From positions 1 to 64,000 of the forward strand of contig FAON01000005.1 in assembly GCA_001485605.1 (NCBI GenBank): a stretch of 64,000 bases of DNA. Direction: 5' to 3'. Below are positions 1 through 64,000 of this stretch, in pieces (positions within the stretch are counted from its first letter, which is position 1; each line of letters begins with the position of its first letter). This DNA comes from Candidatus Kryptobacter tengchongensis (GTDB taxonomy: Bacteria; Bacteroidota; Ignavibacteria; Kryptoniales; Kryptoniaceae). The notes beneath the pieces are model-generated. The model ran no database searches. It was not told where the DNA came from and was given only the letters and a program-made list of their open reading frames with translations. The position numbers and the translations under genes were made by a program.

Positions 1-1
1 C

Positions 2-127
2 GGGGAATATGAGGTTTTTGATGTTAATGGTAGATTAAGGGCGAAGGGGGAAGGTGGGAGTTTGATGTTGAGAAAAGGTATATACTTCATACGGATAAAG
101 GGCAAAACATATAAAGTTAAATTATAG
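2..127 (+). CDS. C-terminal tail of a secreted protein (partial, 5' end outside window)
   Basis: An open frame enters from the left edge and encodes 41 residues before TAG. It reads as a small beta-rich module: YEVFDVNGRL near the start, then LRKGIYFIRIKG, then a basic end, TYKVKL. This layout (IYDVNGRxV, then LxxGxYFIRxxx, then a final KVxL or KVVxx) is typical of the C-terminal sorting domains of type IX-secreted and related proteins of the FCB group. Nothing can be said about the passenger domain. The tail converges on and overlaps by 11 bases the end of the minus-strand membrane-protein gene. The GC-richer composition matches the rest of 1-1532 and not the DNA after 4 kb. Confidence 0.6.
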   Translation, partial: GEYEVFDVNGRLRAKGEGGSLMLRKGIYFIRIKGKTYKVKL

Positions 128-518
128 AACCCACAACAAAAACCAACCCTCCCCACAAAACAAAGGAGAGTGCAAAGGGTAAAATTAAACCTTCCCTGTA
201 AAACTCATAAGCGCACCATATAAGGGCAAATGGAAGCATAAAAAATTGAACCAAAAGCATCACGGCAAAGAAGGGAGGACTACCTATGCCGGCTATGTTG
301 GTTAGTATCGCAATTATTAAGGCTATATCCAAGGGTAAGAAAAGGTTTCTTTTGGGAAATCCATACTTTAAAAGCCTACCTATGAAGAAATAAATGGGAA
401 AGAAGAGTAGTCCAAAAATCGCAAACATTAAGGCCGGAAGGAATACACTCTTGGATAAAAAGCCAAAGCTCAAAAGGTATAACGACAGAATTGCGGTAAA
501 AACCGCCAGATATTTCAT
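117..518 (-). CDS. small integral membrane protein, function unknown
   Basis: The 133-residue product is almost entirely hydrophobic. About four membrane segments can be seen: near residues 3-22, 26-46, 62-98 (probably two, split by GIGSPP) and 110-131. A short basic loop (RLLKYGFPKRN) lies between the second and third. No family was recognised. The start overlaps the deoC stop by four bases (ATGA-type coupling), so it is translated with deoC. It could be a nucleoside-related membrane protein by context, but the sequence does not show this. Confidence 0.7.
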   Translation of the reverse strand: MKYLAVFTAILSLYLLSFGFLSKSVFLPALMFAIFGLLFFPIYFFIGRLLKYGFPKRNLFLPLDIALIIAILTNIAGIGSPPFFAVMLLVQFFMLPFALIWCAYEFYREGLILPFALSFVLWGGLVFVVGSII

Positions 519-1195
519 ATTATGTCAAATCCCCTTGATGTGCCTATTCTCGTAGCGCCCGCCTTTATCAATTTTAAAGCGAAGGTTTTATCCCTTATCC
601 CTCCGGATGCCTTAATGCCAAGGGAACAGGATTCTTTCATTATCAAGACATCGTATATGGTTGCTCCCCCTTTGGAAAAGCCCGTTGATGTTTTAACAAA
701 CTTCGCACCCGCATTTTCGGAAATTTTGCAGGCTATAACCTTTTCATCGTCGGTTAACAATGCGGTTTCTATGATAACCTTTACGGGAACACCGATTGAG
801 ACAACTTCCCTTATATCCTCCTCTACCCTTTTATACTCCCCACCCTTTAAAAACCCAATATGTATAACCATATCCAGTTCATCCGCGCCGTCTTTAACGC
901 ACCTTTCGCCTTCCTTAACCTTTGCGTAAGTTGTCGTAGCACCGAGGGGAAAACCCACAACGCTAACCACCTTCAAAGAATTGCCCACAATACCCTTTAC
1001 CAAAGGTACAAAAGATGGATTTACACACACCCCATAAAAGCCGTAATCAAGGCTCCTTCTACAAAAATCTTCAACTTCCTTGGGTGTCGCTTCCGGTCGC
1101 AAAATCGTGTTCTCTATGTAAGGCCTTATATCAATATCCTCGGGTGATGAGTTTTCTATTTTTTCGGCTAAGGCCTTTAACCCCTTGAAGTCCAT
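515..1195 (-). CDS. deoC: deoxyribose-phosphate aldolase
   Basis: The 226-residue product is the class I aldolase that splits 2-deoxyribose 5-phosphate into glyceraldehyde 3-phosphate and acetaldehyde in deoxynucleoside catabolism. It has the family landmarks: GVCVNPSFVP near residue 55, VVGFPLGATTT near 80, the DELDMVI strand near 105, and the Schiff-base lysine in FVKTSTGF near 165, followed by ASGGIRD and the phosphate-binding end GTSRG. Length is normal for the family. Its start overlaps the preceding fragment gene by one base and its stop overlaps the membrane-protein gene, so the three form one minus-strand unit. Base composition is GC-richer than the DNA to the right of 1.56 kb. Confidence 0.93.
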   Translation of the reverse strand: MDFKGLKALAEKIENSSPEDIDIRPYIENTILRPEATPKEVEDFCRRSLDYGFYGVCVNPSFVPLVKGIVGNSLKVVSVVGFPLGATTTYAKVKEGERCVKDGADELDMVIHIGFLKGGEYKRVEEDIREVVSIGVPVKVIIETALLTDDEKVIACKISENAGAKFVKTSTGFSKGGATIYDVLIMKESCSLGIKASGGIRDKTFALKLIKAGATRIGTSRGFDII

Positions 1196-1614
1196 CAGTA
1201 TATATACCCCCTATAATCCTTTAAGGGCATTAGGTCTTCCAATTCGCGTTGGAGGTTTGTTATGATTTCCATAGCCTCCTGCTGCTGGTACTGGAATAAC
1301 AGTTGCTGGAATCTTGCCTCAAAATCCTTTTTATCCGGTTTTATCCCGTAGTATTTTATGATGTAATAAACCCCATCACCGTAGTCATAAGGGCCACTCC
1401 ATTCGTTGGGCTTTATTATTTGTAATGCCCTGTAAAAAACATCCTTGTTTGATATTCCCGGAACAAACATTGTATAACTTGAACTGTCCGCCCTTCCTAT
1501 GTAAATCCCGAAGGGAAAATCATCTTCCCAATGTGAGAATTGAACCAGTGTGGAATTTAAACTAAAATTCTGAAAATAACAAATAAACAGGAAAATCATG
1601 TTAGAAAATCTCAT
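1195..1614 (-). CDS. C-terminal fragment, possibly a parvulin-type peptidyl-prolyl isomerase
   Basis: The frame runs through the 30-bp repeat at 1533-1562, so only the part below 1533 (from HWEDDFPFG onward, about 110 residues) is likely native protein. This part has ALQIIKPNEWSGPYDYGDG then VYYIIKYYGIKP, which resembles the region of PpiC/SurA isomerases where LKPGEISxPV precedes GYHIIKL. A glutamine-rich helix follows (LLFQYQQQEAMEIITNLQREL), also usual at the end of such proteins. The upstream part, including any signal peptide, is missing, and the residues coded by the repeat and beyond are probably meaningless. It is coupled to deoC (start of deoC overlaps its stop). The family call is tentative; the truncation at the repeat is clear. 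Confidence 0.45.
   Translation of the reverse strand: MRFSNMIFLFICYFQNFSLNSTLVQFSHWEDDFPFGIYIGRADSSSYTMFVPGISNKDVFYRALQIIKPNEWSGPYDYGDGVYYIIKYYGIKPDKKDFEARFQQLLFQYQQQEAMEIITNLQRELEDLMPLKDYRGYIY
1533..1562. repeat. 30-bp direct repeat, CRISPR-repeat-like, copy 1
   Basis: These 30 bases (beginning GTGAGAATTG and ending GAATTTAAAC on the plus strand) recur without a mismatch at 3948-3977. Identity stops exactly at both ends. On the minus strand the unit begins GTTTAAATTCC and contains CCACACTGG with flanking AATT arms. That is the length, AT-rich start and partial dyad seen in many 30-bp CRISPR repeats of type I-B/III systems. It interrupts a minus-strand reading frame and marks a change in base composition. 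No further copies were found nearby, so this is not an array as it stands. Confidence 0.85.
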
Positions 1615-2335
1615 TATAATTGCAGGTCTTGCGCTCCTTTCTTTTATTTCAGGGATGCTTGGTTTAGGTGTTGCTTTCTCAGCTATTCCATTCTTAGGCC
1701 TTTTTATGCAAGATCTTGTGCATCAGGTTCAGCCATTAAGTCTTCTTCTTAATGGGGTAACTGCTCTGCTTTCTACTTTTGGATTTGCAAAAAGTGGCTT
1801 CGTTGATTGGAAGAAAGCAATTCCTTTAGCCATGATTACCACAGCATCTGCACCAGTTGGAGCTTATATTGTTCAATTTGTTGAACAAAAATATATTTGG
1901 CTTATTTATTTTATTGCAGTTTTTTATCTTGCCTACAGATTATTCAAACCAGTAAGAGGCTCAGATGCCAAGGAAAAGTTCAATCTTGCCGCTATTTTAG
2001 CTATTCCCATATCTGTTCTTTCGGGTTTTCTTGGAGTAGGTCCAGGCTTTTTACTCATGCCTACACTTATTATTTTAGGTTTTGATGCTAAAAAGGCAGC
2101 TGGAATAAATGCTTTTGCAGTATGTCCTCCCTCATTTTCAGCTTTAATACCGCATTTAAAAACTGCCCAATGGAATATGAATCTAACAATTTATTTAGTC
2201 TTAGTTGGCGCAATCTTTTCTTTTTTAGGTGCAAGAACAACAAGTCTATTTGTGCCCAGCATAAGGATTAAACAGATTTTTGCCATTTTAATTCTTATTG
2301 TAACAGCCTACAAAATAATAACCTTCTTAAAATAG
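1598..2335 (+). CDS. TSUP-family permease (TauE/SafE-like)
   Basis: The 245-residue product has about eight hydrophobic segments in two repeated halves, as in the sulfite exporter TauE/SafE family. Each half opens with a glycine-rich turn: SFISGMLGLGVAFSAIPFLGLFM near residue 17 and VLSGFLGVGPGFLLMPTLIILGF near residue 140. Members export or import sulfite, sulfonates, sulfoacetate or sometimes metal-linked anions; the substrate here cannot be told. Only 35 bases separate the CRISPR-like repeat from the start codon, too little to show a complete promoter. The gene is followed by a Fur-box promoter for the next operon. Composition and neighbours set it apart from both flanks. Confidence 0.85.
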   Translation: MLENLIIIAGLALLSFISGMLGLGVAFSAIPFLGLFMQDLVHQVQPLSLLLNGVTALLSTFGFAKSGFVDWKKAIPLAMITTASAPVGAYIVQFVEQKYIWLIYFIAVFYLAYRLFKPVRGSDAKEKFNLAAILAIPISVLSGFLGVGPGFLLMPTLIILGFDAKKAAGINAFAVCPPSFSALIPHLKTAQWNMNLTIYLVLVGAIFSFLGARTTSLFVPSIRIKQIFAILILIVTAYKIITFLK

Positions 2336-2356
2336 TCTTTCACATTGAAAAATTTT

Positions 2357-2386
2357 TTGACAAATGAAAATGATTTTCATTAACAT
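2357..2386 (+). promoter_or_regulatory. promoter with embedded Fur-type operator
   Basis: A -35 box TTGACA (2357-2362) is followed after 18 bases by TAACAT (2381-2386). Nearly filling the spacer is a perfect 19-bp palindrome with one central base at 2363-2381 (AATGAAAAT-G-ATTTTCATT). Its core differs from the TGATAAT-n-ATTATCA Fur consensus at two of fourteen arm positions. A repressor bound here would block RNA polymerase directly. The promoter leads into the small DUF5320/CGGC/NifX-like gene set, so iron control of an iron or Fe-S function is the natural reading. Confidence 0.7.
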
Positions 2387-2414
2387 AAAATTAAAAAATC
2401 ATGGAGGTGATAAA

Positions 2415-2687
2415 ATGCCTGGATTTGAAAGAACAGGACAGTTTGGTTAGGGTCCAATGGCAGGCAGAGGAATGGGTTATTGTGGTGGGGGAAGAGGTTC
2501 AAGATTTTTTGGACGCTTTGGAGGATTAAGAAGAAGATTTAGGTGGTTCTGGAGAATGCCTTTTTTCGGAAGAACTTCTTCCAGAGAGGTGGTGGATTTA
2601 CTCAAGGAGGAAGCAGAAATTCTTAAGAGAGAACTTGAATCTGTTCAGAAACGTCTAAGCGAGCTTGAAAAGAATGAAACAAAGTAA
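2415..2687 (+). pseudogene. DUF5320-type Gly/Arg-rich small protein, in-frame amber codon
   Basis: A perfect Shine-Dalgarno sequence (GGAGGTGA, 2403-2410) sits four bases before ATG at 2415. From there the frame reads MPGFERTGQFG, then TAG at 2448-2450, then GPMAGRGMGYCGGG. The family usually starts MPxxDGTGPxGxGPMTGRGxGYC, so the stop falls inside the conserved N-terminal motif and the two halves match across it. The rest has a Gly/Arg-rich stretch with aromatic residues and a C-terminal coiled coil (residues about 50-76 of the distal part, EEAEILKRELESVQKRLSELEK). A weaker internal restart at ATG 2457 would give 76 residues. The family is small, cysteine-containing and often near Fe-S or NifX-like genes; its exact role is unknown. 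Confidence 0.75.
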
Positions 2688-2729
2688 ACCGGAGGCTTTA
2701 CCTCCGATTATTCTTATGGAGGAGAGAAA

Positions 2730-3107
2730 ATGAAAAAGATAGCAATTTTAGCCTGTAAGATGATTAGAGAACAAAATTTGTGTCCTGCAGATTCAAAATG
2801 TCTTGTTGCTCTGTTAGGTAAAGATGGAGCGTTTGAGCGTTATAAGAATGAAGATGTTTCAATTCTTGGTATTATGGATTGTGGTGGTTGTGAAGGCAAT
2901 AAAACAAGGGCTATTTGCAGTCTCCTTCTCTTTAAAACTCAGCTTGCAACACTTAAAGAGAACATTGATGTCCTTCATATTGGCACATGTATGATGAAGT
3001 TCTCTCCAAAAAAAGATGATATTATTGCAGCAGTAAAAGAAAAGGCAAGGATAAAGGTCGTTGAAGGAACACATAAATATGCCCCACAAACAATTTTTGG
3101 TGAATAG
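2730..3107 (+). CDS. CGGC-domain protein (putative metal-binding)
   Basis: The 125-residue product starts MKKIAILACKMI and has the eponymous motif DCGGCEGN near residue 50, further cysteines at CPADSKC and AICS, and HIGTCMMKFSPKKDD near residue 90. These are the hallmarks of the CGGC domain, a small cysteine-rich domain thought to bind metal. A good ribosome binding site (GGAGGAG) lies upstream. It sits 11 bases before the NifX-like gene in the Fur-box operon. The family has no firm biochemical role; handling of iron or an Fe-S cluster is inferred from context. Confidence 0.85.
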   Translation: MKKIAILACKMIREQNLCPADSKCLVALLGKDGAFERYKNEDVSILGIMDCGGCEGNKTRAICSLLLFKTQLATLKENIDVLHIGTCMMKFSPKKDDIIAAVKEKARIKVVEGTHKYAPQTIFGE

Positions 3108-3118
3108 GAGGTATAAAA

Positions 3119-3490
3119 ATGAGATTAGCAATAGCAACTGAAGATGGAAATGTGGCTCAACATTTTGGCGGATGTCCAGGTTTTACAATTGTGGACATAG
3201 ACAAAGAAGGTAAAGTTCTTAATAAAACTTTTATTGAAAATCCAGGGCATAAAGCCCATCAGCCAGGTGCTGTTCCTATGTTTTTAAGGAATCAGAATGT
3301 TGATTGTGTAATAGCCGGAGGCATGGGTCCAAATGCTGCGATGAATCTTCAGGCATCAGGGATAAAAGTGATAGTTGGTGTTACTGGGAGTATTGATGAA
3401 ACAGTTGAGAAATTTTTAAAGGGTTCTTTAAAAGGTGGTGAAAGCCTTTGCAGTCATGGAGGCCACGGTCACGAAGGATATAGACACTAA
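3119..3490 (+). CDS. NifX/NifB-type iron-molybdenum-cofactor-like protein with His-rich tail
   Basis: The 123-residue product is a stand-alone member of the dinitrogenase Fe-Mo cofactor-binding family (MTH1175-like). It shows MRLAIATEDGNVAQHFGGCPGFTIVDID at the start, IAGGMGPNAAMNLQASGIKVIVG in the middle, and VEKFLKGSL near the end. A metal-binding-looking tail follows (CSHGGHGHEGYRH). Such proteins bind or carry Fe-S clusters and are common in organisms without nitrogenase, so this is not evidence for nitrogen fixation. AGGAGG precedes the start. It lies between the CGGC gene and a broken second NifX-like gene. Confidence 0.88.
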   Translation: MRLAIATEDGNVAQHFGGCPGFTIVDIDKEGKVLNKTFIENPGHKAHQPGAVPMFLRNQNVDCVIAGGMGPNAAMNLQASGIKVIVGVTGSIDETVEKFLKGSLKGGESLCSHGGHGHEGYRH

Positions 3491-3517
3491 GAAATTTGAA
3501 AGGAGAAGAAAATTAAG

Positions 3518-3803
3518 ATGAAGATATGCGTTACATCGGTAAGTAAGGATTTGAGTTCAGATATTGACCCAAGATTTGGGCGTTGCAGTTATTTTATTTT
3601 TTAAATATGAAGCAACAGAAAACTCATGGAAAGAAGCAAGCGGAGACGCAGGAATTCAGGCAGCTCAGTTTGTAATTCAGAAAGGAGCTAAAAAAGTTTT
3701 TACAGGAAGAGTAGGAACAAATGCCGAACAGGTTTTAGGAAAAGCTGAAATTGAGATTGTTGAAGCAAAAGGCAAAGTTGATAATATAATTAAAAACGGT
3801 TAA
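3518..3803 (+). pseudogene. second NifX-like gene, broken by frameshift/deletion
   Basis: ATG at 3518 has a good ribosome binding site (AGGAG, 3501-3505) and opens a typical family start: [28 protein letters not shown]. The frame then hits TAA at 3602-3604 at a run of six T. The rest of the family sequence continues in another frame (KYEATENSWKEASGDAGIQAAQFVIQKGAKK..., to 3803). About half a dozen residues expected between YFIF and EATEN are absent. A small deletion of a length not divisible by three therefore fits better than a single base error. A homopolymer sequencing error plus a shorter natural variant is the alternative. Confidence 0.75.
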
Positions 3804-3838
3804 ATATATAGCCTTTATTGAAGATCTTAATTTTACAT

Positions 3839-3906
3839 TTGTCATTCCGAGGGGTCTCAAATGATCCCGAGGAATCTGCTCCGAAAGGGTCATCCTGAGG
3901 ACAGAG
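3839..3906. repeat. GTCATTCCGAGG-type interspersed repeat-like element
   Basis: The stretch holds GTCATTCCGAGG (3841-3852), ATCCCGAGGAATCTGCTCC (3864-3882) and GTCATCCTGAGG (3889-3900). These phrases belong to a widespread class of short non-coding repeats around TCATTCTGAGGAGCGAAGCGACGAAGAATCT, found in several thermophilic and candidate-phylum genomes. No second copy was noticed in this window. It lies in the otherwise empty tail of block B (3804-3947) just before the second 30-bp repeat. Confidence 0.4.
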
Positions 3907-3947
3907 CCCGAATTTGATTGATGCTTAAAATAATAGGAGATAATGGA

Positions 3948-3977
3948 GTGAGAATTGAACCAGTGTGGAATTTAAAC
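3948..3977. repeat. 30-bp direct repeat, CRISPR-repeat-like, copy 2
   Basis: This copy is identical to 1533-1562 in the same orientation, over exactly 30 bases. The bases before (TGGA against CAAT) and after (AGTTC against TAAAA) do not match. Together the copies bracket 2385 bases of DNA whose genes and composition differ from both sides. A TATAAT at 3991-3996 follows 13 bases later without a convincing -35 box, as if the true upstream region of the next gene were missing or replaced. Confidence 0.85.
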
Positions 3978-4034
3978 AGTTCTTCACAGTTATAATTCAA
4001 AAACTAAACCAAAAATTAAGGAGGCTGGTCAAAA

Positions 4035-5189
4035 ATGCGCTGGTTTAAAATAAAACAGGGAGCAATTTTTTTATTCTTTTTTCTTCTTAACCAGCCAATT
4101 CTCCCACAAGAAGCTCAAAAAGAGAATGTCAAATTTCTTCTTGATACATGGAAATATAACTTTGGGTGGAAAACCCTCGGCGGGGGATATATAAGACATA
4201 TCTTGCTTTTTACAAATTCCAGTATTATAGACATGGAAACAGATGAGATTTCAAATACCCCCAACTATTCAAGTGGGTCCCACTTTAATGTATTAAGCGA
4301 AATCAGTAATATCTCTTCAGAAAAAGAATTAATTATATTACCACCAGCATTGATGCTTAACGCCATTCTTAACGATCTCTTACCGTCCCCGGAAGAAAGA
4401 ACGAATAAGGAGATAGAAAAAGTTATCAACTTAGCCTCAGAAGATCCAACTGTTGAAAATTTTACTAACGCTATTAAAATGATACTTAAGGGAAGCAAGG
4501 TAAAGCAAATTTGGAAATACAGGGAAATTGAAGATGTTGAGGTTAAAAGAAAAGACAAAGAAGTTCACCTTAAATTCAAGTTCAATAATAAAAAGCACGA
4601 ATTTATCTCTAAATATGCGAATGTTGAAAATTCTGAAAAAATTGAAGCCATCCTTAAAAAACTGTTTGACATTGAAAAAGTAAGTAAAACAAACGAAGAA
4701 AGTTATCTGTCAGTTTATTCTCAAGAAAAATCAGTTTATACTCAAGAGGAAAGTGTGAATAAAAAAGAATATGCAAAATCAAGTCTCTATGTTGAAATTT
4801 TAGGACAGGGCTTATTTTTATCAGCAAATCATGATTATAGATTTCGCCCAAATTCAAGTTTAAGAGTTGGACTTGGATTGTTCCCAGCCATCTGGGTTTT
4901 AGTGCCAATATTTCCAGTTACAATAAACTATTTAACGGGTTTTGAAAGTTCTCACCATTTAGAATTTGGAGGAGGAGCAACTTTTGTTCTTATTTTTCCT
5001 CTTCCAACTTTAAACCTTGGCTATAGGTATCAACCTAAAAACGGTGGTTTTTTCTTCCGACTTGCATTTACGCCGATTTTTGATCCATACTCCAAAGATG
5101 GTCTAAGTTCTTATTTCTATGGACCCGATAAAAAGTCAGCACTTGTTCTAATAGGGGGAATTTCCATTGGATATACTTTCAGAAAGTAA
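4035..5189 (+). CDS. putative outer-membrane protein, unknown N-terminal domain
   Basis: The 384-residue product has a signal-peptide-like start (basic WFKIKQG, then a phenylalanine/leucine-rich core, cleavage near LPQEA). Residues 30-230 form a lysine- and glutamate-rich mixed region with no recognised family. From about 250 onward the sequence is beta-strand-like, with alternating hydrophobic residues: SLYVEILGQGLFLSANHDYRF, YLTGFESSHHLEFGGGATF and LGYRYQPKNGGFFFRLAFTP. This layout is common in small Bacteroidota/Chlorobi-group outer-membrane barrels. GGAGG lies 11 bases before ATG. It is the first gene right of the second 30-bp repeat. Confidence 0.7.
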   Translation: MRWFKIKQGAIFLFFFLLNQPILPQEAQKENVKFLLDTWKYNFGWKTLGGGYIRHILLFTNSSIIDMETDEISNTPNYSSGSHFNVLSEISNISSEKELIILPPALMLNAILNDLLPSPEERTNKEIEKVINLASEDPTVENFTNAIKMILKGSKVKQIWKYREIEDVEVKRKDKEVHLKFKFNNKKHEFISKYANVENSEKIEAILKKLFDIEKVSKTNEESYLSVYSQEKSVYTQEESVNKKEYAKSSLYVEILGQGLFLSANHDYRFRPNSSLRVGLGLFPAIWVLVPIFPVTINYLTGFESSHHLEFGGGATFVLIFPLPTLNLGYRYQPKNGGFFFRLAFTPIFDPYSKDGLSSYFYGPDKKSALVLIGGISIGYTFRK

Positions 5190-5230
5190 ATTAATTTTTT
5201 AATCTTTGAAGCTTCAAAATCATCGTATAG

Positions 5231-5356
5231 TTTGAAAGAATCGCAAGACCTTTTCGGTTTAATTTTAGAGAAAATTTAGGTTATGTGATTTCTTACACTA
5301 ACAGCAACGATAGATTTTCAAAAAACTTTGGCGCTGGTTTTGTCCTCCTGGCATGA
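5231..5356 (+). pseudogene. remnant of a beta-barrel-type protein in the 5190-5519 gap
   Basis: The 330-base gap between the two genes holds no complete gene. An open frame without a proper start (after TAG at 5228-5230) encodes 41 residues ending LLA then TGA. It includes PFRFNFRENLGYVISYTNSN and DRFSKNFGAGFVLL, which look like outer-membrane beta-strands. This could be the decayed tail of a duplicate of the preceding gene or chance. The rest of the gap shows nothing until the promoter at 5445. Confidence 0.25.
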
Positions 5357-5444
5357 TTATTATCTCTTAACATCACTTAAACTACCCCTAGCTCCATAAA
5401 TACACCCTTCGTGACGCTTATGCCGAAAACAAACCATGAAAAGC

Positions 5445-5488
5445 TTGACTTTTTAATTTCAATTCATTATATTAGTTAGGAATCCTAA
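5445..5488 (+). promoter_or_regulatory. strong promoter with palindromic MarR-type operator
   Basis: TTGACT (5445-5450), a 17-base spacer and TATATT (5468-5473) make a near-ideal sigma-70-type promoter. At the expected transcription start lies the palindrome TTAGGA-A-TCCTAA (5476-5488). MarR/SlyA-family operators are often TTAG-n4-CTAA-like, and a MarR gene lies just downstream of the first gene served. An autoregulated P460-MarR unit is therefore likely. The operator call is inferred from symmetry and position. Confidence 0.65.
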
Positions 5489-5519
5489 TTAATTTTAAAA
5501 ACAAAATTAAGGTGCTGTC

Positions 5520-6011
5520 ATGATTAAAAAAGTAATTTTAACCGTCGGGCTTGTTTCCATAATCGCTTTATTTCTATTTGCTAATCTCCCCAGCCAATCA
5601 AAATCAACCGTTCCATATCCAGAGGGATACAGGGGCTGGGCTCATGTGAAGTCAATGTTAATTCTCCCCGGGCATCCGCTTTATGAAGCGTTTGGCGGGA
5701 TTCATCATATTTACGCAAATGATAAAGCAATGCGTGGTTATAGAACAGGTAAATTCCCCGATGGCTCAGTTATAGTGTTTGATCTTCTTGATGCAAAACT
5801 TGAGAACAACACATATGTTGAGGGTGAAAGGAAAGTCGTCGGGGTGATGTATAAAGATTCAAAAAAATTTAAAGATACAGGTGGATGGGGATTTGAAGCT
5901 TTCAAAGGGAACACAAAAGAAAGAGTGGTTAAAAATCCCGAACAAGATTGTTTCTCGTGTCATGCGTCGCAAGAATCAGCGGATTTTGTTTTTAGTCAGT
6001 ATAGAAAGTAA
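5520..6011 (+). CDS. cytochrome P460 family c-type haem protein
   Basis: The 163-residue product has an N-terminal signal or anchor (VILTVGLVSIIALFLFANLPS) and the P460 fold sequence: PYPEGYRGWAHVKSML near residue 32, YANDKAMRGYRTGKFPDGSVIVFDL near 70, GGWGFEAFKG near 122, and the single haem motif CFSCH at residues 144-148. It would be exported and carry covalently bound haem. In ammonia and methane oxidisers, P460 proteins oxidise hydroxylamine and NO; in other bacteria the role is open, with NO or reactive-nitrogen defence possible. A palindromic operator lies at its promoter and a MarR regulator follows. Confidence 0.88.
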   Translation: MIKKVILTVGLVSIIALFLFANLPSQSKSTVPYPEGYRGWAHVKSMLILPGHPLYEAFGGIHHIYANDKAMRGYRTGKFPDGSVIVFDLLDAKLENNTYVEGERKVVGVMYKDSKKFKDTGGWGFEAFKGNTKERVVKNPEQDCFSCHASQESADFVFSQYRK

Positions 6012-6021
6012 ATTAGTGTAA

Positions 6022-6050
6022 AAAGGGCGGGGCTTCATGCCTTGCCCTTT
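6022..6050 (+). terminator. hairpin between P460 gene and MarR gene
   Basis: AAAGGGC at 6022-6028 pairs with GCCCTTT at 6044-6050. GGC/GCC add inner pairs around a TTCAT loop. The following sequence is not T-rich, so it may attenuate rather than fully stop transcription into the marR-like gene 24 bases further on. Confidence 0.5.
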
Positions 6051-6073
6051 CAAAAATTAACATCTTAAAAATT

Positions 6074-6694
6074 ATGTCAGTTTTTGATCCAGTAGAGCAA
6101 AGTGAAAACATTGATTCAAAGATTATCGCGGGGCTTGAAAGAATCGCAAGGGTTTTCAGGTTTCTTCTGTGGGATGTTGCAAAAAACGAAAATTTAAGCC
6201 CAATTCAAATCCAATTTTTAATTTTTCTTCTTTTCAACAACCCTTCAAGAACTCGCATAACTGATATCGCAAATGAATTTAGCCTCACAAAGGCAACTGT
6301 AAGTGATGCAATTGCCTCACTTGAAGCGAAAAATCTCATCATAAAAGACAAAGATCCCGAAGATAGGCGAAATTACATCCTTCAACTTACACCAAAAGGT
6401 AAAAAACTCGCAAGGAAGCTTTCAATCTGGGCTGATGCTTTGAAAAATAACTTGAAAAAGTTCAATCAAAAAGATAAAGAGACGATACTTGAATTCATTT
6501 TAAAACTAATTGAATCCCTCTACGAAGCTGGGATAATTACAACTCAAAGGATGTGTTTTTCCTGCGCTTACTTTCAAAAGAATGTTTCACCTAAATCAGA
6601 TGCCCCACATTACTGCAATCTTCTTAACAAACCGCTTTCCATCGTTGAACTTCGCCTTGATTGTGAGGATTACGAGCCAGCTGTAATGGAATAA
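6074..6694 (+). CDS. MarR-family regulator with C-terminal cysteine cluster
   Basis: The 206-residue product has a MarR winged helix: dimerisation helix at residues 15-50, recognition region RITDIANEFSLTKATVSDAIASLEAKNLI near 75-105, and the wing DKDPEDRRNYILQLTPKGKK near 105-125. Unlike ordinary MarR proteins (about 140-150 residues) it continues with a tail carrying C161-x2-C164, then H179-x-C181, then C197. That spacing suggests an Fe-S cluster or zinc site. Together with the P460 gene upstream, this points to a redox- or NO-responsive repressor acting on the palindrome at 5476-5488. The ligand is inferred, not shown. Confidence 0.85.
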   Translation: MSVFDPVEQSENIDSKIIAGLERIARVFRFLLWDVAKNENLSPIQIQFLIFLLFNNPSRTRITDIANEFSLTKATVSDAIASLEAKNLIIKDKDPEDRRNYILQLTPKGKKLARKLSIWADALKNNLKKFNQKDKETILEFILKLIESLYEAGIITTQRMCFSCAYFQKNVSPKSDAPHYCNLLNKPLSIVELRLDCEDYEPAVME

Positions 6695-6780
6695 AAAGAT
6701 TTCTACAATTTTAGTTGAACTTTTCAAATTTTTGAGTTAACATTATTATGCGATCTTATAAAACAAAATTACAATTGAAC

Positions 6781-8958
6781 ATGAGGAAAATTAAATTTTC
6801 AGCCCTTGCTATTTTAATTTTAATCCTTGCCTTTCCAACGCTTGCACAGAAGAAATTAACACTTGAGGACATATTTAAAACAGCAAAGTTTAGGACAAAC
6901 TTCTTGTCAAAACAATGGCTTCCTGCTGAAGATGCTTATACAACTCTTAAATACGACTCCCTTTCAAAGTCAATGGCAATTTATAGGTATGATTTAAGAT
7001 CTGGGAAAGAGGAAAAAATTTTGGATTACGCAGAGCTTGACAAACAAATTGAGGGTTTCTCAAAAAATGTAAGCGCTTATTTCTTATCTCAAGATAAAAG
7101 ATACATTCTTTTCACTGGGAGTTTGCCCGCAAGGAGGTTGAAAACTGGTGGCAATTTTTATCTCTATGATCTGACAACAAAAGTTTTAAAACAAATAACG
7201 AACACAGATGAACCACAGGCGATAATAAAATTTTCACCTGATAGCAGATTTATAAGCTTTGTGCGAAACAATAACATTTTTGTCTACGAGATTTCAAGCG
7301 AAAAATTCAAACAGCTCACTTTTGATGGTTCTGAAGTAATTTTAAATGGCATTTTTGATTGGGTTTATGAGGAAGAATTCAGCATAATTGACGGCTATGA
7401 ATGGTCACCCGATGGAAGATATATTGCCTTCTGGAGACTTGATCAATCAAATGTCCCGGTTTTTAAACTTATTGATTATGAACCGACATATTTAAAGGTC
7501 ATTGATCAGCGTTACCCATATGCAGGTTATCCAAATTCAACTGTTAAAATTGGGATCGTCAATGTTCAAACTGGCGAAGTAAAATATATTGATTTCGGGA
7601 ATGAAGATATTTACATCCCAAGGATCAAATGGACGGAGAACCCCGATATATTATCCTATCAAAAACTTAACCGATTACAGAATAAACTTGAGCTCATACT
7701 TTATAACATCAAAACTGGGGAGCAAAGATTAATTTTAACTGAGGAGTCAAACACATGGATTGATGTTTATGATTATTTGACATTTTTCAAAGATGGTAGA
7801 CATTTCCTTTGGGCGAGTGAAAGGGATGGGTGGCTTCACTTCTACCTTTACAGAATTGATGGTAAGCTTGTAAATCAAATCACAAAAGGAGAGTTTGAAA
7901 TTGATCAACTTTGTTATGTTGACGAGAAAAACAGAAAAATTTACTACACATCAACAGAGGTCTCGCCACTGGAAAGACATTTATATGTAATTGATTTTAA
8001 GGGCACAAATAAGAAAAGGCTGACATCTGAACCAGGTTGGCATAATATTGATTTCTCTCCTTCCGGCAGATTTTACATTGATAACCACTCAACGATCACA
8101 AAACCACCTAAATGGAAACTCTATGACAATACGGGAAAACTCATCCGAACGCTTGTTGATAATCCCGATGATATTCTTGCTGGCTATGATAAAGGTGAGG
8201 TTACATTTGAAATTGTTGAAACAAGCGATGGCGTAAAACTTAACGCATGGATGATAAAACCAGCAAATTTTGATTCAACAAAAAAATATCCAGTTCTTTT
8301 CTATGTTTACGGCGGTCCCGGAAGCCAAACCGTTAGAAACGCCTATCTTGGTAATTACCCCTGGTATCAATATCTTGCCCAAAATGGATATATAATTTTC
8401 AGCGTTGATGGTCGTGGAACTGGAGCAAGGGGTAAGGCATTTAGAGATGTAGTTTATAAAAACCTCGGATATTACGAATCAAAAGATCAAGCGGAGTCAG
8501 CAATTTATCTTGTCAAGAGATATAAATTTGTGGATAGTTCAAGGATTGGGATATGGGGATGGAGTTATGGGGGTTATATGTCAAGTTTAACTCTTTTTAA
8601 GTTTGGAGATGTTTTTAAATTGGCTGTTGCCGTCGCACCTGTGACAACCTGGAGATTGTATGACACAATTTATACAGAAAGATACATGCAAACACCTGAA
8701 CTTAACCCTGATGGTTATGAGCAAAGCTCCGTGTTAAAATATGTTGATGGCTTAAAAGGTAAATATCTTGTAATTCATGGAACAACCGATGACAATGTGC
8801 ATTGGCAAAATACGATTCAACTTGTTGATAGACTTCAAAAGGCAGGCAAACAATTCAATATAATGTTTTACCCTAACAAAGATCACAGCATAGCTGGTAG
8901 AGATACAAGATATCATCTATTTACATTGATAACGAATTTCATTCTTGAAAATCTGTAA
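6781..8958 (+). CDS. dipeptidyl-peptidase IV-type serine peptidase (S9B), exported
   Basis: The start at 6781 is preferred because it gives a clean signal peptide (MRKIKFSALAILILILAFPTLAQ). An in-frame ATG at 6748 adds eleven residues of no signal character. The product has about 725 residues: a seven-to-eight-bladed propeller (about residues 60-470, with the glutamate-rich WVYEEEF motif that anchors the substrate amino terminus in DPP-IV) and a C-terminal alpha/beta hydrolase. The catalytic serine is in GWSYGGY near residue 595, the aspartate in HGTTDDNVH and the histidine in PNKDHSI. It removes dipeptides, usually X-Pro, from peptides in the periplasm or at the surface. It ends two bases from the end of the convergent lipoprotein gene. 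Confidence 0.93.
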   Translation: MRKIKFSALAILILILAFPTLAQKKLTLEDIFKTAKFRTNFLSKQWLPAEDAYTTLKYDSLSKSMAIYRYDLRSGKEEKILDYAELDKQIEGFSKNVSAYFLSQDKRYILFTGSLPARRLKTGGNFYLYDLTTKVLKQITNTDEPQAIIKFSPDSRFISFVRNNNIFVYEISSEKFKQLTFDGSEVILNGIFDWVYEEEFSIIDGYEWSPDGRYIAFWRLDQSNVPVFKLIDYEPTYLKVIDQRYPYAGYPNSTVKIGIVNVQTGEVKYIDFGNEDIYIPRIKWTENPDILSYQKLNRLQNKLELILYNIKTGEQRLILTEESNTWIDVYDYLTFFKDGRHFLWASERDGWLHFYLYRIDGKLVNQITKGEFEIDQLCYVDEKNRKIYYTSTEVSPLERHLYVIDFKGTNKKRLTSEPGWHNIDFSPSGRFYIDNHSTITKPPKWKLYDNTGKLIRTLVDNPDDILAGYDKGEVTFEIVETSDGVKLNAWMIKPANFDSTKKYPVLFYVYGGPGSQTVRNAYLGNYPWYQYLAQNGYIIFSVDGRGTGARGKAFRDVVYKNLGYYESKDQAESAIYLVKRYKFVDSSRIGIWGWSYGGYMSSLTLFKFGDVFKLAVAVAPVTTWRLYDTIYTERYMQTPELNPDGYEQSSVLKYVDGLKGKYLVIHGTTDDNVHWQNTIQLVDRLQKAGKQFNIMFYPNKDHSIAGRDTRYHLFTLITNFILENL

Positions 8959-8959
8959 T

Positions 8960-10435
8960 TTATTCCGACTTCATCGCTATTTGCTTTGTTGAAACAGCGT
9001 AGAAAAGGATGTTGGAGAAAAGTTGCAATTGTGGAGTGTTATCAATTGATGGATTGTCAAATTTGCTAAGCATTCGCATGTAACCTTTGTTTGAAAAAAC
9101 GATGACCAATCTTTTTTGCCAAAAGAGACCTTCAAGATATGTATACTTTTCCTCTCTTTCAAGTTCTTTTGTTTCAACGATATCATCAGCTCCGAGAGGT
9201 AGTTCTTTTATCTTTGCCCAGATGGAATAAATAGGATGGGAAAGGAAAATTTTTTCAATATAGCTTCCGTCAAATCTTGTTTTTATTTTATCAAGCAAAT
9301 CTCTTGCGCCGAGATTGAACTGGCTTGATCTTGAATGGCTAAGGTCATCAATTAAAATCACACCTCCATTTTTTATACATGATACGAAATTATCAATTGC
9401 AACTGGCGAAAATTGTGGTTTAACTACTCCGCCACTTATTACAACAAGTTCGGACTTAGCAACAGCTGGTGACTCAGCTCTTCCGCTTTCAAGAGAGATA
9501 TTTAAACCTTCTTTTTTATTTAGAAATTCAGCAAGATTTTTTAATCCAAGTTCAACGATCTCTTCGCCATCGCCTCCATATTTAACTTGAAAAATTTTTA
9601 TTTCTTTATTTTTCAGCGTTTTCAAATCAATGTTTTCACCACTAGCAGCGATAAGCTTTGTTGTCTCCTCAACCTTTCGGATCACCGGGATTCGTTTGAA
9701 ATAGAAGTTGATGTCAATAAAATTGCTTGGAACATTGTTCTCATCATAGCCAATTATAAAATTTTTCAAAACAACCTTTACCCGTTCAACTCCTTCAGAC
9801 AGCGGATCAAAAACTATCAGCCCTTCTCTGCTATCACCTTTATAAAGCGGGCGTCCATAAGTTAGCATTGTCCTTCTTGCTATTCCCATTCTTGCCTCAA
9901 AGACATCTTCATCAATCCCAGAAGAACCTTTCCTTGCACGATAATACTCCTCCAAACTATGAAATTTACTCGTCTTAGCATCAAGCCCGTATGCGATAAA
10001 TCTATCTCCACGATCACTTAACAAAATTGCATTTTCAGGATCAAAGTTTATTTTCGGTGCTGTGTAGTTATAAATTGAAACTTTAAAAACTGTAAAACGA
10101 TTCGGTGTATAACCAAGTTCAGGATCAACCCAATCACCATAGGTGTAGGGATTCGTTGAATAAATTCCACCTTTTGATTCCTCTGGAAACTCAAAATTGT
10201 TAAGTTGATAATCGCTCATATATTTAATTTCAACTTTAAAAGTTCCCTTATCAAAGACGATCGTCATTGAATCTTTCCCGATATAATAGCTTGTATCCCC
10301 GCTCATTTTCATCATCTCAATATCTGGAACAATTTCATATTCAACTTTTTGCGGTGGGAAGAAAAGGAAACGATAAACACTGTCACAACCGCTTAAGAGA
10401 AGAATCACGATAAATAGAAACAGGCTTTTTTTCAT
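8960..10435 (-). CDS. lipoprotein with C-terminal DUF4159 domain
   Basis: The lipobox start MKKSLFLFIVILLLSGC begins at 10435; the longer frame to 10483 adds 16 non-signal residues. Of about 491 residues, 30-270 form a beta-rich region shared with the lipoprotein gene just upstream (LIVFDPLSEGVERVKVVL matches LIVFKKPVEKVKWLLLI there). Residues about 320-480 resemble DUF4159, with the same landmarks as the TonB-like protein of this cluster: NGGVILIDD, LSHPIYSIW, YTYLEGLFWQKRLVIVFSNKGY and a final LQLFSNILFYA. It is the last gene of the nine-gene envelope cluster, so it probably acts in the periplasm with the TonB-like protein. Function unknown. Confidence 0.75.
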   Translation of the reverse strand: MKKSLFLFIVILLLSGCDSVYRFLFFPPQKVEYEIVPDIEMMKMSGDTSYYIGKDSMTIVFDKGTFKVEIKYMSDYQLNNFEFPEESKGGIYSTNPYTYGDWVDPELGYTPNRFTVFKVSIYNYTAPKINFDPENAILLSDRGDRFIAYGLDAKTSKFHSLEEYYRARKGSSGIDEDVFEARMGIARRTMLTYGRPLYKGDSREGLIVFDPLSEGVERVKVVLKNFIIGYDENNVPSNFIDINFYFKRIPVIRKVEETTKLIAASGENIDLKTLKNKEIKIFQVKYGGDGEEIVELGLKNLAEFLNKKEGLNISLESGRAESPAVAKSELVVISGGVVKPQFSPVAIDNFVSCIKNGGVILIDDLSHSRSSQFNLGARDLLDKIKTRFDGSYIEKIFLSHPIYSIWAKIKELPLGADDIVETKELEREEKYTYLEGLFWQKRLVIVFSNKGYMRMLSKFDNPSIDNTPQLQLFSNILFYAVSTKQIAMKSE

Positions 10436-10448
10436 TTCTTTGGCAAAT

Positions 10449-11285
10449 TTATTTTTCGCTGGAAAATTCAAATCTAAAGTCAACAGATTTTATTTTTTCG
10501 TTATTTTCATAAATTCCGATCTCAGGGATAATAAGCAAAAGCCATTTAACCTTTTCAACAGGTTTTTTGAAGACAATAAGACCTTTTCTAACAACGCCTG
10601 GATAAATTTTCTCGTCACGAAGTAAGATATCTCTCAAAAATTTTTTGTTAAGTTCCGCTCTCCTCTGCGTGCTTAAAAGATATCCAGCAAGAAATGGATC
10701 ATAGATTGTATATGGATTTACATATCTCATTGGATATGGTAACGATTCAGTTTGAATTATGTCCTCAACCTCAAGAGCTCTAAACTGGTTTCTTTTATCA
10801 TCAAGTAAAACACTTGCTGACGGCTTTATTTCTATTTTATCCTTTCGCAAATTTTCAACGGTGACATCAAAAATAAGGTAAGGGATTTTGCCAAAATCAT
10901 CTTCAAAGGGGCTTGGGAGATTTTGAGGTGATATCGGGTTTCCAAAAACATCATAGTAATTCCCATATTCTTGAATGTGGATATATTCATTGTAAGCTGA
11001 TAAAATTTCTGCGTTGTCATCCTGAGCATAATTTATGTATTCATCTTTTAAAATTTTTTCAAAATCTTTTTTCTCATATCTTTTGCCCGAACTTATTTTT
11101 CTTATTTCCGCTGGAGTTAGAAGTCTGACGCTTATTCTAACACTATCTTTTATAACAGTTGCAAGGGTTTCAGGTGCAACCAAAGTCGCTGTTGCAGGTT
11201 TACTTTGTTCTTCGTAATGATTCTCACTTAGGAAATAAGCACATCCCCAGAGTATAATAGCGAGGAATAAAAATTTAAACTTCAT
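10449..11285 (-). CDS. lipoprotein sharing a domain with its downstream neighbour
   Basis: The 278-residue product starts with MKFKFLFLAIILWGC, a lipobox ending at Cys15. GGAGG precedes the start. The mature part holds LIFDVTVENLRKDKIEIKPSAS and a late GVVRKGLIVFKKPVEKVKW, then IGIYENNEKIKSVDFRFEF. Both stretches have counterparts in the first half of the next lipoprotein (8960-10435), so the two are paralogues over this domain, but this one lacks DUF4159. It lies 13 bases before that gene and 36 bases after the TonB-like gene. No named family was recognised. Confidence 0.7.
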   Translation of the reverse strand: MKFKFLFLAIILWGCAYFLSENHYEEQSKPATATLVAPETLATVIKDSVRISVRLLTPAEIRKISSGKRYEKKDFEKILKDEYINYAQDDNAEILSAYNEYIHIQEYGNYYDVFGNPISPQNLPSPFEDDFGKIPYLIFDVTVENLRKDKIEIKPSASVLLDDKRNQFRALEVEDIIQTESLPYPMRYVNPYTIYDPFLAGYLLSTQRRAELNKKFLRDILLRDEKIYPGVVRKGLIVFKKPVEKVKWLLLIIPEIGIYENNEKIKSVDFRFEFSSEK

Positions 11286-11321
11286 TTTTAAATCGCCTCC
11301 ATTTAAAATAAGTTTGATAAT

Positions 11322-12578
11322 TTACTGTTGCATTACAACTTTTTCTTTATTTTTTGCAACGATCCCGCCTGGTTGATTCATTGCAAAGATAAGTATATTC
11401 AAGCCCATCTGTAGTTGCCTTGAATTATCAAGTGGCGGTGTTGTATATGGCCAGTCGCCCCATGCTTGAGTATATCCACGATTTGACAATACAACCGCAA
11501 GTCGTCCGCCAAGCCAAATTCCCTCAAGATAGTTGTAAATCTCGCGTGCCGGTCTTCTTGAATCAACCCTTGCAAGATCATCTCCAGCTGGTGGACCATC
11601 AAAATCCTTCCAGATATGATAGATTGGGTGATTGTTGGGGATTCTTTCCCAGACGGCATCATAACCAAGGGCATCGTGAATTAGCTGTTTCACAGACCTT
11701 GTAAATGGACCATAAGCAGATGCAAGACCATCATCAATAAATAAAAATCCGCCCGACCGAAGGTATTTAGCGAGATTTTCCACTTCATTTTTCGTGTAGA
11801 TTACCTCGCCATCATATCCCATCATTATGAGGATTGGCACATCCATGATATTTTTTGAATCAAGGCGAATTGAACCCACAAGATTAAGTTGAAGATTTGG
11901 CAAGACCTCCATAGCATATCTTTGAAGATTCTGTAAAGCAGCGGGTCTATAATTCCACATCGGTTCACCATTTGGGGCTGATTTACTACTTCTATACTCA
12001 ACTTGATAAACATTCAAAAATCCCCTCCAATCTTCTTTGCTTCTCCCTCGTTCAAGCCATCCTTCAAATCTGTCCATAAAGTTTGTGTAACTTATCAATT
12101 CCTCCTGTAAACTTTTTATGGTTCTTCCTGCATGGCGTGTATCAGTTATATCATAATTTAAACTTGGTCCGATCAACATCGCTGGTGGCGAGTAAGTTCT
12201 CTCAACATATTCGCCCGGTCTTGCAAGCGAGGCGAGAGCTGTCCCGCCGTGAACAGCGGCGGTTGTCATTGACCTTGCGGACATCCGCGGTTTTTGAGGT
12301 GCTACAAACTTTTGAAGAACCCGTTCCACTATCGTCGGCATTTTCCTAAATTCAATGCTTTTTGTCAACCGCGGAGGTCTCTGGATGAATTTAACAGTTG
12401 TCGGCGGACGTTTGATTTCCTTCTTCTCTGGTAATTTTATATTCAAAATTACAGGGATACTGTGAATCAGAAACGCGATCAAAAGAAACTTTAACAACGC
12501 TCTCCTGTTCTCATAAATGAACTGAGCTATCCTATCGCTTAATTCAATCCCTGGTATTTTATAATTTCCTCTTTCCAT
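11322..12578 (-). CDS. TonB-like membrane anchor fused to DUF4159
   Basis: The 418-residue product has a short basic cytoplasmic end, one membrane segment at about residues 28-46 (LLKFLLIAFLIHSIPVIL) and then a TonB-like proline/basic stretch (LPEKKEIKRPPTTVKFIQRPPRL). His39 lies inside the membrane segment at the place where TonB has its essential His20 (SVCIHGAVV). Instead of the TonB C-terminal domain, residues about 220-400 are DUF4159: VPILIMMGYDGEVIY, LRSGGFLFIDDG, NHPIYHIWKDFDGPPAGDD, YLEGIWLGGRLAVVLSNRGY and a final LQMGLNILIFAM. It directly follows exbB and exbD (six bases after exbD). I infer it is the force-transducing partner of this ExbBD pair. Confidence 0.8.
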   Translation of the reverse strand: MERGNYKIPGIELSDRIAQFIYENRRALLKFLLIAFLIHSIPVILNIKLPEKKEIKRPPTTVKFIQRPPRLTKSIEFRKMPTIVERVLQKFVAPQKPRMSARSMTTAAVHGGTALASLARPGEYVERTYSPPAMLIGPSLNYDITDTRHAGRTIKSLQEELISYTNFMDRFEGWLERGRSKEDWRGFLNVYQVEYRSSKSAPNGEPMWNYRPAALQNLQRYAMEVLPNLQLNLVGSIRLDSKNIMDVPILIMMGYDGEVIYTKNEVENLAKYLRSGGFLFIDDGLASAYGPFTRSVKQLIHDALGYDAVWERIPNNHPIYHIWKDFDGPPAGDDLARVDSRRPAREIYNYLEGIWLGGRLAVVLSNRGYTQAWGDWPYTTPPLDNSRQLQMGLNILIFAMNQPGGIVAKNKEKVVMQQ

Positions 12579-12584
12579 CTTGAA

Positions 12585-13007
12585 TCATTTAATCTGAATT
12601 TCTTCCTCTTCCTTTTCAGTAGCTATGGCAAGCTGATCAATGCCACATAGCTTTGCGATGTCCATAACTTTTACAACTATTCCATGCAATGTTTTCTTGT
12701 CTGCCTTGATTATCAAAACCTTGCTTCCGAATATCTCCTTATCTTTAAGCATCTCCTCCTGCAAGTTGTCAAATGTAACCCGTCTCCCATTTAAATCCAT
12801 CTCACCATTTGATGAAATAACGATTGTTAAATCTTTCTCTGGTGGAGCATCAGATGAAGCTGCAGTTGGAAGATCAACCTTTAAACCACTTTGAACCGCA
12901 AAGACAGTTGTGACCATGAAAAATATCAAAAGTTGGAAAACGCAGTCAATCATTGGTGTCAAGTTAATATCAACCGAATATTCGTTGTTTTTACCCTTTT
13001 TCTTCAT
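12585..13007 (-). CDS. exbD: ExbD/TolR-type proton-channel subunit
   Basis: The 140-residue product has the family form: a short basic N-terminus, one membrane helix with VDINLTPMIDCVFQLLIFFM and the proton-carrying aspartate at residue 21, then a periplasmic domain (LPTAASSDAPPEKDLTIVIS, VLIIKADKKTLHGIVVKVMDIA, and the usual final strand LAIATEKEE). It uses proton flow with ExbB to move a TonB-like partner. The gene lies 12 bases after exbB and six before the TonB-DUF4159 gene, so the three form one unit. Confidence 0.93.
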   Translation of the reverse strand: MKKKGKNNEYSVDINLTPMIDCVFQLLIFFMVTTVFAVQSGLKVDLPTAASSDAPPEKDLTIVISSNGEMDLNGRRVTFDNLQEEMLKDKEIFGSKVLIIKADKKTLHGIVVKVMDIAKLCGIDQLAIATEKEEEEIQIK

Positions 13008-13019
13008 TTTTAATGCGAG

Positions 13020-13880
13020 TTATTTTTTCTCTTTCAAATTCCTGATAACTTCATCCTCTATAAGTTTTGCTTCTTCATCTGAAATATCAAGCTCAATTCT
13101 TTTGCGTCTCAAATATTCCTTTTCATCCTCGGTCAGATCCCCATTTCTATAAATGCTGGCAACAATTGTCCTATAAGATTCAATCCTTCCATGTTCACGA
13201 AGAAGTGTATTAACGAAGTGGTTTTCAAACGGTTCAAGATGTTTTGTTATCTTTTCTGCCCGTCTTCTTAAAAAACTATACCCAAGAACAGATGGAATTG
13301 CAACTGTTAATCCTGCAGCAGTAGTTAAAAGGGCAACTGAAATTCCATGCGCTACGACCGCTGGATCTCCGCGTCCACCTTTTGCAAGTTCGTCAAAAGA
13401 CATTATCATACCAACTATAGTTCCAAAAAGCCCAAGCAATGTTGCAACATTTGCAATCGTAGCAACTATTGGCAAAAATTCCTCAAGATAATCCGATGTT
13501 GAATCAACTGCCGTTTCCATCAACTCCTGACGCATATCATTTATTGAACGATTTTCTTGAAGTAAAAACTCATACCTTTTCAAAACTGAAAGAAATACAA
13601 AAGAAAGCGCATCCTTTTTCTCCTCAAAATATCTAACAATTGGTTCAATCTTTTTGTTTTCCCTCAAGATTCCCTCCACCTCTTCAAGTATTTGAGCTAT
13701 TTTTTTATCCTTGGGAATTCGCAAATATCTGTAAATCCTTTCTATAATTATACCCATTGAAATTACCGAGAAAATAAAAAGAGGAACCATGATATAAGGT
13801 CCACCCTTGATGATGATATCAACAAGCCAGTTATCCCAGAGCCAAGACCACCAAGATTTTTGCTGAATTAGAAGCATCAT
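13020..13880 (-). CDS. exbB: ExbB/TolQ/MotA-family proton-channel protein
   Basis: The 286-residue product has three membrane helices: near residues 29-50 (IMVPLFIFSVISMGIIIERIY), 137-162 (ATIANVATLLGLFGTIVGMI) and 175-197 (GISVALLTTAAGLTVAIPSV). The last two carry the conserved small-residue and threonine pattern of the proton path. It has a charged C-terminal extension of about 50 residues (GDLTEDEKEYLRRKRIELD onward) beyond the usual family end. That extension may contact cytoplasmic partners. The gene order TPR, exbB, exbD, tonB-like supports a dedicated energiser for this cluster. Confidence 0.92.
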   Translation of the reverse strand: MMLLIQQKSWWSWLWDNWLVDIIIKGGPYIMVPLFIFSVISMGIIIERIYRYLRIPKDKKIAQILEEVEGILRENKKIEPIVRYFEEKKDALSFVFLSVLKRYEFLLQENRSINDMRQELMETAVDSTSDYLEEFLPIVATIANVATLLGLFGTIVGMIMSFDELAKGGRGDPAVVAHGISVALLTTAAGLTVAIPSVLGYSFLRRRAEKITKHLEPFENHFVNTLLREHGRIESYRTIVASIYRNGDLTEDEKEYLRRKRIELDISDEEAKLIEDEVIRNLKEKK

Positions 13881-13904
13881 AAAGCGCCACCAAAATTTTA
13901 TTTT

Positions 13905-16900
13905 TCAAAAATTAAAGTTACTTCTTAACCATTCAAGATGTTCCCTCGCAAACAGAACAGCGGCGCGCGCATTGTCATCTCTTGAATTTTCATAATCGCG
14001 AATTATTTCCTCATACATCTTTGCTGCCCTTCTCCAGTCACCAAGCTGTTCATAAGCAGCTGCTATATTTACACGACACCCGACAACTATATCTGAATCA
14101 GGATACTTCTCCCATATCTTTGTTAACTCCTCAATAGCACGCCGATAATCTTTATTATCAAAATACCTCATCGCTTCTTGATATTCAGCATAAACATTTA
14201 TAAGTTTTAAATCTTTTATTAACTGCTTCGCTTCTTCAGATTTTTCATGGTTAGGATACATTGCTATAAATTCTTCATACGCCTTTTGAGCTTTAGCGTA
14301 ATCTTTTGAATTATAATAATAATCTCCAATTGTAAAAAGTGCGATTGGGGCGTATTCACTTTGAGGATAACGCTTTACAAGAAGCTTGAAACTCTCTATC
14401 ATCTGCTCAGGTTTTTGAAGTTCATAATAACACCATCCCTCACTATAAAGTGCAACTGGTGCAAGCTCATCATTTGGATAAATTCTGTAAACATTTTTAT
14501 ATTCACGAATTGCTTCCTCATATTTACCCATGTTGTAATAAGACTCGCCAATGTTAAAATAAGCCTCTGGTGTTAGCTCATCTTTGGGGAATTCCTTTGC
14601 AAACCTCCTAAAATAAGTCACAGATTTATCCCAATACCCAAGTCTGAAATAAGAATACGAAAGGAAGAAAAGAGCGTTTTTATAGTTTTCAGAATTTTGG
14701 AAAAGTTTCAGGTATCTGTCAAAAATTTCAATTGCATTTTCATATTCACCTCTATCATAATAAACTGCACCAGTTGAAAAGAAAATTTCTTGGATAAATT
14801 TTGAATCTGGGAATTTCTCACCCGCTTTTGAAAGAATGTTAAATGCTTTATTAAATTCGCCAAGTTCTCTATGTGAGTTTGCGAGCACATATGTCGCTTT
14901 TGAAAATATAACCTCATCAGAAACATCACTTTGAAAAACATCATTTGCAAATCTGACCGCATTCTTATAATCTTTCGCCTCAAAATACGCCTCAGCAAGC
15001 ACAGCAGTATACCTAATTTTCTCCACGGGTTCTGAAGTTTCATTTATCAATTTTGAAACAAGATTTATACCCTTTTCAATTTGCCCGATCTTTACATAAG
15101 AAATCGCCAATTTTTCATTAACCTGCGTAACAAGCTGAGGTAAATTTTCTCTAAATTTTTTATCCAAGATACAACTTTGAAAATCAGAGATTGCTTCCTT
15201 ATATTGCCCAAGCTGATAATAAAGCGAACCACGAGCATAAATTGATTGAAGTTTCAATATATCATTCGCCTTCTGGTCATTTATAACAGCTGTTAATTCA
15301 CCGATCGCTTCTTTATATTTTTCCTGACCAATGTAAATATCCGCAAGTGAAAAACGAACTTCTGGAATGAAATAGATGCTATCTTTTAAAGCTTCAGCTG
15401 TTTTTAAAATATCCTTGATAAATCTTTCCCCCTCGGCAAATTTGTTCTGTAAGCTAAACGATTTGGACACTTTAATAAAAGCAGGCAAGTAAAAGTTTGA
15501 TCCAGGAGTGATCCGACTGAAAACATTTAATAAACTATCGTATTTCTGGGTATCAAAATAAGTCAAAAGGATATAATAATAAACCTCGTCTTTATTTAGA
15601 TTTGGTGGATTCTCAGAAAGCGTTCTGTTGAGTTCAACCAAAGCCTCATCATATCGTTTCCATTCATAATATGTTCTCCCAAGTTGAACACAAGCATGAG
15701 TATATTGCGGTGAATTTTTGTAGAGCGTTTTTATCTTAACAAATGAACTTTCAGCAAAAGCATATTCGCCCATAGCAAGGTGTGAAATCCCCTTGAAGAA
15801 GAGCATGTCAGGGATATAATCTGAGCCCGGGAATTTAATCAGAAATGAATCACATTCCGCTATTGTTTCCTTATACTTTTTTGCATTGTAAAGACATATA
15901 ATTTTTGAATATGTTGCATCTTCAACTGGGAAATCAATTAAAAAAGCGACCTCACCGTATGCTTTTATGTAAAAATCATATTCATTTGCTGCTTTATCGT
16001 AAACAAGGGAATCTTGAAATGTTTTGGCTATTAAATACTGCATCTTGGCTTGCAATTGCTTGTTCTCAAAACTTCTATCAATTGCCTCCTTATAGATAGC
16101 AATTCCAGCATCAAGCCCCCTTTTTTGAAGGACATACTCAGCCATTTTTATATAAGCTGTTTCAATTAAACTTGGAAGAAGCGTATAGGTTGATATGACA
16201 TTTCTGTATGATTTTACAGCTTCGTCAAACTCATTCATCATTTTATAGCAATCAGCGATTCTCAAGCTTGATTTTGCAACTATTTCAAGTGGTGTTTCCT
16301 CGCCTTCTCGTCCTGTCGCAGCTTCAAAAGCTTTTCTTTCTCTTATAGCTTTCAACTCAATTTTTTCAAATTCCTCTTTTTTAAATTTTTCAGGTCTAAA
16401 TTTTTCAACAACACTTTTGAACCAAATCAATGCAGTATCGTAATCTTCTTTATCATAATAATTTTGCCCAATTTGATACATTGAGTGAGGGGCAAGCTCA
16501 GAACGAGGAAACTTTTCCACAAGTGATTTAAAGTAGAAAATTGAACTATCAAGCATTTTCAATTCTTTGAATGCCCAACCTATAGTATAATACGCCTTTG
16601 GAACACGTTCATCGTTTGGGAATTTATTTATCAGTTTTTTTGACTCAGCTATTGCTTCCTCAAATTTGCCCTCCTCGTAATAAATATCAGCAATTTGATA
16701 CTGTGCTAAAGCCGAAAGCCAAGGTGAATCATTTCTCTGTTCGGCTACAATTTTAAAGTTTTCAATCGCTTCGGCGTTATTCTTTAACTTTCTCAAAGCA
16801 TTGCCTTTTTGATAATAAGCTGCGGTTTTCACGCTTACTATTAAATCCCCGTTGAAAAGGGCAACCTTTACACTATCGTCATTTAAAAGTTTGCTTTTAG

Positions 16901-17060
16901 TATTTATGATGAAGTCATATTGTTTTATCGCTTTTTTAAAATCACCGCTCGCATAAAAGTTTTGCCCTGAAGTGAAAGCCTTTTGTAACTCAAGCGGTGT
17001 CGGAACGAAGTTAGCAACTATTGAAGCGGTTAATGTAACTATGATGATTATCTTCCACAT
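13905..17060 (-). CDS. large TPR-repeat protein, exported or membrane-anchored
   Basis: The 1051-residue product has an N-terminal hydrophobic signal or anchor (MWKIIIIVTLTASIVANF), then tetratricopeptide-type repeats along nearly its whole length. Typical units are QYQIADIYYEEGKFEEAIAE near residue 115 and FNIGESYYNMGKYEEAIREY near residue 855. Many units end in FP or YP plus DE or NS, the YbgF/Bam-type periplasmic TPR signature. At least twenty repeats can be counted roughly. It probably forms a long periplasmic scaffold between the ExbBD/TonB-like complex and the outer-membrane proteins of the cluster. The gene starts 18 bases after the upstream outer-membrane gene stops. Confidence 0.85.
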   Translation of the reverse strand: MWKIIIIVTLTASIVANFVPTPLELQKAFTSGQNFYASGDFKKAIKQYDFIINTKSKLLNDDSVKVALFNGDLIVSVKTAAYYQKGNALRKLKNNAEAIENFKIVAEQRNDSPWLSALAQYQIADIYYEEGKFEEAIAESKKLINKFPNDERVPKAYYTIGWAFKELKMLDSSIFYFKSLVEKFPRSELAPHSMYQIGQNYYDKEDYDTALIWFKSVVEKFRPEKFKKEEFEKIELKAIRERKAFEAATGREGEETPLEIVAKSSLRIADCYKMMNEFDEAVKSYRNVISTYTLLPSLIETAYIKMAEYVLQKRGLDAGIAIYKEAIDRSFENKQLQAKMQYLIAKTFQDSLVYDKAANEYDFYIKAYGEVAFLIDFPVEDATYSKIICLYNAKKYKETIAECDSFLIKFPGSDYIPDMLFFKGISHLAMGEYAFAESSFVKIKTLYKNSPQYTHACVQLGRTYYEWKRYDEALVELNRTLSENPPNLNKDEVYYYILLTYFDTQKYDSLLNVFSRITPGSNFYLPAFIKVSKSFSLQNKFAEGERFIKDILKTAEALKDSIYFIPEVRFSLADIYIGQEKYKEAIGELTAVINDQKANDILKLQSIYARGSLYYQLGQYKEAISDFQSCILDKKFRENLPQLVTQVNEKLAISYVKIGQIEKGINLVSKLINETSEPVEKIRYTAVLAEAYFEAKDYKNAVRFANDVFQSDVSDEVIFSKATYVLANSHRELGEFNKAFNILSKAGEKFPDSKFIQEIFFSTGAVYYDRGEYENAIEIFDRYLKLFQNSENYKNALFFLSYSYFRLGYWDKSVTYFRRFAKEFPKDELTPEAYFNIGESYYNMGKYEEAIREYKNVYRIYPNDELAPVALYSEGWCYYELQKPEQMIESFKLLVKRYPQSEYAPIALFTIGDYYYNSKDYAKAQKAYEEFIAMYPNHEKSEEAKQLIKDLKLINVYAEYQEAMRYFDNKDYRRAIEELTKIWEKYPDSDIVVGCRVNIAAAYEQLGDWRRAAKMYEEIIRDYENSRDDNARAAVLFAREHLEWLRSNFNF

Positions 17061-17078
17061 ATTGTTTCACCCTCATAA

Positions 17079-20039
17079 TTAGAAACCTGCGATAACTGTG
17101 AAAAATATCGCTGATTCATCTCTGCTGTATTTTTCCTCACCGGGTTTTATAAATTTTCGCTTTGTGAATTTATAACCGAAATCAACTACAATTGAATAAC
17201 CTTTATAAGAGCTCTGGTTCGTCAACGAAAAAGCTATCACTCCTCTGTTTTCGCTTCCAGTTCCATCTTTCAAATTCCTTATTCTATAGGAAAACAATTC
17301 GGGAAAACCAACAATGCTAAGCCCCTGAATCCCGAAATTAAACACTGATCTATCTGTCAACTTATATCCAACTCTAAAAATTGGTATTGTTTCCTGCGTA
17401 TGTTGAATTATATTTGTTATCCTTCTCAAACTTCCAGCAACATCAACATAACCAAGTTTCGTTTCCTTGACTGTTCTGACCTTAAATTGAGGTTTTATTT
17501 CAAGCCGACCATTTAAAAATTTAAGTGTATAATCAATTTTATGAACAAGTCCCCAAAGCGTAATTCTTCCATCAAGTTGATCTCCTGTGTATTTTGCCTC
17601 CGGAAGCAAAGCTTTTGATGGATCCCCAAGCTGTCGCTGGAAATTAATTTCAAAACGAATTCTGTTCTCAATGTTAAGATTTGGAATTTGCGTGTATCTT
17701 GCTTCAAGATAAAGGTTATGAACAAAGCTATTTCTATACCTGAGTTGATCTTCTGTAAAAACAGGAAAAGGACTTGTTATAGTTATGACGCCTTTATATT
17801 GATAAACTGGATTTGGAATTTCATCCCTAACTCTTTTCATAACATAATACAGAAGAAGAGAGCCAAGCCGTGGGTTTGATGTTGTGTAAAGTGTTTTAAT
17901 ATATGAGACCTGATTAATTCCACCCCTTGCAATTGCTTTTTCATTTATGAAACCAATTTGAGCTGACCAATTCCTCGCTAAATTTACCTTCATAAAAGTA
18001 TGATAACCATTTATATCCGGCTCATAAGGATAATCGGGATAAATGTCATTTTCTTGTTCATCAATTACACCATTATTGTTCCAATCATCACCATAATCAA
18101 AGAGTGGGGGATCACTGTAATATGTAAGGAAATCTTCCTGATAATCAGGTATTCCATTTGCATTTTGATCATCATCTGGGATCCCGTCGTTATTTCTATC
18201 CTTTCCTGGGAATATACCAGCGTCGGGTCTTCTTATAATGCTGGTTAAGCCAATTAATTCGTTTGCGTTCTGCCTATATCCAAGTAAAAATGGATCAGGC
18301 GTTGGATTCAAAACATCGCCGTTTTCAAAAGTTGGATTTGGAGTCGCATTGTAAAAATAAAATCCATCTTCCCATCTATCTCTATCATCATTATCATCAA
18401 CAAGAGAGAAATAAGCGCCACCCGGAATAAATGATATACCACTTGAAACATCATAAGCAGTCACACCATAAACATCAGGAGCAAGATAGGAATACCCAGA
18501 ACCAGTCCACATCATATAGTAACTATTCTCAAGCGAATAAACATTAAGAGCGGTTGTATAAAGTGGTTCAATTTTATACCGTTCAAATCCAAAGGTTAAA
18601 CGCCCAACTTTTTTAGAAGCTTTGATATAAAATGCGTTTCCTTTTTGCGTGAACCAGGGACCACGACCAACCGGATATTTTGACCATTCTAAACTTTGAG
18701 CAAATTCACCTTCTATGTTAAATCCTTTCCAGTTAAATTTGAAATTTAAACTATACACGCTCATTCCCGTTGTGAGAGCATAATTAAACCTGACAATTTG
18801 ACGGTTTGATGCGTCTTTGACATTTCCCTCAGCTCTTTTTATTAGGCGGAAAAATGTCGGGGTCCCAACCGCAATTGAATCATAGTGTGGGATAAACCGT
18901 GCTCCTGTCGTTTGCCCCCAATCATCAAGACGATTGACAAAGTCATGAGCTGCTTCAATTTTGAAATCATTTGCAACCAAAATTTCAAACTCAACTGATT
19001 CAACACCAGGTGGGATTATATAAGCAAAAGTTATATTCCCATCGCTTGGTATTTGCTCTGGATAAACAGGCAATGCAGACAACATTGACCTAAATTTATA
19101 ACCGGGTCCTCCTTGAATTGGGGTGTAAGCAGTATAACTTAATGTATCAGCTCCAGCAACCCAAAGGGTTCTATCAATACTAAAATTTCTAAAAACATAA
19201 TACTGAAGCGGGGCACCAAGAACCGTTTCTTGTGGGTTTGGAACTTTACCATTTATATTTTTAGTTGGAACTGTCCTACCGTTAATTTTAACAACCGGGT
19301 CAGAATAAATTATTGGACCCGAACCATCTTTTGGAGAATCATCACTTATTCTGACAAAGATTATCCTCGGAACACCATTTGGGGGAACACCCTTAAAAGG
19401 CACATCTCGGGCGTTGACATCCATTCGTCTCGTATGTTGATTTACATAAGTAGCACCAATTGTTAATACATCCCCGATATCTGTTTCAAAATGACCACCG
19501 AAAAGATATTGAGCCCAATTTCGCACCCTTTGCACCCCATCTATCAAAAGAGGTGTATCAAATCTAAATCTAACAGGATCACTAACCCTTGAAACTATAA
19601 ATGTTCCTCTATGTTTTGTTGTAGCCCCGTCCCATCTCACACCGTTAAACCTTGCCTTATCAAATGTAAGCGATGTAAACTTCGTCCTTATCGCATCACC
19701 TATCATCAACCTCGTTTGAAAATCTGCATAATTATCACTTGCTATCACAAGATTTTGAAAATACTGGTAGTAAAACCTTGATTTCGTCAAGCTACTAAAT
19801 CCTCCGAGCTCTTGTCCTATAAACTGTCTTTGGTTTTCAATCAACTCAAAAATTAAACTCCCGTCTATGAGAAAATTCCCAAAGTTATCATAAAACCTTT
19901 TCCTTAGGAAGGAAATGCTGTAATTTTCATAGTTTCTTCCCGAATAATTAAGATAACTTTCCTTGTCTCTTGAGATGAATTGCGCAAATGAAATTTCAAA
20001 ACCAATGATTAAAAGCGTGAATAAAACAAATTTTTTCAT
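17079..20039 (-). CDS. large outer-membrane protein with calcium-binding-type repeats
   Basis: The start at 20039 gives a signal peptide (MKKFVLFTLLIIGFEISFAQ); a longer frame to 20054 adds five residues. The product has about 986 residues, with long beta-rich stretches and a final phenylalanine (FFTVIAGF), as in outer-membrane barrels recognised by the Bam complex. Near residues 600-670 it has acidic repeats of thrombospondin-type-3 form: DRNNDGIPDDDQNANGIPD and DDWNNNGVIDEQEND. These should bind calcium. No named family was recognised. Position between the PorV-like gene and the TPR gene suggests it is the outer-membrane core of the machine. Confidence 0.75.
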   Translation of the reverse strand: MKKFVLFTLLIIGFEISFAQFISRDKESYLNYSGRNYENYSISFLRKRFYDNFGNFLIDGSLIFELIENQRQFIGQELGGFSSLTKSRFYYQYFQNLVIASDNYADFQTRLMIGDAIRTKFTSLTFDKARFNGVRWDGATTKHRGTFIVSRVSDPVRFRFDTPLLIDGVQRVRNWAQYLFGGHFETDIGDVLTIGATYVNQHTRRMDVNARDVPFKGVPPNGVPRIIFVRISDDSPKDGSGPIIYSDPVVKINGRTVPTKNINGKVPNPQETVLGAPLQYYVFRNFSIDRTLWVAGADTLSYTAYTPIQGGPGYKFRSMLSALPVYPEQIPSDGNITFAYIIPPGVESVEFEILVANDFKIEAAHDFVNRLDDWGQTTGARFIPHYDSIAVGTPTFFRLIKRAEGNVKDASNRQIVRFNYALTTGMSVYSLNFKFNWKGFNIEGEFAQSLEWSKYPVGRGPWFTQKGNAFYIKASKKVGRLTFGFERYKIEPLYTTALNVYSLENSYYMMWTGSGYSYLAPDVYGVTAYDVSSGISFIPGGAYFSLVDDNDDRDRWEDGFYFYNATPNPTFENGDVLNPTPDPFLLGYRQNANELIGLTSIIRRPDAGIFPGKDRNNDGIPDDDQNANGIPDYQEDFLTYYSDPPLFDYGDDWNNNGVIDEQENDIYPDYPYEPDINGYHTFMKVNLARNWSAQIGFINEKAIARGGINQVSYIKTLYTTSNPRLGSLLLYYVMKRVRDEIPNPVYQYKGVITITSPFPVFTEDQLRYRNSFVHNLYLEARYTQIPNLNIENRIRFEINFQRQLGDPSKALLPEAKYTGDQLDGRITLWGLVHKIDYTLKFLNGRLEIKPQFKVRTVKETKLGYVDVAGSLRRITNIIQHTQETIPIFRVGYKLTDRSVFNFGIQGLSIVGFPELFSYRIRNLKDGTGSENRGVIAFSLTNQSSYKGYSIVVDFGYKFTKRKFIKPGEEKYSRDESAIFFTVIAGF

Positions 20040-20060
20040 GGCGTTGCAAATCAAAATTTT

Positions 20061-20981
20061 TTATAAATTAAATTCAAAACTAAATTTATGACTACCGCCT
20101 GCGTCGGGTATCTCAAATTGATGAACATATACATAGTCAATCCTAAATTTCCAGTATTTTATCCCGAATCCTGGATTTAAACTTGCCTGTTTCCCGCCAT
20201 CTACTATCGCTCCACCCGAGGCTCTGATAACAAACTCAAAATCACTTTTCAAAAATTCAGATGAAAAAGCCTTAATTTCAAATCCAGCATCAATTTTTAG
20301 ATCATAATCAGATTTTAAAACCCCTAAACCTATTTGATAATTGTAAGTTCTTGATTCATATACGATCCCGCCAGCAATCTCCAGAGGTAATTTCGCATCA
20401 CTTGATTTATTCAGTGCGATGCTCGGTTGAGTTATATTTCTTGCGGTTAGCCCAAAGCGCAAATCAGAACCATTTACAAAATCATTCCATACAAAAATTG
20501 CCCCAGCATCAAATGTAAAACCAAAATACGAATAAGCAGATTCACCAACAGGTGCAACAGCAGACCATCTTAAAAGTTTAAAATTCCCACCTATTGATAA
20601 ACCTTTGATGTATTTAAACTCTCTTGCAACCGAGAAAATAAGTTGATTTTCACTCCACATCCCTGTTTTAAAATATGAAACTCCAACCCCGAAGTCAAAA
20701 ATTGAAAAGATAGGCAATACCCCAGCCAAGGTTACGTAGTAAAGGTTTTCATCCTGCACAAATGGATAAAGCCGTGAGTAAGTTGAAGCAAAACTAAATT
20801 TTCTTATCTGTCCAATTCCAGCGGGATTATAAAACATACCGTATGGATTATCGGCAACTGCAACATAAGCCAAACCAAAAGAAACAGCCCGAGCCCCGTT
20901 GCCAAGGTCCTTGAAGGCTCCAGAAATCGCAAAATCAAAATGCAATGATATTAACACTATTGACAGGATAAATTTTCTCAT
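20061..20981 (-). CDS. PorV/PorQ-like outer-membrane protein (UPF0164-type)
   Basis: The 306-residue product has a signal peptide (MRKFILSIVLISLHFDFAISG), then the family opening AFKDLGNGARAVSFGLAYVAVADNPYGMFYNPAGI. There the N-P-A-G motif follows the GARAxxxG(xAxVA)xAxD pattern seen in PorV, PorQ and FadL-like proteins. It continues as alternating beta-strands to a C-terminal FSFEFNL. PorV shuttles sorting-domain cargo in type IX secretion. Here it lies directly after a gene for a protein with a sorting-type C-terminus, so a cargo-partner pair is plausible. It could instead be a cluster-specific barrel. Confidence 0.75.
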   Translation of the reverse strand: MRKFILSIVLISLHFDFAISGAFKDLGNGARAVSFGLAYVAVADNPYGMFYNPAGIGQIRKFSFASTYSRLYPFVQDENLYYVTLAGVLPIFSIFDFGVGVSYFKTGMWSENQLIFSVAREFKYIKGLSIGGNFKLLRWSAVAPVGESAYSYFGFTFDAGAIFVWNDFVNGSDLRFGLTARNITQPSIALNKSSDAKLPLEIAGGIVYESRTYNYQIGLGVLKSDYDLKIDAGFEIKAFSSEFLKSDFEFVIRASGGAIVDGGKQASLNPGFGIKYWKFRIDYVYVHQFEIPDAGGSHKFSFEFNL

Positions 20982-21002
20982 TATGGAAGCGAAAATTATT
21001 TT

Positions 21003-22661
21003 TCAATAAACGACTGTTATAGTTTTAAAGACTGACTCAACACCAGTATCTGCATTTATCGCAACTCTCAAAAGATAAACACCAGGTCTCACAAGCCTCC
21101 CATTTTCATCCCTTCCATCCCATGTGAAAGAATTTGAAGAAATATAGGCAAATGCTTTGCTTTGCCCATCAAAAATTGTTTTGATAAGCCTACCCGTAAG
21201 ATCAAAAATCTGGATCTTTAAATTTCTCTCAACTAAAAGATTCGCCAGGAAGAAACTTATCTGAGTTTTATCATTTAAACCATCACCATTTGGAGAAAAT
21301 GGATTGGGATTGATCTGGAGGTCAACTATCAATCTTTCTGGAACATCTGTTGTTAAAACAGTCCAACTATTTAGATTGCCTCTTTTTCTCGTATCAACAA
21401 ATTGTGGATTTGACGCCGTCATTTTGCTTATCACAACCGATGGGAATTCATTTATATCAAGGTAAAGCGTTAAACTTAACTTAACACTTATTCTGGAGCT
21501 TGAATTAATTGATTGTTGAAATGCTATTTTTACATATTCTGGAGACGATATAACTGAATAAGCAACGGGATTCCCATTTAAAGTGACTGATTCAACATTT
21601 GCAGGTGATGGGGTAAATATAATTAGTGTATCAATTCCAAGAGAATTATCATCAACTTCAACATCAAAATTGCAAGTTATTTCAGTCCTTTTTAAAATTG
21701 GGACAACTGAGGGTTCAACCTCAAGGGTAATACTTTTAGCAACGAGCTTTTTATGGTAAAAAATTGAAAGCCTTTTTAAGATGGGTGTTTCAGTGCTTGA
21801 AGTGGATAAATTTACTTTGAATTGGATGTAACGCCTTGGCTCGGTTACCTTCAAAACCTCAAAACTTGAAATTTCAGGGGACCATTGACTCCAGGTATCA
21901 TTAACGCTTGGGCTTGAACCTGTTCTAAATTGGAAAGTTATTCCCGTGCCCTCAGGTAGTTCAGCTTCCCACTCAGCCCAACCCCAATTAACAGGCTGTC
22001 CAACATCAATGACCTTTGAATAATACTCCCCCGATGATAAATACCCAACACCGTATACTTCTATCTCAGCTATAACAGTTGAACTAAATCTATCAACAAC
22101 ATCAAAACTAATTTTAACAAATCTTGCAATTATTGGGTCAAAAATATCAAGTGTTTTAACATCTTGATTATCCGTCTTTTGAACGATTCTGGTAAGTTGA
22201 AGTGAATCAATGCCAGCGTAAATTGTATAAGCCCTTGGTCTAAGGGATTGGTTCAGACCAAAAGTTATAATCACAACCTTATTAATTCTTCTTAAAGCAA
22301 GCAAATCAATCAAAATGTAGCTACCATCTCCACCAGGTCTTATCTGACAAAATGTTCTACTATCACCATCAATTACTTTCATCGGGTTTCCAGTTACAGT
22401 ATCTCTGTCCCCTGTAGAGGTTTTCGGCTCACCAGTTCCATAGTAAGTTATAGTTGCCCTTCTCTTTTTAGCAAGATTTTCCTGCTCACTTGTCTTTAGA
22501 ATTAAATAATCAGAAGAGTTAGTAACATCAACTCCTTGACTTAATGTGCTATCAATAAAGCTGGAAAACTTTGAAATAACAATAGTATCTGGGGGGATTT
22601 GGGAACTGGCGAATGTGATAAGGGTTATTGAGAAAACTAAAATAAGCATCAAACGGTGCAT
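21003..22661 (-). CDS. exported protein with discoidin-like region and FlgD/gliding-type C-terminal domain
   Basis: The start at 22661 is chosen because the promoter at 22698-22727 puts the transcript start near 22690, and because the signal peptide MHRLMLILVFSITLITFASSQ begins there. The product has about 552 residues. Residues about 75-200 look like an F5/8-type (discoidin) galactose-binding fold: NPMKVIDGDSRTFCQIRPGG, then RFVKISFDVVD and IAEIEVYGVGYL. The end is a sorting-type Ig module: INPNPFSPNGDGLNDKTQIS, IFDLTGRLIKTIFDG, FTWDGRDENGRLVRPGVYLL. It is the first gene of the nine-gene cluster and is probably displayed at the cell surface, where it may bind polysaccharide. Confidence 0.75.
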   Translation of the reverse strand: MHRLMLILVFSITLITFASSQIPPDTIVISKFSSFIDSTLSQGVDVTNSSDYLILKTSEQENLAKKRRATITYYGTGEPKTSTGDRDTVTGNPMKVIDGDSRTFCQIRPGGDGSYILIDLLALRRINKVVIITFGLNQSLRPRAYTIYAGIDSLQLTRIVQKTDNQDVKTLDIFDPIIARFVKISFDVVDRFSSTVIAEIEVYGVGYLSSGEYYSKVIDVGQPVNWGWAEWEAELPEGTGITFQFRTGSSPSVNDTWSQWSPEISSFEVLKVTEPRRYIQFKVNLSTSSTETPILKRLSIFYHKKLVAKSITLEVEPSVVPILKRTEITCNFDVEVDDNSLGIDTLIIFTPSPANVESVTLNGNPVAYSVISSPEYVKIAFQQSINSSSRISVKLSLTLYLDINEFPSVVISKMTASNPQFVDTRKRGNLNSWTVLTTDVPERLIVDLQINPNPFSPNGDGLNDKTQISFFLANLLVERNLKIQIFDLTGRLIKTIFDGQSKAFAYISSNSFTWDGRDENGRLVRPGVYLLRVAINADTGVESVFKTITVVY

Positions 22662-22697
22662 AATTTCAAGTAGAATATCTTTGCTATTCAATTGTTT

Positions 22698-22727
22698 AAT
22701 TTATCAAATTTTTGGTGATTAAGTCAA
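22698..22727 (-). promoter_or_regulatory. promoter of the nine-gene envelope cluster
   Basis: Read on the minus strand: TTGACT (22722-22727), an 18-base spacer, TAAATT (22698-22703). It lies 36 bases before the preferred start codon at 22661. No other promoter as good was noticed inside the cluster. Gene spacing downstream is 6-36 bases, which supports one long transcript. Confidence 0.65.
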
Positions 22728-22807
22728 GGAAATTTAAAGAATTTAAGCAGGTCATTTAAATCCATCTTCCCCCCAGTTTATATCAGCAAATATAATTTAG
22801 CGTTCTC

Positions 22808-23512
22808 TCATTCAACAAATAGATTTTTAACAATATCAGTCAAACCTTTTGAATAAAGCACATACCATAAATTTTCCTCTGTGAGATACCCATTGACATC
22901 AAAAACGAGGGGATGATGAATCTTTCTAAATTTCATATAGTAGATTTCCTTTCCCTGGCTTCTCCATTTTTGCTCATATTTCGTTGGATAATGTCCAGGG
23001 TTTTCCGTTGTGAAACCACTTGGATATTCGCTCATGAAAATCCCCGAATCAATCATTGATTCAATAACAAAATCCCTAAATTCAGGATGATCTGTTACAA
23101 TTGAAACAAAGCCATTATCTTTAAGTCGCTTTGCAAGCAAACGATTGAAATTTAGTTTGAGCAATCTTCTTTTTTTATGTCTTTTCTTAAACCACGGGTC
23201 TGGAAAGTTAAAGTAAATATGACTAAAAACTTTATCTTTAAACAAAATCAAAAGCAACAGCTTTGCATCGCCGACGAATAATCGGACATTCTGTATCCCT
23301 GCGTTTTTCAATTTTTTATCTGCTTTCCTTGCGAAAAAATTAACTAATTCAATCCCAATAAAATTTTTATCCGGGTTATCCTTGGCTATCTGAAGAAGAA
23401 AAATTCCATTCCCAAATCCAACTTCAAGTTCAACTTCTGAGTCTTTTCCAAATAGTTGTGCTAAATCAATGGGGTAACTTAATCCTCTCCAATTGATGAT
23501 AAATGTATTCAT
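22808..23512 (-). CDS. trmB: tRNA (guanine-N7-)-methyltransferase
   Basis: The 234-residue product is the SAM-dependent enzyme that methylates G46 of tRNAs. It has the SAM motif LEVGFGNGIFLLQIAKDNPDKNFIGIE at residues 29-55, the motif YFNFPDPWFKKRHKKRRLL near 115, typical of the family, and TDHPEFRDFV near 155. The usual T-x-Y/F-E region is TKYEQKW near 189. It has an extra C-terminal segment of about 35 residues after KEIYYMKF. It starts 20 bases after the stop of the DUF2231 gene, in a minus-strand run with pheA, ftsX and the HIT gene. Confidence 0.92.
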   Translation of the reverse strand: MNTFIINWRGLSYPIDLAQLFGKDSEVELEVGFGNGIFLLQIAKDNPDKNFIGIELVNFFARKADKKLKNAGIQNVRLFVGDAKLLLLILFKDKVFSHIYFNFPDPWFKKRHKKRRLLKLNFNRLLAKRLKDNGFVSIVTDHPEFRDFVIESMIDSGIFMSEYPSGFTTENPGHYPTKYEQKWRSQGKEIYYMKFRKIHHPLVFDVNGYLTEENLWYVLYSKGLTDIVKNLFVE

Positions 23513-23531
23513 CGCCTCTATAAATTTGGAT

Positions 23532-23978
23532 TTACTTTAATCCAACGCCATATTCAAAAACAAGTTTCATTCCAAAATAAACAGTTCTATAAATAAGCGC
23601 TGATCCGAAAAGATACAATAAAAGCAAGATCAAAAAAATGGGAAATGATGAATTTTTAAATTTAAAAAAAATGTAAAGCTTCAACATAAAAATCGCAACG
23701 GATATGAATAAAAACAAAGTTGCGCTTTCTTGGTGAAGAGAAAGCACTCTGGCATATTCTTGAGTTAAATTCAAATTACTCGCTTCAGTGTTTCCCGTTT
23801 GAACCGAGATGATAGAAAACAGCAGAGAAATGGACAGAAGCGCAAAGGATAAATTTCTAAATTTACCTTTTGAAAAAAAGTTAACTATCTCAAAAACAAA
23901 CGCAATTATAAAAAGCCCAGCTGGAAAATGGACAAAAACCGGATGTAAAGGCATAAACTTGTCGCTTTTGTTACTCAT
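23532..23978 (-). CDS. DUF2231-family membrane protein
   Basis: The product has about 148 residues and four membrane segments. It begins with the family motif HPVFVHFPAGLFIIAFVFEI near residue 12 and has a second histidine after the second helix (LSLHQESATLFLF). The conserved histidines suggest a haem or metal site; the family has no settled function. ATG at 23978 overlaps the HIT-gene stop (ATGA), which argues for this start over the one four codons earlier at 23990. Confidence 0.8.
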   Translation of the reverse strand: MSNKSDKFMPLHPVFVHFPAGLFIIAFVFEIVNFFSKGKFRNLSFALLSISLLFSIISVQTGNTEASNLNLTQEYARVLSLHQESATLFLFISVAIFMLKLYIFFKFKNSSFPIFLILLLLYLFGSALIYRTVYFGMKLVFEYGVGLK

Positions 23979-24325
23979 CCAGGTGGCCACATCATAATCC
24001 GTCCGCCCAGAAGATGTAGATGAACATGATAGATGCTTTGTCCAGCTTCACGATTGCAGTTAAAGACAAGCCTGAAGCCACGATTGTGAATGTTAAATTT
24101 CCTCGCTACCTCATTAGCTACAAGAATTAACTTCCCGACAAGCGAAGCATCTTCAGGCTTAAGGTCAAGAAGGGTTGAGAAATGCTTTCTCGGTAAAACG
24201 AGAATGTGAACCGGAGCCTGCGGATTAATATCCTTGAAAGCAACAACTTCGTCATCTTCATAAACAAAGTCAGCAGGCATTCTTCTTGCGATAATTTCGC
24301 AAAATATACATTCAACCATTCTCAC
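23975..24325 (-). CDS. HIT-family (HINT-type) nucleotide hydrolase
   Basis: The 116-residue product has CIFCEIIARRMPADFVYED at the start (zinc-binding-type C-x-x-C), PQAPVHILVLPRKH near residue 35, and the histidine triad HVHLHLLGGR near residue 100, where the middle of the motif provides the nucleophile. It ends MMWPPG, the normal end of HINT proteins. Members hydrolyse adenosine phosphoramidates and similar nucleotides. It lies between ftsX and the DUF2231 gene. Confidence 0.93.
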   Translation of the reverse strand: MRMVECIFCEIIARRMPADFVYEDDEVVAFKDINPQAPVHILVLPRKHFSTLLDLKPEDASLVGKLILVANEVARKFNIHNRGFRLVFNCNREAGQSIYHVHLHLLGGRIMMWPPG

Positions 24326-24342
24326 TTATTAACCTCTTTATT

Positions 24343-25221
24343 TTATGGAAGCAATTTATATGTTATATACTTACGTGCTGATATCCAACTTCCAGCGAAG
24401 CCAAGAAAACACCCAAGAAAAATTAAAAAGGGGAAAAACAAGTCAGAAACATTTATACTGCTTATAACATCATCAGGAAGTTGTGGAATGATGATTTTAA
24501 CCACCACATAAATCGTTAGCGCTGAAAAAAATCCACCGATTAACCCTTGTAAAAAACCTTGGATTAAAAAAGGTAGAACTATAAATCCACGAGTTGCCCC
24601 GACAAGTTGCATTATCTTTATTAATTTCCTCTTTGCGTAAATTGTCAACCTTATTGTATTAACTATCAAAAGAATTGACACAACGCTCAACAAAATTCCA
24701 GCAGCAAAAAACACCTGGGAAAGAATCCTAAATCTTCTTTCAATTATTCCAAGCAATGCCCTTCTATATTTAACATCTTCAAAATCGGGAATTTTTTTAA
24801 GCTTTCTAACCAAACTCTCAACTCCATGCAAGGTTCTGAATTCTTCTTTCAATTTTATTTTGAAAGATGCGGGGAGCGGATTAAAATCAAGAACATTGAA
24901 AATGTTTTCTCCAAACTCCTTTTCAAATATCTTTGCCGCTTCTTCTTTTGAAATATAAAACACATCCTCAACCTCATTAAATGACATAACAATCTTTTTC
25001 AGTGAATCAATCTGTTCAGATGTGCGACCGTCTTTTATGAAGACTTCAACTTCAATTTTACCCTTTATCGTTTTGATTAAACGATTGAGATTATATCCCG
25101 CTACTGCAAACATACCTATCGCAAGAAGTGAAATGAAAAGAACGAAAATAGAAGCAAAAGACGATAACTTTGACTTCCTAAACCCGGACATTGCTTCTTT
25201 AAGGGCATAGCGAAATCTCAT
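24343..25221 (-). CDS. ftsX: cell-division ABC-type permease FtsX
   Basis: The 292-residue product has the FtsX layout: cytoplasmic start RFRYALKEAMSGFRKSKLSSFAS, membrane helix one near residues 22-45, a periplasmic loop with EVEVFIKDGRTSEQIDSLKK and EEAAKIFEKEFGEN, then three more helices from residue 175 (FFAAGILLSVVSILLIVNTIRL, then IMQLVGATRGFIVLPFLIQGFLQGLIGG). With FtsE it controls peptidoglycan hydrolases at division. No ftsE is adjacent; the partner must lie elsewhere. Its start overlaps the pheA stop by four bases. Confidence 0.92.
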   Translation of the reverse strand: MRFRYALKEAMSGFRKSKLSSFASIFVLFISLLAIGMFAVAGYNLNRLIKTIKGKIEVEVFIKDGRTSEQIDSLKKIVMSFNEVEDVFYISKEEAAKIFEKEFGENIFNVLDFNPLPASFKIKLKEEFRTLHGVESLVRKLKKIPDFEDVKYRRALLGIIERRFRILSQVFFAAGILLSVVSILLIVNTIRLTIYAKRKLIKIMQLVGATRGFIVLPFLIQGFLQGLIGGFFSALTIYVVVKIIIPQLPDDVISSINVSDLFFPFLIFLGCFLGFAGSWISARKYITYKLLP

Positions 25222-26060
25222 TCTATCTCCCTCCCCTTTTCATAAGTTCCGAGAAACTTGTAATACTGTGTCATCTTTTTTAACTCTTTTATTGCGTCTG
25301 CACAAAGTTTATCTTCAATACTTCCCTCAAAATCAAGGTAAAACATATATCTCCACGGTTGACCAATTATTGGTCTTGATTCAATTTTCAAAAGATTTAT
25401 ATATCTATAGGCGAATACACTAAGAGCCGAGAAAAGTGCCCCGGGGATATTTTTCGTTGTAAAGATAATAGATGTCTTCGGATTTCTTCGTGCAATGATT
25501 TTCTCCTTTGATAAAACCAAAAATCGTGTAAAGTTTTTTCTGTGATTTTCTATACCAGATTTCAAAATTTTTAAACCATAGTATATCCCGGCTTGCTTTC
25601 CAGCTATAGCTGCACCATCAAGTATCTTATTTTCCTTTATCATCTTTGCCGAGCCAGCAGTATCATAAGTTGGGATTATCTCAACATCCCGCAATTTCTT
25701 CAAAAAACCTTCACATTGGGAAATCGCTTGAGGATGTGAATAAATTTTTTTGACATCGCTTAACTTCACACCATAATTTGCAAGCAAATAATGCTTTATT
25801 CTCAACTTAACCTCACCAACTATGTAAACATTGTATTTTTGAAGCAAATCGTAATTTTGATGAATGCTGCCATAAAGTGAATTTTCTATTGGTATAACTC
25901 CGTAGTCCACCTCACCTTTCTTCACACTTTTAAAAACATCTTCAAAAGAATGCAAGGCAACTGGTATCATTTTGCTTCCAAAAAAAGCATATCCAGCTTG
26001 TTCGCTAAATGCCCCTCTCTCTCCTTGAAATCCAACTTTTACCTTCAACTTCAAATCCAT
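25218..26060 (-). CDS. pheA: prephenate dehydratase with ACT domain
   Basis: The 280-residue product converts prephenate to phenylpyruvate in phenylalanine synthesis. It has VGFQGERGAFSEQAGYAFFG at the start, DYGVIPIENSLYGSIHQNYDLL near residue 55, the catalytic-type threonine motif NFTRFLVLSKE near 180, and an ACT domain from about 195 with KTSIIFTTKNIPGALFSAL and the phenylalanine-binding motif ESRPI. A chorismate mutase domain is absent, so mutase activity must come from another gene. Feedback inhibition by phenylalanine is expected from the ACT domain. Confidence 0.94.
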   Translation of the reverse strand: MDLKLKVKVGFQGERGAFSEQAGYAFFGSKMIPVALHSFEDVFKSVKKGEVDYGVIPIENSLYGSIHQNYDLLQKYNVYIVGEVKLRIKHYLLANYGVKLSDVKKIYSHPQAISQCEGFLKKLRDVEIIPTYDTAGSAKMIKENKILDGAAIAGKQAGIYYGLKILKSGIENHRKNFTRFLVLSKEKIIARRNPKTSIIFTTKNIPGALFSALSVFAYRYINLLKIESRPIIGQPWRYMFYLDFEGSIEDKLCADAIKELKKMTQYYKFLGTYEKGREIE

Positions 26061-26129
26061 TTAGTTTATATCAGGCTTTGTTAAAAAGTTTTTTAATCCT
26101 CACTCCTCCACGATGCGAAGAGGGAAAAA

Positions 26130-26627
26130 TCAATAATTTGACTCATCACGCCAAAAAACAATTAACCACGGGTCAGAAAGACTATTCCTGCGCAGAATGA
26201 AATTTGCTTTGCCATCTATTTTCACAATATCAGCAGGATTAAAAGTAATAGTTAAATTAAAGCCTCTCACAACATTTCTATAAACTGAATCGCCAGAATC
26301 AATAATTATATTGTTCCAGATGAGATCAAGATTTTGAGTATTTCTGAAAAGCCCATAAGTTGCCCTCATTTCATCAACCTTCCCCCATGAAACATCTTGC
26401 CCTTTGTCATAGTCGCGATACACAAAGACAAAATTTTCATCAAGCAATCTATTGTAAACAGAGGTATCTTTAAAAATATAAGCATACCTAAAATTTTGAA
26501 AAACGCCTTCAATTGTCCTTTGGTCACCAAGCAGTTCCGACTCTCCGCTACCTTTATCAAGTCCTGGTGCAAATGGATTGACACATGAAAGAATCAAAAT
26601 TGAAACTGTAAGATAAAGAAACCTCAT
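26130..26627 (-). CDS. lipoprotein, NTF2-like fold suspected (copy 2 of a tandem pair)
   Basis: The 165-residue product starts MRFLYLTVSILILSCVNPF, a lipobox with Cys15. The mature protein (FQNFRYAYIFKDTSVYNRLLDENFVFVYRD near residue 45, later GKANFILRRNSLSDPWLIVFWRDE) has the order expected of an NTF2/SnoaL-like cone: an N-terminal helix, then F-x-F strands and a C-terminal W-containing strand. It begins one base after the stop of the upstream lipoprotein gene, with the same overall plan, so the two look like tandem paralogues. Function unknown. Confidence 0.65.
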   Translation of the reverse strand: MRFLYLTVSILILSCVNPFAPGLDKGSGESELLGDQRTIEGVFQNFRYAYIFKDTSVYNRLLDENFVFVYRDYDKGQDVSWGKVDEMRATYGLFRNTQNLDLIWNNIIIDSGDSVYRNVVRGFNLTITFNPADIVKIDGKANFILRRNSLSDPWLIVFWRDESNY

Positions 26628-27218
26628 TTAATAGATAAATTTTGCTTTTAATTCGCTCCAACTAAACTCGTTTTGGAGTTTTATATCAATCCATTTATAA
26701 ATCACCCAATTTCCATTTCTATCTGATGTAAGATAAAATTGAAGATTCCCTTTCGCACTTTGCGGGATATCCTTCACAACATGCTGAAAACTAACAAGAT
26801 AACTTGCATAATAAACAGCCGAATCAATGCTAAAACTCTGAAAATTCCCGGATAGAACGAGTTCAGATATTGCTCCCTGTGGAACATTTGCTTTTATATT
26901 GTTGAAATAATTTCTCTCGTTATTCAAGCTCCAGTCTTTAAAGATTTCGGGATATTGTATCTGGGCTTCTTGAGTAGGGATAAATGTAAATCTTTTTTCT
27001 GAAAAATTTGAATCAACAAAACAGCGAATGTAATTTTCTGTGTTTCTGTTATAAATGGCATTACGCAAGTTTTCAAGCGTTATCTCAGGTGTTACAGGTT
27101 GTTTCCAGCTTGATTGATCTGCTACTTCCGTTGGTAGCTCCGGACTTCTCGTTTTAAATAGTTGACACGAAACAATAGCAAAACAAATGAGGAAAAATAG
27201 TTTTGATGAATTTTTCAT
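26628..27218 (-). CDS. lipoprotein, NTF2-like fold suspected (copy 1 of a tandem pair)
   Basis: The 196-residue product starts with a lysine-rich signal and the lipobox FFLICFAIVSC. After a short linker it shows LENLRNAIYNRNTENYIRCFVDSNFSEKRFTF, parallel to the helix-strand start of the neighbour at 26130-26627, and ends with YLTSDRNGNWVIYKWIDIK, parallel to its C-terminal strand. It starts only three bases after nuoF ends, so it is probably cotranscribed with nuoABCDEF. No link to complex I is known for such proteins. Confidence 0.65.
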   Translation of the reverse strand: MKNSSKLFFLICFAIVSCQLFKTRSPELPTEVADQSSWKQPVTPEITLENLRNAIYNRNTENYIRCFVDSNFSEKRFTFIPTQEAQIQYPEIFKDWSLNNERNYFNNIKANVPQGAISELVLSGNFQSFSIDSAVYYASYLVSFQHVVKDIPQSAKGNLQFYLTSDRNGNWVIYKWIDIKLQNEFSWSELKAKFIY

Positions 27219-27221
27219 AAA

Positions 27222-28487
27222 TTACTTTTCAATCAGCACAGTTGATTTAAACTTTATATATTTTTCAAAGTCTTCTTTAAACCTTTGGACTCCAAACTTT
27301 ATCGGCCAAGCTGCAGCGTCCCCAAGTGCACAGATTGTATTTCCCTCAATGTTGTTTGCAACGCTTACAAGCAAATCAAGGTCTTCGGGTCTTCCAGCAC
27401 CTTTTACAATTCTATCAAGAATTTTAAACATCCACCCTGTTCCTTCTCTGCAAGGTGTACATTGACCACAAGATTCATGCCAATAGAATTTTGCAATCCT
27501 CCATAGAACTTTTACCATATCAGTATCCTCGTCCATAACTACGACTCCACCCGTTCCAATCATTGAGCCAGCATTCCTTAACCCATCAAAATCCATTGTT
27601 ACACCCTCAATTTGATCGCCTCTTAAAGCAGGGGTTGATGAACCGCCAGGGATAACAGCTTTAATTTTTTTATTATTTCTAACCCCACCGGCATATTTGT
27701 AAATCAAATCGGTTAAAAGAACTCCAGTCGGAAGTTCATAAATCCCGGGTTTATTCACATGACCGCTTACACCAAAGAGAATTGTCCCGGGATGTTTTGG
27801 CGCCCCAATTTTAGCATACCATTCTCCACCTTTTTCAATTATCACTGGAACATTTGCAAGCGTTTCAACATTATTTATCGTTGTGGGATACCCCCACAAG
27901 CCATATTGAGCTGGGAAAGGAGGTTTTACTCTTGGATATCCACGCTTTCCCTCAATTGATTCCATTAAAGCAGATTCCTCACCACAGATATAAGCTCCAG
28001 CTCCACGATGAACATACATATTAACACTGAATCCAGAACCAAATATATTTTCACCAATATAACCCCGAGAATAAGCCTCATCAATTGCATTTTGAAGAAT
28101 ATTCATCCATTTAACATATTCACCCCGAATGTAAACATAAATTGTCTGAGCTCCTATGGCATAGGCAGCGATTAAAGAACCTTCAATTAATTGATGAGGA
28201 TTTTTTTCTATTATAGCTCTGTCTTTAAATGTCCCTGGTTCACTTTCATCAGCGTTTACAATTAAATACTTTGGTCTTGAATCCTTTGGCATAAAACTCC
28301 ATTTCATTCCAGTTGGAAAAGCAGCACCACCTCTTCCCCTTAATCCCGATTTTTTCACCTCTTCAATAACTTCATCTGGTTTCATTGAAAGTGCTTTTTT
28401 AAGAGCCGAATACCCACCGTTTGCTTCATAAACTTCTATCCTGTGAAGTTCGGGTATATCCTTTAGAATTAATTTTATCTGCTCCAT
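27222..28487 (-). CDS. nuoF: NADH-quinone oxidoreductase subunit F
   Basis: The 421-residue product is the NADH- and FMN-binding subunit of complex I. It has GLRGRGGAAFPTGMKWSFMP near residue 48, NADESEPGTFKDRAIIEKNP near 78, GAGAYICGEESALMESIEGKRG near 165 and the 4Fe-4S ligands SCGQCTPCREGTGWM near 340 with TICALGDAA near 385. Length is normal. It overlaps the nuoE stop by one base (start at 28487). It is the last nuo gene here; nuoG and the membrane-arm genes nuoH-N do not follow. Confidence 0.96.
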   Translation of the reverse strand: MEQIKLILKDIPELHRIEVYEANGGYSALKKALSMKPDEVIEEVKKSGLRGRGGAAFPTGMKWSFMPKDSRPKYLIVNADESEPGTFKDRAIIEKNPHQLIEGSLIAAYAIGAQTIYVYIRGEYVKWMNILQNAIDEAYSRGYIGENIFGSGFSVNMYVHRGAGAYICGEESALMESIEGKRGYPRVKPPFPAQYGLWGYPTTINNVETLANVPVIIEKGGEWYAKIGAPKHPGTILFGVSGHVNKPGIYELPTGVLLTDLIYKYAGGVRNNKKIKAVIPGGSSTPALRGDQIEGVTMDFDGLRNAGSMIGTGGVVVMDEDTDMVKVLWRIAKFYWHESCGQCTPCREGTGWMFKILDRIVKGAGRPEDLDLLVSVANNIEGNTICALGDAAAWPIKFGVQRFKEDFEKYIKFKSTVLIEK

Positions 28488-28969
28488 TATTTCTTTTCCT
28501 TACTTAGTTGTTCAATTAACTTTTCAAGTTTTTCTCTGCTCATATTTTCGTAGTAATCATCATTTATTTGGACGACGGGTGCAGTTCCACAAGAGCCAAG
28601 GCATTCAACCTCGGTCAATGTAAATTTCATATCAGGCGTTGTTTGACCAACTTTGATTCCGAGTTTCTTTTGAAGAAATTCAAGATTTTCATAGGCGCCG
28701 TTTAACATGCAACTGATATTAGTACAAACTTGAATATGATACTTCCCAACAGGTTTTTTGTTATACATTGTGTAAAATGTGACAACACCATAAACATGGC
28801 TATAGGGCAAACCAAGAAGTTCAGCCACATAACGCATGACATCCTCCGAAATCCATCCAAATTGTTCCTGCGCTATCCAGAGAACAGGTAAAAGTGCTGC
28901 TTGTGCTGTTGGATATCTTTTTTTAATTTCTTCAACTTTTTTCAAATTTTCCTCAGTGAACATTTTCAA
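28487..28969 (-). CDS. nuoE: NADH-quinone oxidoreductase subunit E
   Basis: The 160-residue product is the thioredoxin-like 2Fe-2S subunit. It has an N-terminal helical part (YPTAQAALLPVLWIAQEQFGWI), then GVVTFYTMYNKKPVGKYHIQVCTNISC near residue 60-85 and VECLGSCGTAPVVQINDDYYENM near 125. The four cluster cysteines are C-x4-C and C-x3-C. It delivers electrons with NuoF in the NADH-input module. The gene lies 19 bases after nuoD. Confidence 0.95.
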   Translation of the reverse strand: MKMFTEENLKKVEEIKKRYPTAQAALLPVLWIAQEQFGWISEDVMRYVAELLGLPYSHVYGVVTFYTMYNKKPVGKYHIQVCTNISCMLNGAYENLEFLQKKLGIKVGQTTPDMKFTLTEVECLGSCGTAPVVQINDDYYENMSREKLEKLIEQLSKEKK

Positions 28970-28988
28970 AGGAAAATTTATTTTTGTT

Positions 28989-30230
28989 TTATTTATCCGC
29001 CTCTCCCATTACAGGGTCAATACTTCCAATTATCGCAACAAGGTCAGCTATCATATAACCTTTTAACATCAAGGGTAATGCTTGAATATTTGTGAAAGAT
29101 GGCGACCTTACTTTCAATCTCCACGGATACCCTGTTCCATCGCTTACGATGTAAAATCCAAGCTCTCCTTTTGGATTTTCAACAGCATGATAAACTTCGC
29201 CAACAGGAGGGGTCCCACCAAAGTTTGTAAGGATAAAATCATGAATTAGCTCTTCCATCTTTGTGTAAATTCTTTCCTTTTTCGGATGAGTTGCCTTTGG
29301 CTCATCTGCCTTAACTGGACCAGATGGTAATTTCTCAATACACTGCCTTACGATTTTAACACTTTCTCTCATCTCATCAAGACGAACATAATAGCGAGCA
29401 AGACAATCCCCTTCTTCGTAAACTGGAATATCAAAGTCAAGTTCATTATATACAAGATAGGGTTCATCTTTTCTTAAATCTCTCGGCACGCCAACAGCTC
29501 TCAAGTTTGGACCACTTAACCCTATGTCAATCGCTTGCTCTTTCGTTATCACTCCAATCCCATCAGTTCTTTCAATAAAAATTCTATTTTTGTTAAGAAG
29601 TTTTTCCATTTGTTCAAGTTCTTTTGGGAAGTTATCAATGAATTCCTTTATTGCATGAATCGCTTCATCAGTTATATCTTGAGCAACTCCGCCGATTCTT
29701 GTATAACTTGTTGTAAATCTCACTCCTGTCACAAGGTCAAATATACTCAAAATTTTTTCTCTTTCTCTAAAACACCACATAAATACTGTCAAAGCCCCGA
29801 CATCCATCGCAAATGTTCCAAGCCACACAAGATGAGACGCAATCCTTGATAGCTCGCTAACAATCACTCTAATATATTGTGCTCTTTTCGGAGCTTCAAT
29901 CCCAAATAATTTTTCAACTGCAAGCATATAAGCAGTATTGTTTGAAAGGGGAGCAAGATAATCCATTCTATCAGTATGAGGTAAAAACTCAAGAAATGTC
30001 ATATTTTCCGCTATTTTCTCCTTACCACGATGAAGATAACCAAGTTCGGGAACTGCGTCAACTATGTATTCACCGTCAAGTTTTAAAACGAGTCGTAAAA
30101 CCCCATGTGTTGCTGGGTGCTGAGGTCCTACATTTAAAATCATCTCTGTCCCAAGTGGGTCTCCCCCAAGTTCTGTTTCTATGTTTCTTCTTCCAAGTGA
30201 TTCAATTACTTTTTCTATTTTTTCCTCCAT
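28989..30230 (-). CDS. nuoD: NADH-quinone oxidoreductase subunit D
   Basis: The 413-residue product is the 49-kDa-type subunit lining the quinone pocket. It shows LNVGPQHPATHGVLRLVLKLDGE near residue 30, PELGYLHRGKEKIAE near 60, the quinone-site region LPHTDRMDYLAPLSNN near 85 and the family end GSIDPVMGEADK, where hydrogenases have their second cysteine pair. Length is normal and it is not fused to NuoC, which is coded separately four bases upstream. Confidence 0.96.
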   Translation of the reverse strand: MEEKIEKVIESLGRRNIETELGGDPLGTEMILNVGPQHPATHGVLRLVLKLDGEYIVDAVPELGYLHRGKEKIAENMTFLEFLPHTDRMDYLAPLSNNTAYMLAVEKLFGIEAPKRAQYIRVIVSELSRIASHLVWLGTFAMDVGALTVFMWCFREREKILSIFDLVTGVRFTTSYTRIGGVAQDITDEAIHAIKEFIDNFPKELEQMEKLLNKNRIFIERTDGIGVITKEQAIDIGLSGPNLRAVGVPRDLRKDEPYLVYNELDFDIPVYEEGDCLARYYVRLDEMRESVKIVRQCIEKLPSGPVKADEPKATHPKKERIYTKMEELIHDFILTNFGGTPPVGEVYHAVENPKGELGFYIVSDGTGYPWRLKVRSPSFTNIQALPLMLKGYMIADLVAIIGSIDPVMGEADK

Positions 30231-30233
30231 TTC

Positions 30234-30740
30234 TCAATCCCGTTGAATTTTTACTTTTTCCTGCCCGGGTAATGGAATTGAACCTGGTATTCCTTGCAAT
30301 GGGAAATCTTTTCTCAATGGATAGTATTCAAAATCCTCAGGCATGTAAATCCTTCTTAAATCAGGATGACCTGAAAATTTAATTCCAAACATATCAAATG
30401 TTTCACGCTCATGCCAGTTTGCAGCTGACCATACAGAAGTTACAGATGGGACAACAAGATCGGGTTCATCGGCATAAACCTTTAATCTCAGTCTGAACTT
30501 ATTTTTAAGCGACCACAAGTTATATACAACTGCAAACCTATTTTTTTCGCGATAATAATCAACACCGCAAATATCCACAAGATAATCAAATGAAAGTTCT
30601 TGATCTTCCTTTAGAAACTTACAAATCTCAAGGATTTTTTCTTTTTTAACAACTATGGTGAGCTCACCACGAAATTCGGAAACTTCAATTATGTTGTCCT
30701 TAAACAGGCTGGTTAGTTTTTCAATTACTTTATCTTTCAT
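30234..30740 (-). CDS. nuoC: NADH-quinone oxidoreductase subunit C
   Basis: The 168-residue product is the 30-kDa-type subunit. It has FDYLVDICGVDYYREKNRFAVVYNLWSL near residue 48 and the diagnostic WHERETFDMFGIKFSGHPDLRRIYMPEDFEYYPLRKDFPL near 110-150. It packs on NuoD in the quinone-reducing module. The gene lies 19 bases after nuoB and four before nuoD. Confidence 0.95.
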   Translation of the reverse strand: MKDKVIEKLTSLFKDNIIEVSEFRGELTIVVKKEKILEICKFLKEDQELSFDYLVDICGVDYYREKNRFAVVYNLWSLKNKFRLRLKVYADEPDLVVPSVTSVWSAANWHERETFDMFGIKFSGHPDLRRIYMPEDFEYYPLRKDFPLQGIPGSIPLPGQEKVKIQRD

Positions 30741-30759
30741 CTCAAGGTCAATTTTTTAT

Positions 30760-31257
30760 TTAAATGAATATCGGGTCTCTTTTTGGTGGGATTCCGTTTT
30801 TTATGAGTTCTTGAATCTTAAGCAAACCATTTATCAAATTTTCTGGTCTTGGAGGGCAACCTGAAACATAAACATCAACAGGCAAGAACTGGTCAATTCC
30901 TTGGACTACAGCGTAAGATCTATACATTCCACCCGTTGAAGTACAAACGCCCATAGCTATCACCCATTTGGGATCGGGCATTTGATCGTAAATCTTTCTC
31001 ACAACACGAGCCATCTTATATGTTACCGTTCCAGCAACAATAAGTAAATCAGATTGCCTTGGCGAAAACCTTAAAAATTCAGAGCCGAATCTTGCAACAT
31101 CAAATTTCGGGGCAGCAAAAGCCATCATTTCAATGGCACAGCAAGAAATACCAAGGGGCATAGGCCAAAGCGAGTTTCGCTGAGCCCACCTGATAAATTC
31201 ACTCAACTTGGTTGTCAGAAATCCCTGTTCCTCAATGTTAAAAGTATTTATTCCCAT
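30760..31257 (-). CDS. nuoB: NADH-quinone oxidoreductase subunit B
   Basis: The 165-residue product carries cluster N2, the last Fe-S cluster before quinone. Ligands are visible: adjacent cysteines in [18 protein letters not shown] near residue 38, then [13 protein letters not shown] near 103 and [16 protein letters not shown] near 133. It overlaps nuoA by ten bases. The final residues (PPKRDPIFI) are of normal length. Confidence 0.96.
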
Positions 31258-31604
31258 CGCAGTGCTCCTTTCTTTATTATGTAAATGTAACCAACCAAAA
31301 GAACAAGTATGAAAAGAAACATTTCTATATAACCTAACACACCAAGCTTATCAAAAGTTACAGCCCAGGGATAAAGAAAAACAACTTCAATATCAAAGAT
31401 TATAAAAAGCATCGCGATAAGGTAAAATTTAACCGAAAACCTATCTCTTGCGCTCCGTATCGGTTCCATCCCGCTTTCATAGGTGGAGAGTTTTTCAGGG
31501 TTGGGTTTTTTAGGTCCAAGGATTCGGTTTGAGAAAACCATTAACGAGGCAAAAGCAAATGCAAAGATCATTAATATGAGGATTGGAAGATATTCACTTA
31601 ACAT
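31248..31604 (-). CDS. nuoA: NADH-quinone oxidoreductase subunit A
   Basis: The 118-residue product has three membrane helices and the conserved loop [42 protein letters not shown], including the E-S-G-M/C motif near residue 44 and the acidic residues in the second helix. First gene of the nuo unit. The 97 bases upstream contain the terminator of the OPT gene (31672-31691) and an AT-rich stretch with possible -10 boxes, but no clear -35 box. Confidence 0.95.
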
Positions 31605-31671
31605 TTTAGAACAAAGTGCTTTTGTTTAAAAACTTTATATAATTTAAAAAAGCCCCACCAAAAATCAAAAA

Positions 31672-31691
31672 GGCGCGTCTGACGACGCGCC
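31672..31691 (-). terminator. intrinsic terminator of the OPT transporter gene
   Basis: GGCGCGTC (31672-31679) pairs with GACGCGCC (31684-31691) around a four-base loop. On the minus strand the hairpin is followed by TTTTTGATTTTT. It lies ten bases after the OPT stop and separates that gene from the nuo operon. Confidence 0.85.
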
Positions 31692-31701
31692 CAATCAAAT
31701 G

Positions 31702-33729
31702 TTAAGATTTCTTCACTTGCGTTTGCGATGCATATCTTATCGGAGTTAAAATCAAAAGCAAGGCTATCAAAACTATTACGATTAAACTAATCAAATAGGA
31801 AGGAGTTGGAGTTATGGGTTTTATTTTCACCTCATAAAAAGCAAGCCCAGCAAAAACCAAACCCATAAGAGCCTCACCAGCAATTAAACCAGATGCCAAA
31901 AGGGTACCATTATTTTCAAGCTTTGACATCTGTTCTTCTGTAAAACCACGCCTTTTAGCGATTAAATCAGTAATTCCTCTTATTAACCCACCAACAAAAA
32001 TAGCAGAAGTTGTTTCAAATGGGAGATACATTCCAACACAAACAAGCATTGGACTTCTCACTTGCAAAAGTATAAGCCCGAAAGCCATAAGCATTCCAAC
32101 AATTATAAGAGGCCATGCCATTTCACCGCCAACGATTCCCTTTGAAAGCATTGCCATCAAACTTGCTTGAGGCGCTGGAAGTGCTTTACCACCAAAGCCA
32201 GTACCCCCTGCTTTTATATCACCTTGATGAAGAATCAGCAATGGGAAATAAAGAACAAAAGAAGCAACAAAGACGCCAATTATATCTCCAACTTGCATTT
32301 TCCAGGGTGTTCCACCGAGGATATGTCCAACTTTCAAATCTTGGAACATTTCACCTGCAACAGCTGCTGCAACGCATATAACTGCTGCAACACCCAAGAC
32401 AGCTGCCACCCCAGGCAACCCTTTAACACCAAGCACAACCATCAAAAGCGCAGCGACAATTAAAGTTGAAAGCGTAAGCCCACTCACGGGATTATTGCTT
32501 GAACCAATTATTCCAACAAGATAACCTGAAACAGCAGCAAAGAAAAATCCAGCAATTATCATAACAATCGTCGCGGTTATTGATGCGTTGAACATTCCGC
32601 TAAAATAATAGTATAAGGCAAAAGTTAACACAGCAAAAATTATTAAAAGAGGTAAAACCCATTTTAAACTCAAATCTTGATCAATTCTACTAATCATTGT
32701 CGTCTCACCAGTTGTTGCTTTCTTTAAATCAGAAATTGAACGCTTTAACCCAATTGCTAAGCTTGACCTCATTCTATAAAGTGTATAAATTGCGCTCAAA
32801 AGCATTCCACCAATTGCAATCGGACGAACGATAAACTTCCAAATAGCATACGCTAACTCAACCCACGAAGTTGGTTGACCCTCTTGAGTTACAAGTGGTT
32901 CAAGTTGAGGTCCAAGGAAATACATAAGAAGTGGAACAAATAATCCCCAAGCCAACAAGCCACCGCTAAAGTTTAAAGCAGCAAGCCTGGGACCAATTAT
33001 AAATCCAACCCCAATATAAGCAGGGCTCACAGCTGGGGCAGTCAAAAGAGTTCCTCCTCCCGCTGAAACACTTGTTATTTCTTGTCCTTTTCCACTTAAC
33101 AATCTTACTCCAGTTTTAGCAAATGTCGTAAATTTTTCCCAACTCGTCGCAAAGAAATTAAATTTCCCAAGTGTTTGAATCAAAGCCCCAATCCCCATCG
33201 CTCCGAATAGATATTTTGCCCCGCTCCCACCAGCTTGACCAGCTTTATGAATCTCAGAAGCAGCAACCGATTCAGGAAATGGCAATTCCGGATCCTCAAC
33301 CAAAACTCTCCTCAACAAAGTTACAAACAATATCCCTATCACACCTCCAATAACCATTATAAATGAGGATTCCCAATACCTTTGAGGAGAATCAAAATTT
33401 TGCCATACACCAGCAATTAAAAAAGCAGGAATTGTAAAAATAGCCCCAGCTGCAACTGATTCACCAATTGAACCAACAGTCCTTGCAAAATTTTCTTCAA
33501 GGATCGTGCCCCTAAATAATCTCAAAAAAGCCATGCTTATAACCGCAGCCGGATATGTCGCAGCAATTGTCATTCCCGCTTTCAAACCAAGATATGCATT
33601 CGCAGCACCAAGAACAACGGACATGATAAGCCCTAAAATTAACGCACGAACTGTAAATTCTTTCATTGTTTGTTCTGGTGGAACAAGGGGTTTGTACTTT
33701 AAACCAGGACCACTTTTAATTTCAGCCAT
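31702..33729 (-). CDS. OPT-family oligopeptide transporter
   Basis: The 675-residue product has about 14-16 membrane segments. It opens FTVRALILGLIMSVVLGAANAYLGLKAGMTIAATYPAAVI near residue 25, the standard OPT start. Further family stretches are ELPFPESVAASEIHKAGQAGG near 150, SSNNPVSGLTLSTLI near 415 and GGLIRGITDLIAKRRGF near 585. OPT proteins import small peptides or, in other branches, metal-siderophore complexes by proton symport; this bacterial branch (EspB/YPQ-type length) is usually listed as oligopeptide transport. It may work with the exported DPP-type peptidase at 6781, an inference only. Confidence 0.92.
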   Translation of the reverse strand: MAEIKSGPGLKYKPLVPPEQTMKEFTVRALILGLIMSVVLGAANAYLGLKAGMTIAATYPAAVISMAFLRLFRGTILEENFARTVGSIGESVAAGAIFTIPAFLIAGVWQNFDSPQRYWESSFIMVIGGVIGILFVTLLRRVLVEDPELPFPESVAASEIHKAGQAGGSGAKYLFGAMGIGALIQTLGKFNFFATSWEKFTTFAKTGVRLLSGKGQEITSVSAGGGTLLTAPAVSPAYIGVGFIIGPRLAALNFSGGLLAWGLFVPLLMYFLGPQLEPLVTQEGQPTSWVELAYAIWKFIVRPIAIGGMLLSAIYTLYRMRSSLAIGLKRSISDLKKATTGETTMISRIDQDLSLKWVLPLLIIFAVLTFALYYYFSGMFNASITATIVMIIAGFFFAAVSGYLVGIIGSSNNPVSGLTLSTLIVAALLMVVLGVKGLPGVAAVLGVAAVICVAAAVAGEMFQDLKVGHILGGTPWKMQVGDIIGVFVASFVLYFPLLILHQGDIKAGGTGFGGKALPAPQASLMAMLSKGIVGGEMAWPLIIVGMLMAFGLILLQVRSPMLVCVGMYLPFETTSAIFVGGLIRGITDLIAKRRGFTEEQMSKLENNGTLLASGLIAGEALMGLVFAGLAFYEVKIKPITPTPSYLISLIVIVLIALLLILTPIRYASQTQVKKS

Positions 33730-33758
33730 CTTTACCTCACATTTGTTTGTTAATTTAT

Positions 33759-35321
33759 TTACTCAAGTCCGCTTACCGATAGATCTTTTGGATGTTCAAT
33801 ATAAAATTTAACAGTTAAAATTCTTCTCTCCCCAGGTCTCAAATTAATTTTCCATGTTATGGTCCCCTCATTGGGCTCAATTTTTGCTTCACCCTCACTC
33901 GGGGTTTCTAAAACAACTTTTATCTTTTCATTTCTGGAAACTGGATAATTATCTTTAACATCAATCGTTATATCTCTTTTCTTGCCATTCTCAATCTCCA
34001 TCTCGTACTCATAATGAATTTTTTTATTCCTTCCAAAGAGCGTAAACTCGGTGAACTTCCTTTTCAACTTTCTCTCTATTCTGATGTTCTCATCAACCCC
34101 AAGGAATAAATCAAATGTCTCATCGGGTAAAATCTTCTTAAGTGTAGAAGTTGAAGTATATTTACCATCAATGTAAATCCTTGCTTCACCTGAAAGAATC
34201 GGGAATTTGAAATCGTTTCTCAAGCTTGCTGTTAAGTAAGCATATTTTGACAATTTTGGAACTGCATAATAAGCAAATTCAACATCTTGAGAAAATGAAG
34301 AAAGAAAAATCTTATGAAATTGATCGTCTGATGGAACACTTGACTTTGGAAGTTTAAAACTAACCGAAGTCATTTCAACTTCAATCTCGGGGGAAATAAA
34401 TTCCGGGCTCACTTCAACAGCAATCTTAGGTACTTCAGATATTTCTCCCTTAAAAAAATCCTTTCTAAACCTTGGTTGATAAACATCAACATACCATGGT
34501 TGAAGCTCTGGTGGCGCACCATAAATAAAAACAGGGGATGTTCCAATTTCAATAGGCACATCTACCCAATCCTCACCTGTTGACTGCTTTACAAGAGCAA
34601 ATAAATTTAACTCAACCTTACCAGAAATAGAGTTAGCCCTTATTTCGTAACTTGGAACCCATGTCGCACCAGTTACAAGATATGAAAGTTTAATATCAAC
34701 CTCCTCATTAGATCCTGATAAAAGATTTATCTCAATGCCTTTGCTTTTTTCCTTAGGTGCTGAAAGTTTGTTTAGTTCGTCTTCAATCAACTTTTTTTCA
34801 TAATTTAATCTTTCAATTTCGTTCTCAAGTTTTATTTTCTTTTTTATATTTTCCCTCAATTCCTTGTTATAAAACCCAAAATAACCTTCAACATCAGCCC
34901 TATTAAATCTCTGCCCCTGCCACGCTGAAGGGAATTTTTTCAAAAATTCAATCGCTCCTAAAACTACTTCAAGATCCCCTTTCTTCAAACCTATCAAATC
35001 ATTTAAACTATCTAACTTTGCCTTTAACTTCTCTATTTTCTCAACCTCTGGCTTCTCAAGGTATGTCTCTTCAACTTTAACATCAGAAATTTTAACATCC
35101 TTCCCCTTTAAAATTTCAACTTGAACCGTTTGATTTAAGATATTTGGTGTTAACTTGCCTACTTTTATTAAATTTTCCCCTTTTTCAACACGAGCGGATA
35201 TTACTTTGGTAACAAGGGCATTACCTCGGTAAATTACAACGGATAAAAGCTTTGATTTCACGACATTGTTAACAGATGGAAATAGAAAAGCAATAAAAAG
35301 GATATAAAGAACTACATTCAT
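33759..35321 (-). CDS. DUF4140/DUF4139 exported protein
   Basis: The 520-residue product has a hydrophobic signal (VVLYILFIAFLFPSVNNVV), an N-terminal DUF4140-like domain (VVIYRGNALVTKVISARVEKGEN near residue 30), a coiled coil at about 100-200 (LRENIKKKIKLENEIERLNYEKKLIEDEL) and a DUF4139 domain with LSYLVTGATWVPSYEIRANS near 215 and VKQSTGEDWVDVPIEIGTSP near 250. The order matches MuiA-like family proteins of unknown role. It stands 30 bases upstream of the OPT gene and has its own promoter at 35352-35380. Confidence 0.85.
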   Translation of the reverse strand: MNVVLYILFIAFLFPSVNNVVKSKLLSVVIYRGNALVTKVISARVEKGENLIKVGKLTPNILNQTVQVEILKGKDVKISDVKVEETYLEKPEVEKIEKLKAKLDSLNDLIGLKKGDLEVVLGAIEFLKKFPSAWQGQRFNRADVEGYFGFYNKELRENIKKKIKLENEIERLNYEKKLIEDELNKLSAPKEKSKGIEINLLSGSNEEVDIKLSYLVTGATWVPSYEIRANSISGKVELNLFALVKQSTGEDWVDVPIEIGTSPVFIYGAPPELQPWYVDVYQPRFRKDFFKGEISEVPKIAVEVSPEFISPEIEVEMTSVSFKLPKSSVPSDDQFHKIFLSSFSQDVEFAYYAVPKLSKYAYLTASLRNDFKFPILSGEARIYIDGKYTSTSTLKKILPDETFDLFLGVDENIRIERKLKRKFTEFTLFGRNKKIHYEYEMEIENGKKRDITIDVKDNYPVSRNEKIKVVLETPSEGEAKIEPNEGTITWKINLRPGERRILTVKFYIEHPKDLSVSGLE

Positions 35322-35351
35322 CTTTCCTAATTTTTGATTTTAACTATCCAA

Positions 35352-35380
35352 AATATAAAAACAGCGTAGGAAAATTTCAA
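35352..35380 (-). promoter_or_regulatory. promoter of the DUF4139-OPT unit
   Basis: On the minus strand: TTGAAA (35375-35380), 17-base spacer, TATATT (35352-35357), 31 bases before the DUF4139 start codon. It is back to back with the plus-strand promoter at 35410. Confidence 0.65.
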
Positions 35381-35409
35381 ATGGTTTATTAGTTCAGATT
35401 AGATTTTCC

Positions 35410-35438
35410 TTGACATTTGCTCTGAGTTTTAGTATACT
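35410..35438 (+). promoter_or_regulatory. promoter of the sorting-domain protein gene
   Basis: Consensus TTGACA (35410-35415), 17-base spacer, TATACT (35433-35438). The longest open frame begins with a TTG inside this -35 box, so that start cannot be used; the ATG at 35473 is the real one, giving a leader of roughly 28 bases. Confidence 0.8.
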
Positions 35439-35472
35439 TAAAGTGAAAGAAAAACAAATTAGGGAATTAACT

Positions 35473-36951
35473 ATGCGATTTGCCACTATTTCTTTGGCAC
35501 TAATACTTACCCTTTCACTTTCAACATCAACATTTTCTCAGGAACAACCACAATGGACATCAAAATGGTATTGCGTTTATGCAACTTATGATGATGAAAC
35601 TAACGGAACAGGACATAATACCGCAAGTGTTGGAGTGTTAAAAGAAAATACTTTTATCGCCTGTGTTACAACTTACAACGCAAGAAGCTTTCTTGTGCCT
35701 TATGTAAATGCAGATTCAGCTGTTGGGCGTCTTTACTATTATGGATATGGTTCTTCTGGGATTGGCAATTTCTTCCTCCCCTGGACAAATCCAAATGATG
35801 TTTTTGATGAGGTCTTGATGAGAAACGCATGGTTTATTTTAACAACCCCAAAGGATAGTTTAATTTATGTTGCAAATAATGATGAAAGACACAATATACT
35901 CGTTTTTAAATTCACAGGAGACACGATTCTCCCAACACCTTATCGTCTTGAAACCGGTGATAATATAATTTTTTCATTTGATTTAGATGCAAACGGAAAC
36001 ATTTTTGTCATTAACGATAGCAGTTATGGAAAAACTGATGACATTAAGATTTTCCCATCAATTGAAAGCAATAAAACAGCCTGGGAAACTCATACAATCA
36101 CTCCACTTAATACGATTGACTTACCTGACGGAGTTTATAAGGGAATTGAGGTCAACAATGAAGGAACTTGGCTTTTCGTTTCCTACTCTGATACAACTCA
36201 AAGAAAAGTTGTAAAATATGTTGGCTCAATTCAAACAGGATATCAAATTGACACTAAATTTAATTTTCAACTTGGGGAGGGAGATACGGGGGCAACTTCT
36301 GTTTGGAAAGCAAGCCCGATTGGTCTTGAATACCTTGATGAAAACAACCTGCTATTCGTTGCGTGCGCCGTCTGGAGACCATCTCCTCTTTCAATGGGTT
36401 ATCCTTATGGCAGAATTTACGTTCTAAACGGAACGACGGGTGAACCGATTGATACGATAGATATAGCGAAATGGAATTTTATTATGACAGGCGGATATAA
36501 CCTTAGGGAAAACGGGACCAAGCCTGGGAATGCTTCTGGATATACCTCTGTTTATGATGTAAAATTTGACGAGAAGAAAAATCTTTACACTCAATCTTAC
36601 TATGGTTGGACAGTTGATAAATGGGTTTATCAAGGAACTTTGCCCGTCATACCATTAAAAGTTGAAAAATTAAATGATGAAATTCCAAATGGATATGAAC
36701 TGAAACAAAATTATCCAAATCCGTTCAACCCAACTACTACGATTGAATTTTCAATTCCAATGCGACAAAGTGTAACATTAAAAATTTATACGATTTTGGG
36801 TCAAGAAATCGCAACTCTCGTTGATGAAGTTCTTGATCCAGGGACTTACAGGGTGATATTTGACGCAAGCAAATTTGCAACGGGATCATACATTTACACT
36901 TTAAAGGCGGGGAAGTATATTGAAAGCAAAAAGTTAATGTTCCTCAAGTGA
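35473..36951 (+). CDS. secreted protein with type IX-like C-terminal sorting domain
   Basis: From ATG 35473 the 492-residue product has a signal peptide (MRFATISLALILTLSLSTST, cleavage after TFSQ). The middle is a beta-propeller-like or quinoprotein-like region (repeated IYVANNDERHNILVFKF, ANGNIFVINDSSYG, GRIYVLNGTTGEPIDTIDI). The end is the sorting domain: YELKQNYPNPFNPTTTIEFS, LKIYTILGQEIATLVD, GTYRVIFDASKFATGSYIYT and final KKLMFLK. It should be exported, cleaved of its tail and attached or released at the surface. No enzyme motif was seen. Confidence 0.88.
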   Translation: MRFATISLALILTLSLSTSTFSQEQPQWTSKWYCVYATYDDETNGTGHNTASVGVLKENTFIACVTTYNARSFLVPYVNADSAVGRLYYYGYGSSGIGNFFLPWTNPNDVFDEVLMRNAWFILTTPKDSLIYVANNDERHNILVFKFTGDTILPTPYRLETGDNIIFSFDLDANGNIFVINDSSYGKTDDIKIFPSIESNKTAWETHTITPLNTIDLPDGVYKGIEVNNEGTWLFVSYSDTTQRKVVKYVGSIQTGYQIDTKFNFQLGEGDTGATSVWKASPIGLEYLDENNLLFVACAVWRPSPLSMGYPYGRIYVLNGTTGEPIDTIDIAKWNFIMTGGYNLRENGTKPGNASGYTSVYDVKFDEKKNLYTQSYYGWTVDKWVYQGTLPVIPLKVEKLNDEIPNGYELKQNYPNPFNPTTTIEFSIPMRQSVTLKIYTILGQEIATLVDEVLDPGTYRVIFDASKFATGSYIYTLKAGKYIESKKLMFLK

Positions 36952-36959
36952 AAAATAGT

Positions 36960-36983
36960 GGGGCGGTTTTTTAAAACCGCCCC
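36960..36983. terminator. bidirectional terminator between convergent genes
   Basis: GGGGCGGTTTT (36960-36970) pairs with AAAACCGCCCC (36973-36983), with further pairing of AAATAGTG and CACTATTT outside. It begins eight bases after the plus-strand stop and contains the tadA stop codon (36971-36973) on the minus strand, so it serves both genes. Confidence 0.85.
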
Positions 36984-37444
36984 ATTTCACTATTTCTCAA
37001 CCTTTCAAAAAAAACTTTTAATAAACTTTGCGCTTCATCCCCCATTATCCCACCGATGACCTCAACTTTATGATTTAAATTTCCATCACCAGCTATATTG
37101 TAAACACTCCCACATGCACCAGCTTTAAAGTCATATGCACCAAATACAACTTTATCAATTCGCGAAAGAACTATAGCGCCTGCGCACATTGGACACGGTT
37201 CAAGTGTCACATAAATTGTACATCCATCAAGTCGCCAGGCTTGGAAATAGTTATATGCAGCGGATAATGCTATCATCTCAGCGTGTGCGGTTGCATCTTT
37301 CAAAGTTTCAACCTGATTATAACCCTTTGCAATAATTTGTCCCTTATAAACTATAACCGCTCCAACAGGAACTTCACCAAGTTCAAAAGCCTTCTGCGCC
37401 TCTTTTAAAGCATACTCCATCCAATACCTATGCTCACGCATCAA
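36971..37444 (-). CDS. tadA: tRNA-specific adenosine deaminase
   Basis: The 157-residue product has the zinc-deaminase motifs: DATAHAEMIALSAA near residue 50 (zinc histidine and catalytic glutamate) and TLEPCPMCAGAIVLSRIDKVVFGA near 80, then KAGACGSVYNI. These mark TadA, which makes inosine at the wobble base of tRNA-Arg. The start overlaps the mqnC stop by four bases. The stop lies inside the terminator hairpin. Confidence 0.92.
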   Translation of the reverse strand: MMREHRYWMEYALKEAQKAFELGEVPVGAVIVYKGQIIAKGYNQVETLKDATAHAEMIALSAAYNYFQAWRLDGCTIYVTLEPCPMCAGAIVLSRIDKVVFGAYDFKAGACGSVYNIAGDGNLNHKVEVIGGIMGDEAQSLLKVFFERLRNSEMGRF

Positions 37445-38511
37445 TTTAATCTCTTTTTTGGTTCAAACCCGGCGTCCTTTATTGCTTTCAACATCTGATC
37501 AAGTGTAACAAGATGCTTTGTCCCAGCTGCGCTCACGACATTTTCTTCAATAAGCAAACTCCCAAAATCATCAGCGCCAAACTTTAAACCAATTTGTGCT
37601 ATCTTAAGTCCTTGAGTAACCCATGAAACTTGAATCGTTGGAATATTGTCAATCATCAACCTTGATATCGCAAGCGTTTTAAGATAATCAAAACCAGTTG
37701 ACCTCTCCTTTAAATTATCCATGTTCTCCGCAAGTTTTGTATTCCTTGGCTGAAATGTCCACGGTATAAAAGATGTAAATCCACCCGTTATATCTTGAAG
37801 CTCACGAATCAACAGCATATGTTGGACTCTATCCTCATATGTCTCAATGTGCCCGAACATCATGGTTGCTGTCGTCTTTAAACCAAGCTGATGTGCTTCA
37901 TACATTACCCCAAGCCATTCATCAGCGGTACATTTCCTGGGCGAAATTTTTTCCCTCACCCTGTCAACCAAAATTTCAGCTCCTCCACCAGGGATTGATT
38001 GTAAACCTGCGTCAATCAACCTTTTTAAAACATCACGAACCCTTAGCCTTGAAACTTCAGCAATGTGTAAAATCTCCTCAGGCGAAAGAGCATGAAGCCA
38101 TATCTGAGGATAATTTCTCTTTATCCATCTAAATAATTCCTCGTAAAACTCAATCCCAAGCTCGGGGTTTAAACCACCTTGCAATAGAATTCTCGTTCCC
38201 CCAAGTTGAATTGTTTCTTCAATTTTTTTAGCAATAGTTTCATAATTAAGCGTATATCCTTTAACTGTATCACCAACTTTCGCATAAAAGGCACAAAATG
38301 TGCACTCAGTTGTGCAAATGTTTGTGTAATTTATGTTTCTGTCAATTATATATGTCACCACCGGTTCTGGATGCAAACGCCATCTAACCATATCAGCCAT
38401 CATTCCAATCGTAATTAGATCATCGGATTTAAAGAGATTAACTCCATCTTCAAAATTTAACCTCTCCCCGTTTTCAACTTTTCTGTATATATCAAGCAAT
38501 TTTTTGTCCAT
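37441..38511 (-). CDS. mqnC: cyclic dehypoxanthinyl futalosine synthase (radical SAM)
   Basis: The 356-residue product acts in the futalosine route to menaquinone. The radical-SAM cluster motif is CTTECTFCAFYAKVGD near residue 65, preceded by YIIDRNINYTNI as in MqnC. Other landmarks are LLQGGLNPELGIEFYEELF near 108, LQSIPGGGAEILVDRVREKISP near 172 and TSFIPWTFQPRNT near 240. MqnE is the closest alternative, but the IDRNINYTNICTTECTFC start is that of MqnC. It couples to tadA by overlap. It implies a menaquinone for the respiratory chain fed by complex I. Confidence 0.9.
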   Translation of the reverse strand: MDKKLLDIYRKVENGERLNFEDGVNLFKSDDLITIGMMADMVRWRLHPEPVVTYIIDRNINYTNICTTECTFCAFYAKVGDTVKGYTLNYETIAKKIEETIQLGGTRILLQGGLNPELGIEFYEELFRWIKRNYPQIWLHALSPEEILHIAEVSRLRVRDVLKRLIDAGLQSIPGGGAEILVDRVREKISPRKCTADEWLGVMYEAHQLGLKTTATMMFGHIETYEDRVQHMLLIRELQDITGGFTSFIPWTFQPRNTKLAENMDNLKERSTGFDYLKTLAISRLMIDNIPTIQVSWVTQGLKIAQIGLKFGADDFGSLLIEENVVSAAGTKHLVTLDQMLKAIKDAGFEPKKRLN

Positions 38512-38530
38512 GTCAAAACGCGCAAATTGA

Positions 38531-38554
38531 TTTTAAATTTTTGAAAATTTAAAA
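38531..38554. promoter_or_regulatory. AT-only perfect inverted repeat in the mqnC leader
   Basis: TTTTAAATTTT (38531-38541), a TG loop, AAAATTTAAAA (38544-38554), 20 bases upstream of mqnC and 24 downstream of the hydrogenase protease gene. It could be a weak terminator, an operator or a curved AT tract. The symmetry is certain, the role is not. Confidence 0.35.
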
Positions 38555-38577
38555 ACTCGCGCAATAAAATAAAAATT

Positions 38578-39051
38578 TTATCTCACGTCGCAATCACACA
38601 AAATTTGCTTTATAACCTCCCTACACGAACTTTTAACTTCGGGTGATATAGGATCGCCAAAATTGAAATGTTTACCAACAATTCCATAAATAATAACCTT
38701 CGCTGGTAAATTTCCCAAAACCTTCGCAAGATTGATATATTCAGCTACCCCCAAGGCGTGAGTTGAGAAAAATTCTAACTTAGAAGGTATTTCAGCCTCC
38801 CAAAGTTCAAAGCGATAAACCTTGCCAATTTCGTCGCCTTCAGATTTAACAGCGTCAATAATGATAACAAGCTGAAACTTCCCCCAAGTCTGGATCAACT
38901 CATCAAAAGATATATCAACTTCAACAATTTTAACTCTGCCAGCAAAATATCTTTTCAAAAATCTCGCAATTAAAAGCCCAAGTGCGTCATCACCACGAAA
39001 AGCGTTTCCTATCCCTACAACTAAAAAATTTTTATTGCTATTCTCTCTCAA
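38578..39051 (-). CDS. hydrogenase maturation protease (HyaD/HycI family)
   Basis: The 157-residue product starts [24 protein letters not shown], the family N-terminus with the nickel-sensing D in GDDALG, and has [10 protein letters not shown] near 44, [19 protein letters not shown] near 60 and [19 protein letters not shown] near 93. It clips the C-terminal peptide of the hydrogenase large subunit after nickel insertion. It overlaps the end of hydA by 14 bases, so it is translated together with its target. Confidence 0.92.
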
Positions 39052-40327
39052 TATAAAGCTTCAGAAAGTGAGTTGCACATGAAATACACGGGTCATAATT
39101 TCTAATAGCTTGCTCACACTTCCATGTCAATTCATCATCAGGTAGATTTAGATAAGTTGCGCTGAATTTCCACAGGTCGCTTTCTATCATCTTTAAGTTT
39201 TGTGAAGTTGGAGGCACAATTTTAGCATCAAGGATTATACCCTTTTCATCAATCTTGTATCTATGATAAAGAATTCCTCTTGGTGCTTCGGTACATCCAT
39301 AACCTATACCAGGTTTTACCTCAAAATCAACATAAGGCTTATGTGGTTCTTCATAATTTGCAATTATTCTCAATGCCTCATCACAGGCATAAAGAGTCTC
39401 AACAGCCCGTGCAAGTATGCTCTTGAAAGGATTCTTACATTCAGGCTTAAATCCAACCTCAAGCGCGATTTCCCTGGCAAGATCTGATAATTTATCAAAA
39501 TTCAAATTAAATCTCGCAAGCGGTCCAACAAAATAAGCGCCTCTATTTATAACTCTTGAATGCAAAGCATTAGAATGCGGAAGATGTTCCTCAATAAAGT
39601 TGCTATCATATTCATTCACAGCGATATTGAGCCCTTTATTTGAAACTATTCTCCCCTCATTAAACGGATACTCATTCGGATGACTTAAAGCAACAAACTC
39701 ATAATCCTGTTCAAATTCCGGGAACTCAAGGGTTGCGAGAAATTTAATTGACTCAACCGAAAAATCCCTCGCCCATTTCAAATCATCCTCAATTTTCTTT
39801 AAATCACTTTTCGCTGGTGCTTTATAGAACCCACCAACCCTGATATTAATTGGATGAATTTCCCTCCCACCGATAATTCTAACTATTTCGTTTCCAATTT
39901 TCTTTAAGCGTAATGCCTTTTGAACGATGTCTGGATAATCCTTCGCCATCTGAATCACATCATCATACCCAAGAAAATCTGGCAGATGAAGCATAAAAAC
40001 ATGTAAAGCGTGGCTTTCTATCCATTCACCACAATAAATCAATCTTCTAAGCTCTCTGATAACTCCATCAACTTTAACTCCAAAAGCATTTTCAATGGCG
40101 TGCGAAGAGCTCATTTGATAAGCTATGGGGCAAATGCCGCAAATCCTTGCAGTGATGTCTGGAACTTCCATAAAGTTTCTTCCCCTCAAAAAAGCCTCAA
40201 AAAATCTCGGGGGTTCAAAAATTTTAAGTTTCACATCAACAACATAACCATTTTTAACTTTAATGTAAAGTGCTCCCTCTCCCTCAACTCGTGCTAAATA
40301 ATCAACCCTTATTGATTTATCTTTCAT
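39038..40327 (-). CDS. hydA: [NiFe] hydrogenase large subunit, group 3b type
   Basis: ATG at 40327 is chosen over 40336 because GAGG lies six bases upstream. The product has about 429 residues. The active-site cysteines are in [20 protein letters not shown] near residue 60 and [10 protein letters not shown] at the end. Protease cleavage after the last histidine would remove only about nine residues. CGICP-AYQ instead of CGIC-xxxH is typical of cytosolic group 3b enzymes, which exchange electrons between hydrogen and NADP(H) and may reduce sulfur. Gene order hydB, sensor, hydG, hydD, hydA supports this group. Confidence 0.93.
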
Positions 40328-41093
40328 ATGCCTCACTCCCTTTTCTGAATGGTTCAGCGTATGAATTAAAGTTTCTTAAAATTCTAACTATATCTGCTGA
40401 TTTAAGTCCAAGTTTTGTGAAATGTTCAGTCAATGAGAAAACATTGGGGGTTTCCTTTGGTCCAAAACATCCATAACAACCCCTGTTATATGACGGACAG
40501 ATCGCTCCACATCCAGCTTGCACAACGGGACCAAGGCATGGCGTTCCACTTGAAACCATAACACAAACATTTCCCTTTCTCTTGCATTCCATACATACAC
40601 TGTAGGAAGGGATATTAGGTTTGCGTTTATTAAGAAATGCACTTATAACTTCAATTAGCTGATATTTATTTATCGGACAGCCACGAAGCTCAAAATCAAC
40701 AAACACATGATCAGCTATTGGCGTTGATTTATTCAATGTCTCAATATATGCTGGATTCGCATAAACAACAGAAATGAACTCCTTTACATCCTTAAAATTT
40801 CTCAATGCTTGAATTCCCCCAGCTGTTGCACAAGCTCCGATTGTTATTAGATACTTTGAAACCTTTCTTATCTTATGAATTCTCTCTGCATCATGTGGCG
40901 TTGTAATTGAACCCTCAACAAGTGAAATATCATACGGACCTGATACAGTTGCCCTTGACGCTTCAAGAAAATATGCAATTTCAACCGCTCCAACAACATC
41001 AAGAAGCTCATCTTCACAATCAAGCAAACTTAGCTGACATCCATCGCAAGAGGCAAACTTCCAGACAGCAAGTTTCGGTTTTTTTGCCTTCAT
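40317..41093 (-). CDS. hydD: [NiFe] hydrogenase small subunit, group 3b type
   Basis: The 258-residue product has [21 protein letters not shown] near residue 12 (proximal cluster cysteines), [13 protein letters not shown] near 60, [16 protein letters not shown] near 85 and [13 protein letters not shown] near 137. The late cysteine-rich part ([38 protein letters not shown]) holds medial and distal clusters. It has no twin-arginine signal, in line with a cytosolic enzyme. It overlaps hydA by about ten bases and starts two bases after hydG ends. Confidence 0.93.
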
Positions 41094-41095
41094 TT

Positions 41096-41959
41096 TTAAA
41101 TCTCCCGTTTAAATATCAAATCCTTAACTTGACTATAACTGAACACAGGACCATCTTTACAAATGAACACAGGACCAAACTGGCAGTGACCACATAAGCC
41201 AATTCCGCATTTCATATTTCGCTCCATGGACAGAAAAATGTTGTTCTCTTTAACCCCTCTTTTAATAAGCTCAATAGCTGTAAAGCGCATCATCACTTCT
41301 GGTCCGCACACAAAAGCAACTGCATTTAACGGATCAAACGGAGCCCTTGGGATCAATGTTGTTACAACGCCGACATTCCCCTTCCATCCACTCGTTCCCC
41401 TGTCAACAGTGACATAAACCTCAAAATCAAACCTTGATTTCCATTTTTCAATTTCACGCTTATAAAGAATATCTTCAGGGGTCCTTGCACCATAAAGCAA
41501 TATAACACGGTTATATCTTCCCCTGTTGGACAAAATATAATAAATTGCCGGTCTTAATGGCGCCAACCCAATTCCCCCAGCAACTATAACAACATCGCAC
41601 CCCGCACACCTGTCAACTGGCCAACTTGTCCCAAAAGGACCTCTTATTCCAAGAACATCACCCTTTCTTAGAGTCCCCATCGCTTTCGTCACAGTCCCAA
41701 CCATTCTTGTTGTGTGAACTATGCGATTTTTCTTATTAGGATCCCCACTTATAGAGATTGGAACCTCTCCAACTCCAAAAACATAAATCATATTAAACTG
41801 TCCTGGCAGAAACTCAAATTCAATTCCTGATTCAACTGGCTCAAGCTCAAGAGTAAAAGTATCATCTGTTTCTTGCTTCCTTGAGCGCACCTGAAATAAG
41901 ATGGGAAGCATCGGATTTTTAATAGATGATGTGACTATTATACTTTCAACCTGCACCAT
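41096..41959 (-). CDS. hydG: hydrogenase FAD/NAD(P)-binding subunit (HydG type)
   Basis: The start at 41959 is preferred; the frame to 42007 would overlap the upstream gene by 62 bases. The product has about 287 residues with an FAD domain (EFEYLPGQFNM-like stretch near residue 50, here [20 protein letters not shown]), a NAD(P)-binding domain ([21 protein letters not shown] near 135) and a C-terminal 2Fe-2S site ([20 protein letters not shown]). It passes electrons between NAD(P)H and the Fe-S relay of HydB and HydD. It overlaps the sensor gene by 14 bases. Confidence 0.92.
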
Positions 41960-42410
41960 ATAAATCAAGTAATTGTATTCTTGTTGCTTGAAGTCGTTGT
42001 TCAACAATTGTTACAAATCTTTTCAAAAGCTCATACCCAAGACTATGATCTTCCTCGCACTTATTTCTCAAGCATTTACCATCAAGAGCTATAGCCCTCG
42101 TTGGTTCAACTGCTTTAGCATCAAAGTGCCAATAATACGGTGGAATAATCCAAGACCATCCAAGCACTTCACCGTCCTCAAGAGTTTGAATTATAACAGG
42201 TTCCTTTCCCGGAACCGAAATTTCAAGTGATACCCTGCCATCCCGTATTATATAAAATTCATTTGCCTCCTCTCCTTCACGAAATATAAACTCACCAGCT
42301 TTGTAAAAAACATTCTTTGCACATCCAAGTATGAGCTCAAGATATTCCTTTTTAAGGTCTTTAAAAAATGGATGCTCTGCAAGTATTTTTTCCAATGTTT
42401 CAATACTCAT
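41946..42410 (-). CDS. cyclic-nucleotide-type sensor domain protein without DNA-binding domain
   Basis: ATG at 42410 follows GGGTGAG; the frame to 42422 begins with TTG. The 154-residue product is a single cNMP-binding-type beta-roll: [48 protein letters not shown], then [30 protein letters not shown]. No helix-turn-helix follows. The usual phosphate-binding arginine/serine pair of the cassette (GE-x2-RSA) is replaced by a tryptophan- and proline-rich loop, so it may not bind cAMP. It sits within the hydrogenase operon between hydB and hydG. A structural or allosteric part of the complex is likelier than a transcription factor. Confidence 0.85.
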
Positions 42411-42425
42411 GATCTCACCCAATTT

Positions 42426-43556
42426 TTAAATTTTAACTTTGCTCAGCTCTCTTTTGAAAATTTTAACATTTTCAACTATATCAATGCCAACTGGACACCA
42501 TGTTATACATCTTCCACATCCAACGCACCCGAGCATTCCAAATTGATTCTTCCAAGTTGAAAGCTTGTGCACCATCCACTGCCTATATCTTGACATTGTT
42601 GAATATCTTAGGCTTCCACCGTGTATATATGAAAACTCAAGCGTAAAGCAGGAATCCCATCGCCTTATCCTTTTTACATTTTGCCCTGATAAATCAGTTA
42701 CATCTTCAATCGTATTGCAAAAGCATGTTGGGCAAACCATCGTACAATTTGCACAGGTCAAACATTTCTCCGATACCTTATCCCAGAGTGGATTTTCATA
42801 ATTTGACTGTAAAAGTTCAACAATCCCCTCAAGGTCAACTTCTTTCTTAAACTTTTTGATCGCATCACTTGAAACTTTATCAGCTTTTTCAATTTCTTCT
42901 TTTGTCGCTTCGGCGAACCCCAGCATCTCCAGCATCTCTTTTCCCTCCTCCGTTCCCGCCCTCGCCAGAAGATAATGTTCCTCATCTGAAACAACCTCTG
43001 TTAAGACAATATCATACCCAGTTAAAACCCTTGGACCGGTCCCCGTTGACAGGCAAAAACAGTTATCCCCAGGCTCATTGCAATTTACTGCTATTAAGAA
43101 AACATTCTCTCTGATTTTTAAATAATTTGGATCTTTATACTGTCCCCCTCCAAAGATTTTATCTTGAATCAAGATAGCTGAAATTTCACAAGCTCTTACA
43201 CCAACAAAGACAAACTTTTGTCCCTCAAAATTTGGCTCAATAAGCTCAAACTTTCCATTGCTTCTCTTTGCCTCCCAAATAGTCAAAAGTGGTGGGAAAA
43301 GAAATTTTTTCCAAGACTGAGGACCAACAACATAACCAAACAAAGCATTATCACCCCGCCTTTTCAATCTATAACTCCCAGGCTTCTGCTCATCTGTTAA
43401 CCCAACTGGCAGGTCTTTAACATCTTGAATTTCATCATAAACAATCGCATTATCTCTGATGGTGGGACCAACAATCTTATATCCCCCTGTTTTGAACTGT
43501 TCAAAAATCCTGTTTAAATCTTGAGGTGCTAAGCGATAAATTTTTTCCTTATTCAT
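42426..43556 (-). CDS. hydB: hydrogenase 4Fe-4S electron-transfer subunit (HydB type)
   Basis: ATG at 43556 is preferred; a TTG frame extends to 43583. The product has about 376 residues. The first two thirds resemble the beta-subunit family of 3b hydrogenases and sulfite-reductase A (FVGVRACEISAILIQDKIF near 120, NCNEPGDNCFCLSTGTGP near 165). The end holds two 4Fe-4S sites: CLTCANCTMVCPTCFC near 265 and CVGCGRCITWCPVGIDI near 345. It is the first gene of the hydrogenase operon. In the 155 bases upstream, TTGCCC-17-TTAATA is a weak promoter candidate. Confidence 0.92.
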   Translation of the reverse strand: MNKEKIYRLAPQDLNRIFEQFKTGGYKIVGPTIRDNAIVYDEIQDVKDLPVGLTDEQKPGSYRLKRRGDNALFGYVVGPQSWKKFLFPPLLTIWEAKRSNGKFELIEPNFEGQKFVFVGVRACEISAILIQDKIFGGGQYKDPNYLKIRENVFLIAVNCNEPGDNCFCLSTGTGPRVLTGYDIVLTEVVSDEEHYLLARAGTEEGKEMLEMLGFAEATKEEIEKADKVSSDAIKKFKKEVDLEGIVELLQSNYENPLWDKVSEKCLTCANCTMVCPTCFCNTIEDVTDLSGQNVKRIRRWDSCFTLEFSYIHGGSLRYSTMSRYRQWMVHKLSTWKNQFGMLGCVGCGRCITWCPVGIDIVENVKIFKRELSKVKI

Positions 43557-43710
43557 TCTCAATCTATATTTATTAAACTTCAAATTAAAAATTGGGCAAA
43601 AAATGTGCCACTAAAAACATCAATGTAAGACAATCAATAATGTGAACAAAAATTAACAAAATGTGTAAAACTGCAACACCCACGCACACTCAAAACTTCT
43701 ACATTTCAAA

Positions 43711-44163
43711 TCACCAGCGATAATAATAAGGTTGATAAAAGAAGGGAATCTGACGATATTGGATGTTTATCAAAAGATTATTAAGCGGGCGATAATTCAA
43801 CTCAACCCTATTGATATAAATTCCATTAATGCTGTTGCTCAAACCCCTTCCCAATGAACCAAACGGCGAGTTAACAAAACTTATATCCGCCTGTAAATTT
43901 AAATTATCCGAAAACCTGTAAAAAATTGAATTTGTATATGAATTTATCATTATTCCCTTACCCCCAACACTCAAATATGAAACCGAAAAAGTATGTCTCA
44001 TAAATAAATTCGCTGGATTAAAAAACCCAAAATAACTTCTCTGCCCACCCTGAATTATTGATTGATAAACATCTGGCTTTGACTCAACTTGCTCCTTAAA
44101 TTGTGCAGATGCAAAGGCAGTTATCACAGCAAACATGACAAGCATCAAAATTATACGCCTCAT
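43711..44163 (-). CDS. small exported beta-rich protein
   Basis: The 150-residue product has a signal peptide (MRRIILMLVMFAVITAFASAQ) and then a strand-rich body: GGQRSYFGFFNPANLFMRHTFSV, NSYTNSIFYRFSDNLNLQADISFV, RVELNYRPLNNLLINIQYRQIPFF, ending YYYRW. It is probably periplasmic or outer-membrane associated. It has a strong promoter at 44197-44225. No family recognised; similar small proteins are common in the Chlorobi/Ignavibacteria branch. Confidence 0.65.
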   Translation of the reverse strand: MRRIILMLVMFAVITAFASAQFKEQVESKPDVYQSIIQGGQRSYFGFFNPANLFMRHTFSVSYLSVGGKGIMINSYTNSIFYRFSDNLNLQADISFVNSPFGSLGRGLSNSINGIYINRVELNYRPLNNLLINIQYRQIPFFYQPYYYRW

Positions 44164-44196
44164 CTCTACTCTCCAATTTTTGTTTTCTCTGTCTTT

Positions 44197-44225
44197 AATA
44201 TAGAAAACGCAAATGTAATTGTCAA
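44197..44225 (-). promoter_or_regulatory. promoter of the small beta-rich protein gene
   Basis: On the minus strand: TTGACA (44220-44225), 17-base spacer, TATATT (44197-44202), 34 bases before the start codon. It is one of the best matches to consensus in the window and is divergent from the promoter at 44235. Confidence 0.8.
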
Positions 44226-44234
44226 GTTCCCAAA

Positions 44235-44262
44235 TTGACTTTTTGTTTTTGATTTTTAATTT
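44235..44262 (+). promoter_or_regulatory. promoter of the lipoprotein-ribD unit
   Basis: TTGACT (44235-44240), 16-base T-rich spacer, TAATTT (44257-44262), about 46 bases before ATG 44308. Confidence 0.5.
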
Positions 44263-44307
44263 TTATTTCCAAATTTATCTTTGTAGAACAACAAAGGCTC
44301 AAACGAA

Positions 44308-44718
44308 ATGAAACTAAAAAATATGTTCTTGGCTACCTTGCTTATAATAGGATGTGGTCTCACAACGCTTCCCAACGATAATTACTACGACAAAATCTAT
44401 GTTTCAAATGTTGTTATCAAAGATGAATCGGGAGAAATCACAGATACCATCAAAATCAATCATAACTTTACAGTTGAAATTTACGGCGCTTTCCCAGACC
44501 CATGTTGGGAATTTCATAAAATTGAAGTTGAAGAACTTAAAAATGAATTCAGGATAACGCCGATAGCAAAAAGGGAAAAATCCAAAATTTGCCCACAAGT
44601 TATAACCCCATGCACAACCCAAGTTAAATTACTTTGTAAAAGCACTTCCGATACACTTAAAGTTTCTGTCATAGGCAAAACTGAAAAAATTTCAAAAACA
44701 ATAAATGTCATACGATAA
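44308..44718 (+). CDS. small lipoprotein of unknown function
   Basis: The 136-residue product starts MKLKNMFLATLLIIGC, a lipobox with Cys16. The mature part is beta-rich, with four cysteines (AFPDPCWEFHKI, SKICPQVITPCTTQVKLLC) that could form disulfides. An exported Ig-like or similar small fold is possible. It ends two bases before ribD begins, so the two are cotranscribed, though no functional link is evident. Confidence 0.65.
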   Translation: MKLKNMFLATLLIIGCGLTTLPNDNYYDKIYVSNVVIKDESGEITDTIKINHNFTVEIYGAFPDPCWEFHKIEVEELKNEFRITPIAKREKSKICPQVITPCTTQVKLLCKSTSDTLKVSVIGKTEKISKTINVIR

Positions 44719-44720
44719 AG

Positions 44721-45833
44721 ATGCCCTCTGATATTGAAATTGAAAAAAAGGATGAATTTTATCTCGCTCGTTGTCTGCAACTTGCCCTTAAGGGCAAAGG
44801 TTATGTCAGTCCAAATCCAATGGTGGGATGCGTCATCGTAAAAGATAACAAAATAATCGGCGAAGGTTATCACGCAAGATATGGTGAAGAACACGCTGAA
44901 GTAAATGCGATAAAAAACGCAACTGAAAGCGTTGAAGGTGCAACTTTATATGTAAACCTTGAACCATGTATTCATTACGGCAAAACCCCGCCATGTGTTG
45001 ATCTAATCATTGAATCAAAAATCAAAAAAGTTGTAATTGGCACAATTGATCCAAACCCACTTGTAAATGGAAAAGGAATTGAAAAACTTAAAAAAGCAGG
45101 TATTGAAGTTAAAGTTGGAGTCCTTGAAAATGAGTCAAAAAAGTTAAATGAAGCATTTTTTAAATATATAACTCAAAAAATTCCATTCGTTGCCCTTAAA
45201 ATTGCCCAAACAATTGACGCAAAAATCGCAGATCCAGAAGGAAATTCAAAATGGATAACCTGCGAACAATCGCTTCGTTTCGTCCACCAATTAAGGAGTG
45301 AATATGATGCCGTTTTAATCGGAAGTCGCACCGCAAAACTTGATAACCCAAACCTCACCGTCAGACTCGTTGAGGGAAGAAATCCTTATAGAGTTATACT
45401 TGACTCGGCTTTAAGCCTTCCACTTGAGTTAAATGTATTCTCGGACAAATTCACAGATAAAACAATTGTTTTCACATCAAGCGACGCACTTAAAACGAAG
45501 AAAGATAAAGTTGAAAAACTTAACTCACTTGGGATAGATGTTTTAACTGTAAAATCAAGAAGAAGAAAACTTGACCTGAAAGATGTCCTTGAAAAACTTG
45601 GAGAAAAAGGCATAATTTCAGTTCTCGTTGAAGGTGGCGGAAAAATCTTCACAGAATTCATAAAGCAAAAACTTGCCGATAAAGTTTATATCTTCATCGC
45701 TCCAAAAATCCTTGGGAAAGGTATAGCAAGCATAGGTGATGTCGGAATAAGGTCAATTCGTGAAATAATAAATTTGAAAGAGATTTCAATACAAAACTTC
45801 GGGGATGATGTCATGATAACGGGTTACCTTTGA
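44721..45833 (+). CDS. ribD: bifunctional riboflavin biosynthesis deaminase/reductase
   Basis: The 370-residue product has the deaminase domain first (YVSPNPMVGCVIVKDNKIIGEGYH near residue 30, EEHAEVNAIKNA near 55, LEPCIHYGKTPPCVDLII near 82), then the reductase domain from about 150 (VALKIAQTIDAKIADPEGNSKWIT, LRSEYDAVLIGSRTAKLDNPNLTVR, VLVEGGGKIFTEFIKQKLADKV). It carries out the second and third steps from GTP toward riboflavin. No other rib gene is near. It overlaps the end of the convergent PAP2 gene by ten bases. Confidence 0.95.
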   Translation: MPSDIEIEKKDEFYLARCLQLALKGKGYVSPNPMVGCVIVKDNKIIGEGYHARYGEEHAEVNAIKNATESVEGATLYVNLEPCIHYGKTPPCVDLIIESKIKKVVIGTIDPNPLVNGKGIEKLKKAGIEVKVGVLENESKKLNEAFFKYITQKIPFVALKIAQTIDAKIADPEGNSKWITCEQSLRFVHQLRSEYDAVLIGSRTAKLDNPNLTVRLVEGRNPYRVILDSALSLPLELNVFSDKFTDKTIVFTSSDALKTKKDKVEKLNSLGIDVLTVKSRRRKLDLKDVLEKLGEKGIISVLVEGGGKIFTEFIKQKLADKVYIFIAPKILGKGIASIGDVGIRSIREIINLKEISIQNFGDDVMITGYL

Positions 45834-46573
45834 TTCTCTCTATGTGCATTGACGATATAAGCTGCGGTGAAATAACCGATAGACGAACCAAGAAAAACAT
45901 CCGAAAACCAATGCTGATTGTTATAAACACGGGCAAGCGCAGTCAAAACCGCAGGCGTATAAATGAAAAACTTTACAAATTTACTCTCAAACTTTGATGC
46001 TATAACAGTTGAAATTGCAAAACTCAAAGTCGCATGTCCCGACGGAAACGAATAAAATTTATTCCCACCGAAACTGAATGGATGAAATTTAAATTTATCA
46101 CCACTTACATACGGTCTCTCCCGACCAAAGGCAACTTTTAAAAGTGTGGTCACAAAACCAGATAAAGCACCCGCTTCAAAAACCATTAAACCAATCTCTC
46201 TAATTTCATCATCCCTGAATAGCATCCCCGAAGAGTATAAAGAACCACTTATTAACCCCCACATCCACACAGTCCCGTAATATCTGTCAATCTCCATCGC
46301 TGTTTTGAAGATTTTATTATCAAACCTTTGAAAATCCTTATTCAAATGATCTAAACTGAAAAGTAAAATCGTCCCAGCGCTGATAGCCGACAAACGGAAA
46401 AAATCTTCTTTATTGAAACCAGATGGCGCAGAAAAATAATTTGCGGAGTTTTTTGCAAACGTCTTAACATCCGCGTTCAACTTATCAAACAAACTTTGAG
46501 AAATGGAAATTTCAAAAAGGAGGAGAAAAGATAAAATTACCAAGGAAATTTTAACCAAAGACACCTTCCACAT
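45824..46573 (-). CDS. PAP2-family membrane phosphatase
   Basis: ATG at 46573 has GGAGG upstream and begins a signal/anchor (MWKVSLVKISLVILSFLLLF); the frame to 46630 adds 19 non-signal residues. The product has about 249 residues with the three phosphatase motifs KVAFGRERPY, YSFPSGHATLSFA and RVYNNQHWFSDVFLGSSIG. The histidines in the last two act as acid and nucleophile. It hydrolyses lipid phosphates such as undecaprenyl diphosphate or phosphatidic acid at the outer face of the inner membrane. Confidence 0.92.
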   Translation of the reverse strand: MWKVSLVKISLVILSFLLLFEISISQSLFDKLNADVKTFAKNSANYFSAPSGFNKEDFFRLSAISAGTILLFSLDHLNKDFQRFDNKIFKTAMEIDRYYGTVWMWGLISGSLYSSGMLFRDDEIREIGLMVFEAGALSGFVTTLLKVAFGRERPYVSGDKFKFHPFSFGGNKFYSFPSGHATLSFAISTVIASKFESKFVKFFIYTPAVLTALARVYNNQHWFSDVFLGSSIGYFTAAYIVNAHRENQR

Positions 46574-46636
46574 AATTCCTCCCTCTTGCTTTATTTTTGA
46601 TGTTTGGACGACGCAACCCAACTGAACCATTCAAAT

Positions 46637-46665
46637 TTGACTTTTTCTCCCATCGGTTTTAAATT
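46637..46665 (+). promoter_or_regulatory. promoter of the TPR lipoprotein gene
   Basis: TTGACT (46637-46642), 17-base spacer, TAAATT (46660-46665), 27 bases before ATG 46692. Confidence 0.7.
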
Positions 46666-46691
46666 TAATTCAAAAATAAAGCAACGAAAAA

Positions 46692-47153
46692 ATGAAAATC
46701 AAGAACCTGTTCGTAGTTTTCCTTTTGCTTATAACAAGTTGCGGAAAAGAGGACGCAAATTTATTTGAGAAAGCAGATAAAGAATATCAAAAGAAAAACT
46801 TAAAGACTGCAATTGACCTTTACAAGCACTTCGCCCAAAAGTATCCTGAAAGTTCAAAAGCACCCGAAGCACTCTTCAAACTTGCACAGATTTATTTAAA
46901 TGACCTTCGCTTACCTAAAGAAGCTGTTGGATATTTTGAACAAATAGTTCAAAAATATCCAAACACAAGAGAAGCGATGAATGCGCTTTTCATGCTTGGT
47001 TTTATCTATGCCAATGAAATTCACGATTACAATAAAGCAAGAGAACACTACCAAAAATTTCTTGAACAATATCCAAACTCCGAACTTGCTATATCAGCAA
47101 AGTTTGAACTTGAAAACCTTGGAAAAGAACCCGAAAAAATTTTAACAAAATAA
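46692..47153 (+). CDS. TPR-repeat lipoprotein (YbgF/BamD-like)
   Basis: The 153-residue product starts MKIKNLFVVFLLLITSC (lipobox Cys17). It has three TPR-like units, each ending in KYPxS or QYPNS (LYKHFAQKYPESSKAPEALF, YFEQIVQKYPNTREAMNALF, HYQKFLEQYPNSELAISAKF). The pattern is that of the periplasmic TPRs of BamD and YbgF, but it is shorter than BamD. It probably acts as a small adaptor at the envelope. It is converging on bshC with a gap of only three bases. Confidence 0.8.
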   Translation: MKIKNLFVVFLLLITSCGKEDANLFEKADKEYQKKNLKTAIDLYKHFAQKYPESSKAPEALFKLAQIYLNDLRLPKEAVGYFEQIVQKYPNTREAMNALFMLGFIYANEIHDYNKAREHYQKFLEQYPNSELAISAKFELENLGKEPEKILTK

Positions 47154-47156
47154 TTC

Positions 47157-48797
47157 CTACAGATAAATAATCTGATGATTGAATTCAAACACCTCTAAAT
47201 CGTCAAATAACTTATCAATCAAACCGAAACCGTATTTGTTAAGGAAATAAATTACATTCAAAACTCTCTCCTGAATCTCATTTTCTGGGAAAAGATTAAT
47301 TTTCAACTTTTCAATTTGCTTTAAGATGATTTCATTTCTCTTTTGATTTGCGTTCACTGTTTTTTCATAAATGTTGTTTATATGGTAAAGAATTTTGCTC
47401 GCAGAATTATCAACCGCCCCGCCAAGCGATGGCTCTATACCTAAAACAAAATCTTTAACTTCACCAAGTAACGACTCAAATCTTGACCTCATAACTTTGA
47501 AAAAGCCATCAATATCAATATCTGAATCCATAGTTGAAATTTTTTTCGCAACAGATGAGAAGTCTGAAAAGAGTTCCTCAAATTCAACTTTATACTTTTC
47601 TAAAATTTTCCTCACTTTTGGTTCAATCAGAGTTGCGCTAATTCTCGGAAAGATGACGGGCATAGGAAGCCCAAAATAAATATACGCTGGCTTAAGCTGT
47701 GCGAAATACGCAATCTCAGATGGACCAGCAACATAAAAAATTGTCGGCAAAAGGGTATCCTGACATATTGGTCTTAATATAACATTGGGGCTTAACGCCT
47801 GTGGATTTGTCTCAAGTATGTGCTTGAGCTCTCCTTTACTGAACTTAAATCTTGCTCCTTTCAATCTGAACATCCCCTTTTCCTCTGCTGGCTCAATTGG
47901 ATACCTGCCTCCTCTATAAAACAAAAATAGATTCATAGCCCGTGGTTTCACCTGTGCGTGATATCTTTCCTCAAGCTCTGCGCTCACATCAACTATTAAA
48001 TTTGAAAGTTTAGGATGCTCGTCTATCTCCCGCTCAAAAATTGGCACAAGAAATCTTTTAAGTTCAGCATCATTTGGATTTAAGAAAACCAAGCCATGGT
48101 TCTTAAATAACCCTCCAACAAATTTCGCAAACGATTCAGCAAAGTTAAATCCCTCCTTATATGTTGAACGAACAAAGCTTATGACATCGTTTTTGAATTC
48201 GCTATCCTGAAGTTCCTCTTCAAATTTCCTCAAGACAGATTCAAATCTATCGTTAAATTTAATTTCTCCAACAGGACCATAGTTCTCCCTCGGAGTATCC
48301 TCTGGATTAAACTCAATTTTAACAAGTTCGTTACTTGAGTTGAAAACTTTTACATGGTTAGCTTCAAAGAAATCGTGATCTTCACTTTCAAGATAAAAAA
48401 CGGGAACGAAATTGAAATCTTTAAATTTTTCGGATAAGAAATCGGAAAGTTTTATCGCTGTTATAATTTTGTAGATTGTGTAAAGCGGACCAGACATAAG
48501 TCCAACTTGCTGACCCGTGACCACAGCGAGTGTGTTATCTCTGGAAAGGAGTTCAAGTTTTTCTCTTGCGCTGAAATTCTCATAATAGAAATTTTGCCTC
48601 TTCAAAATTTCAACAACTTTTTCACGATTTTTGTAATTTTTCAGGACAGATTCAATCAAACTGTTAAGATTATCAAGGTCATTGAAGTTATAATTATAAA
48701 ACCTCTGAACATTTTTAAAGTTGTAGACATAATCAATGAAAAGGCGTGTTACACCGCCATAGTTTGGGAAGAGATACCGAAAATTTACCGATTGCAT
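47157..48797 (-). CDS. bshC: bacillithiol biosynthesis cysteine-adding enzyme
   Basis: The 546-residue product shows the BshC pattern: LAVVTGQQVGLMSGPLYTIYKIITAIKLSD near residue 92, FVPVFYLESEDHDFFEANHV near 128, MFRLKGARFKFSKGEL near 305 and PNVILRPICQDTLLPTIFYVAGPSEIAYFAQLKPAY near 335. It adds cysteine to glucosaminyl-malate, the last step to bacillithiol. It implies bacillithiol as the main low-molecular-weight thiol. bshA and bshB are not in this window. Confidence 0.95.
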   Translation of the reverse strand: MQSVNFRYLFPNYGGVTRLFIDYVYNFKNVQRFYNYNFNDLDNLNSLIESVLKNYKNREKVVEILKRQNFYYENFSAREKLELLSRDNTLAVVTGQQVGLMSGPLYTIYKIITAIKLSDFLSEKFKDFNFVPVFYLESEDHDFFEANHVKVFNSSNELVKIEFNPEDTPRENYGPVGEIKFNDRFESVLRKFEEELQDSEFKNDVISFVRSTYKEGFNFAESFAKFVGGLFKNHGLVFLNPNDAELKRFLVPIFEREIDEHPKLSNLIVDVSAELEERYHAQVKPRAMNLFLFYRGGRYPIEPAEEKGMFRLKGARFKFSKGELKHILETNPQALSPNVILRPICQDTLLPTIFYVAGPSEIAYFAQLKPAYIYFGLPMPVIFPRISATLIEPKVRKILEKYKVEFEELFSDFSSVAKKISTMDSDIDIDGFFKVMRSRFESLLGEVKDFVLGIEPSLGGAVDNSASKILYHINNIYEKTVNANQKRNEIILKQIEKLKINLFPENEIQERVLNVIYFLNKYGFGLIDKLFDDLEVFEFNHQIIYL

Positions 48798-48814
48798 TGC
48801 ATTGATTTTTTATT

Positions 48815-50176
48815 TCAAATTTCTTCAACGATTATTTCTGGTTTAACAAGTTCTTTGGGGATTAAAGTTGGCCAGTATGCTATAACCTCGCTTGGATGTG
48901 GACGACCTCCACCAAAACCAGTCACACCGGGAGGACCCGTCAAAATCAAAGCTGGCACTTCACGACCAAATCTATCAACATCTTCAAAATTTTTACCACG
49001 AACCGCAATTCTTAACACAACTTCATTTGGTTCATCAATTTTATGTGCAAGTGGACCGTGACAGGAATTATAGCCAAGAAATTCTGTATGTATTTCCTCA
49101 AACTCAAGCCCAAGGTCCTTCAATCTCGTTCTTATTATCTCATCTGCTTTCTTTGCCTTCTCAAGGGCATCGGGCCAGGAATATGTCAAAGTCCCAACAG
49201 CCATATATCCATCAAAATAAGACATTGAAACTTTATAAAATTGCGTTGGTGGTCTTCCTTTAACACCATAAACCCTCACCCTGTCTTTCCCAATTTGTTC
49301 AAGTTTTATCGTCGTAAAATCAGCAATCACTTCTGGAGTTATATAATTTGTTGGATCGCCAATTTCATACACAAGTTGCTCGGTTACAGTTTGAATAGTT
49401 ACAAGACCACCTGTGTTTTCATGTTTTGTTATTATAATCTCTCCATTGGGATAAGCTTCAGCTATTGGAAATCCGATGTGAGCCATGTCTGGAACAGAAC
49501 GCCAATCATATGAAAAATTTCCACCTGTTGCTTGTGCGCCACACTCAAGTATGTGACCAGCAACAATTCCAGCAGCAAGTTTATCATAGTCAGTTTCACT
49601 CCATCCAAATTCATAAATCATCGGAGCAAGTGTAATACCAGTATCCGTAACCCTACCGGTTATGACAATTTGTGCTCCTTGTTTTAATGCTTGGGCAACT
49701 GGAAAAGCTCCAAAATAAACATTTGCACTTGTTATCCTCTCGCGAATTTTCTCAATTGGTTCACCAGTATCCATGTTTTTAAAATCAACCCCCATTTTTA
49801 TAAAATCATCAATTTTATCAAGTATATCATCTCCATAGACGACGCCTATTCTTAAACCTTTTATACCGAGCTTTTGAGCGATTCTAAAAATCGCATCCCT
49901 ACAAGCTATTGGATTAACGCCTCCACCGTTTGTCACAATTTTGATGTTTTTTTCAACGATTGTTGGAAGAATCTTTTCCACTAAACTCACAAGATCACGA
50001 GCATAGCCAAGGTTCGGATCTTTTTTCTTCTGTTTTTGTAAGATTGACATTGTAACCTCCGCAAGGTAATCCATCACAAGATAATCAATAGGTCCTTTCG
50101 TAACCTGATGAATTGGAGCTTCAAGCCAATCCCCCCAAAATCCTTGACCAGAAGCGATTCTTATTTTCTCCTTCAT
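48815..50176 (-). CDS. AtuA-like (DUF1446) protein
   Basis: The 453-residue product opens RIASGQGFWGDWLEAP and has GPIDYLVMDYLAEVTMSILQKQ near residue 27, IVTNGGGVNPIACRD near 80, FGAFPVAQALKQGAQIVITGRVTDTG near 155 and HILECGAQATGGNFSYDW near 210. These are the AtuA family landmarks. AtuA takes part in acyclic terpene (citronellol-type) catabolism in Pseudomonas, but homologues are widespread with unknown substrates and often sit near acyl-CoA carboxylases. Here it lies 18 bases upstream of bshC and near methylmalonyl-CoA mutase. Its biochemical role is not settled. Confidence 0.88.
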   Translation of the reverse strand: MKEKIRIASGQGFWGDWLEAPIHQVTKGPIDYLVMDYLAEVTMSILQKQKKKDPNLGYARDLVSLVEKILPTIVEKNIKIVTNGGGVNPIACRDAIFRIAQKLGIKGLRIGVVYGDDILDKIDDFIKMGVDFKNMDTGEPIEKIRERITSANVYFGAFPVAQALKQGAQIVITGRVTDTGITLAPMIYEFGWSETDYDKLAAGIVAGHILECGAQATGGNFSYDWRSVPDMAHIGFPIAEAYPNGEIIITKHENTGGLVTIQTVTEQLVYEIGDPTNYITPEVIADFTTIKLEQIGKDRVRVYGVKGRPPTQFYKVSMSYFDGYMAVGTLTYSWPDALEKAKKADEIIRTRLKDLGLEFEEIHTEFLGYNSCHGPLAHKIDEPNEVVLRIAVRGKNFEDVDRFGREVPALILTGPPGVTGFGGGRPHPSEVIAYWPTLIPKELVKPEIIVEEI

Positions 50177-50195
50177 CTCAAATGAAACTTATTTT

Positions 50196-51110
50196 TTAAA
50201 ATGTAAATCCAAAAAACTTGAAAATCTGCTCACGATAAATTATCGCAATACATGCAAAAAGCCATAAAAAAATATTTGCGATTATCCCCACATCCCCTAA
50301 AATAACATCAGTTGGGTTCTCACCACTTTTCTTTTGATACATCAAATACATGTATCTAAACACACCATACAAAACAAAAACAGTCGTGTATATTAACGAT
50401 TCAGTTTTAAAAAGTGAAACCGTCCTTTCCGAAATAGTATAAAGAGCATAAGCGATAACAGCTCCGCCAGCAGTTATGACAAGCATCTGGTCTGCAAATT
50501 TTATATTGTATTCATCAAGAACCTTCCTCTGCTCACCAAAATTTGAATCTTGGTTTTGAATTGAGAAATACAATTCCATTCTTCTTTTTGATATCGCAAG
50601 AAAAAGCGAAAGAAAAAGAGTCGTTATGAAAAGCCATTTTGAAACAACAACCTCAATTGAGTATGCCCCAACAAGAACCCGCAACATAAAACCAATAGCT
50701 ATCACAAAAACATCAACAAGAACAATTTGTTTAAGTTTGAAAGAATAAAAAAGCATCATCAAAAAATATGAAATTATCAAAAATCTTGCCTTAAAAGGAA
50801 GCTCAAAAGTAAAAGCAAAACCGACAACGAAAAGAAAAATTGAAAATAATATCCCCTGCCACACTTTAACACGACCAGATGCGATAGGTCTATTCCTTTT
50901 CAAAGGATGAAACCTGTCAGATTCACGATCTGAAATGTCGTTTATAACATAGACAGATGAAGCGATAAAAGAGAAAGAAAGAAAAGCAAAAATTGAAATT
51001 TTTATTTTCTCAAAATTCAATAGATGATGTGAAAAAATAAGCGGAGCAAAGATAAAAAAATTTTTCACCCACTGCTTTGGTCTTGCAAGCTTGATGTAAT
51101 CAGCGAACAA
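50196..51110 (-). CDS. UbiA-family prenyltransferase, decaprenyl-phosphate phosphoribosyltransferase type
   Basis: The 304-residue product has about eight to nine membrane helices and the aspartate motif VYVINDISDRESDRFHPLKRNRPIASGRV near residue 53-83. HP-x-K-xx-RPIASG after N-D-x2-D-x3-D-R is the signature of the branch that transfers ribose-5-phosphate to polyprenyl phosphate. The start IKLARPKQWVKNFFIFAPLIF also fits it. Such enzymes make precursors for cell-surface glycans. The alternative is a quinone-type UbiA, but those lack the HPxKxRP pattern. Confidence 0.88.
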   Translation of the reverse strand: MFADYIKLARPKQWVKNFFIFAPLIFSHHLLNFEKIKISIFAFLSFSFIASSVYVINDISDRESDRFHPLKRNRPIASGRVKVWQGILFSIFLFVVGFAFTFELPFKARFLIISYFLMMLFYSFKLKQIVLVDVFVIAIGFMLRVLVGAYSIEVVVSKWLFITTLFLSLFLAISKRRMELYFSIQNQDSNFGEQRKVLDEYNIKFADQMLVITAGGAVIAYALYTISERTVSLFKTESLIYTTVFVLYGVFRYMYLMYQKKSGENPTDVILGDVGIIANIFLWLFACIAIIYREQIFKFFGFTF

Positions 51111-51113
51111 GTC

Positions 51114-52151
51114 TTACCACTCTTTTGGTTTAAAATCTTTAGAATTCTTAACCTCCATCAATTTTTCGCCAACTGCGAGCACGAGAAAACCTGTTTTCTC
51201 GGCATACTTTAACACTCCTTCATCAATTCTTAATGTGGCAAGAATCCCTATCAACTTTTTATCAGCATGTTCTGAGAAAAAGGTTCTAAACTCAAGAATA
51301 TCGTTGACAAAATCATCAACATCCTTATTCTTAAGCTTGCTTTTGGTGCTATTTATGAAAACATAATTCCCAGCTATTGCAACGGCGTCATATTCTTTCT
51401 CACGCCCATTTATGCGTTTCTTAACATCAACAGCTATAAATTCAACATCAATTCCAAATTCCTCTTTTATAATTCTGGGCAAACTTGGATAGACAAGGTC
51501 CTCTACCATAGTTCCAAGCCGATTTGCAAGTTCTCCCCATTTCAAATTCCACTCCTTTACAAGCTTCTTTCGCTCCCTTTCCCATTTCTCATCTCTTTCT
51601 TTCATCTCCTTCTGCAATCTCTCCTCCCACTCTTTCCTTTCTCTTTCCAGTCTCTCATCCCTTTCTTTCATCTCCTTCTGCAATCTCTCCTCCCAATCCT
51701 TCCTTTCCTTTTCCCATCTCTCATCTCTTTCTCTCATCTCTTTGGCAAACTCCTCCCGCATCTGGCTCAACTCCCTCTGCAATCTCTCATCTCTTTCCCT
51801 CAACTCATTTTGCAACCTCTCCTCCCTTTCTCTCCTCTCCTTTTCCCATCTTTCATCTCTTTCTTTCATCTCTTGGGAGAATTCTTCGCGAAGCTGCTGC
51901 ATCCTCTTTTGCCAATTCTCTTCCCTCTCTATCAACTCTTGTTTAAACTTTTCCCACCCGTTATTTAATTCCCTGCGCCACATTTCATTTGCTTCCGCAA
52001 GCTCTTGCCTAAACCTTGCCCATCCCTCTCTCATCTCAATTTGCAGTTGTGAAAAAAGATTATATGACTTATTAAACTCAACACCAACAGTTTTAACAAA
52101 TTCTTCCAAGAATTTTTCCAATTTATCAACTTTTTCCTCAACTGTGGACAT
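51114..52151 (-). CDS. long coiled-coil protein with C-terminal PD-(D/E)xK-like domain
   Basis: The 345-residue product is a near-continuous charged coiled coil from about residue 30 to 205, built from tandem near-copies of KERDERWEKERREREERLQ and EMKERDERLERERKEWEERLQ. A compact domain follows at 210-345 (LANRLGTMVEDLVYPSLPRIIKEEFGIDVEFIAVDVKKR, EKEYDAVAIAGNYVFINSTKS). It resembles DUF3782-type restriction-like domains. Where these have an E-x-K after the second strand, this one has S-T-K, so catalysis is doubtful. Function unknown; such proteins are common in cyanobacteria and archaea. It lies between the UbiA and mutase genes on the same strand. Confidence 0.75.
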   Translation of the reverse strand: MSTVEEKVDKLEKFLEEFVKTVGVEFNKSYNLFSQLQIEMREGWARFRQELAEANEMWRRELNNGWEKFKQELIEREENWQKRMQQLREEFSQEMKERDERWEKERREREERLQNELRERDERLQRELSQMREEFAKEMRERDERWEKERKDWEERLQKEMKERDERLERERKEWEERLQKEMKERDEKWERERKKLVKEWNLKWGELANRLGTMVEDLVYPSLPRIIKEEFGIDVEFIAVDVKKRINGREKEYDAVAIAGNYVFINSTKSKLKNKDVDDFVNDILEFRTFFSEHADKKLIGILATLRIDEGVLKYAEKTGFLVLAVGEKLMEVKNSKDFKPKEW

Positions 52152-52179
52152 AGCTAATTCAAAATCGTTTTAATTTATT

Positions 52180-53862
52180 TTAAAACACAAGTGGCTCTTG
52201 ATAAACTCCCCAAACTTCTTTTAATGTTGATGTCATCTCGCCAAGCGTGCAATAAGCTCTCACACAATCAAGAATTTTCGGCATAAGCGGTTGATCCTCT
52301 TCAGCTGCTTTTTTAAGCTCAGCAAGGGCTCTTTCAACCTCTGCTTGATTTCTTGTCGCTCTAACTTCAGCAAGTCGTCTCTTTTGTTTATCAGCAACTT
52401 CAGGCGGAATTCTTAAAATCGGTATTTCAACCGGTTCATCATCAATGAATTCATTGACACCGACAATTATTCTCTCTTTTTTGTCAAGTTCCTGCTGATA
52501 TCTATACGCTGATTGGGCGATCTCACGCTGGAAGAAACCATCTTCAATTGCTTTTATCACACCCTCAAGCATTGATCCATTTGATGAATAAGACTCAATC
52601 TTTTTGAAATACTTTTCAGCTTCTTCCTCAATTTTGTTTGTCAGCGATTCAATGTAATAGCTTCCGCCCAATGGGTCAATCACATTAGCGACACCAATTT
52701 CATAGGCAATTATTTGTTGTGTTCTCAATGCTATTTTTGCTGCTTTTTCGGTTGGGAGAGCATATGTCTCATCCATTGAATTTGTATGTAAACTTTGCGT
52801 TCCACCAAGAACAGCTGCAAGAGCTTCAAATGCAGTTCTCACTATGTTATTCTCAGGCTGTTGAGCTGTGAGCGAGCAACCTGCTGTTTGAGTATGAAAC
52901 CTCAACATCCACGACCTCGGATTTTTGGCGCCATATCTTTCACGCATATATCTTGCCCAAATTCTACGAGCTGCTCTAAACTTCGCAATCTCTTCAAAGA
53001 AATCAAGATGTGAGTTAAAGAAAAACGATAATCTCGGTGCGAATTCATCAACATCCATCCCAGCATTAATACATGCCTCAACATAAGCAAATCCATCAGC
53101 AAGCGTAAAAGCAAGTTCTTGAACTGCAGTAGCTCCCGCCTCACGAATATGATAACCACTTATTGAAATTGGATTCCATTGTGGAACATTGTCCTTTGCA
53201 AATCTTATCGTATCAACTATCAACTTAATAGAAGGCTCAGGCGGATAAATCCACTCTTTCTGCGCTATATATTCCTTCAAAATATCATTTTGAATTGTCC
53301 CACGAAGTTGATTGAACTTAACTCCTTGTTTTTCAGCAACCACAAGATACATTGCCCATATCATCGCTGCTGGAGCATTTATAGTCATTGAAGTTGAGAC
53401 CTGGTCAAGCGGAATATCTTTGAAGACAATTTCCATATCCGCAAGCGAACTCACGGAAACACCGCAAACCCCAACCTCGCCTTCAGCCATTGGATCATCC
53501 GCATCTATCCCCATCAAAGTTGGCAAGTCAAAAGCAACGCTTAAACCCGTTTGACCATGTTTCAACAGAAACTTAAACCTTTGATTCGTATCTTCTGGCG
53601 TCCCAAAACCAGCAAATTGCCTCATCGTCCATAACCTACCACGATACATGTTATAATGAATTCCCCGAGTATATGGGTATTCACCAGGAAAACCAAGCTT
53701 TTCCATATAATCAAACCCCTCAAGGTCATCGGGAGTGTAAAGCATTTGAACTTCCATATCACTAAGAGTTGTGAACTTTATCCCAGTTCTCTTCATCCCT
53801 GAATTTTCTGCTTTTTCAAGCCATTCCTTCTTTGCCTCACGGATTTTGTCCGTGTTATTCAT
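52180..53862 (-). CDS. methylmalonyl-CoA mutase, large (catalytic) subunit
   Basis: The 560-residue product is the TIM-barrel part only, with no B12-binding C-terminal domain, so a separate small subunit is required. Landmarks are [31 protein letters not shown] near residue 60, [16 protein letters not shown] near 110, [18 protein letters not shown] near 155, [26 protein letters not shown] near 230 and [24 protein letters not shown] near 320. The archaeal-type split form interconverts methylmalonyl-CoA and succinyl-CoA. An isobutyryl-CoA mutase role cannot be excluded. The 168 bases upstream (53863-54030) contain no gene that I can support. Confidence 0.92.
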
Positions 53863-54030
53863 GGCGACCTTTGTTCTTTGTTTTTAAAACTTGCAAAAAC
53901 ATCAGATATTTCTAAAACTGTTTCATATTTGTATCCCGAATTTTAGACGAGATAAAATTAATTGATCTCAATTCAGCTTGCTCAACCTCAACTCTTGGGA
54001 TCTTTTTCATTAAATTATCAAAAATTTTCA

Positions 54031-54564
54031 TCACTTCAAATCGGCAAGCGCTTTTTGTAACTCCTCAAAATGTTTCGGATTCCTCACATCATATCTCCAA
54101 TTTATATAAGCTACCCTGCCAGTTTTATCTATTACAAAAATTGTTCGTTTGTTGTATCCTGAATTTTCATCATATGAATTGTAAAGTTTCGCTACTTCAT
54201 GCTTGTGGTCACTTAAAAGCTTAAATTGCAAATTTAAATGTTTTGCCCATTCGTGATGAGAGAAAACATAATCACCACTTATCCCCAAAACCTCTGCATC
54301 AAGCTTTGAAAGCTCGGAAAAATTATCTCTAAAAGTGCACATTTCGGTAGTGCAACCACCACTCCAATCAGCAGGGTAAAAAGCCAGAACAATGTTTCTT
54401 TTACCGATCAAGTCAGATAAGCTAACGCCACTAAAAACGATTGTGTCCTTTGTAGCATATGGGAGTTTGAAATCGGGAGCTTTGTCACCAACTTTTATAG
54501 ACTGCGAGCTTAAATTCATAACGAGAAGAATTAACAGTGTAGAAATATAAATAGTTGACCGCAT
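54031..54564 (-). CDS. exported peroxiredoxin (AhpC/TSA, Bcp-like)
   Basis: ATG at 54564 with GGAGG upstream starts a signal peptide (MRSTIYISTLLILLVMNLSSQ); the frame to 54594 adds ten charged residues. The product has about 177 residues: VGDKAPDFKLPYATK near 25, then NIVLAFYPADWSGGCTTEMCTFRDNF near 58, with the peroxidatic cysteine in GGCT and a possible resolving cysteine five residues on. The usual P-x3-T before the cysteine reads S-G-G. It ends with TIFVIDKTGRVAYINW. It removes peroxides in the periplasm. It is directly after the FrnE-like gene. Confidence 0.9.
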   Translation of the reverse strand: MRSTIYISTLLILLVMNLSSQSIKVGDKAPDFKLPYATKDTIVFSGVSLSDLIGKRNIVLAFYPADWSGGCTTEMCTFRDNFSELSKLDAEVLGISGDYVFSHHEWAKHLNLQFKLLSDHKHEVAKLYNSYDENSGYNKRTIFVIDKTGRVAYINWRYDVRNPKHFEELQKALADLK

Positions 54565-54590
54565 AACTTTATCCTCCCTTTTTATTTTTT

Positions 54591-55238
54591 TCATAATTCT
54601 CTTTTGCCAAGTTCTTCCTTTACCTTTTCAAGCCATTTGACTAAAACTTCATATTTATGAGCTCCGATAATCCCATATCTTCCATTTGCAACAAGCGCTG
54701 GAACACCGTTTATACCGTAGTGCTTTGCTACTTCAAGATCGTAAGCAAGATTTTGAAATACTATTTCACTTTCATAATCCCTTTCCCATTTATCAACATC
54801 AAGACCGATATCCTCTGCACACTTCTTCAAAACCTCAAAATCAGCTATGTTCAAACATTCAACAAGATGAGCCTTTTGAACTCTATCAAACATCTTCCAA
54901 TGCGCAACCTGTCCCCCTTGAAGTTCTGCAGATTTACAAGCAAGAAGACCTGGAACCGAATATGGATAATCAAATTCTCTTTGCTCCATAAGTTCAAAGT
55001 TTATCCTGTGTTCATCGTCGTTTTCGTTTGCCATTCTCCAGTGATTTAAAATTTCTCTTTTACCATTTTCTTTTGAGCCAAAAATCTGAACTATCGCATC
55101 TGGATTCGGAGCAAGAGCAAAGGCACGATGTATTATTTCAACATCGGGATTTTCTTCTGCAAGTTTGTGAACCCTTGGAGAGATGGCAAAACACCACGCG
55201 CAAAGGACATCGTGGAAAAATTCAATCTGAATTTTCAT
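54591..55238 (-). CDS. DsbA/FrnE-family thioredoxin-fold oxidoreductase
   Basis: The 215-residue product starts IQIEFFHDVLCAWCFAISPRVHKL with the redox pair C-A-W-C at residues 12-15. It has the helical insert of FrnE-like proteins (about 65-150) and ends with the cis-proline region YGINGVPALVANGRYGIIGAH near 180. It has no signal peptide, so it is cytosolic. FrnE-type proteins act as disulfide isomerases under oxidative stress; related ones handle glutathione adducts. The gene overlaps by four bases the longest frame of the peroxiredoxin gene, which suggests coregulation. GGAGGAGG lies just before the start. Confidence 0.87.
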   Translation of the reverse strand: MKIQIEFFHDVLCAWCFAISPRVHKLAEENPDVEIIHRAFALAPNPDAIVQIFGSKENGKREILNHWRMANENDDEHRINFELMEQREFDYPYSVPGLLACKSAELQGGQVAHWKMFDRVQKAHLVECLNIADFEVLKKCAEDIGLDVDKWERDYESEIVFQNLAYDLEVAKHYGINGVPALVANGRYGIIGAHKYEVLVKWLEKVKEELGKREL

Positions 55239-55420
55239 TTCCTCCTCCTTTATATTTTTAAAGCACAGAAATGTTTTATCGCTCTCCTTTTATGTTAATT
55301 TAACTAATTTCAACGATACATCAACCCCAAGCAATTTACAGCGCACTCTAAACTTAACCTAAAATTTGCTTGAATAATTTTCGCAAAAAACTTATTTTTT
55401 CAAAAAAACGAGCTTCAAAA

Positions 55421-56338
55421 ATGAGAAAGCTATACTTTATCCTACTTCTCTTTCTATTTTCAGCCTGCGCTACATCAAAATTAACACTTACAAATGAGAC
55501 AATAGTTTCAAAAATTAATCAAATTGGGAGAAAATACGGAGTTGGTCGGCTTGGGGTATCAGCAAAAAATTTTGTCACAGGTGAAACAATTCAAATCAAT
55601 GCGGATTCACTTTTCCCAACCGCAAGCGTGATAAAAGTTCCTATCCTTGTTGAATTATTCTATAAATTTGAGGAAGGAAAGCTGAAAAAAGATACACTTG
55701 TTTCTCTTGAGGATTCTCTCAAATATGGTGGCTCTGGCGTTTTACAATACTTCTACGACGGCGCAAAGATTAAATTAATTGATGCTGCGGTCTTGATGAT
55801 AATTTTAAGCGATAACACAGCAACAAATCTCGTCCTTGATTGCTTTGCAAATGAACATGACGCTAAACTTGACGCTGTAAATAATAGAATGAAAGAACTT
55901 GGTCTTGACAATACCAAAATTTTAAATAAGCTTATGTCCTTCAAAACCAAAAAGAAAACACCCGAAGCAATTAGATTCGGCGTGGGTTACACAACTCCAA
56001 ATGACATGGTTAAACTTCTTGAACTCCTTGCGAACGGTAAAATTATCAACCCAGATGTTTCAGCTGAAATAATAAACATCATGAAGAACAACCAAGACTA
56101 TGAAATGATGAAAAGATATTTGCCTGAAAATATAGTCGTTGCAAATAAATCGGGATCAATTGATAGGATGAAAGCAGACATCGGGATTGTTTACGCAAAA
56201 TGCACAACCTACGCCGTCGCAATTTTCTGTGATGAGCTTTCAGAAGTTTCATACGCAGTTGATAACAAAGGGCATCTTGCGGTTGCAGAAATTTCAAAAC
56301 TTATATTTGATTACTTCACGAAAGGAAATTGTAAATGA
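55421..56338 (+). CDS. class A beta-lactamase-fold lipoprotein
   Basis: ATG at 55421 starts MRKLYFILLLFLFSAC (lipobox Cys16); the longer frame begins with TTG at 55370 and lacks signal character. The product has about 305 residues. The catalytic motifs are SVIK (PTASVIKVPILVELFYKFEEG near 70), SDN (LMIILSDNTATNLVL near 128) and KSG (VVANKSGSIDRMKADIGIVY near 245). The omega-loop E-x2-L-N is not evident, so efficient hydrolysis of beta-lactams is uncertain. Similar chromosomal serine hydrolases may act on peptidoglycan. Anchored on the periplasmic side. Confidence 0.85.
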   Translation: MRKLYFILLLFLFSACATSKLTLTNETIVSKINQIGRKYGVGRLGVSAKNFVTGETIQINADSLFPTASVIKVPILVELFYKFEEGKLKKDTLVSLEDSLKYGGSGVLQYFYDGAKIKLIDAAVLMIILSDNTATNLVLDCFANEHDAKLDAVNNRMKELGLDNTKILNKLMSFKTKKKTPEAIRFGVGYTTPNDMVKLLELLANGKIINPDVSAEIINIMKNNQDYEMMKRYLPENIVVANKSGSIDRMKADIGIVYAKCTTYAVAIFCDELSEVSYAVDNKGHLAVAEISKLIFDYFTKGNCK

Positions 56339-56363
56339 ATTTTAAAATAAAGCAAGATTGGAA

Positions 56364-59300
56364 ATGAAAGCAACTAACCGATCGGAAAAACAGGAGCAAA
56401 GTTTTGCTGATTTTGCCTGTGATTATTCACTCAAAGCAAGAGCGATCGCCTCAATCTCGCTTGCTGTCACATTTATAGGTTTAAATTTTATCTTTAATTT
56501 ATCTCTTCCAGTTCATGTTTTTATAATCGCTGCGTTGTTTCAATCACTTGTAAATCAGCCATATCGCTTTTTCAGAAAGATCTTCAAAGATGCGGATAAG
56601 GTTCTGTTCACAACGAATATAATTGATATAATCGTCATAAGCATCGTTGTTTACTATGTCGGCGGGATCTCGTTTATATACATTGGATTCCTGTATCTCA
56701 TAATTATCGTCTTCAATGGGATTTTTGGAGGCGCGATAAGAGGATTGTTACTTTCAGCGTTAAGTTCAATTTCCATCATCGCTCTTACAATTCTTGAAAA
56801 GTTTGGCATCAGACATCCTACAATTTTCACAGCCCAAATTTCAGAGATTGAAAGACTTATTTTGATGGTCTCTTACATAGTCATATTTTTTATCTTTGCA
56901 GTCTTAACAAATATACCTTCACAGAAATTAAGAGACGAGATTAGAAAGCGAATAAAAACCGAACAAGAGCTGGAACATCAACTTATTACAATAGAGACAT
57001 TTTACAACCTTGCGAACTTAATTATTCGCTCGGAATCAATTGAAGATGTTTATCAACAAGCGCTGAATGGGATTTTGAAAATCTTGAACATAAACAAGGC
57101 ATCAATTCTTCTCATTGACCCAGATGGGGTGATGAGATTTAAAGCATGGGCAGGGCTTTCCGAAAATTATAGAAAAGCTGTTGAAGGACATTCACCATGG
57201 AAACCAGATGAACCAAACCCACAGCCAATCCTTATAAGCGATGTCAATACTGATAAAACTTTGAGCAAGGATTTGAAAAATAAAATTCTCGCTGAAGGCA
57301 TTCAGGCGCTTGGCTTTATACCACTTGTCTTCAGAGGGAAATTGCTCGGAAAATTTATGATTTATTATGAACAGCCACATGAGTTCACACAGGAAGAAAT
57401 AAATTTAGCTCAGGCGATCTCTTTTCAAATTTCTTTTGCGATAGGCAAAAAACTAATTGAACTTGAACTTTTAAAGTGGCGTGATAAATTTGAAAAGATA
57501 ATTTCTGCCATGAAAGAAGTCGTTTATGAATGGGATCTTGAAAACGATACAACGATATGGGAAGGTGATGTTGAAACTATTTTCGGTTTAAAGAAAGAAG
57601 AACTTAAAAGTAGCAAATTTAGATGGAGAGACTTTATCCATCCCGATGATGTTGAATATGCTACAGCAAAGATTAACGAGGCGTTAAAAAGCAATATCTC
57701 AACTTTTGAAACGGAATATAGAATTAGAAAAAAAGATGGCAGTTTAATTTATTGTCTTGACTACGCTTATATAATTCGTGATGAGACTGGGAAAGCAGTC
57801 AAAACACTTGGTATGATGCTTGACATAACCACACTGAAAGAAACCGAGCAAAAACTTTTAAAGAGAGAAAAAGTTTTGAAAACTATAAACCACTCCGCAG
57901 GGATATTACTAAAAACAATTAACTGGGAAAATGAAATAGTCAATCTCATTGAAGAATTCGGGAAATCAATGGAAGTAAGTTCTGTCTATGTTTTCCAAAA
58001 TCAGGAAAGGGATGGGGAAATTGTAACAAATTTGATTTCAAAGTGGTATTCCAGAGGTGTTGAAAAACATATTGAGGATGCACAGCTTCAGAATATATCA
58101 TACAGATTAGCAGGATTTGATAGGTGGATTGATGTTCTTGGGGAAAAAGATGTGATATGTGGCAATGTTAAGAATTTCCCGTTCAGAGAATCTCTATTCT
58201 TAAGTTTCCTTGGGGTTAAATCAATTCTTATCGCTCCCATCTTCGTCGGGGATAAATGGTGGGGATTTATAAGTTTAAATGACTGCCAAACTGAACGCGA
58301 ATGGGAGAAATCTGAAATTGATGCGATAAAAACTTTTGCAGATATACTTGGGCTTGCAATCCAAAGAGGTGAAAATGAAAAAGCATTGCGCGAATCTGAA
58401 CAAAGATATAGGAAACTTTTTGAGGATTCAAAAGATCCAATCTATATAAGCACCCCGGAAGGAAAACTCGTTGATGTTAATCCTGCATTTGTTGAACTTT
58501 TTGGTTATTCATCAAAAGAAGAAATTTTAAAAGTTGATATAGCGAATGATCTTTATGAAAATCCAGAAGATAGGAAGAAAAACCTTGAAGCGATTGAGAA
58601 GCAGGGTTATATAAAAGATTATGAGCTTCATCTCAAAACGAAAGATGGACGAAAACTTATCGTCTATGATACATCAACGCCAATTTATGACGAAAAGGGA
58701 AATGTAATCGCCTATCAGGGAATACTACGAGATGTGACAAAAGTTAAGGCACTTGAACAGCAATTACTTCAATCGCAAAAGATGGATGCCCTTGGGAGAT
58801 TAACTGCTGGTGTAGTGCATGATATCAACAATGCCTTAACGGTTATACTTGGAAACGCACAATTTGCCAGACGGTTGCTAACCTCGGATATTGAAAAAGC
58901 AAAAGAAAAACTCAATGAAATTGAACAGACAATAAGAAAAACTGGAGAATTCACAAGAAAGCTTTTGATATTCAGTAGAGAACAACCAGCGGTGATGAAA
59001 ATAAGTGACCTTAACAGCATAGTCAATGATTTCACCAAAGTCATGCTTAAAGTACTGCGCGAAAATATCAAAATTGAACTCATACTTGCGCCAAAGCTTC
59101 CAAATGTTAAAGTTGATCCCGCGTTAATCAATCAACTCCTTTTAAACCTCATAATCAACGCCCAAGAAGCTATACCCGAAGCTGGAAAAATAATAATAGA
59201 AACATATTCACGATACATTGACCAAGAATACGCTGATTTTCACATTGACTCAAAACCTGGGAACTATGTTGTTCTCTCCGTGACAGATAACGGGGTTGGG

Positions 59301-59894
59301 ATAAGCAAAGAGATTATGCCGAAGATTTTTGAACCATTTTTCACAACAAAGGAACATGGAACAGGGCTCGGGCTTTCAATAGTGTATGGAATTGTGAAAC
59401 AACATGGTGGTTTTATAAACGTCTACAGTGAGGTTGGACAGGGGACAACCTTTAGAGTTTATTTCCCAGCGGTCTATGAAGAAGAGGAAAAAGAAATTGA
59501 AAAAGAGGAACAGAAAATTGAAATAAAAGGTGGAACCGAAACGATACTTGTGGCAGAAGATGAAGAAAGGTTAAGAATAACAGTTACAGATATACTACAA
59601 AGTCTTGGCTATAAAGTTTATTCTGCTGCAAACGGTCTTGAGGCGCTTGAGATATTCAGGGAGAAAGCAGATGAAATTGATCTCGTCTTGCTTGACATAG
59701 TAATGCCAATTTTAAATGGGTATGATGCAATGAGAGAAATACTTAAGATAAAACCCAATGTTAAAGTAATTTTCGCAACTGGATACAGCTTAAATGGTTT
59801 AAATTTAAATCTTGAGGGCTTTGACATAATTCAGAAGCCGTATTCTTACGAAACAATAGCACTTAAAGTAAGGGAAATTCTTGATAGAAAATGA
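56364..59894 (+). CDS. multi-sensor hybrid histidine kinase
   Basis: ATG at 56364 is used instead of TTG at 56358. The product has about 1176 residues: five or six membrane helices (about 20-190), a GAF domain (about 205-370), PAS (about 385-500, ending IIRDETGKAVKTLGMMLDIT), a second GAF (about 510-680), a second PAS (about 690-800) and a kinase core. The core has HisKA GRLTAGVVHDINNALTVILG with His near 819, the N-box LLNLIINAQEAIPEAGKI, and G-boxes DNGVGISKEIMPKIFEPFFTT and GTGLGLSIVYGIVKQHGG. A receiver domain ends it (ILVAEDEERLRITVTDIL, Asp near 1111 in LVLLDIVMPILNGYD). The ligand is unknown. The DHP box with H-D-I-N-N is typical of the NtrB-like kinases of this form. Confidence 0.93.
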   Translation: MKATNRSEKQEQSFADFACDYSLKARAIASISLAVTFIGLNFIFNLSLPVHVFIIAALFQSLVNQPYRFFRKIFKDADKVLFTTNIIDIIVISIVVYYVGGISFIYIGFLYLIIIVFNGIFGGAIRGLLLSALSSISIIALTILEKFGIRHPTIFTAQISEIERLILMVSYIVIFFIFAVLTNIPSQKLRDEIRKRIKTEQELEHQLITIETFYNLANLIIRSESIEDVYQQALNGILKILNINKASILLIDPDGVMRFKAWAGLSENYRKAVEGHSPWKPDEPNPQPILISDVNTDKTLSKDLKNKILAEGIQALGFIPLVFRGKLLGKFMIYYEQPHEFTQEEINLAQAISFQISFAIGKKLIELELLKWRDKFEKIISAMKEVVYEWDLENDTTIWEGDVETIFGLKKEELKSSKFRWRDFIHPDDVEYATAKINEALKSNISTFETEYRIRKKDGSLIYCLDYAYIIRDETGKAVKTLGMMLDITTLKETEQKLLKREKVLKTINHSAGILLKTINWENEIVNLIEEFGKSMEVSSVYVFQNQERDGEIVTNLISKWYSRGVEKHIEDAQLQNISYRLAGFDRWIDVLGEKDVICGNVKNFPFRESLFLSFLGVKSILIAPIFVGDKWWGFISLNDCQTEREWEKSEIDAIKTFADILGLAIQRGENEKALRESEQRYRKLFEDSKDPIYISTPEGKLVDVNPAFVELFGYSSKEEILKVDIANDLYENPEDRKKNLEAIEKQGYIKDYELHLKTKDGRKLIVYDTSTPIYDEKGNVIAYQGILRDVTKVKALEQQLLQSQKMDALGRLTAGVVHDINNALTVILGNAQFARRLLTSDIEKAKEKLNEIEQTIRKTGEFTRKLLIFSREQPAVMKISDLNSIVNDFTKVMLKVLRENIKIELILAPKLPNVKVDPALINQLLLNLIINAQEAIPEAGKIIIETYSRYIDQEYADFHIDSKPGNYVVLSVTDNGVGISKEIMPKIFEPFFTTKEHGTGLGLSIVYGIVKQHGGFINVYSEVGQGTTFRVYFPAVYEEEEKEIEKEEQKIEIKGGTETILVAEDEERLRITVTDILQSLGYKVYSAANGLEALEIFREKADEIDLVLLDIVMPILNGYDAMREILKIKPNVKVIFATGYSLNGLNLNLEGFDIIQKPYSYETIALKVREILDRK

Positions 59895-59919
59895 GAAGTT
59901 AAAACAAAAAATGGAAACA

Positions 59920-62900
59920 ATGAAAATGCTAAAGGGACTAATTCCCATTTTTTTCATCGGAATTTTAAACTTTGCAATTTCTCAGAGAAAAACAGAGGTT
60001 GACTCAGTAACATCAATTCTTGATTCATTAAGCACAATTTCAATCCGAACCTGGAAGGTTAGCCCCGACATCAAATGCCTTATCACTGGCGAGAAAACAG
60101 AAGAGGTATTCACCAAAATTAATTTTGATGATTCAAAATGGGACACATTAAGAATTGGACAGCGAATTTATGTTGATTCATGCTGGCTACGGACAAGATT
60201 CACATTACCTGAAAAAATGTTCGGAAAAGATGTAAGAGGGAAAATTATATTCAAAGTTACAGTTGACGATTTAGGCTATCTATGGGTAAACGAAAAGTAT
60301 ATCGGCTATATACAATGGAGCGCAGAATTTGACCTGACGGATATAGTTAAACCAGGACAGGAATTTCTAATTGCAATTAAAGCAATTAACAGATCTGGTC
60401 CTTTAAGACTTATAATGGCTGAGTTTGAAGTTGAAAGTTTAAAAGATTTTTTGAATGAGATAAAAAATTTCTCGCTTAGTTTAAAAGTTGGGCAAAAACT
60501 TTTAAGCTTTGATACCTACCAAGCAAACGATATGACCAGATATGACCCTGGTATAGATCGTTCAACAATTGATAAAAAAGAAAGGCTTAAACTTAACACT
60601 CTCTTACAAAGCACAGCCAAAGAGCTTGATTTAAATTCGCTTATTTCAGGAGATGTTGAAAAGTTTAATATCTCACTTGAAAAAACAAGGGCAAAGTTAA
60701 AACCAGTTAGCGAATTTGCGAAAAAATTTACGCTTATTTTTGCCTCCAACGCTCATATAGATGCTGCATGGCTTTGGCGTTCAAAAGAAACTATTGAGGT
60801 ATGCAAAAATACTTTCAACTCCGTAATTAACCTTATGAGGAAACACCCACATTTAACCTATACACAAAGTTCAGCGGTTTATTATGAATGGATGCGAAGC
60901 CTTTACCCCGAACTTTTTGATAACATCAAGGAGCAAATAAAACTCGGAAGATGGGAGGTAGTTGGTGGCACATGGATTGAGCCCGACTGTAATCTTCCAG
61001 GTGGCGAATCGTGGATGCATAACCTTTTGTATTCACAACGATATTTTAAAAAGGTTTTAGACGTGAAACCAGATATCGGTTGGTTTCCGGACTCTTTTGG
61101 ATATAATTGGAACTTGCCAGCATTCCTCGCAAATGCTGATATAACCTACTTCATCACACAAAAATTAAATTGGAACGAAAAAAATGTCTTCCCACACAGG
61201 CTTTTCTGGTGGGAATCCCCAGATGGTTCAAAGATTTTAACATATTTTCCATTTAGTTATGTTAACACAATTGAAAATCCGTTCCGACTTGTTGATTGGT
61301 TGAGGCAATTTGAAGCAAACACAGGATTAAGAGAATTACTTGTTCTCTTTGGGGTTGGCGACCATGGTGGTGGACCAACAGAAGAAATGCTCAAAAGAAT
61401 AGATGAACTTAAAAAACTTGATATTTTCCCAAACATTAAATTTTCAACGGTTACAAATTACATTAAAACACTAAATAAAGAAACCCTAAAAAATCTACCT
61501 GTGTGGAAAGATGAACTTTATCTTGAATATCATCAAGGCACTTACACAACACAAGCAGATATCAAAAAATACAACCGCAAACTTGAAATTGCCCTTTCAA
61601 ACGCTGAAAAATTTTCAACTATCGCAACGCTCTTTAATTTTAACTACGATAACAAAACCTTTGAAAAATACTGGCTCAAATTTATTTTCAATCAATTCCA
61701 CGATATACTCCCAGGATCAAGTATAAGAGAGGTCTATTTTGACGCAAAAAAGGATTACGCAGATGTAGAAAGCTTTACAAACTTTCAAATTAAAAAATCA
61801 CTTGAAAAAATTACTCAAAACATAAATACAGCTTTGCTTAAAGAAGGGGAACCACTGATAGTTTTCAATCCAAGTTCATGGACAAGGACTGATTTAGTTG
61901 AGATAAATCTTGAAAAATTTGACACAAACGAATATGCTATATTTGAACCATCGGGAAGAGAAGTCCCGTCTCAAAGCATAGATGACAGTGGAACAAGAAA
62001 AATTATTTTCGTTGCTGAAAATGTTCCACCAATTGGGTATAAAACTTACATCATCAAAAAACAAAAACCGTCCGAATTTAAAAATGAACTTTTAATTTCA
62101 AAAAATCGCATTGAAAACAAATTTTTCAAAATTGAAATTGACACAAATACTGGCTGGATAAGCGAGATTTTTGATAAAAGATTTAACAAACAAATTTTAA
62201 ATGGACACGGTAATAAACTCCAACTTCTGGAGGATAAGCCAACAGCCTGGGATGCTTGGAATATCGGATTAACAGGAATTGAATTCAACTCAAACTTTAA
62301 AAACTGTGAGGTAATTGAGTCAGGACCGGTTCGTGCGGTGTTAAAACTTGAAAGGGAATTTAGAAAACCAGATACAAGGTCATATCCACCCACCGAAACT
62401 TTTCCAACAAGCTTTTTCACTCAATACATAATCCTTTACGATAAAATTGAAAGAATAGACTTTAGAACAGATGTTGATTGGTGGGAGGAAAACATAATGT
62501 TAAAAGTTGCATTTCCACTTGCGGTTAAAGATACATTTGCAACTTATGAAATTCCTTACGGCTATATTAAAAGGTCAACTGAATTTAAAAATTCTTGGGA
62601 TAGTGCAAAAGTTGAGGTGCCAGCTTTAAGATGGGCTGATGTTTCCGAGAAAGATTATGGTGTTAGTTTGATAAATAATTCAAAATATGGTTATGATTGC
62701 AAAAATTCCGTTATCCGTCTTTCATTGCTTCGCTCACCAAAATGGCCTGATCCAACAGCGGATAGAGGCTTCCATAAAATTGAATACTCACTTTACCCAC
62801 ACAAAGGAACATGGAGAGAAGCAAAAACCGTAAATGTCGCTTATGATTTTAATAATCCACTTATCCCAATCTTGACCGATAAACATGAAGGCAACCTTCC

Positions 62901-63171
62901 ACCTGAAAATTACTCTTTCCTGAAATTGAGCCCCGATAACTTGGTCTTAACAATTTTAAAAAAGTCTGAGGATGAAGATGCTTGGATATTGCAGTTTTAT
63001 GAGTCGCAAGGGAAGGAGACAACAGCTCAAATAGTATTGCCATTTAAGCCATCAAAAATTTATAAAGCCAACTTTCTTGAAGAAGAGAAGGAAGAAGCGA
63101 AATTTGAAGGTGATAAAGTTATTTTGAAAATCAAACCTAACTCCATAGTGACATTAAAAATTTACAGATAA
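59920..63171 (+). CDS. exported GH38 alpha-mannosidase
   Basis: Start 59920 gives a signal peptide (MKMLKGLIPIFFIGILNFAIS); the frame begins at TTG 59881 and overlaps the kinase gene. The product has about 1083 residues. Residues 45-180 form a beta-jelly-roll (DDSKWDTLRIGQRIYVDSCWLRTRF, VTVDDLGYLWVNEKYIGYIQW). The GH38 catalytic part starts with the zinc motif ASNAHIDAAWLWRSKETIEV near 280 and has the nucleophile aspartate in IGWFPDSFGYNWNLPAFL near 395. The middle (FNQFHDILPGSSIREVY near 600) and the C-terminal beta domain are typical. It releases alpha-mannose from glycans, probably in the periplasm. Confidence 0.93.
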   Translation: MKMLKGLIPIFFIGILNFAISQRKTEVDSVTSILDSLSTISIRTWKVSPDIKCLITGEKTEEVFTKINFDDSKWDTLRIGQRIYVDSCWLRTRFTLPEKMFGKDVRGKIIFKVTVDDLGYLWVNEKYIGYIQWSAEFDLTDIVKPGQEFLIAIKAINRSGPLRLIMAEFEVESLKDFLNEIKNFSLSLKVGQKLLSFDTYQANDMTRYDPGIDRSTIDKKERLKLNTLLQSTAKELDLNSLISGDVEKFNISLEKTRAKLKPVSEFAKKFTLIFASNAHIDAAWLWRSKETIEVCKNTFNSVINLMRKHPHLTYTQSSAVYYEWMRSLYPELFDNIKEQIKLGRWEVVGGTWIEPDCNLPGGESWMHNLLYSQRYFKKVLDVKPDIGWFPDSFGYNWNLPAFLANADITYFITQKLNWNEKNVFPHRLFWWESPDGSKILTYFPFSYVNTIENPFRLVDWLRQFEANTGLRELLVLFGVGDHGGGPTEEMLKRIDELKKLDIFPNIKFSTVTNYIKTLNKETLKNLPVWKDELYLEYHQGTYTTQADIKKYNRKLEIALSNAEKFSTIATLFNFNYDNKTFEKYWLKFIFNQFHDILPGSSIREVYFDAKKDYADVESFTNFQIKKSLEKITQNINTALLKEGEPLIVFNPSSWTRTDLVEINLEKFDTNEYAIFEPSGREVPSQSIDDSGTRKIIFVAENVPPIGYKTYIIKKQKPSEFKNELLISKNRIENKFFKIEIDTNTGWISEIFDKRFNKQILNGHGNKLQLLEDKPTAWDAWNIGLTGIEFNSNFKNCEVIESGPVRAVLKLEREFRKPDTRSYPPTETFPTSFFTQYIILYDKIERIDFRTDVDWWEENIMLKVAFPLAVKDTFATYEIPYGYIKRSTEFKNSWDSAKVEVPALRWADVSEKDYGVSLINNSKYGYDCKNSVIRLSLLRSPKWPDPTADRGFHKIEYSLYPHKGTWREAKTVNVAYDFNNPLIPILTDKHEGNLPPENYSFLKLSPDNLVLTILKKSEDEDAWILQFYESQGKETTAQIVLPFKPSKIYKANFLEEEKEEAKFEGDKVILKIKPNSIVTLKIYR

Positions 63172-63180
63172 AATAAAAAA

Positions 63181-63206
63181 GGGGGCGTGGCTAAACCGAC
63201 GCCCCC
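63181..63206 (-). terminator. intrinsic terminator of the minus-strand sorting-domain gene
   Basis: GGGGGCGT (63181-63188) pairs with ACGCCCCC (63199-63206), with GG/CC inside. On the minus strand it is followed by TTTTTTATTTT. It lies 28 bases after the minus-strand stop and ten after the plus-strand mannosidase stop, and may also end the latter transcript, though no T-run follows on that side. Confidence 0.8.
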
Positions 63207-63234
63207 TGATAGACTTATTGGTATTGGGCAAATT

Positions 63235-64000
63235 TTACTTAACCAACATCATTTTCCTCGTTTTTTCAAAGTTTCCAAATTTAAGTTTATAAAAGTAAGT
63301 TCCGCTTGCCACAGGTTTCCCATTTTTATCTTTCCCATCCCAAACTATAGTATGTTTTCCTTTCGGGAATTCTTGCTCATCAATCAATTTAACAACTTCA
63401 CGACCTGCAATATCATAAATTATCAAACTTATTTTCTTATCAACGGGTAAATAGAAAGATATATTCGTCGTTGGGTTAAACGGATTTGGATAATTTTGAT
63501 AAAGTTCATAATCATCTGGAGTTATGACAGTCCATTCCTTGACCCCAGTTACCGTTTTCTCATAAATTCTCAAAACCTTGTTTTCTGAATACTTATTCAA
63601 ACTATCGGTTATCCCCTGCAAGAAAAGTATAATTTCGGGTTTCCCATCGCCATCAAGATCATCTGTGGCACCAGTTCTCCAGATTCCACCGCTCCATCCA
63701 GCTCCAGCTGCTGAATCAACAGGATCATAGTCAATTATTTTGCTCACAGCCCAAGATGTTGGCTCAAGCGGGGAACCACCTTGAAATTCCGCCTCGTATA
63801 CAACATAATATCCACCCAAAACAAGATACCTATTCCCCACATTTTGCAAGTTAAATAAATAAAACATTCTATCAGTAGTGTCAGAATAAATTACTTTAAC
63901 TTTAGTTGAGTCAAAGTTATCAACATTGTCAAGATTTCCAATGACATAAACTGTGTTCGGCACGCTTTCAGTTGTTGTTACCGCTCTGAAAAAGGAAAAA
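63235..64000 (-). CDS. secreted protein with C-terminal sorting domain (partial, 5' end outside window)
   Basis: The frame is open to the right edge (it begins FSFFRAVTTTES before the GTG at 63961-63963), so the start is outside. The last 250 residues contain an FG-GAP/VCBS-like stretch (RTGATDDLDGDGKPEIILFLQG, calcium-binding-type D-x-D-x-D-G) and then the sorting domain: YELYQNYPNPFNPTTNISFY, LIIYDIAGREVVKLID, WDGKDKNGKPVASGTYFYKL and final KTRKMMLVK. It should pass through the same secretion route as the protein at 35473. Neighbour to the exported mannosidase. Confidence 0.88.
   Translation of the reverse strand, partial: FSFFRAVTTTESVPNTVYVIGNLDNVDNFDSTKVKVIYSDTTDRMFYLFNLQNVGNRYLVLGGYYVVYEAEFQGGSPLEPTSWAVSKIIDYDPVDSAAGAGWSGGIWRTGATDDLDGDGKPEIILFLQGITDSLNKYSENKVLRIYEKTVTGVKEWTVITPDDYELYQNYPNPFNPTTNISFYLPVDKKISLIIYDIAGREVVKLIDEQEFPKGKHTIVWDGKDKNGKPVASGTYFYKLKFGNFEKTRKMMLVK

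Follow-up and report, generated by a model that had tools for sequence, protein, structure and literature searches.

A 418-residue protein of Candidatus Kryptobacter tengchongensis is likely to be a TonB-like force transducer for a dedicated outer-membrane complex, using a DUF4159 domain as its binding head and the ExbBD motor as its source of power. The gene is located in a window of 64,000 nucleotides (the whole stretch of DNA analyzed, contig FAON01000005.1, positions 1 to 64,000), in an operon that also encodes a putative outer-membrane β-barrel (Table 1). We infer the binding to ExbB and ExbD, the transmission of force and the gripped partner with its cargo from the architecture of the protein, the invariant histidine of its helix, the likeness of its N-terminus to TonB, the linkage to motor genes and co-occurrence with the barrel.

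The operon and the architecture of the putative transducer

The genes follow one another on the minus strand in the order exbB, exbD and transducer, with intergenic gaps of 12 and 6 bases, so that the protein stands directly after exbB and exbD, as had been noted in the preliminary description of this DNA. The operon is tight, with gaps of 6–24 bases from the F5/8 type C gene through the transducer. The product of the exbB gene scores higher against the TolQ profile than against that of ExbB (113.6 vs. 66.5 bits). The TPR protein is retained in those orthologous clusters that extend far enough, and the second DUF4159 gene also occurs in orthologous clusters. A third DUF4159 gene of the same genome stands alone.

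Table 1. Features of the transducer gene and of the surrounding operon, with window coordinates.
Feature	Coordinates	Strand	Basis
Second DUF4159 protein, lipobox (LLSGC)	8960..10483	-	PF13709, 29.5 bits
Lipoprotein-like protein, 278 aa	10449..11285	-	seen only in the window's own family
TonB-like transducer with DUF4159 head, 418 aa (putative)	11322..12578	-	Pfam, predicted structure, orthologue alignment
DUF4159 domain, residues 205-400	11379..11966	-	PF13709; fold match to 4i66, Z 21.9
Disordered proline/basic linker, residues 45-161	12096..12446	-	mostly pLDDT <50
Proline-flanked strand PPTTVKFIQRPP, residues 58-69, D-box/motor-box-like	12372..12407	-	pattern comparison; PP conserved in orthologues
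Membrane helix, residues 25-44	12447..12506	-	AlphaFold2 helix; orthologue alignment
His39 codon, counterpart of TonB His20	12462..12464	-	sole invariant helix column
ExbD/TolR, proton-binding Asp in TPMID motif	12585..13007	-	PF02472, 109 bits; alignment to solved ExbD
ExbB/TolQ	13020..13880	-	PF01618 (MotA_ExbB), 105 bits
Large TPR protein, 1051 aa, N-terminal hydrophobic anchor	13905..17060	-	partial SprE/PorW-like match
Outer-membrane β-barrel-like protein, 991 aa	17079..20054	-	co-occurrence, strands, structural matches
PorV/PorQ-like outer-membrane protein	20061..20981	-	NF033709, 56 bits, below cut-off of 90
F5/8 type C domain and type IX C-terminal signal-like domain	21003..22691	-	PF00754, 35.2 bits; PF13585, 30.3 bits

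The transducer had been described as a TonB-type helix with a proline/basic linker, ending in DUF4159 in place of the TonB C-terminal domain. The predicted helix and the long disordered segment that follows it agree with the first part, and Pfam bears out the second: DUF4159 scores 76.6 bits (curated cut-off 25.9) and is mostly modelled at a pLDDT of about 90 by AlphaFold2. Nothing besides DUF4159 was found by Pfam on the transducer, the TonB C-terminal domain (PF03544) included, and a TonB_C search of the genome returned matches at other places, none of them on this gene.

Likeness of the N-terminus to TonB

In TonB, Ser16 and His20 are the residues that contact ExbB (PMC12215075). The histidine had been placed at the His20 position from a single sequence, and its homologues carry it without exception: it is invariant in an alignment of 28 orthologues from five families of the class (f1, f48, f12, f3 and f9), and in all 15 members of the non-redundant subset left after sequences more than 80% identical were dropped. 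Within this subset no other column of the helix is invariant, and the mean pairwise identity of the helix is 27%. The counterpart of Ser16, at position -4, is Ser in nine of these sequences and Ala in six (the window's transducer has Ala four residues before His39), and no third residue occurs there in the full set of orthologues; position -13 is only ever Lys or Arg. The N-terminal anchor of the neighbouring TPR protein, used as a control, shows no conserved histidine. Judged from these alignments, the conservation of the transducer histidine exceeds chance.

A profile of the transducer N-termini was also compared with one of canonical TonBs, whose N-termini were taken from exbB-exbD-exbD-tonB loci within the class. 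In the local profile alignment, which scored 32.9, the two histidines coincide, as do the PP motifs, and the strand after the helix is in register; when the columns were shuffled in blocks 200 times, the best score was 29.2, and none was as good (0/200). Since the profile matches TonB N-termini with all three elements in register, the sequences support the view that the transducer helix is not a generic anchor. The strand itself, PPTTVKFIQRPP, bears a suggestive resemblance to the D-box, which in E. coli TonB is a strand flanked by prolines and captured by ExbD (PMC10907165). Its proline-flanked TTVKFIQ agrees with the D-box pattern at six of seven positions, judged by eye, and lies 23 residues from the histidine vs. 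27 in E. coli TonB, counted by hand.

Motor genes

The transducer is linked to exbBD in four of the five families (f1, f48, f12 and f3), in three arrangements. Families f1 and f48, with some of f12, show the order TPR-exbB-exbD-transducer; in two f12 genomes the order is transducer-exbB-exbD-exbD-PstS-like; and in f3 genomes an exbB-exbD-exbD set stands at the distant upstream end of the cluster. The f9 clusters contain no exbBD, although their transducers still keep the histidine. Linkage to exbBD, which had been singled out as a check on the proposal, is thus conserved in four families and absent from the fifth; neither this pattern nor that of the histidine refutes the proposal. The ExbD genes of f9 genomes lie elsewhere, mostly beside a canonical TonB_C gene and otherwise near Tol-type TonB_C matches.

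The contact serine of ExbB is kept in all 17 aligned cluster ExbBs. At the position of the tryptophan through which E. coli ExbB touches TonB, they have Met, Leu, Phe or Ile; this tryptophan is absent as well from the canonical Ton ExbBs of the class. In the ExbB tree, the f12b and f3 motors group with canonical Ton motors, apart from the window's type, a topology that favours two motor lineages among the cluster ExbBs. The alternative that all cluster motors form one clade is not rejected (AU p 0.146), and a clean motor swap was dropped as a reading of the tree on this value. Two further loci of the same genome were noted: a canonical TonB on contig C1 (L156:3641-4315) without a histidine in its membrane helix, a type that recurs in other genomes of the class, and an exbB-exbD-exbD set on contig C9 (L159:7150-8830) with no adjoining transducer.

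The DUF4159 head

The best structural match of the head is the solved DUF4159 protein Hoch_4089 (4i66), compared by fold only (Z 21.9 over 186 residues, 2.2 Å). The next matches are far weaker (Z of about 8–9) and are class I glutamine-amidotransferase-like folds, such as IFT52, ThuA and PurQ. There is no cysteine in the whole 418-residue transducer, so that the nucleophile of class I glutamine amidotransferases is absent and the glutaminase chemistry of the fold is therefore excluded. Because the modelled domain has this fold and no cysteine, DUF4159 is probably a non-catalytic binding head. Acidic and aromatic residues of the domain are strongly conserved among the orthologues, including two Asp after a central strand. 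DUF4159 was not named in the literature searched.

Stand-alone DUF4159 proteins that were read have no TonB-type anchor, no linker and no exbBD neighbours, unlike the transducer. At one locus (L137:4670-8764) such a gene lies directly upstream of a gene for a 1126-aa membrane protein, with a similar pair in L145, and in L141 the MoxR-, DUF58- and BatA-like genes come after a gene that is DUF4159-like. A DUF4159 gene in a Corynebacterium plasmid record (NZ_CP015623.1:129773-130351) is 53% identical to the stand-alone copy of Kryptonia; the domain is odd for Corynebacterium, and contamination of the record is possible.

Full-length transducers were found only within the class in a profile search of 247 genomes of the phylum. 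The 35 loci recovered from GTDB genome contigs with two peptide patterns belong to Kryptonia, Ignavibacteria or broadly named Bacteroidetes or bacterial bins, and the plasmid records yielded only DUF4159 regions, with the N-terminal half of the transducer not found in them. Among the genomes searched, the DUF4159-headed transducer so far appears restricted to Kryptonia and Ignavibacteria.

A candidate outer-membrane partner

What does the head bind? The transducer and the 991-aa barrel-like protein were searched in the same 294 genomes of the class: both are present in an identical set of 29, which do not count as independent events because the two genes share an operon, and both are absent from the other 265. 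The 991-aa protein ends in a C-terminal Phe and shows a signal helix as well as long amphipathic strands. It was modelled poorly (mean pLDDT 51), and its structural matches, although nearly all outer-membrane proteins, are of low confidence; Pfam assigns it to no family and finds no recognised SprA or TonB-dependent receptor domain. Its fold family is not named here, since the model is poor and the matches are too weak. Given its presence in the same 29 genomes and the predominance of outer-membrane proteins among its matches, the putative barrel is the strongest candidate for the transducer's contact at the outer membrane. The DUF4159 lipoprotein of the operon may, as a guess, be a handshake partner of the transducer head. 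In two f9 clusters (L083:11031-13733 and L086:14577-16487), type IX cargo with cell-wall amidase domains lies near the TPR-transducer pair.

Comparison with known systems

The transducer shares with TonB the N-terminal helix with its histidine, Ser or Ala at position -4, a basic residue before the helix, a β-prone proline-flanked strand after it, the disordered linker and the linkage to exbBD. It differs in carrying DUF4159 in place of the receptor-binding PF03544, and its likely partner is a barrel without a recognised TonB-dependent receptor domain.

A closer parallel was described in 2025, in force transducers with a TonB-type helix and a vWA head, encoded beside motor and TPR genes (PMC12204202). 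These proteins likewise combine a TonB/TolA-type helix bearing the histidine, a linker and a foreign C-terminal domain, in synteny with tolQ/tolR-like and TPR genes. The preliminary description had predicted, from the window's protein, a new output for ExbBD motors; the DUF4159 head would be a new variant, whereas the idea of a foreign head was already published with the vWA proteins. The head of the transducer is a DUF4159 domain of glutamine-amidotransferase-like fold, no vWA domain being found by Pfam, and the candidate outer-membrane partner of the window's cluster was identified by strict co-occurrence.

As a set, a large barrel, a PorV-like protein, a TPR protein and a proton-driven motor resemble type IX secretion (SprA-PorV-SprE and GldLM). 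In the window's cluster, however, the motor consists of ExbBD and a TonB-like arm, and the barrel is not SprA, which is encoded by a separate gene of the same genome (contig C10, an open frame of 2206 aa) and was found in 19 of 19 genomes of the class tested. No GldM was found with the NCBIfam model in the class genomes tested, while two control genomes from other families score 499-623 bits. A locus on the same contig (C10:24582-25757) was noted alongside this presence of SprA without a detected GldM. General replacement of GldLM by the window's motor in type IX secretion was considered and dropped, because SprA is present in all class genomes tested and the cluster in only a tenth.

Proposed mechanism and alternatives

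The N-terminal helix would pack against ExbB via His39, with the stretch after it placed to touch the periplasmic domain of ExbD. The long flexible linker would take the non-catalytic DUF4159 head across the periplasm, where proton flow through ExbB-ExbD is predicted to pull or otherwise move it. The head may then grip a dedicated complex, in which the 991-aa barrel is joined by the PorV-like protein, the TPR protein and the DUF4159 lipoprotein; in this way it would energise transport or assembly at the outer membrane. A more elaborate version, which we regard as doubtful, is a separate proton-driven machine for translocation across the outer membrane: ExbBD and the DUF4159 arm would drive the PorV-associated barrel, held by the SprE-like TPR protein, while the DUF4159 heads of arm and lipoprotein would shake hands across the periplasm.

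The helix could instead be a mere signal anchor for a periplasmic DUF4159 domain, the neighbouring exbBD having clients of its own. Single hydrophobic helices are easily aligned and the f9 cluster does without exbBD, yet an explanation is required for a histidine that is buried in the helix and that all 28 orthologues keep, the more so when the TPR anchor of the same operon has none. With motor linkage in three differing arrangements and the in-register match to TonB added to this, such an anchor, which had been named beforehand as a possible refutation, is unlikely. Occupation of the TonB site could also mean regulation, with DUF4159 sensing a ligand or load and gating an ExbBD that mainly serves other TonBs. 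Orphan canonical TonBs exist in the same genome, and the only motors of f9 genomes adjoin other transducers. However, the other TonB_C proteins of the genome that were read lack the helix histidine and would therefore be poor clients of the window's motor, and the obligate barrel partner indicates a dedicated output; we consider regulation quite improbable.

It is very unlikely that DUF4159 is a motor-tethered enzyme, of hydrolase or amidotransferase type, whose access to a substrate such as the cell wall is controlled by proton flow. The fold shared with class I glutamine amidotransferases and ThuA would suit it, as would the conserved acidic and aromatic residues with the two Asp, and some f9 clusters adjoin secreted cell-wall amidases; but the protein has no glutaminase nucleophile, and related folds act as binding domains in IFT52.

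Concluding remarks

Since helix, linker and motor/TPR synteny are already known from the vWA-headed class, DUF4159 adds a second type of head to this motor module, here with a candidate partner set. DUF4159, a domain without known function, thereby gains a concrete role that can be tested, that of head on a motor-driven arm, and the likely outer-membrane partner of that arm can now be named. Along with the vWA transducers, this case points to the ExbBD/TolQR motor as a general module that takes different heads, and further envelope machines may turn up through searches for the TonB-type helix, not the TonB C-terminal domain. In hot-spring Kryptonia and some related Ignavibacteria, the findings suggest a previously undescribed motor-driven machine of the outer membrane.
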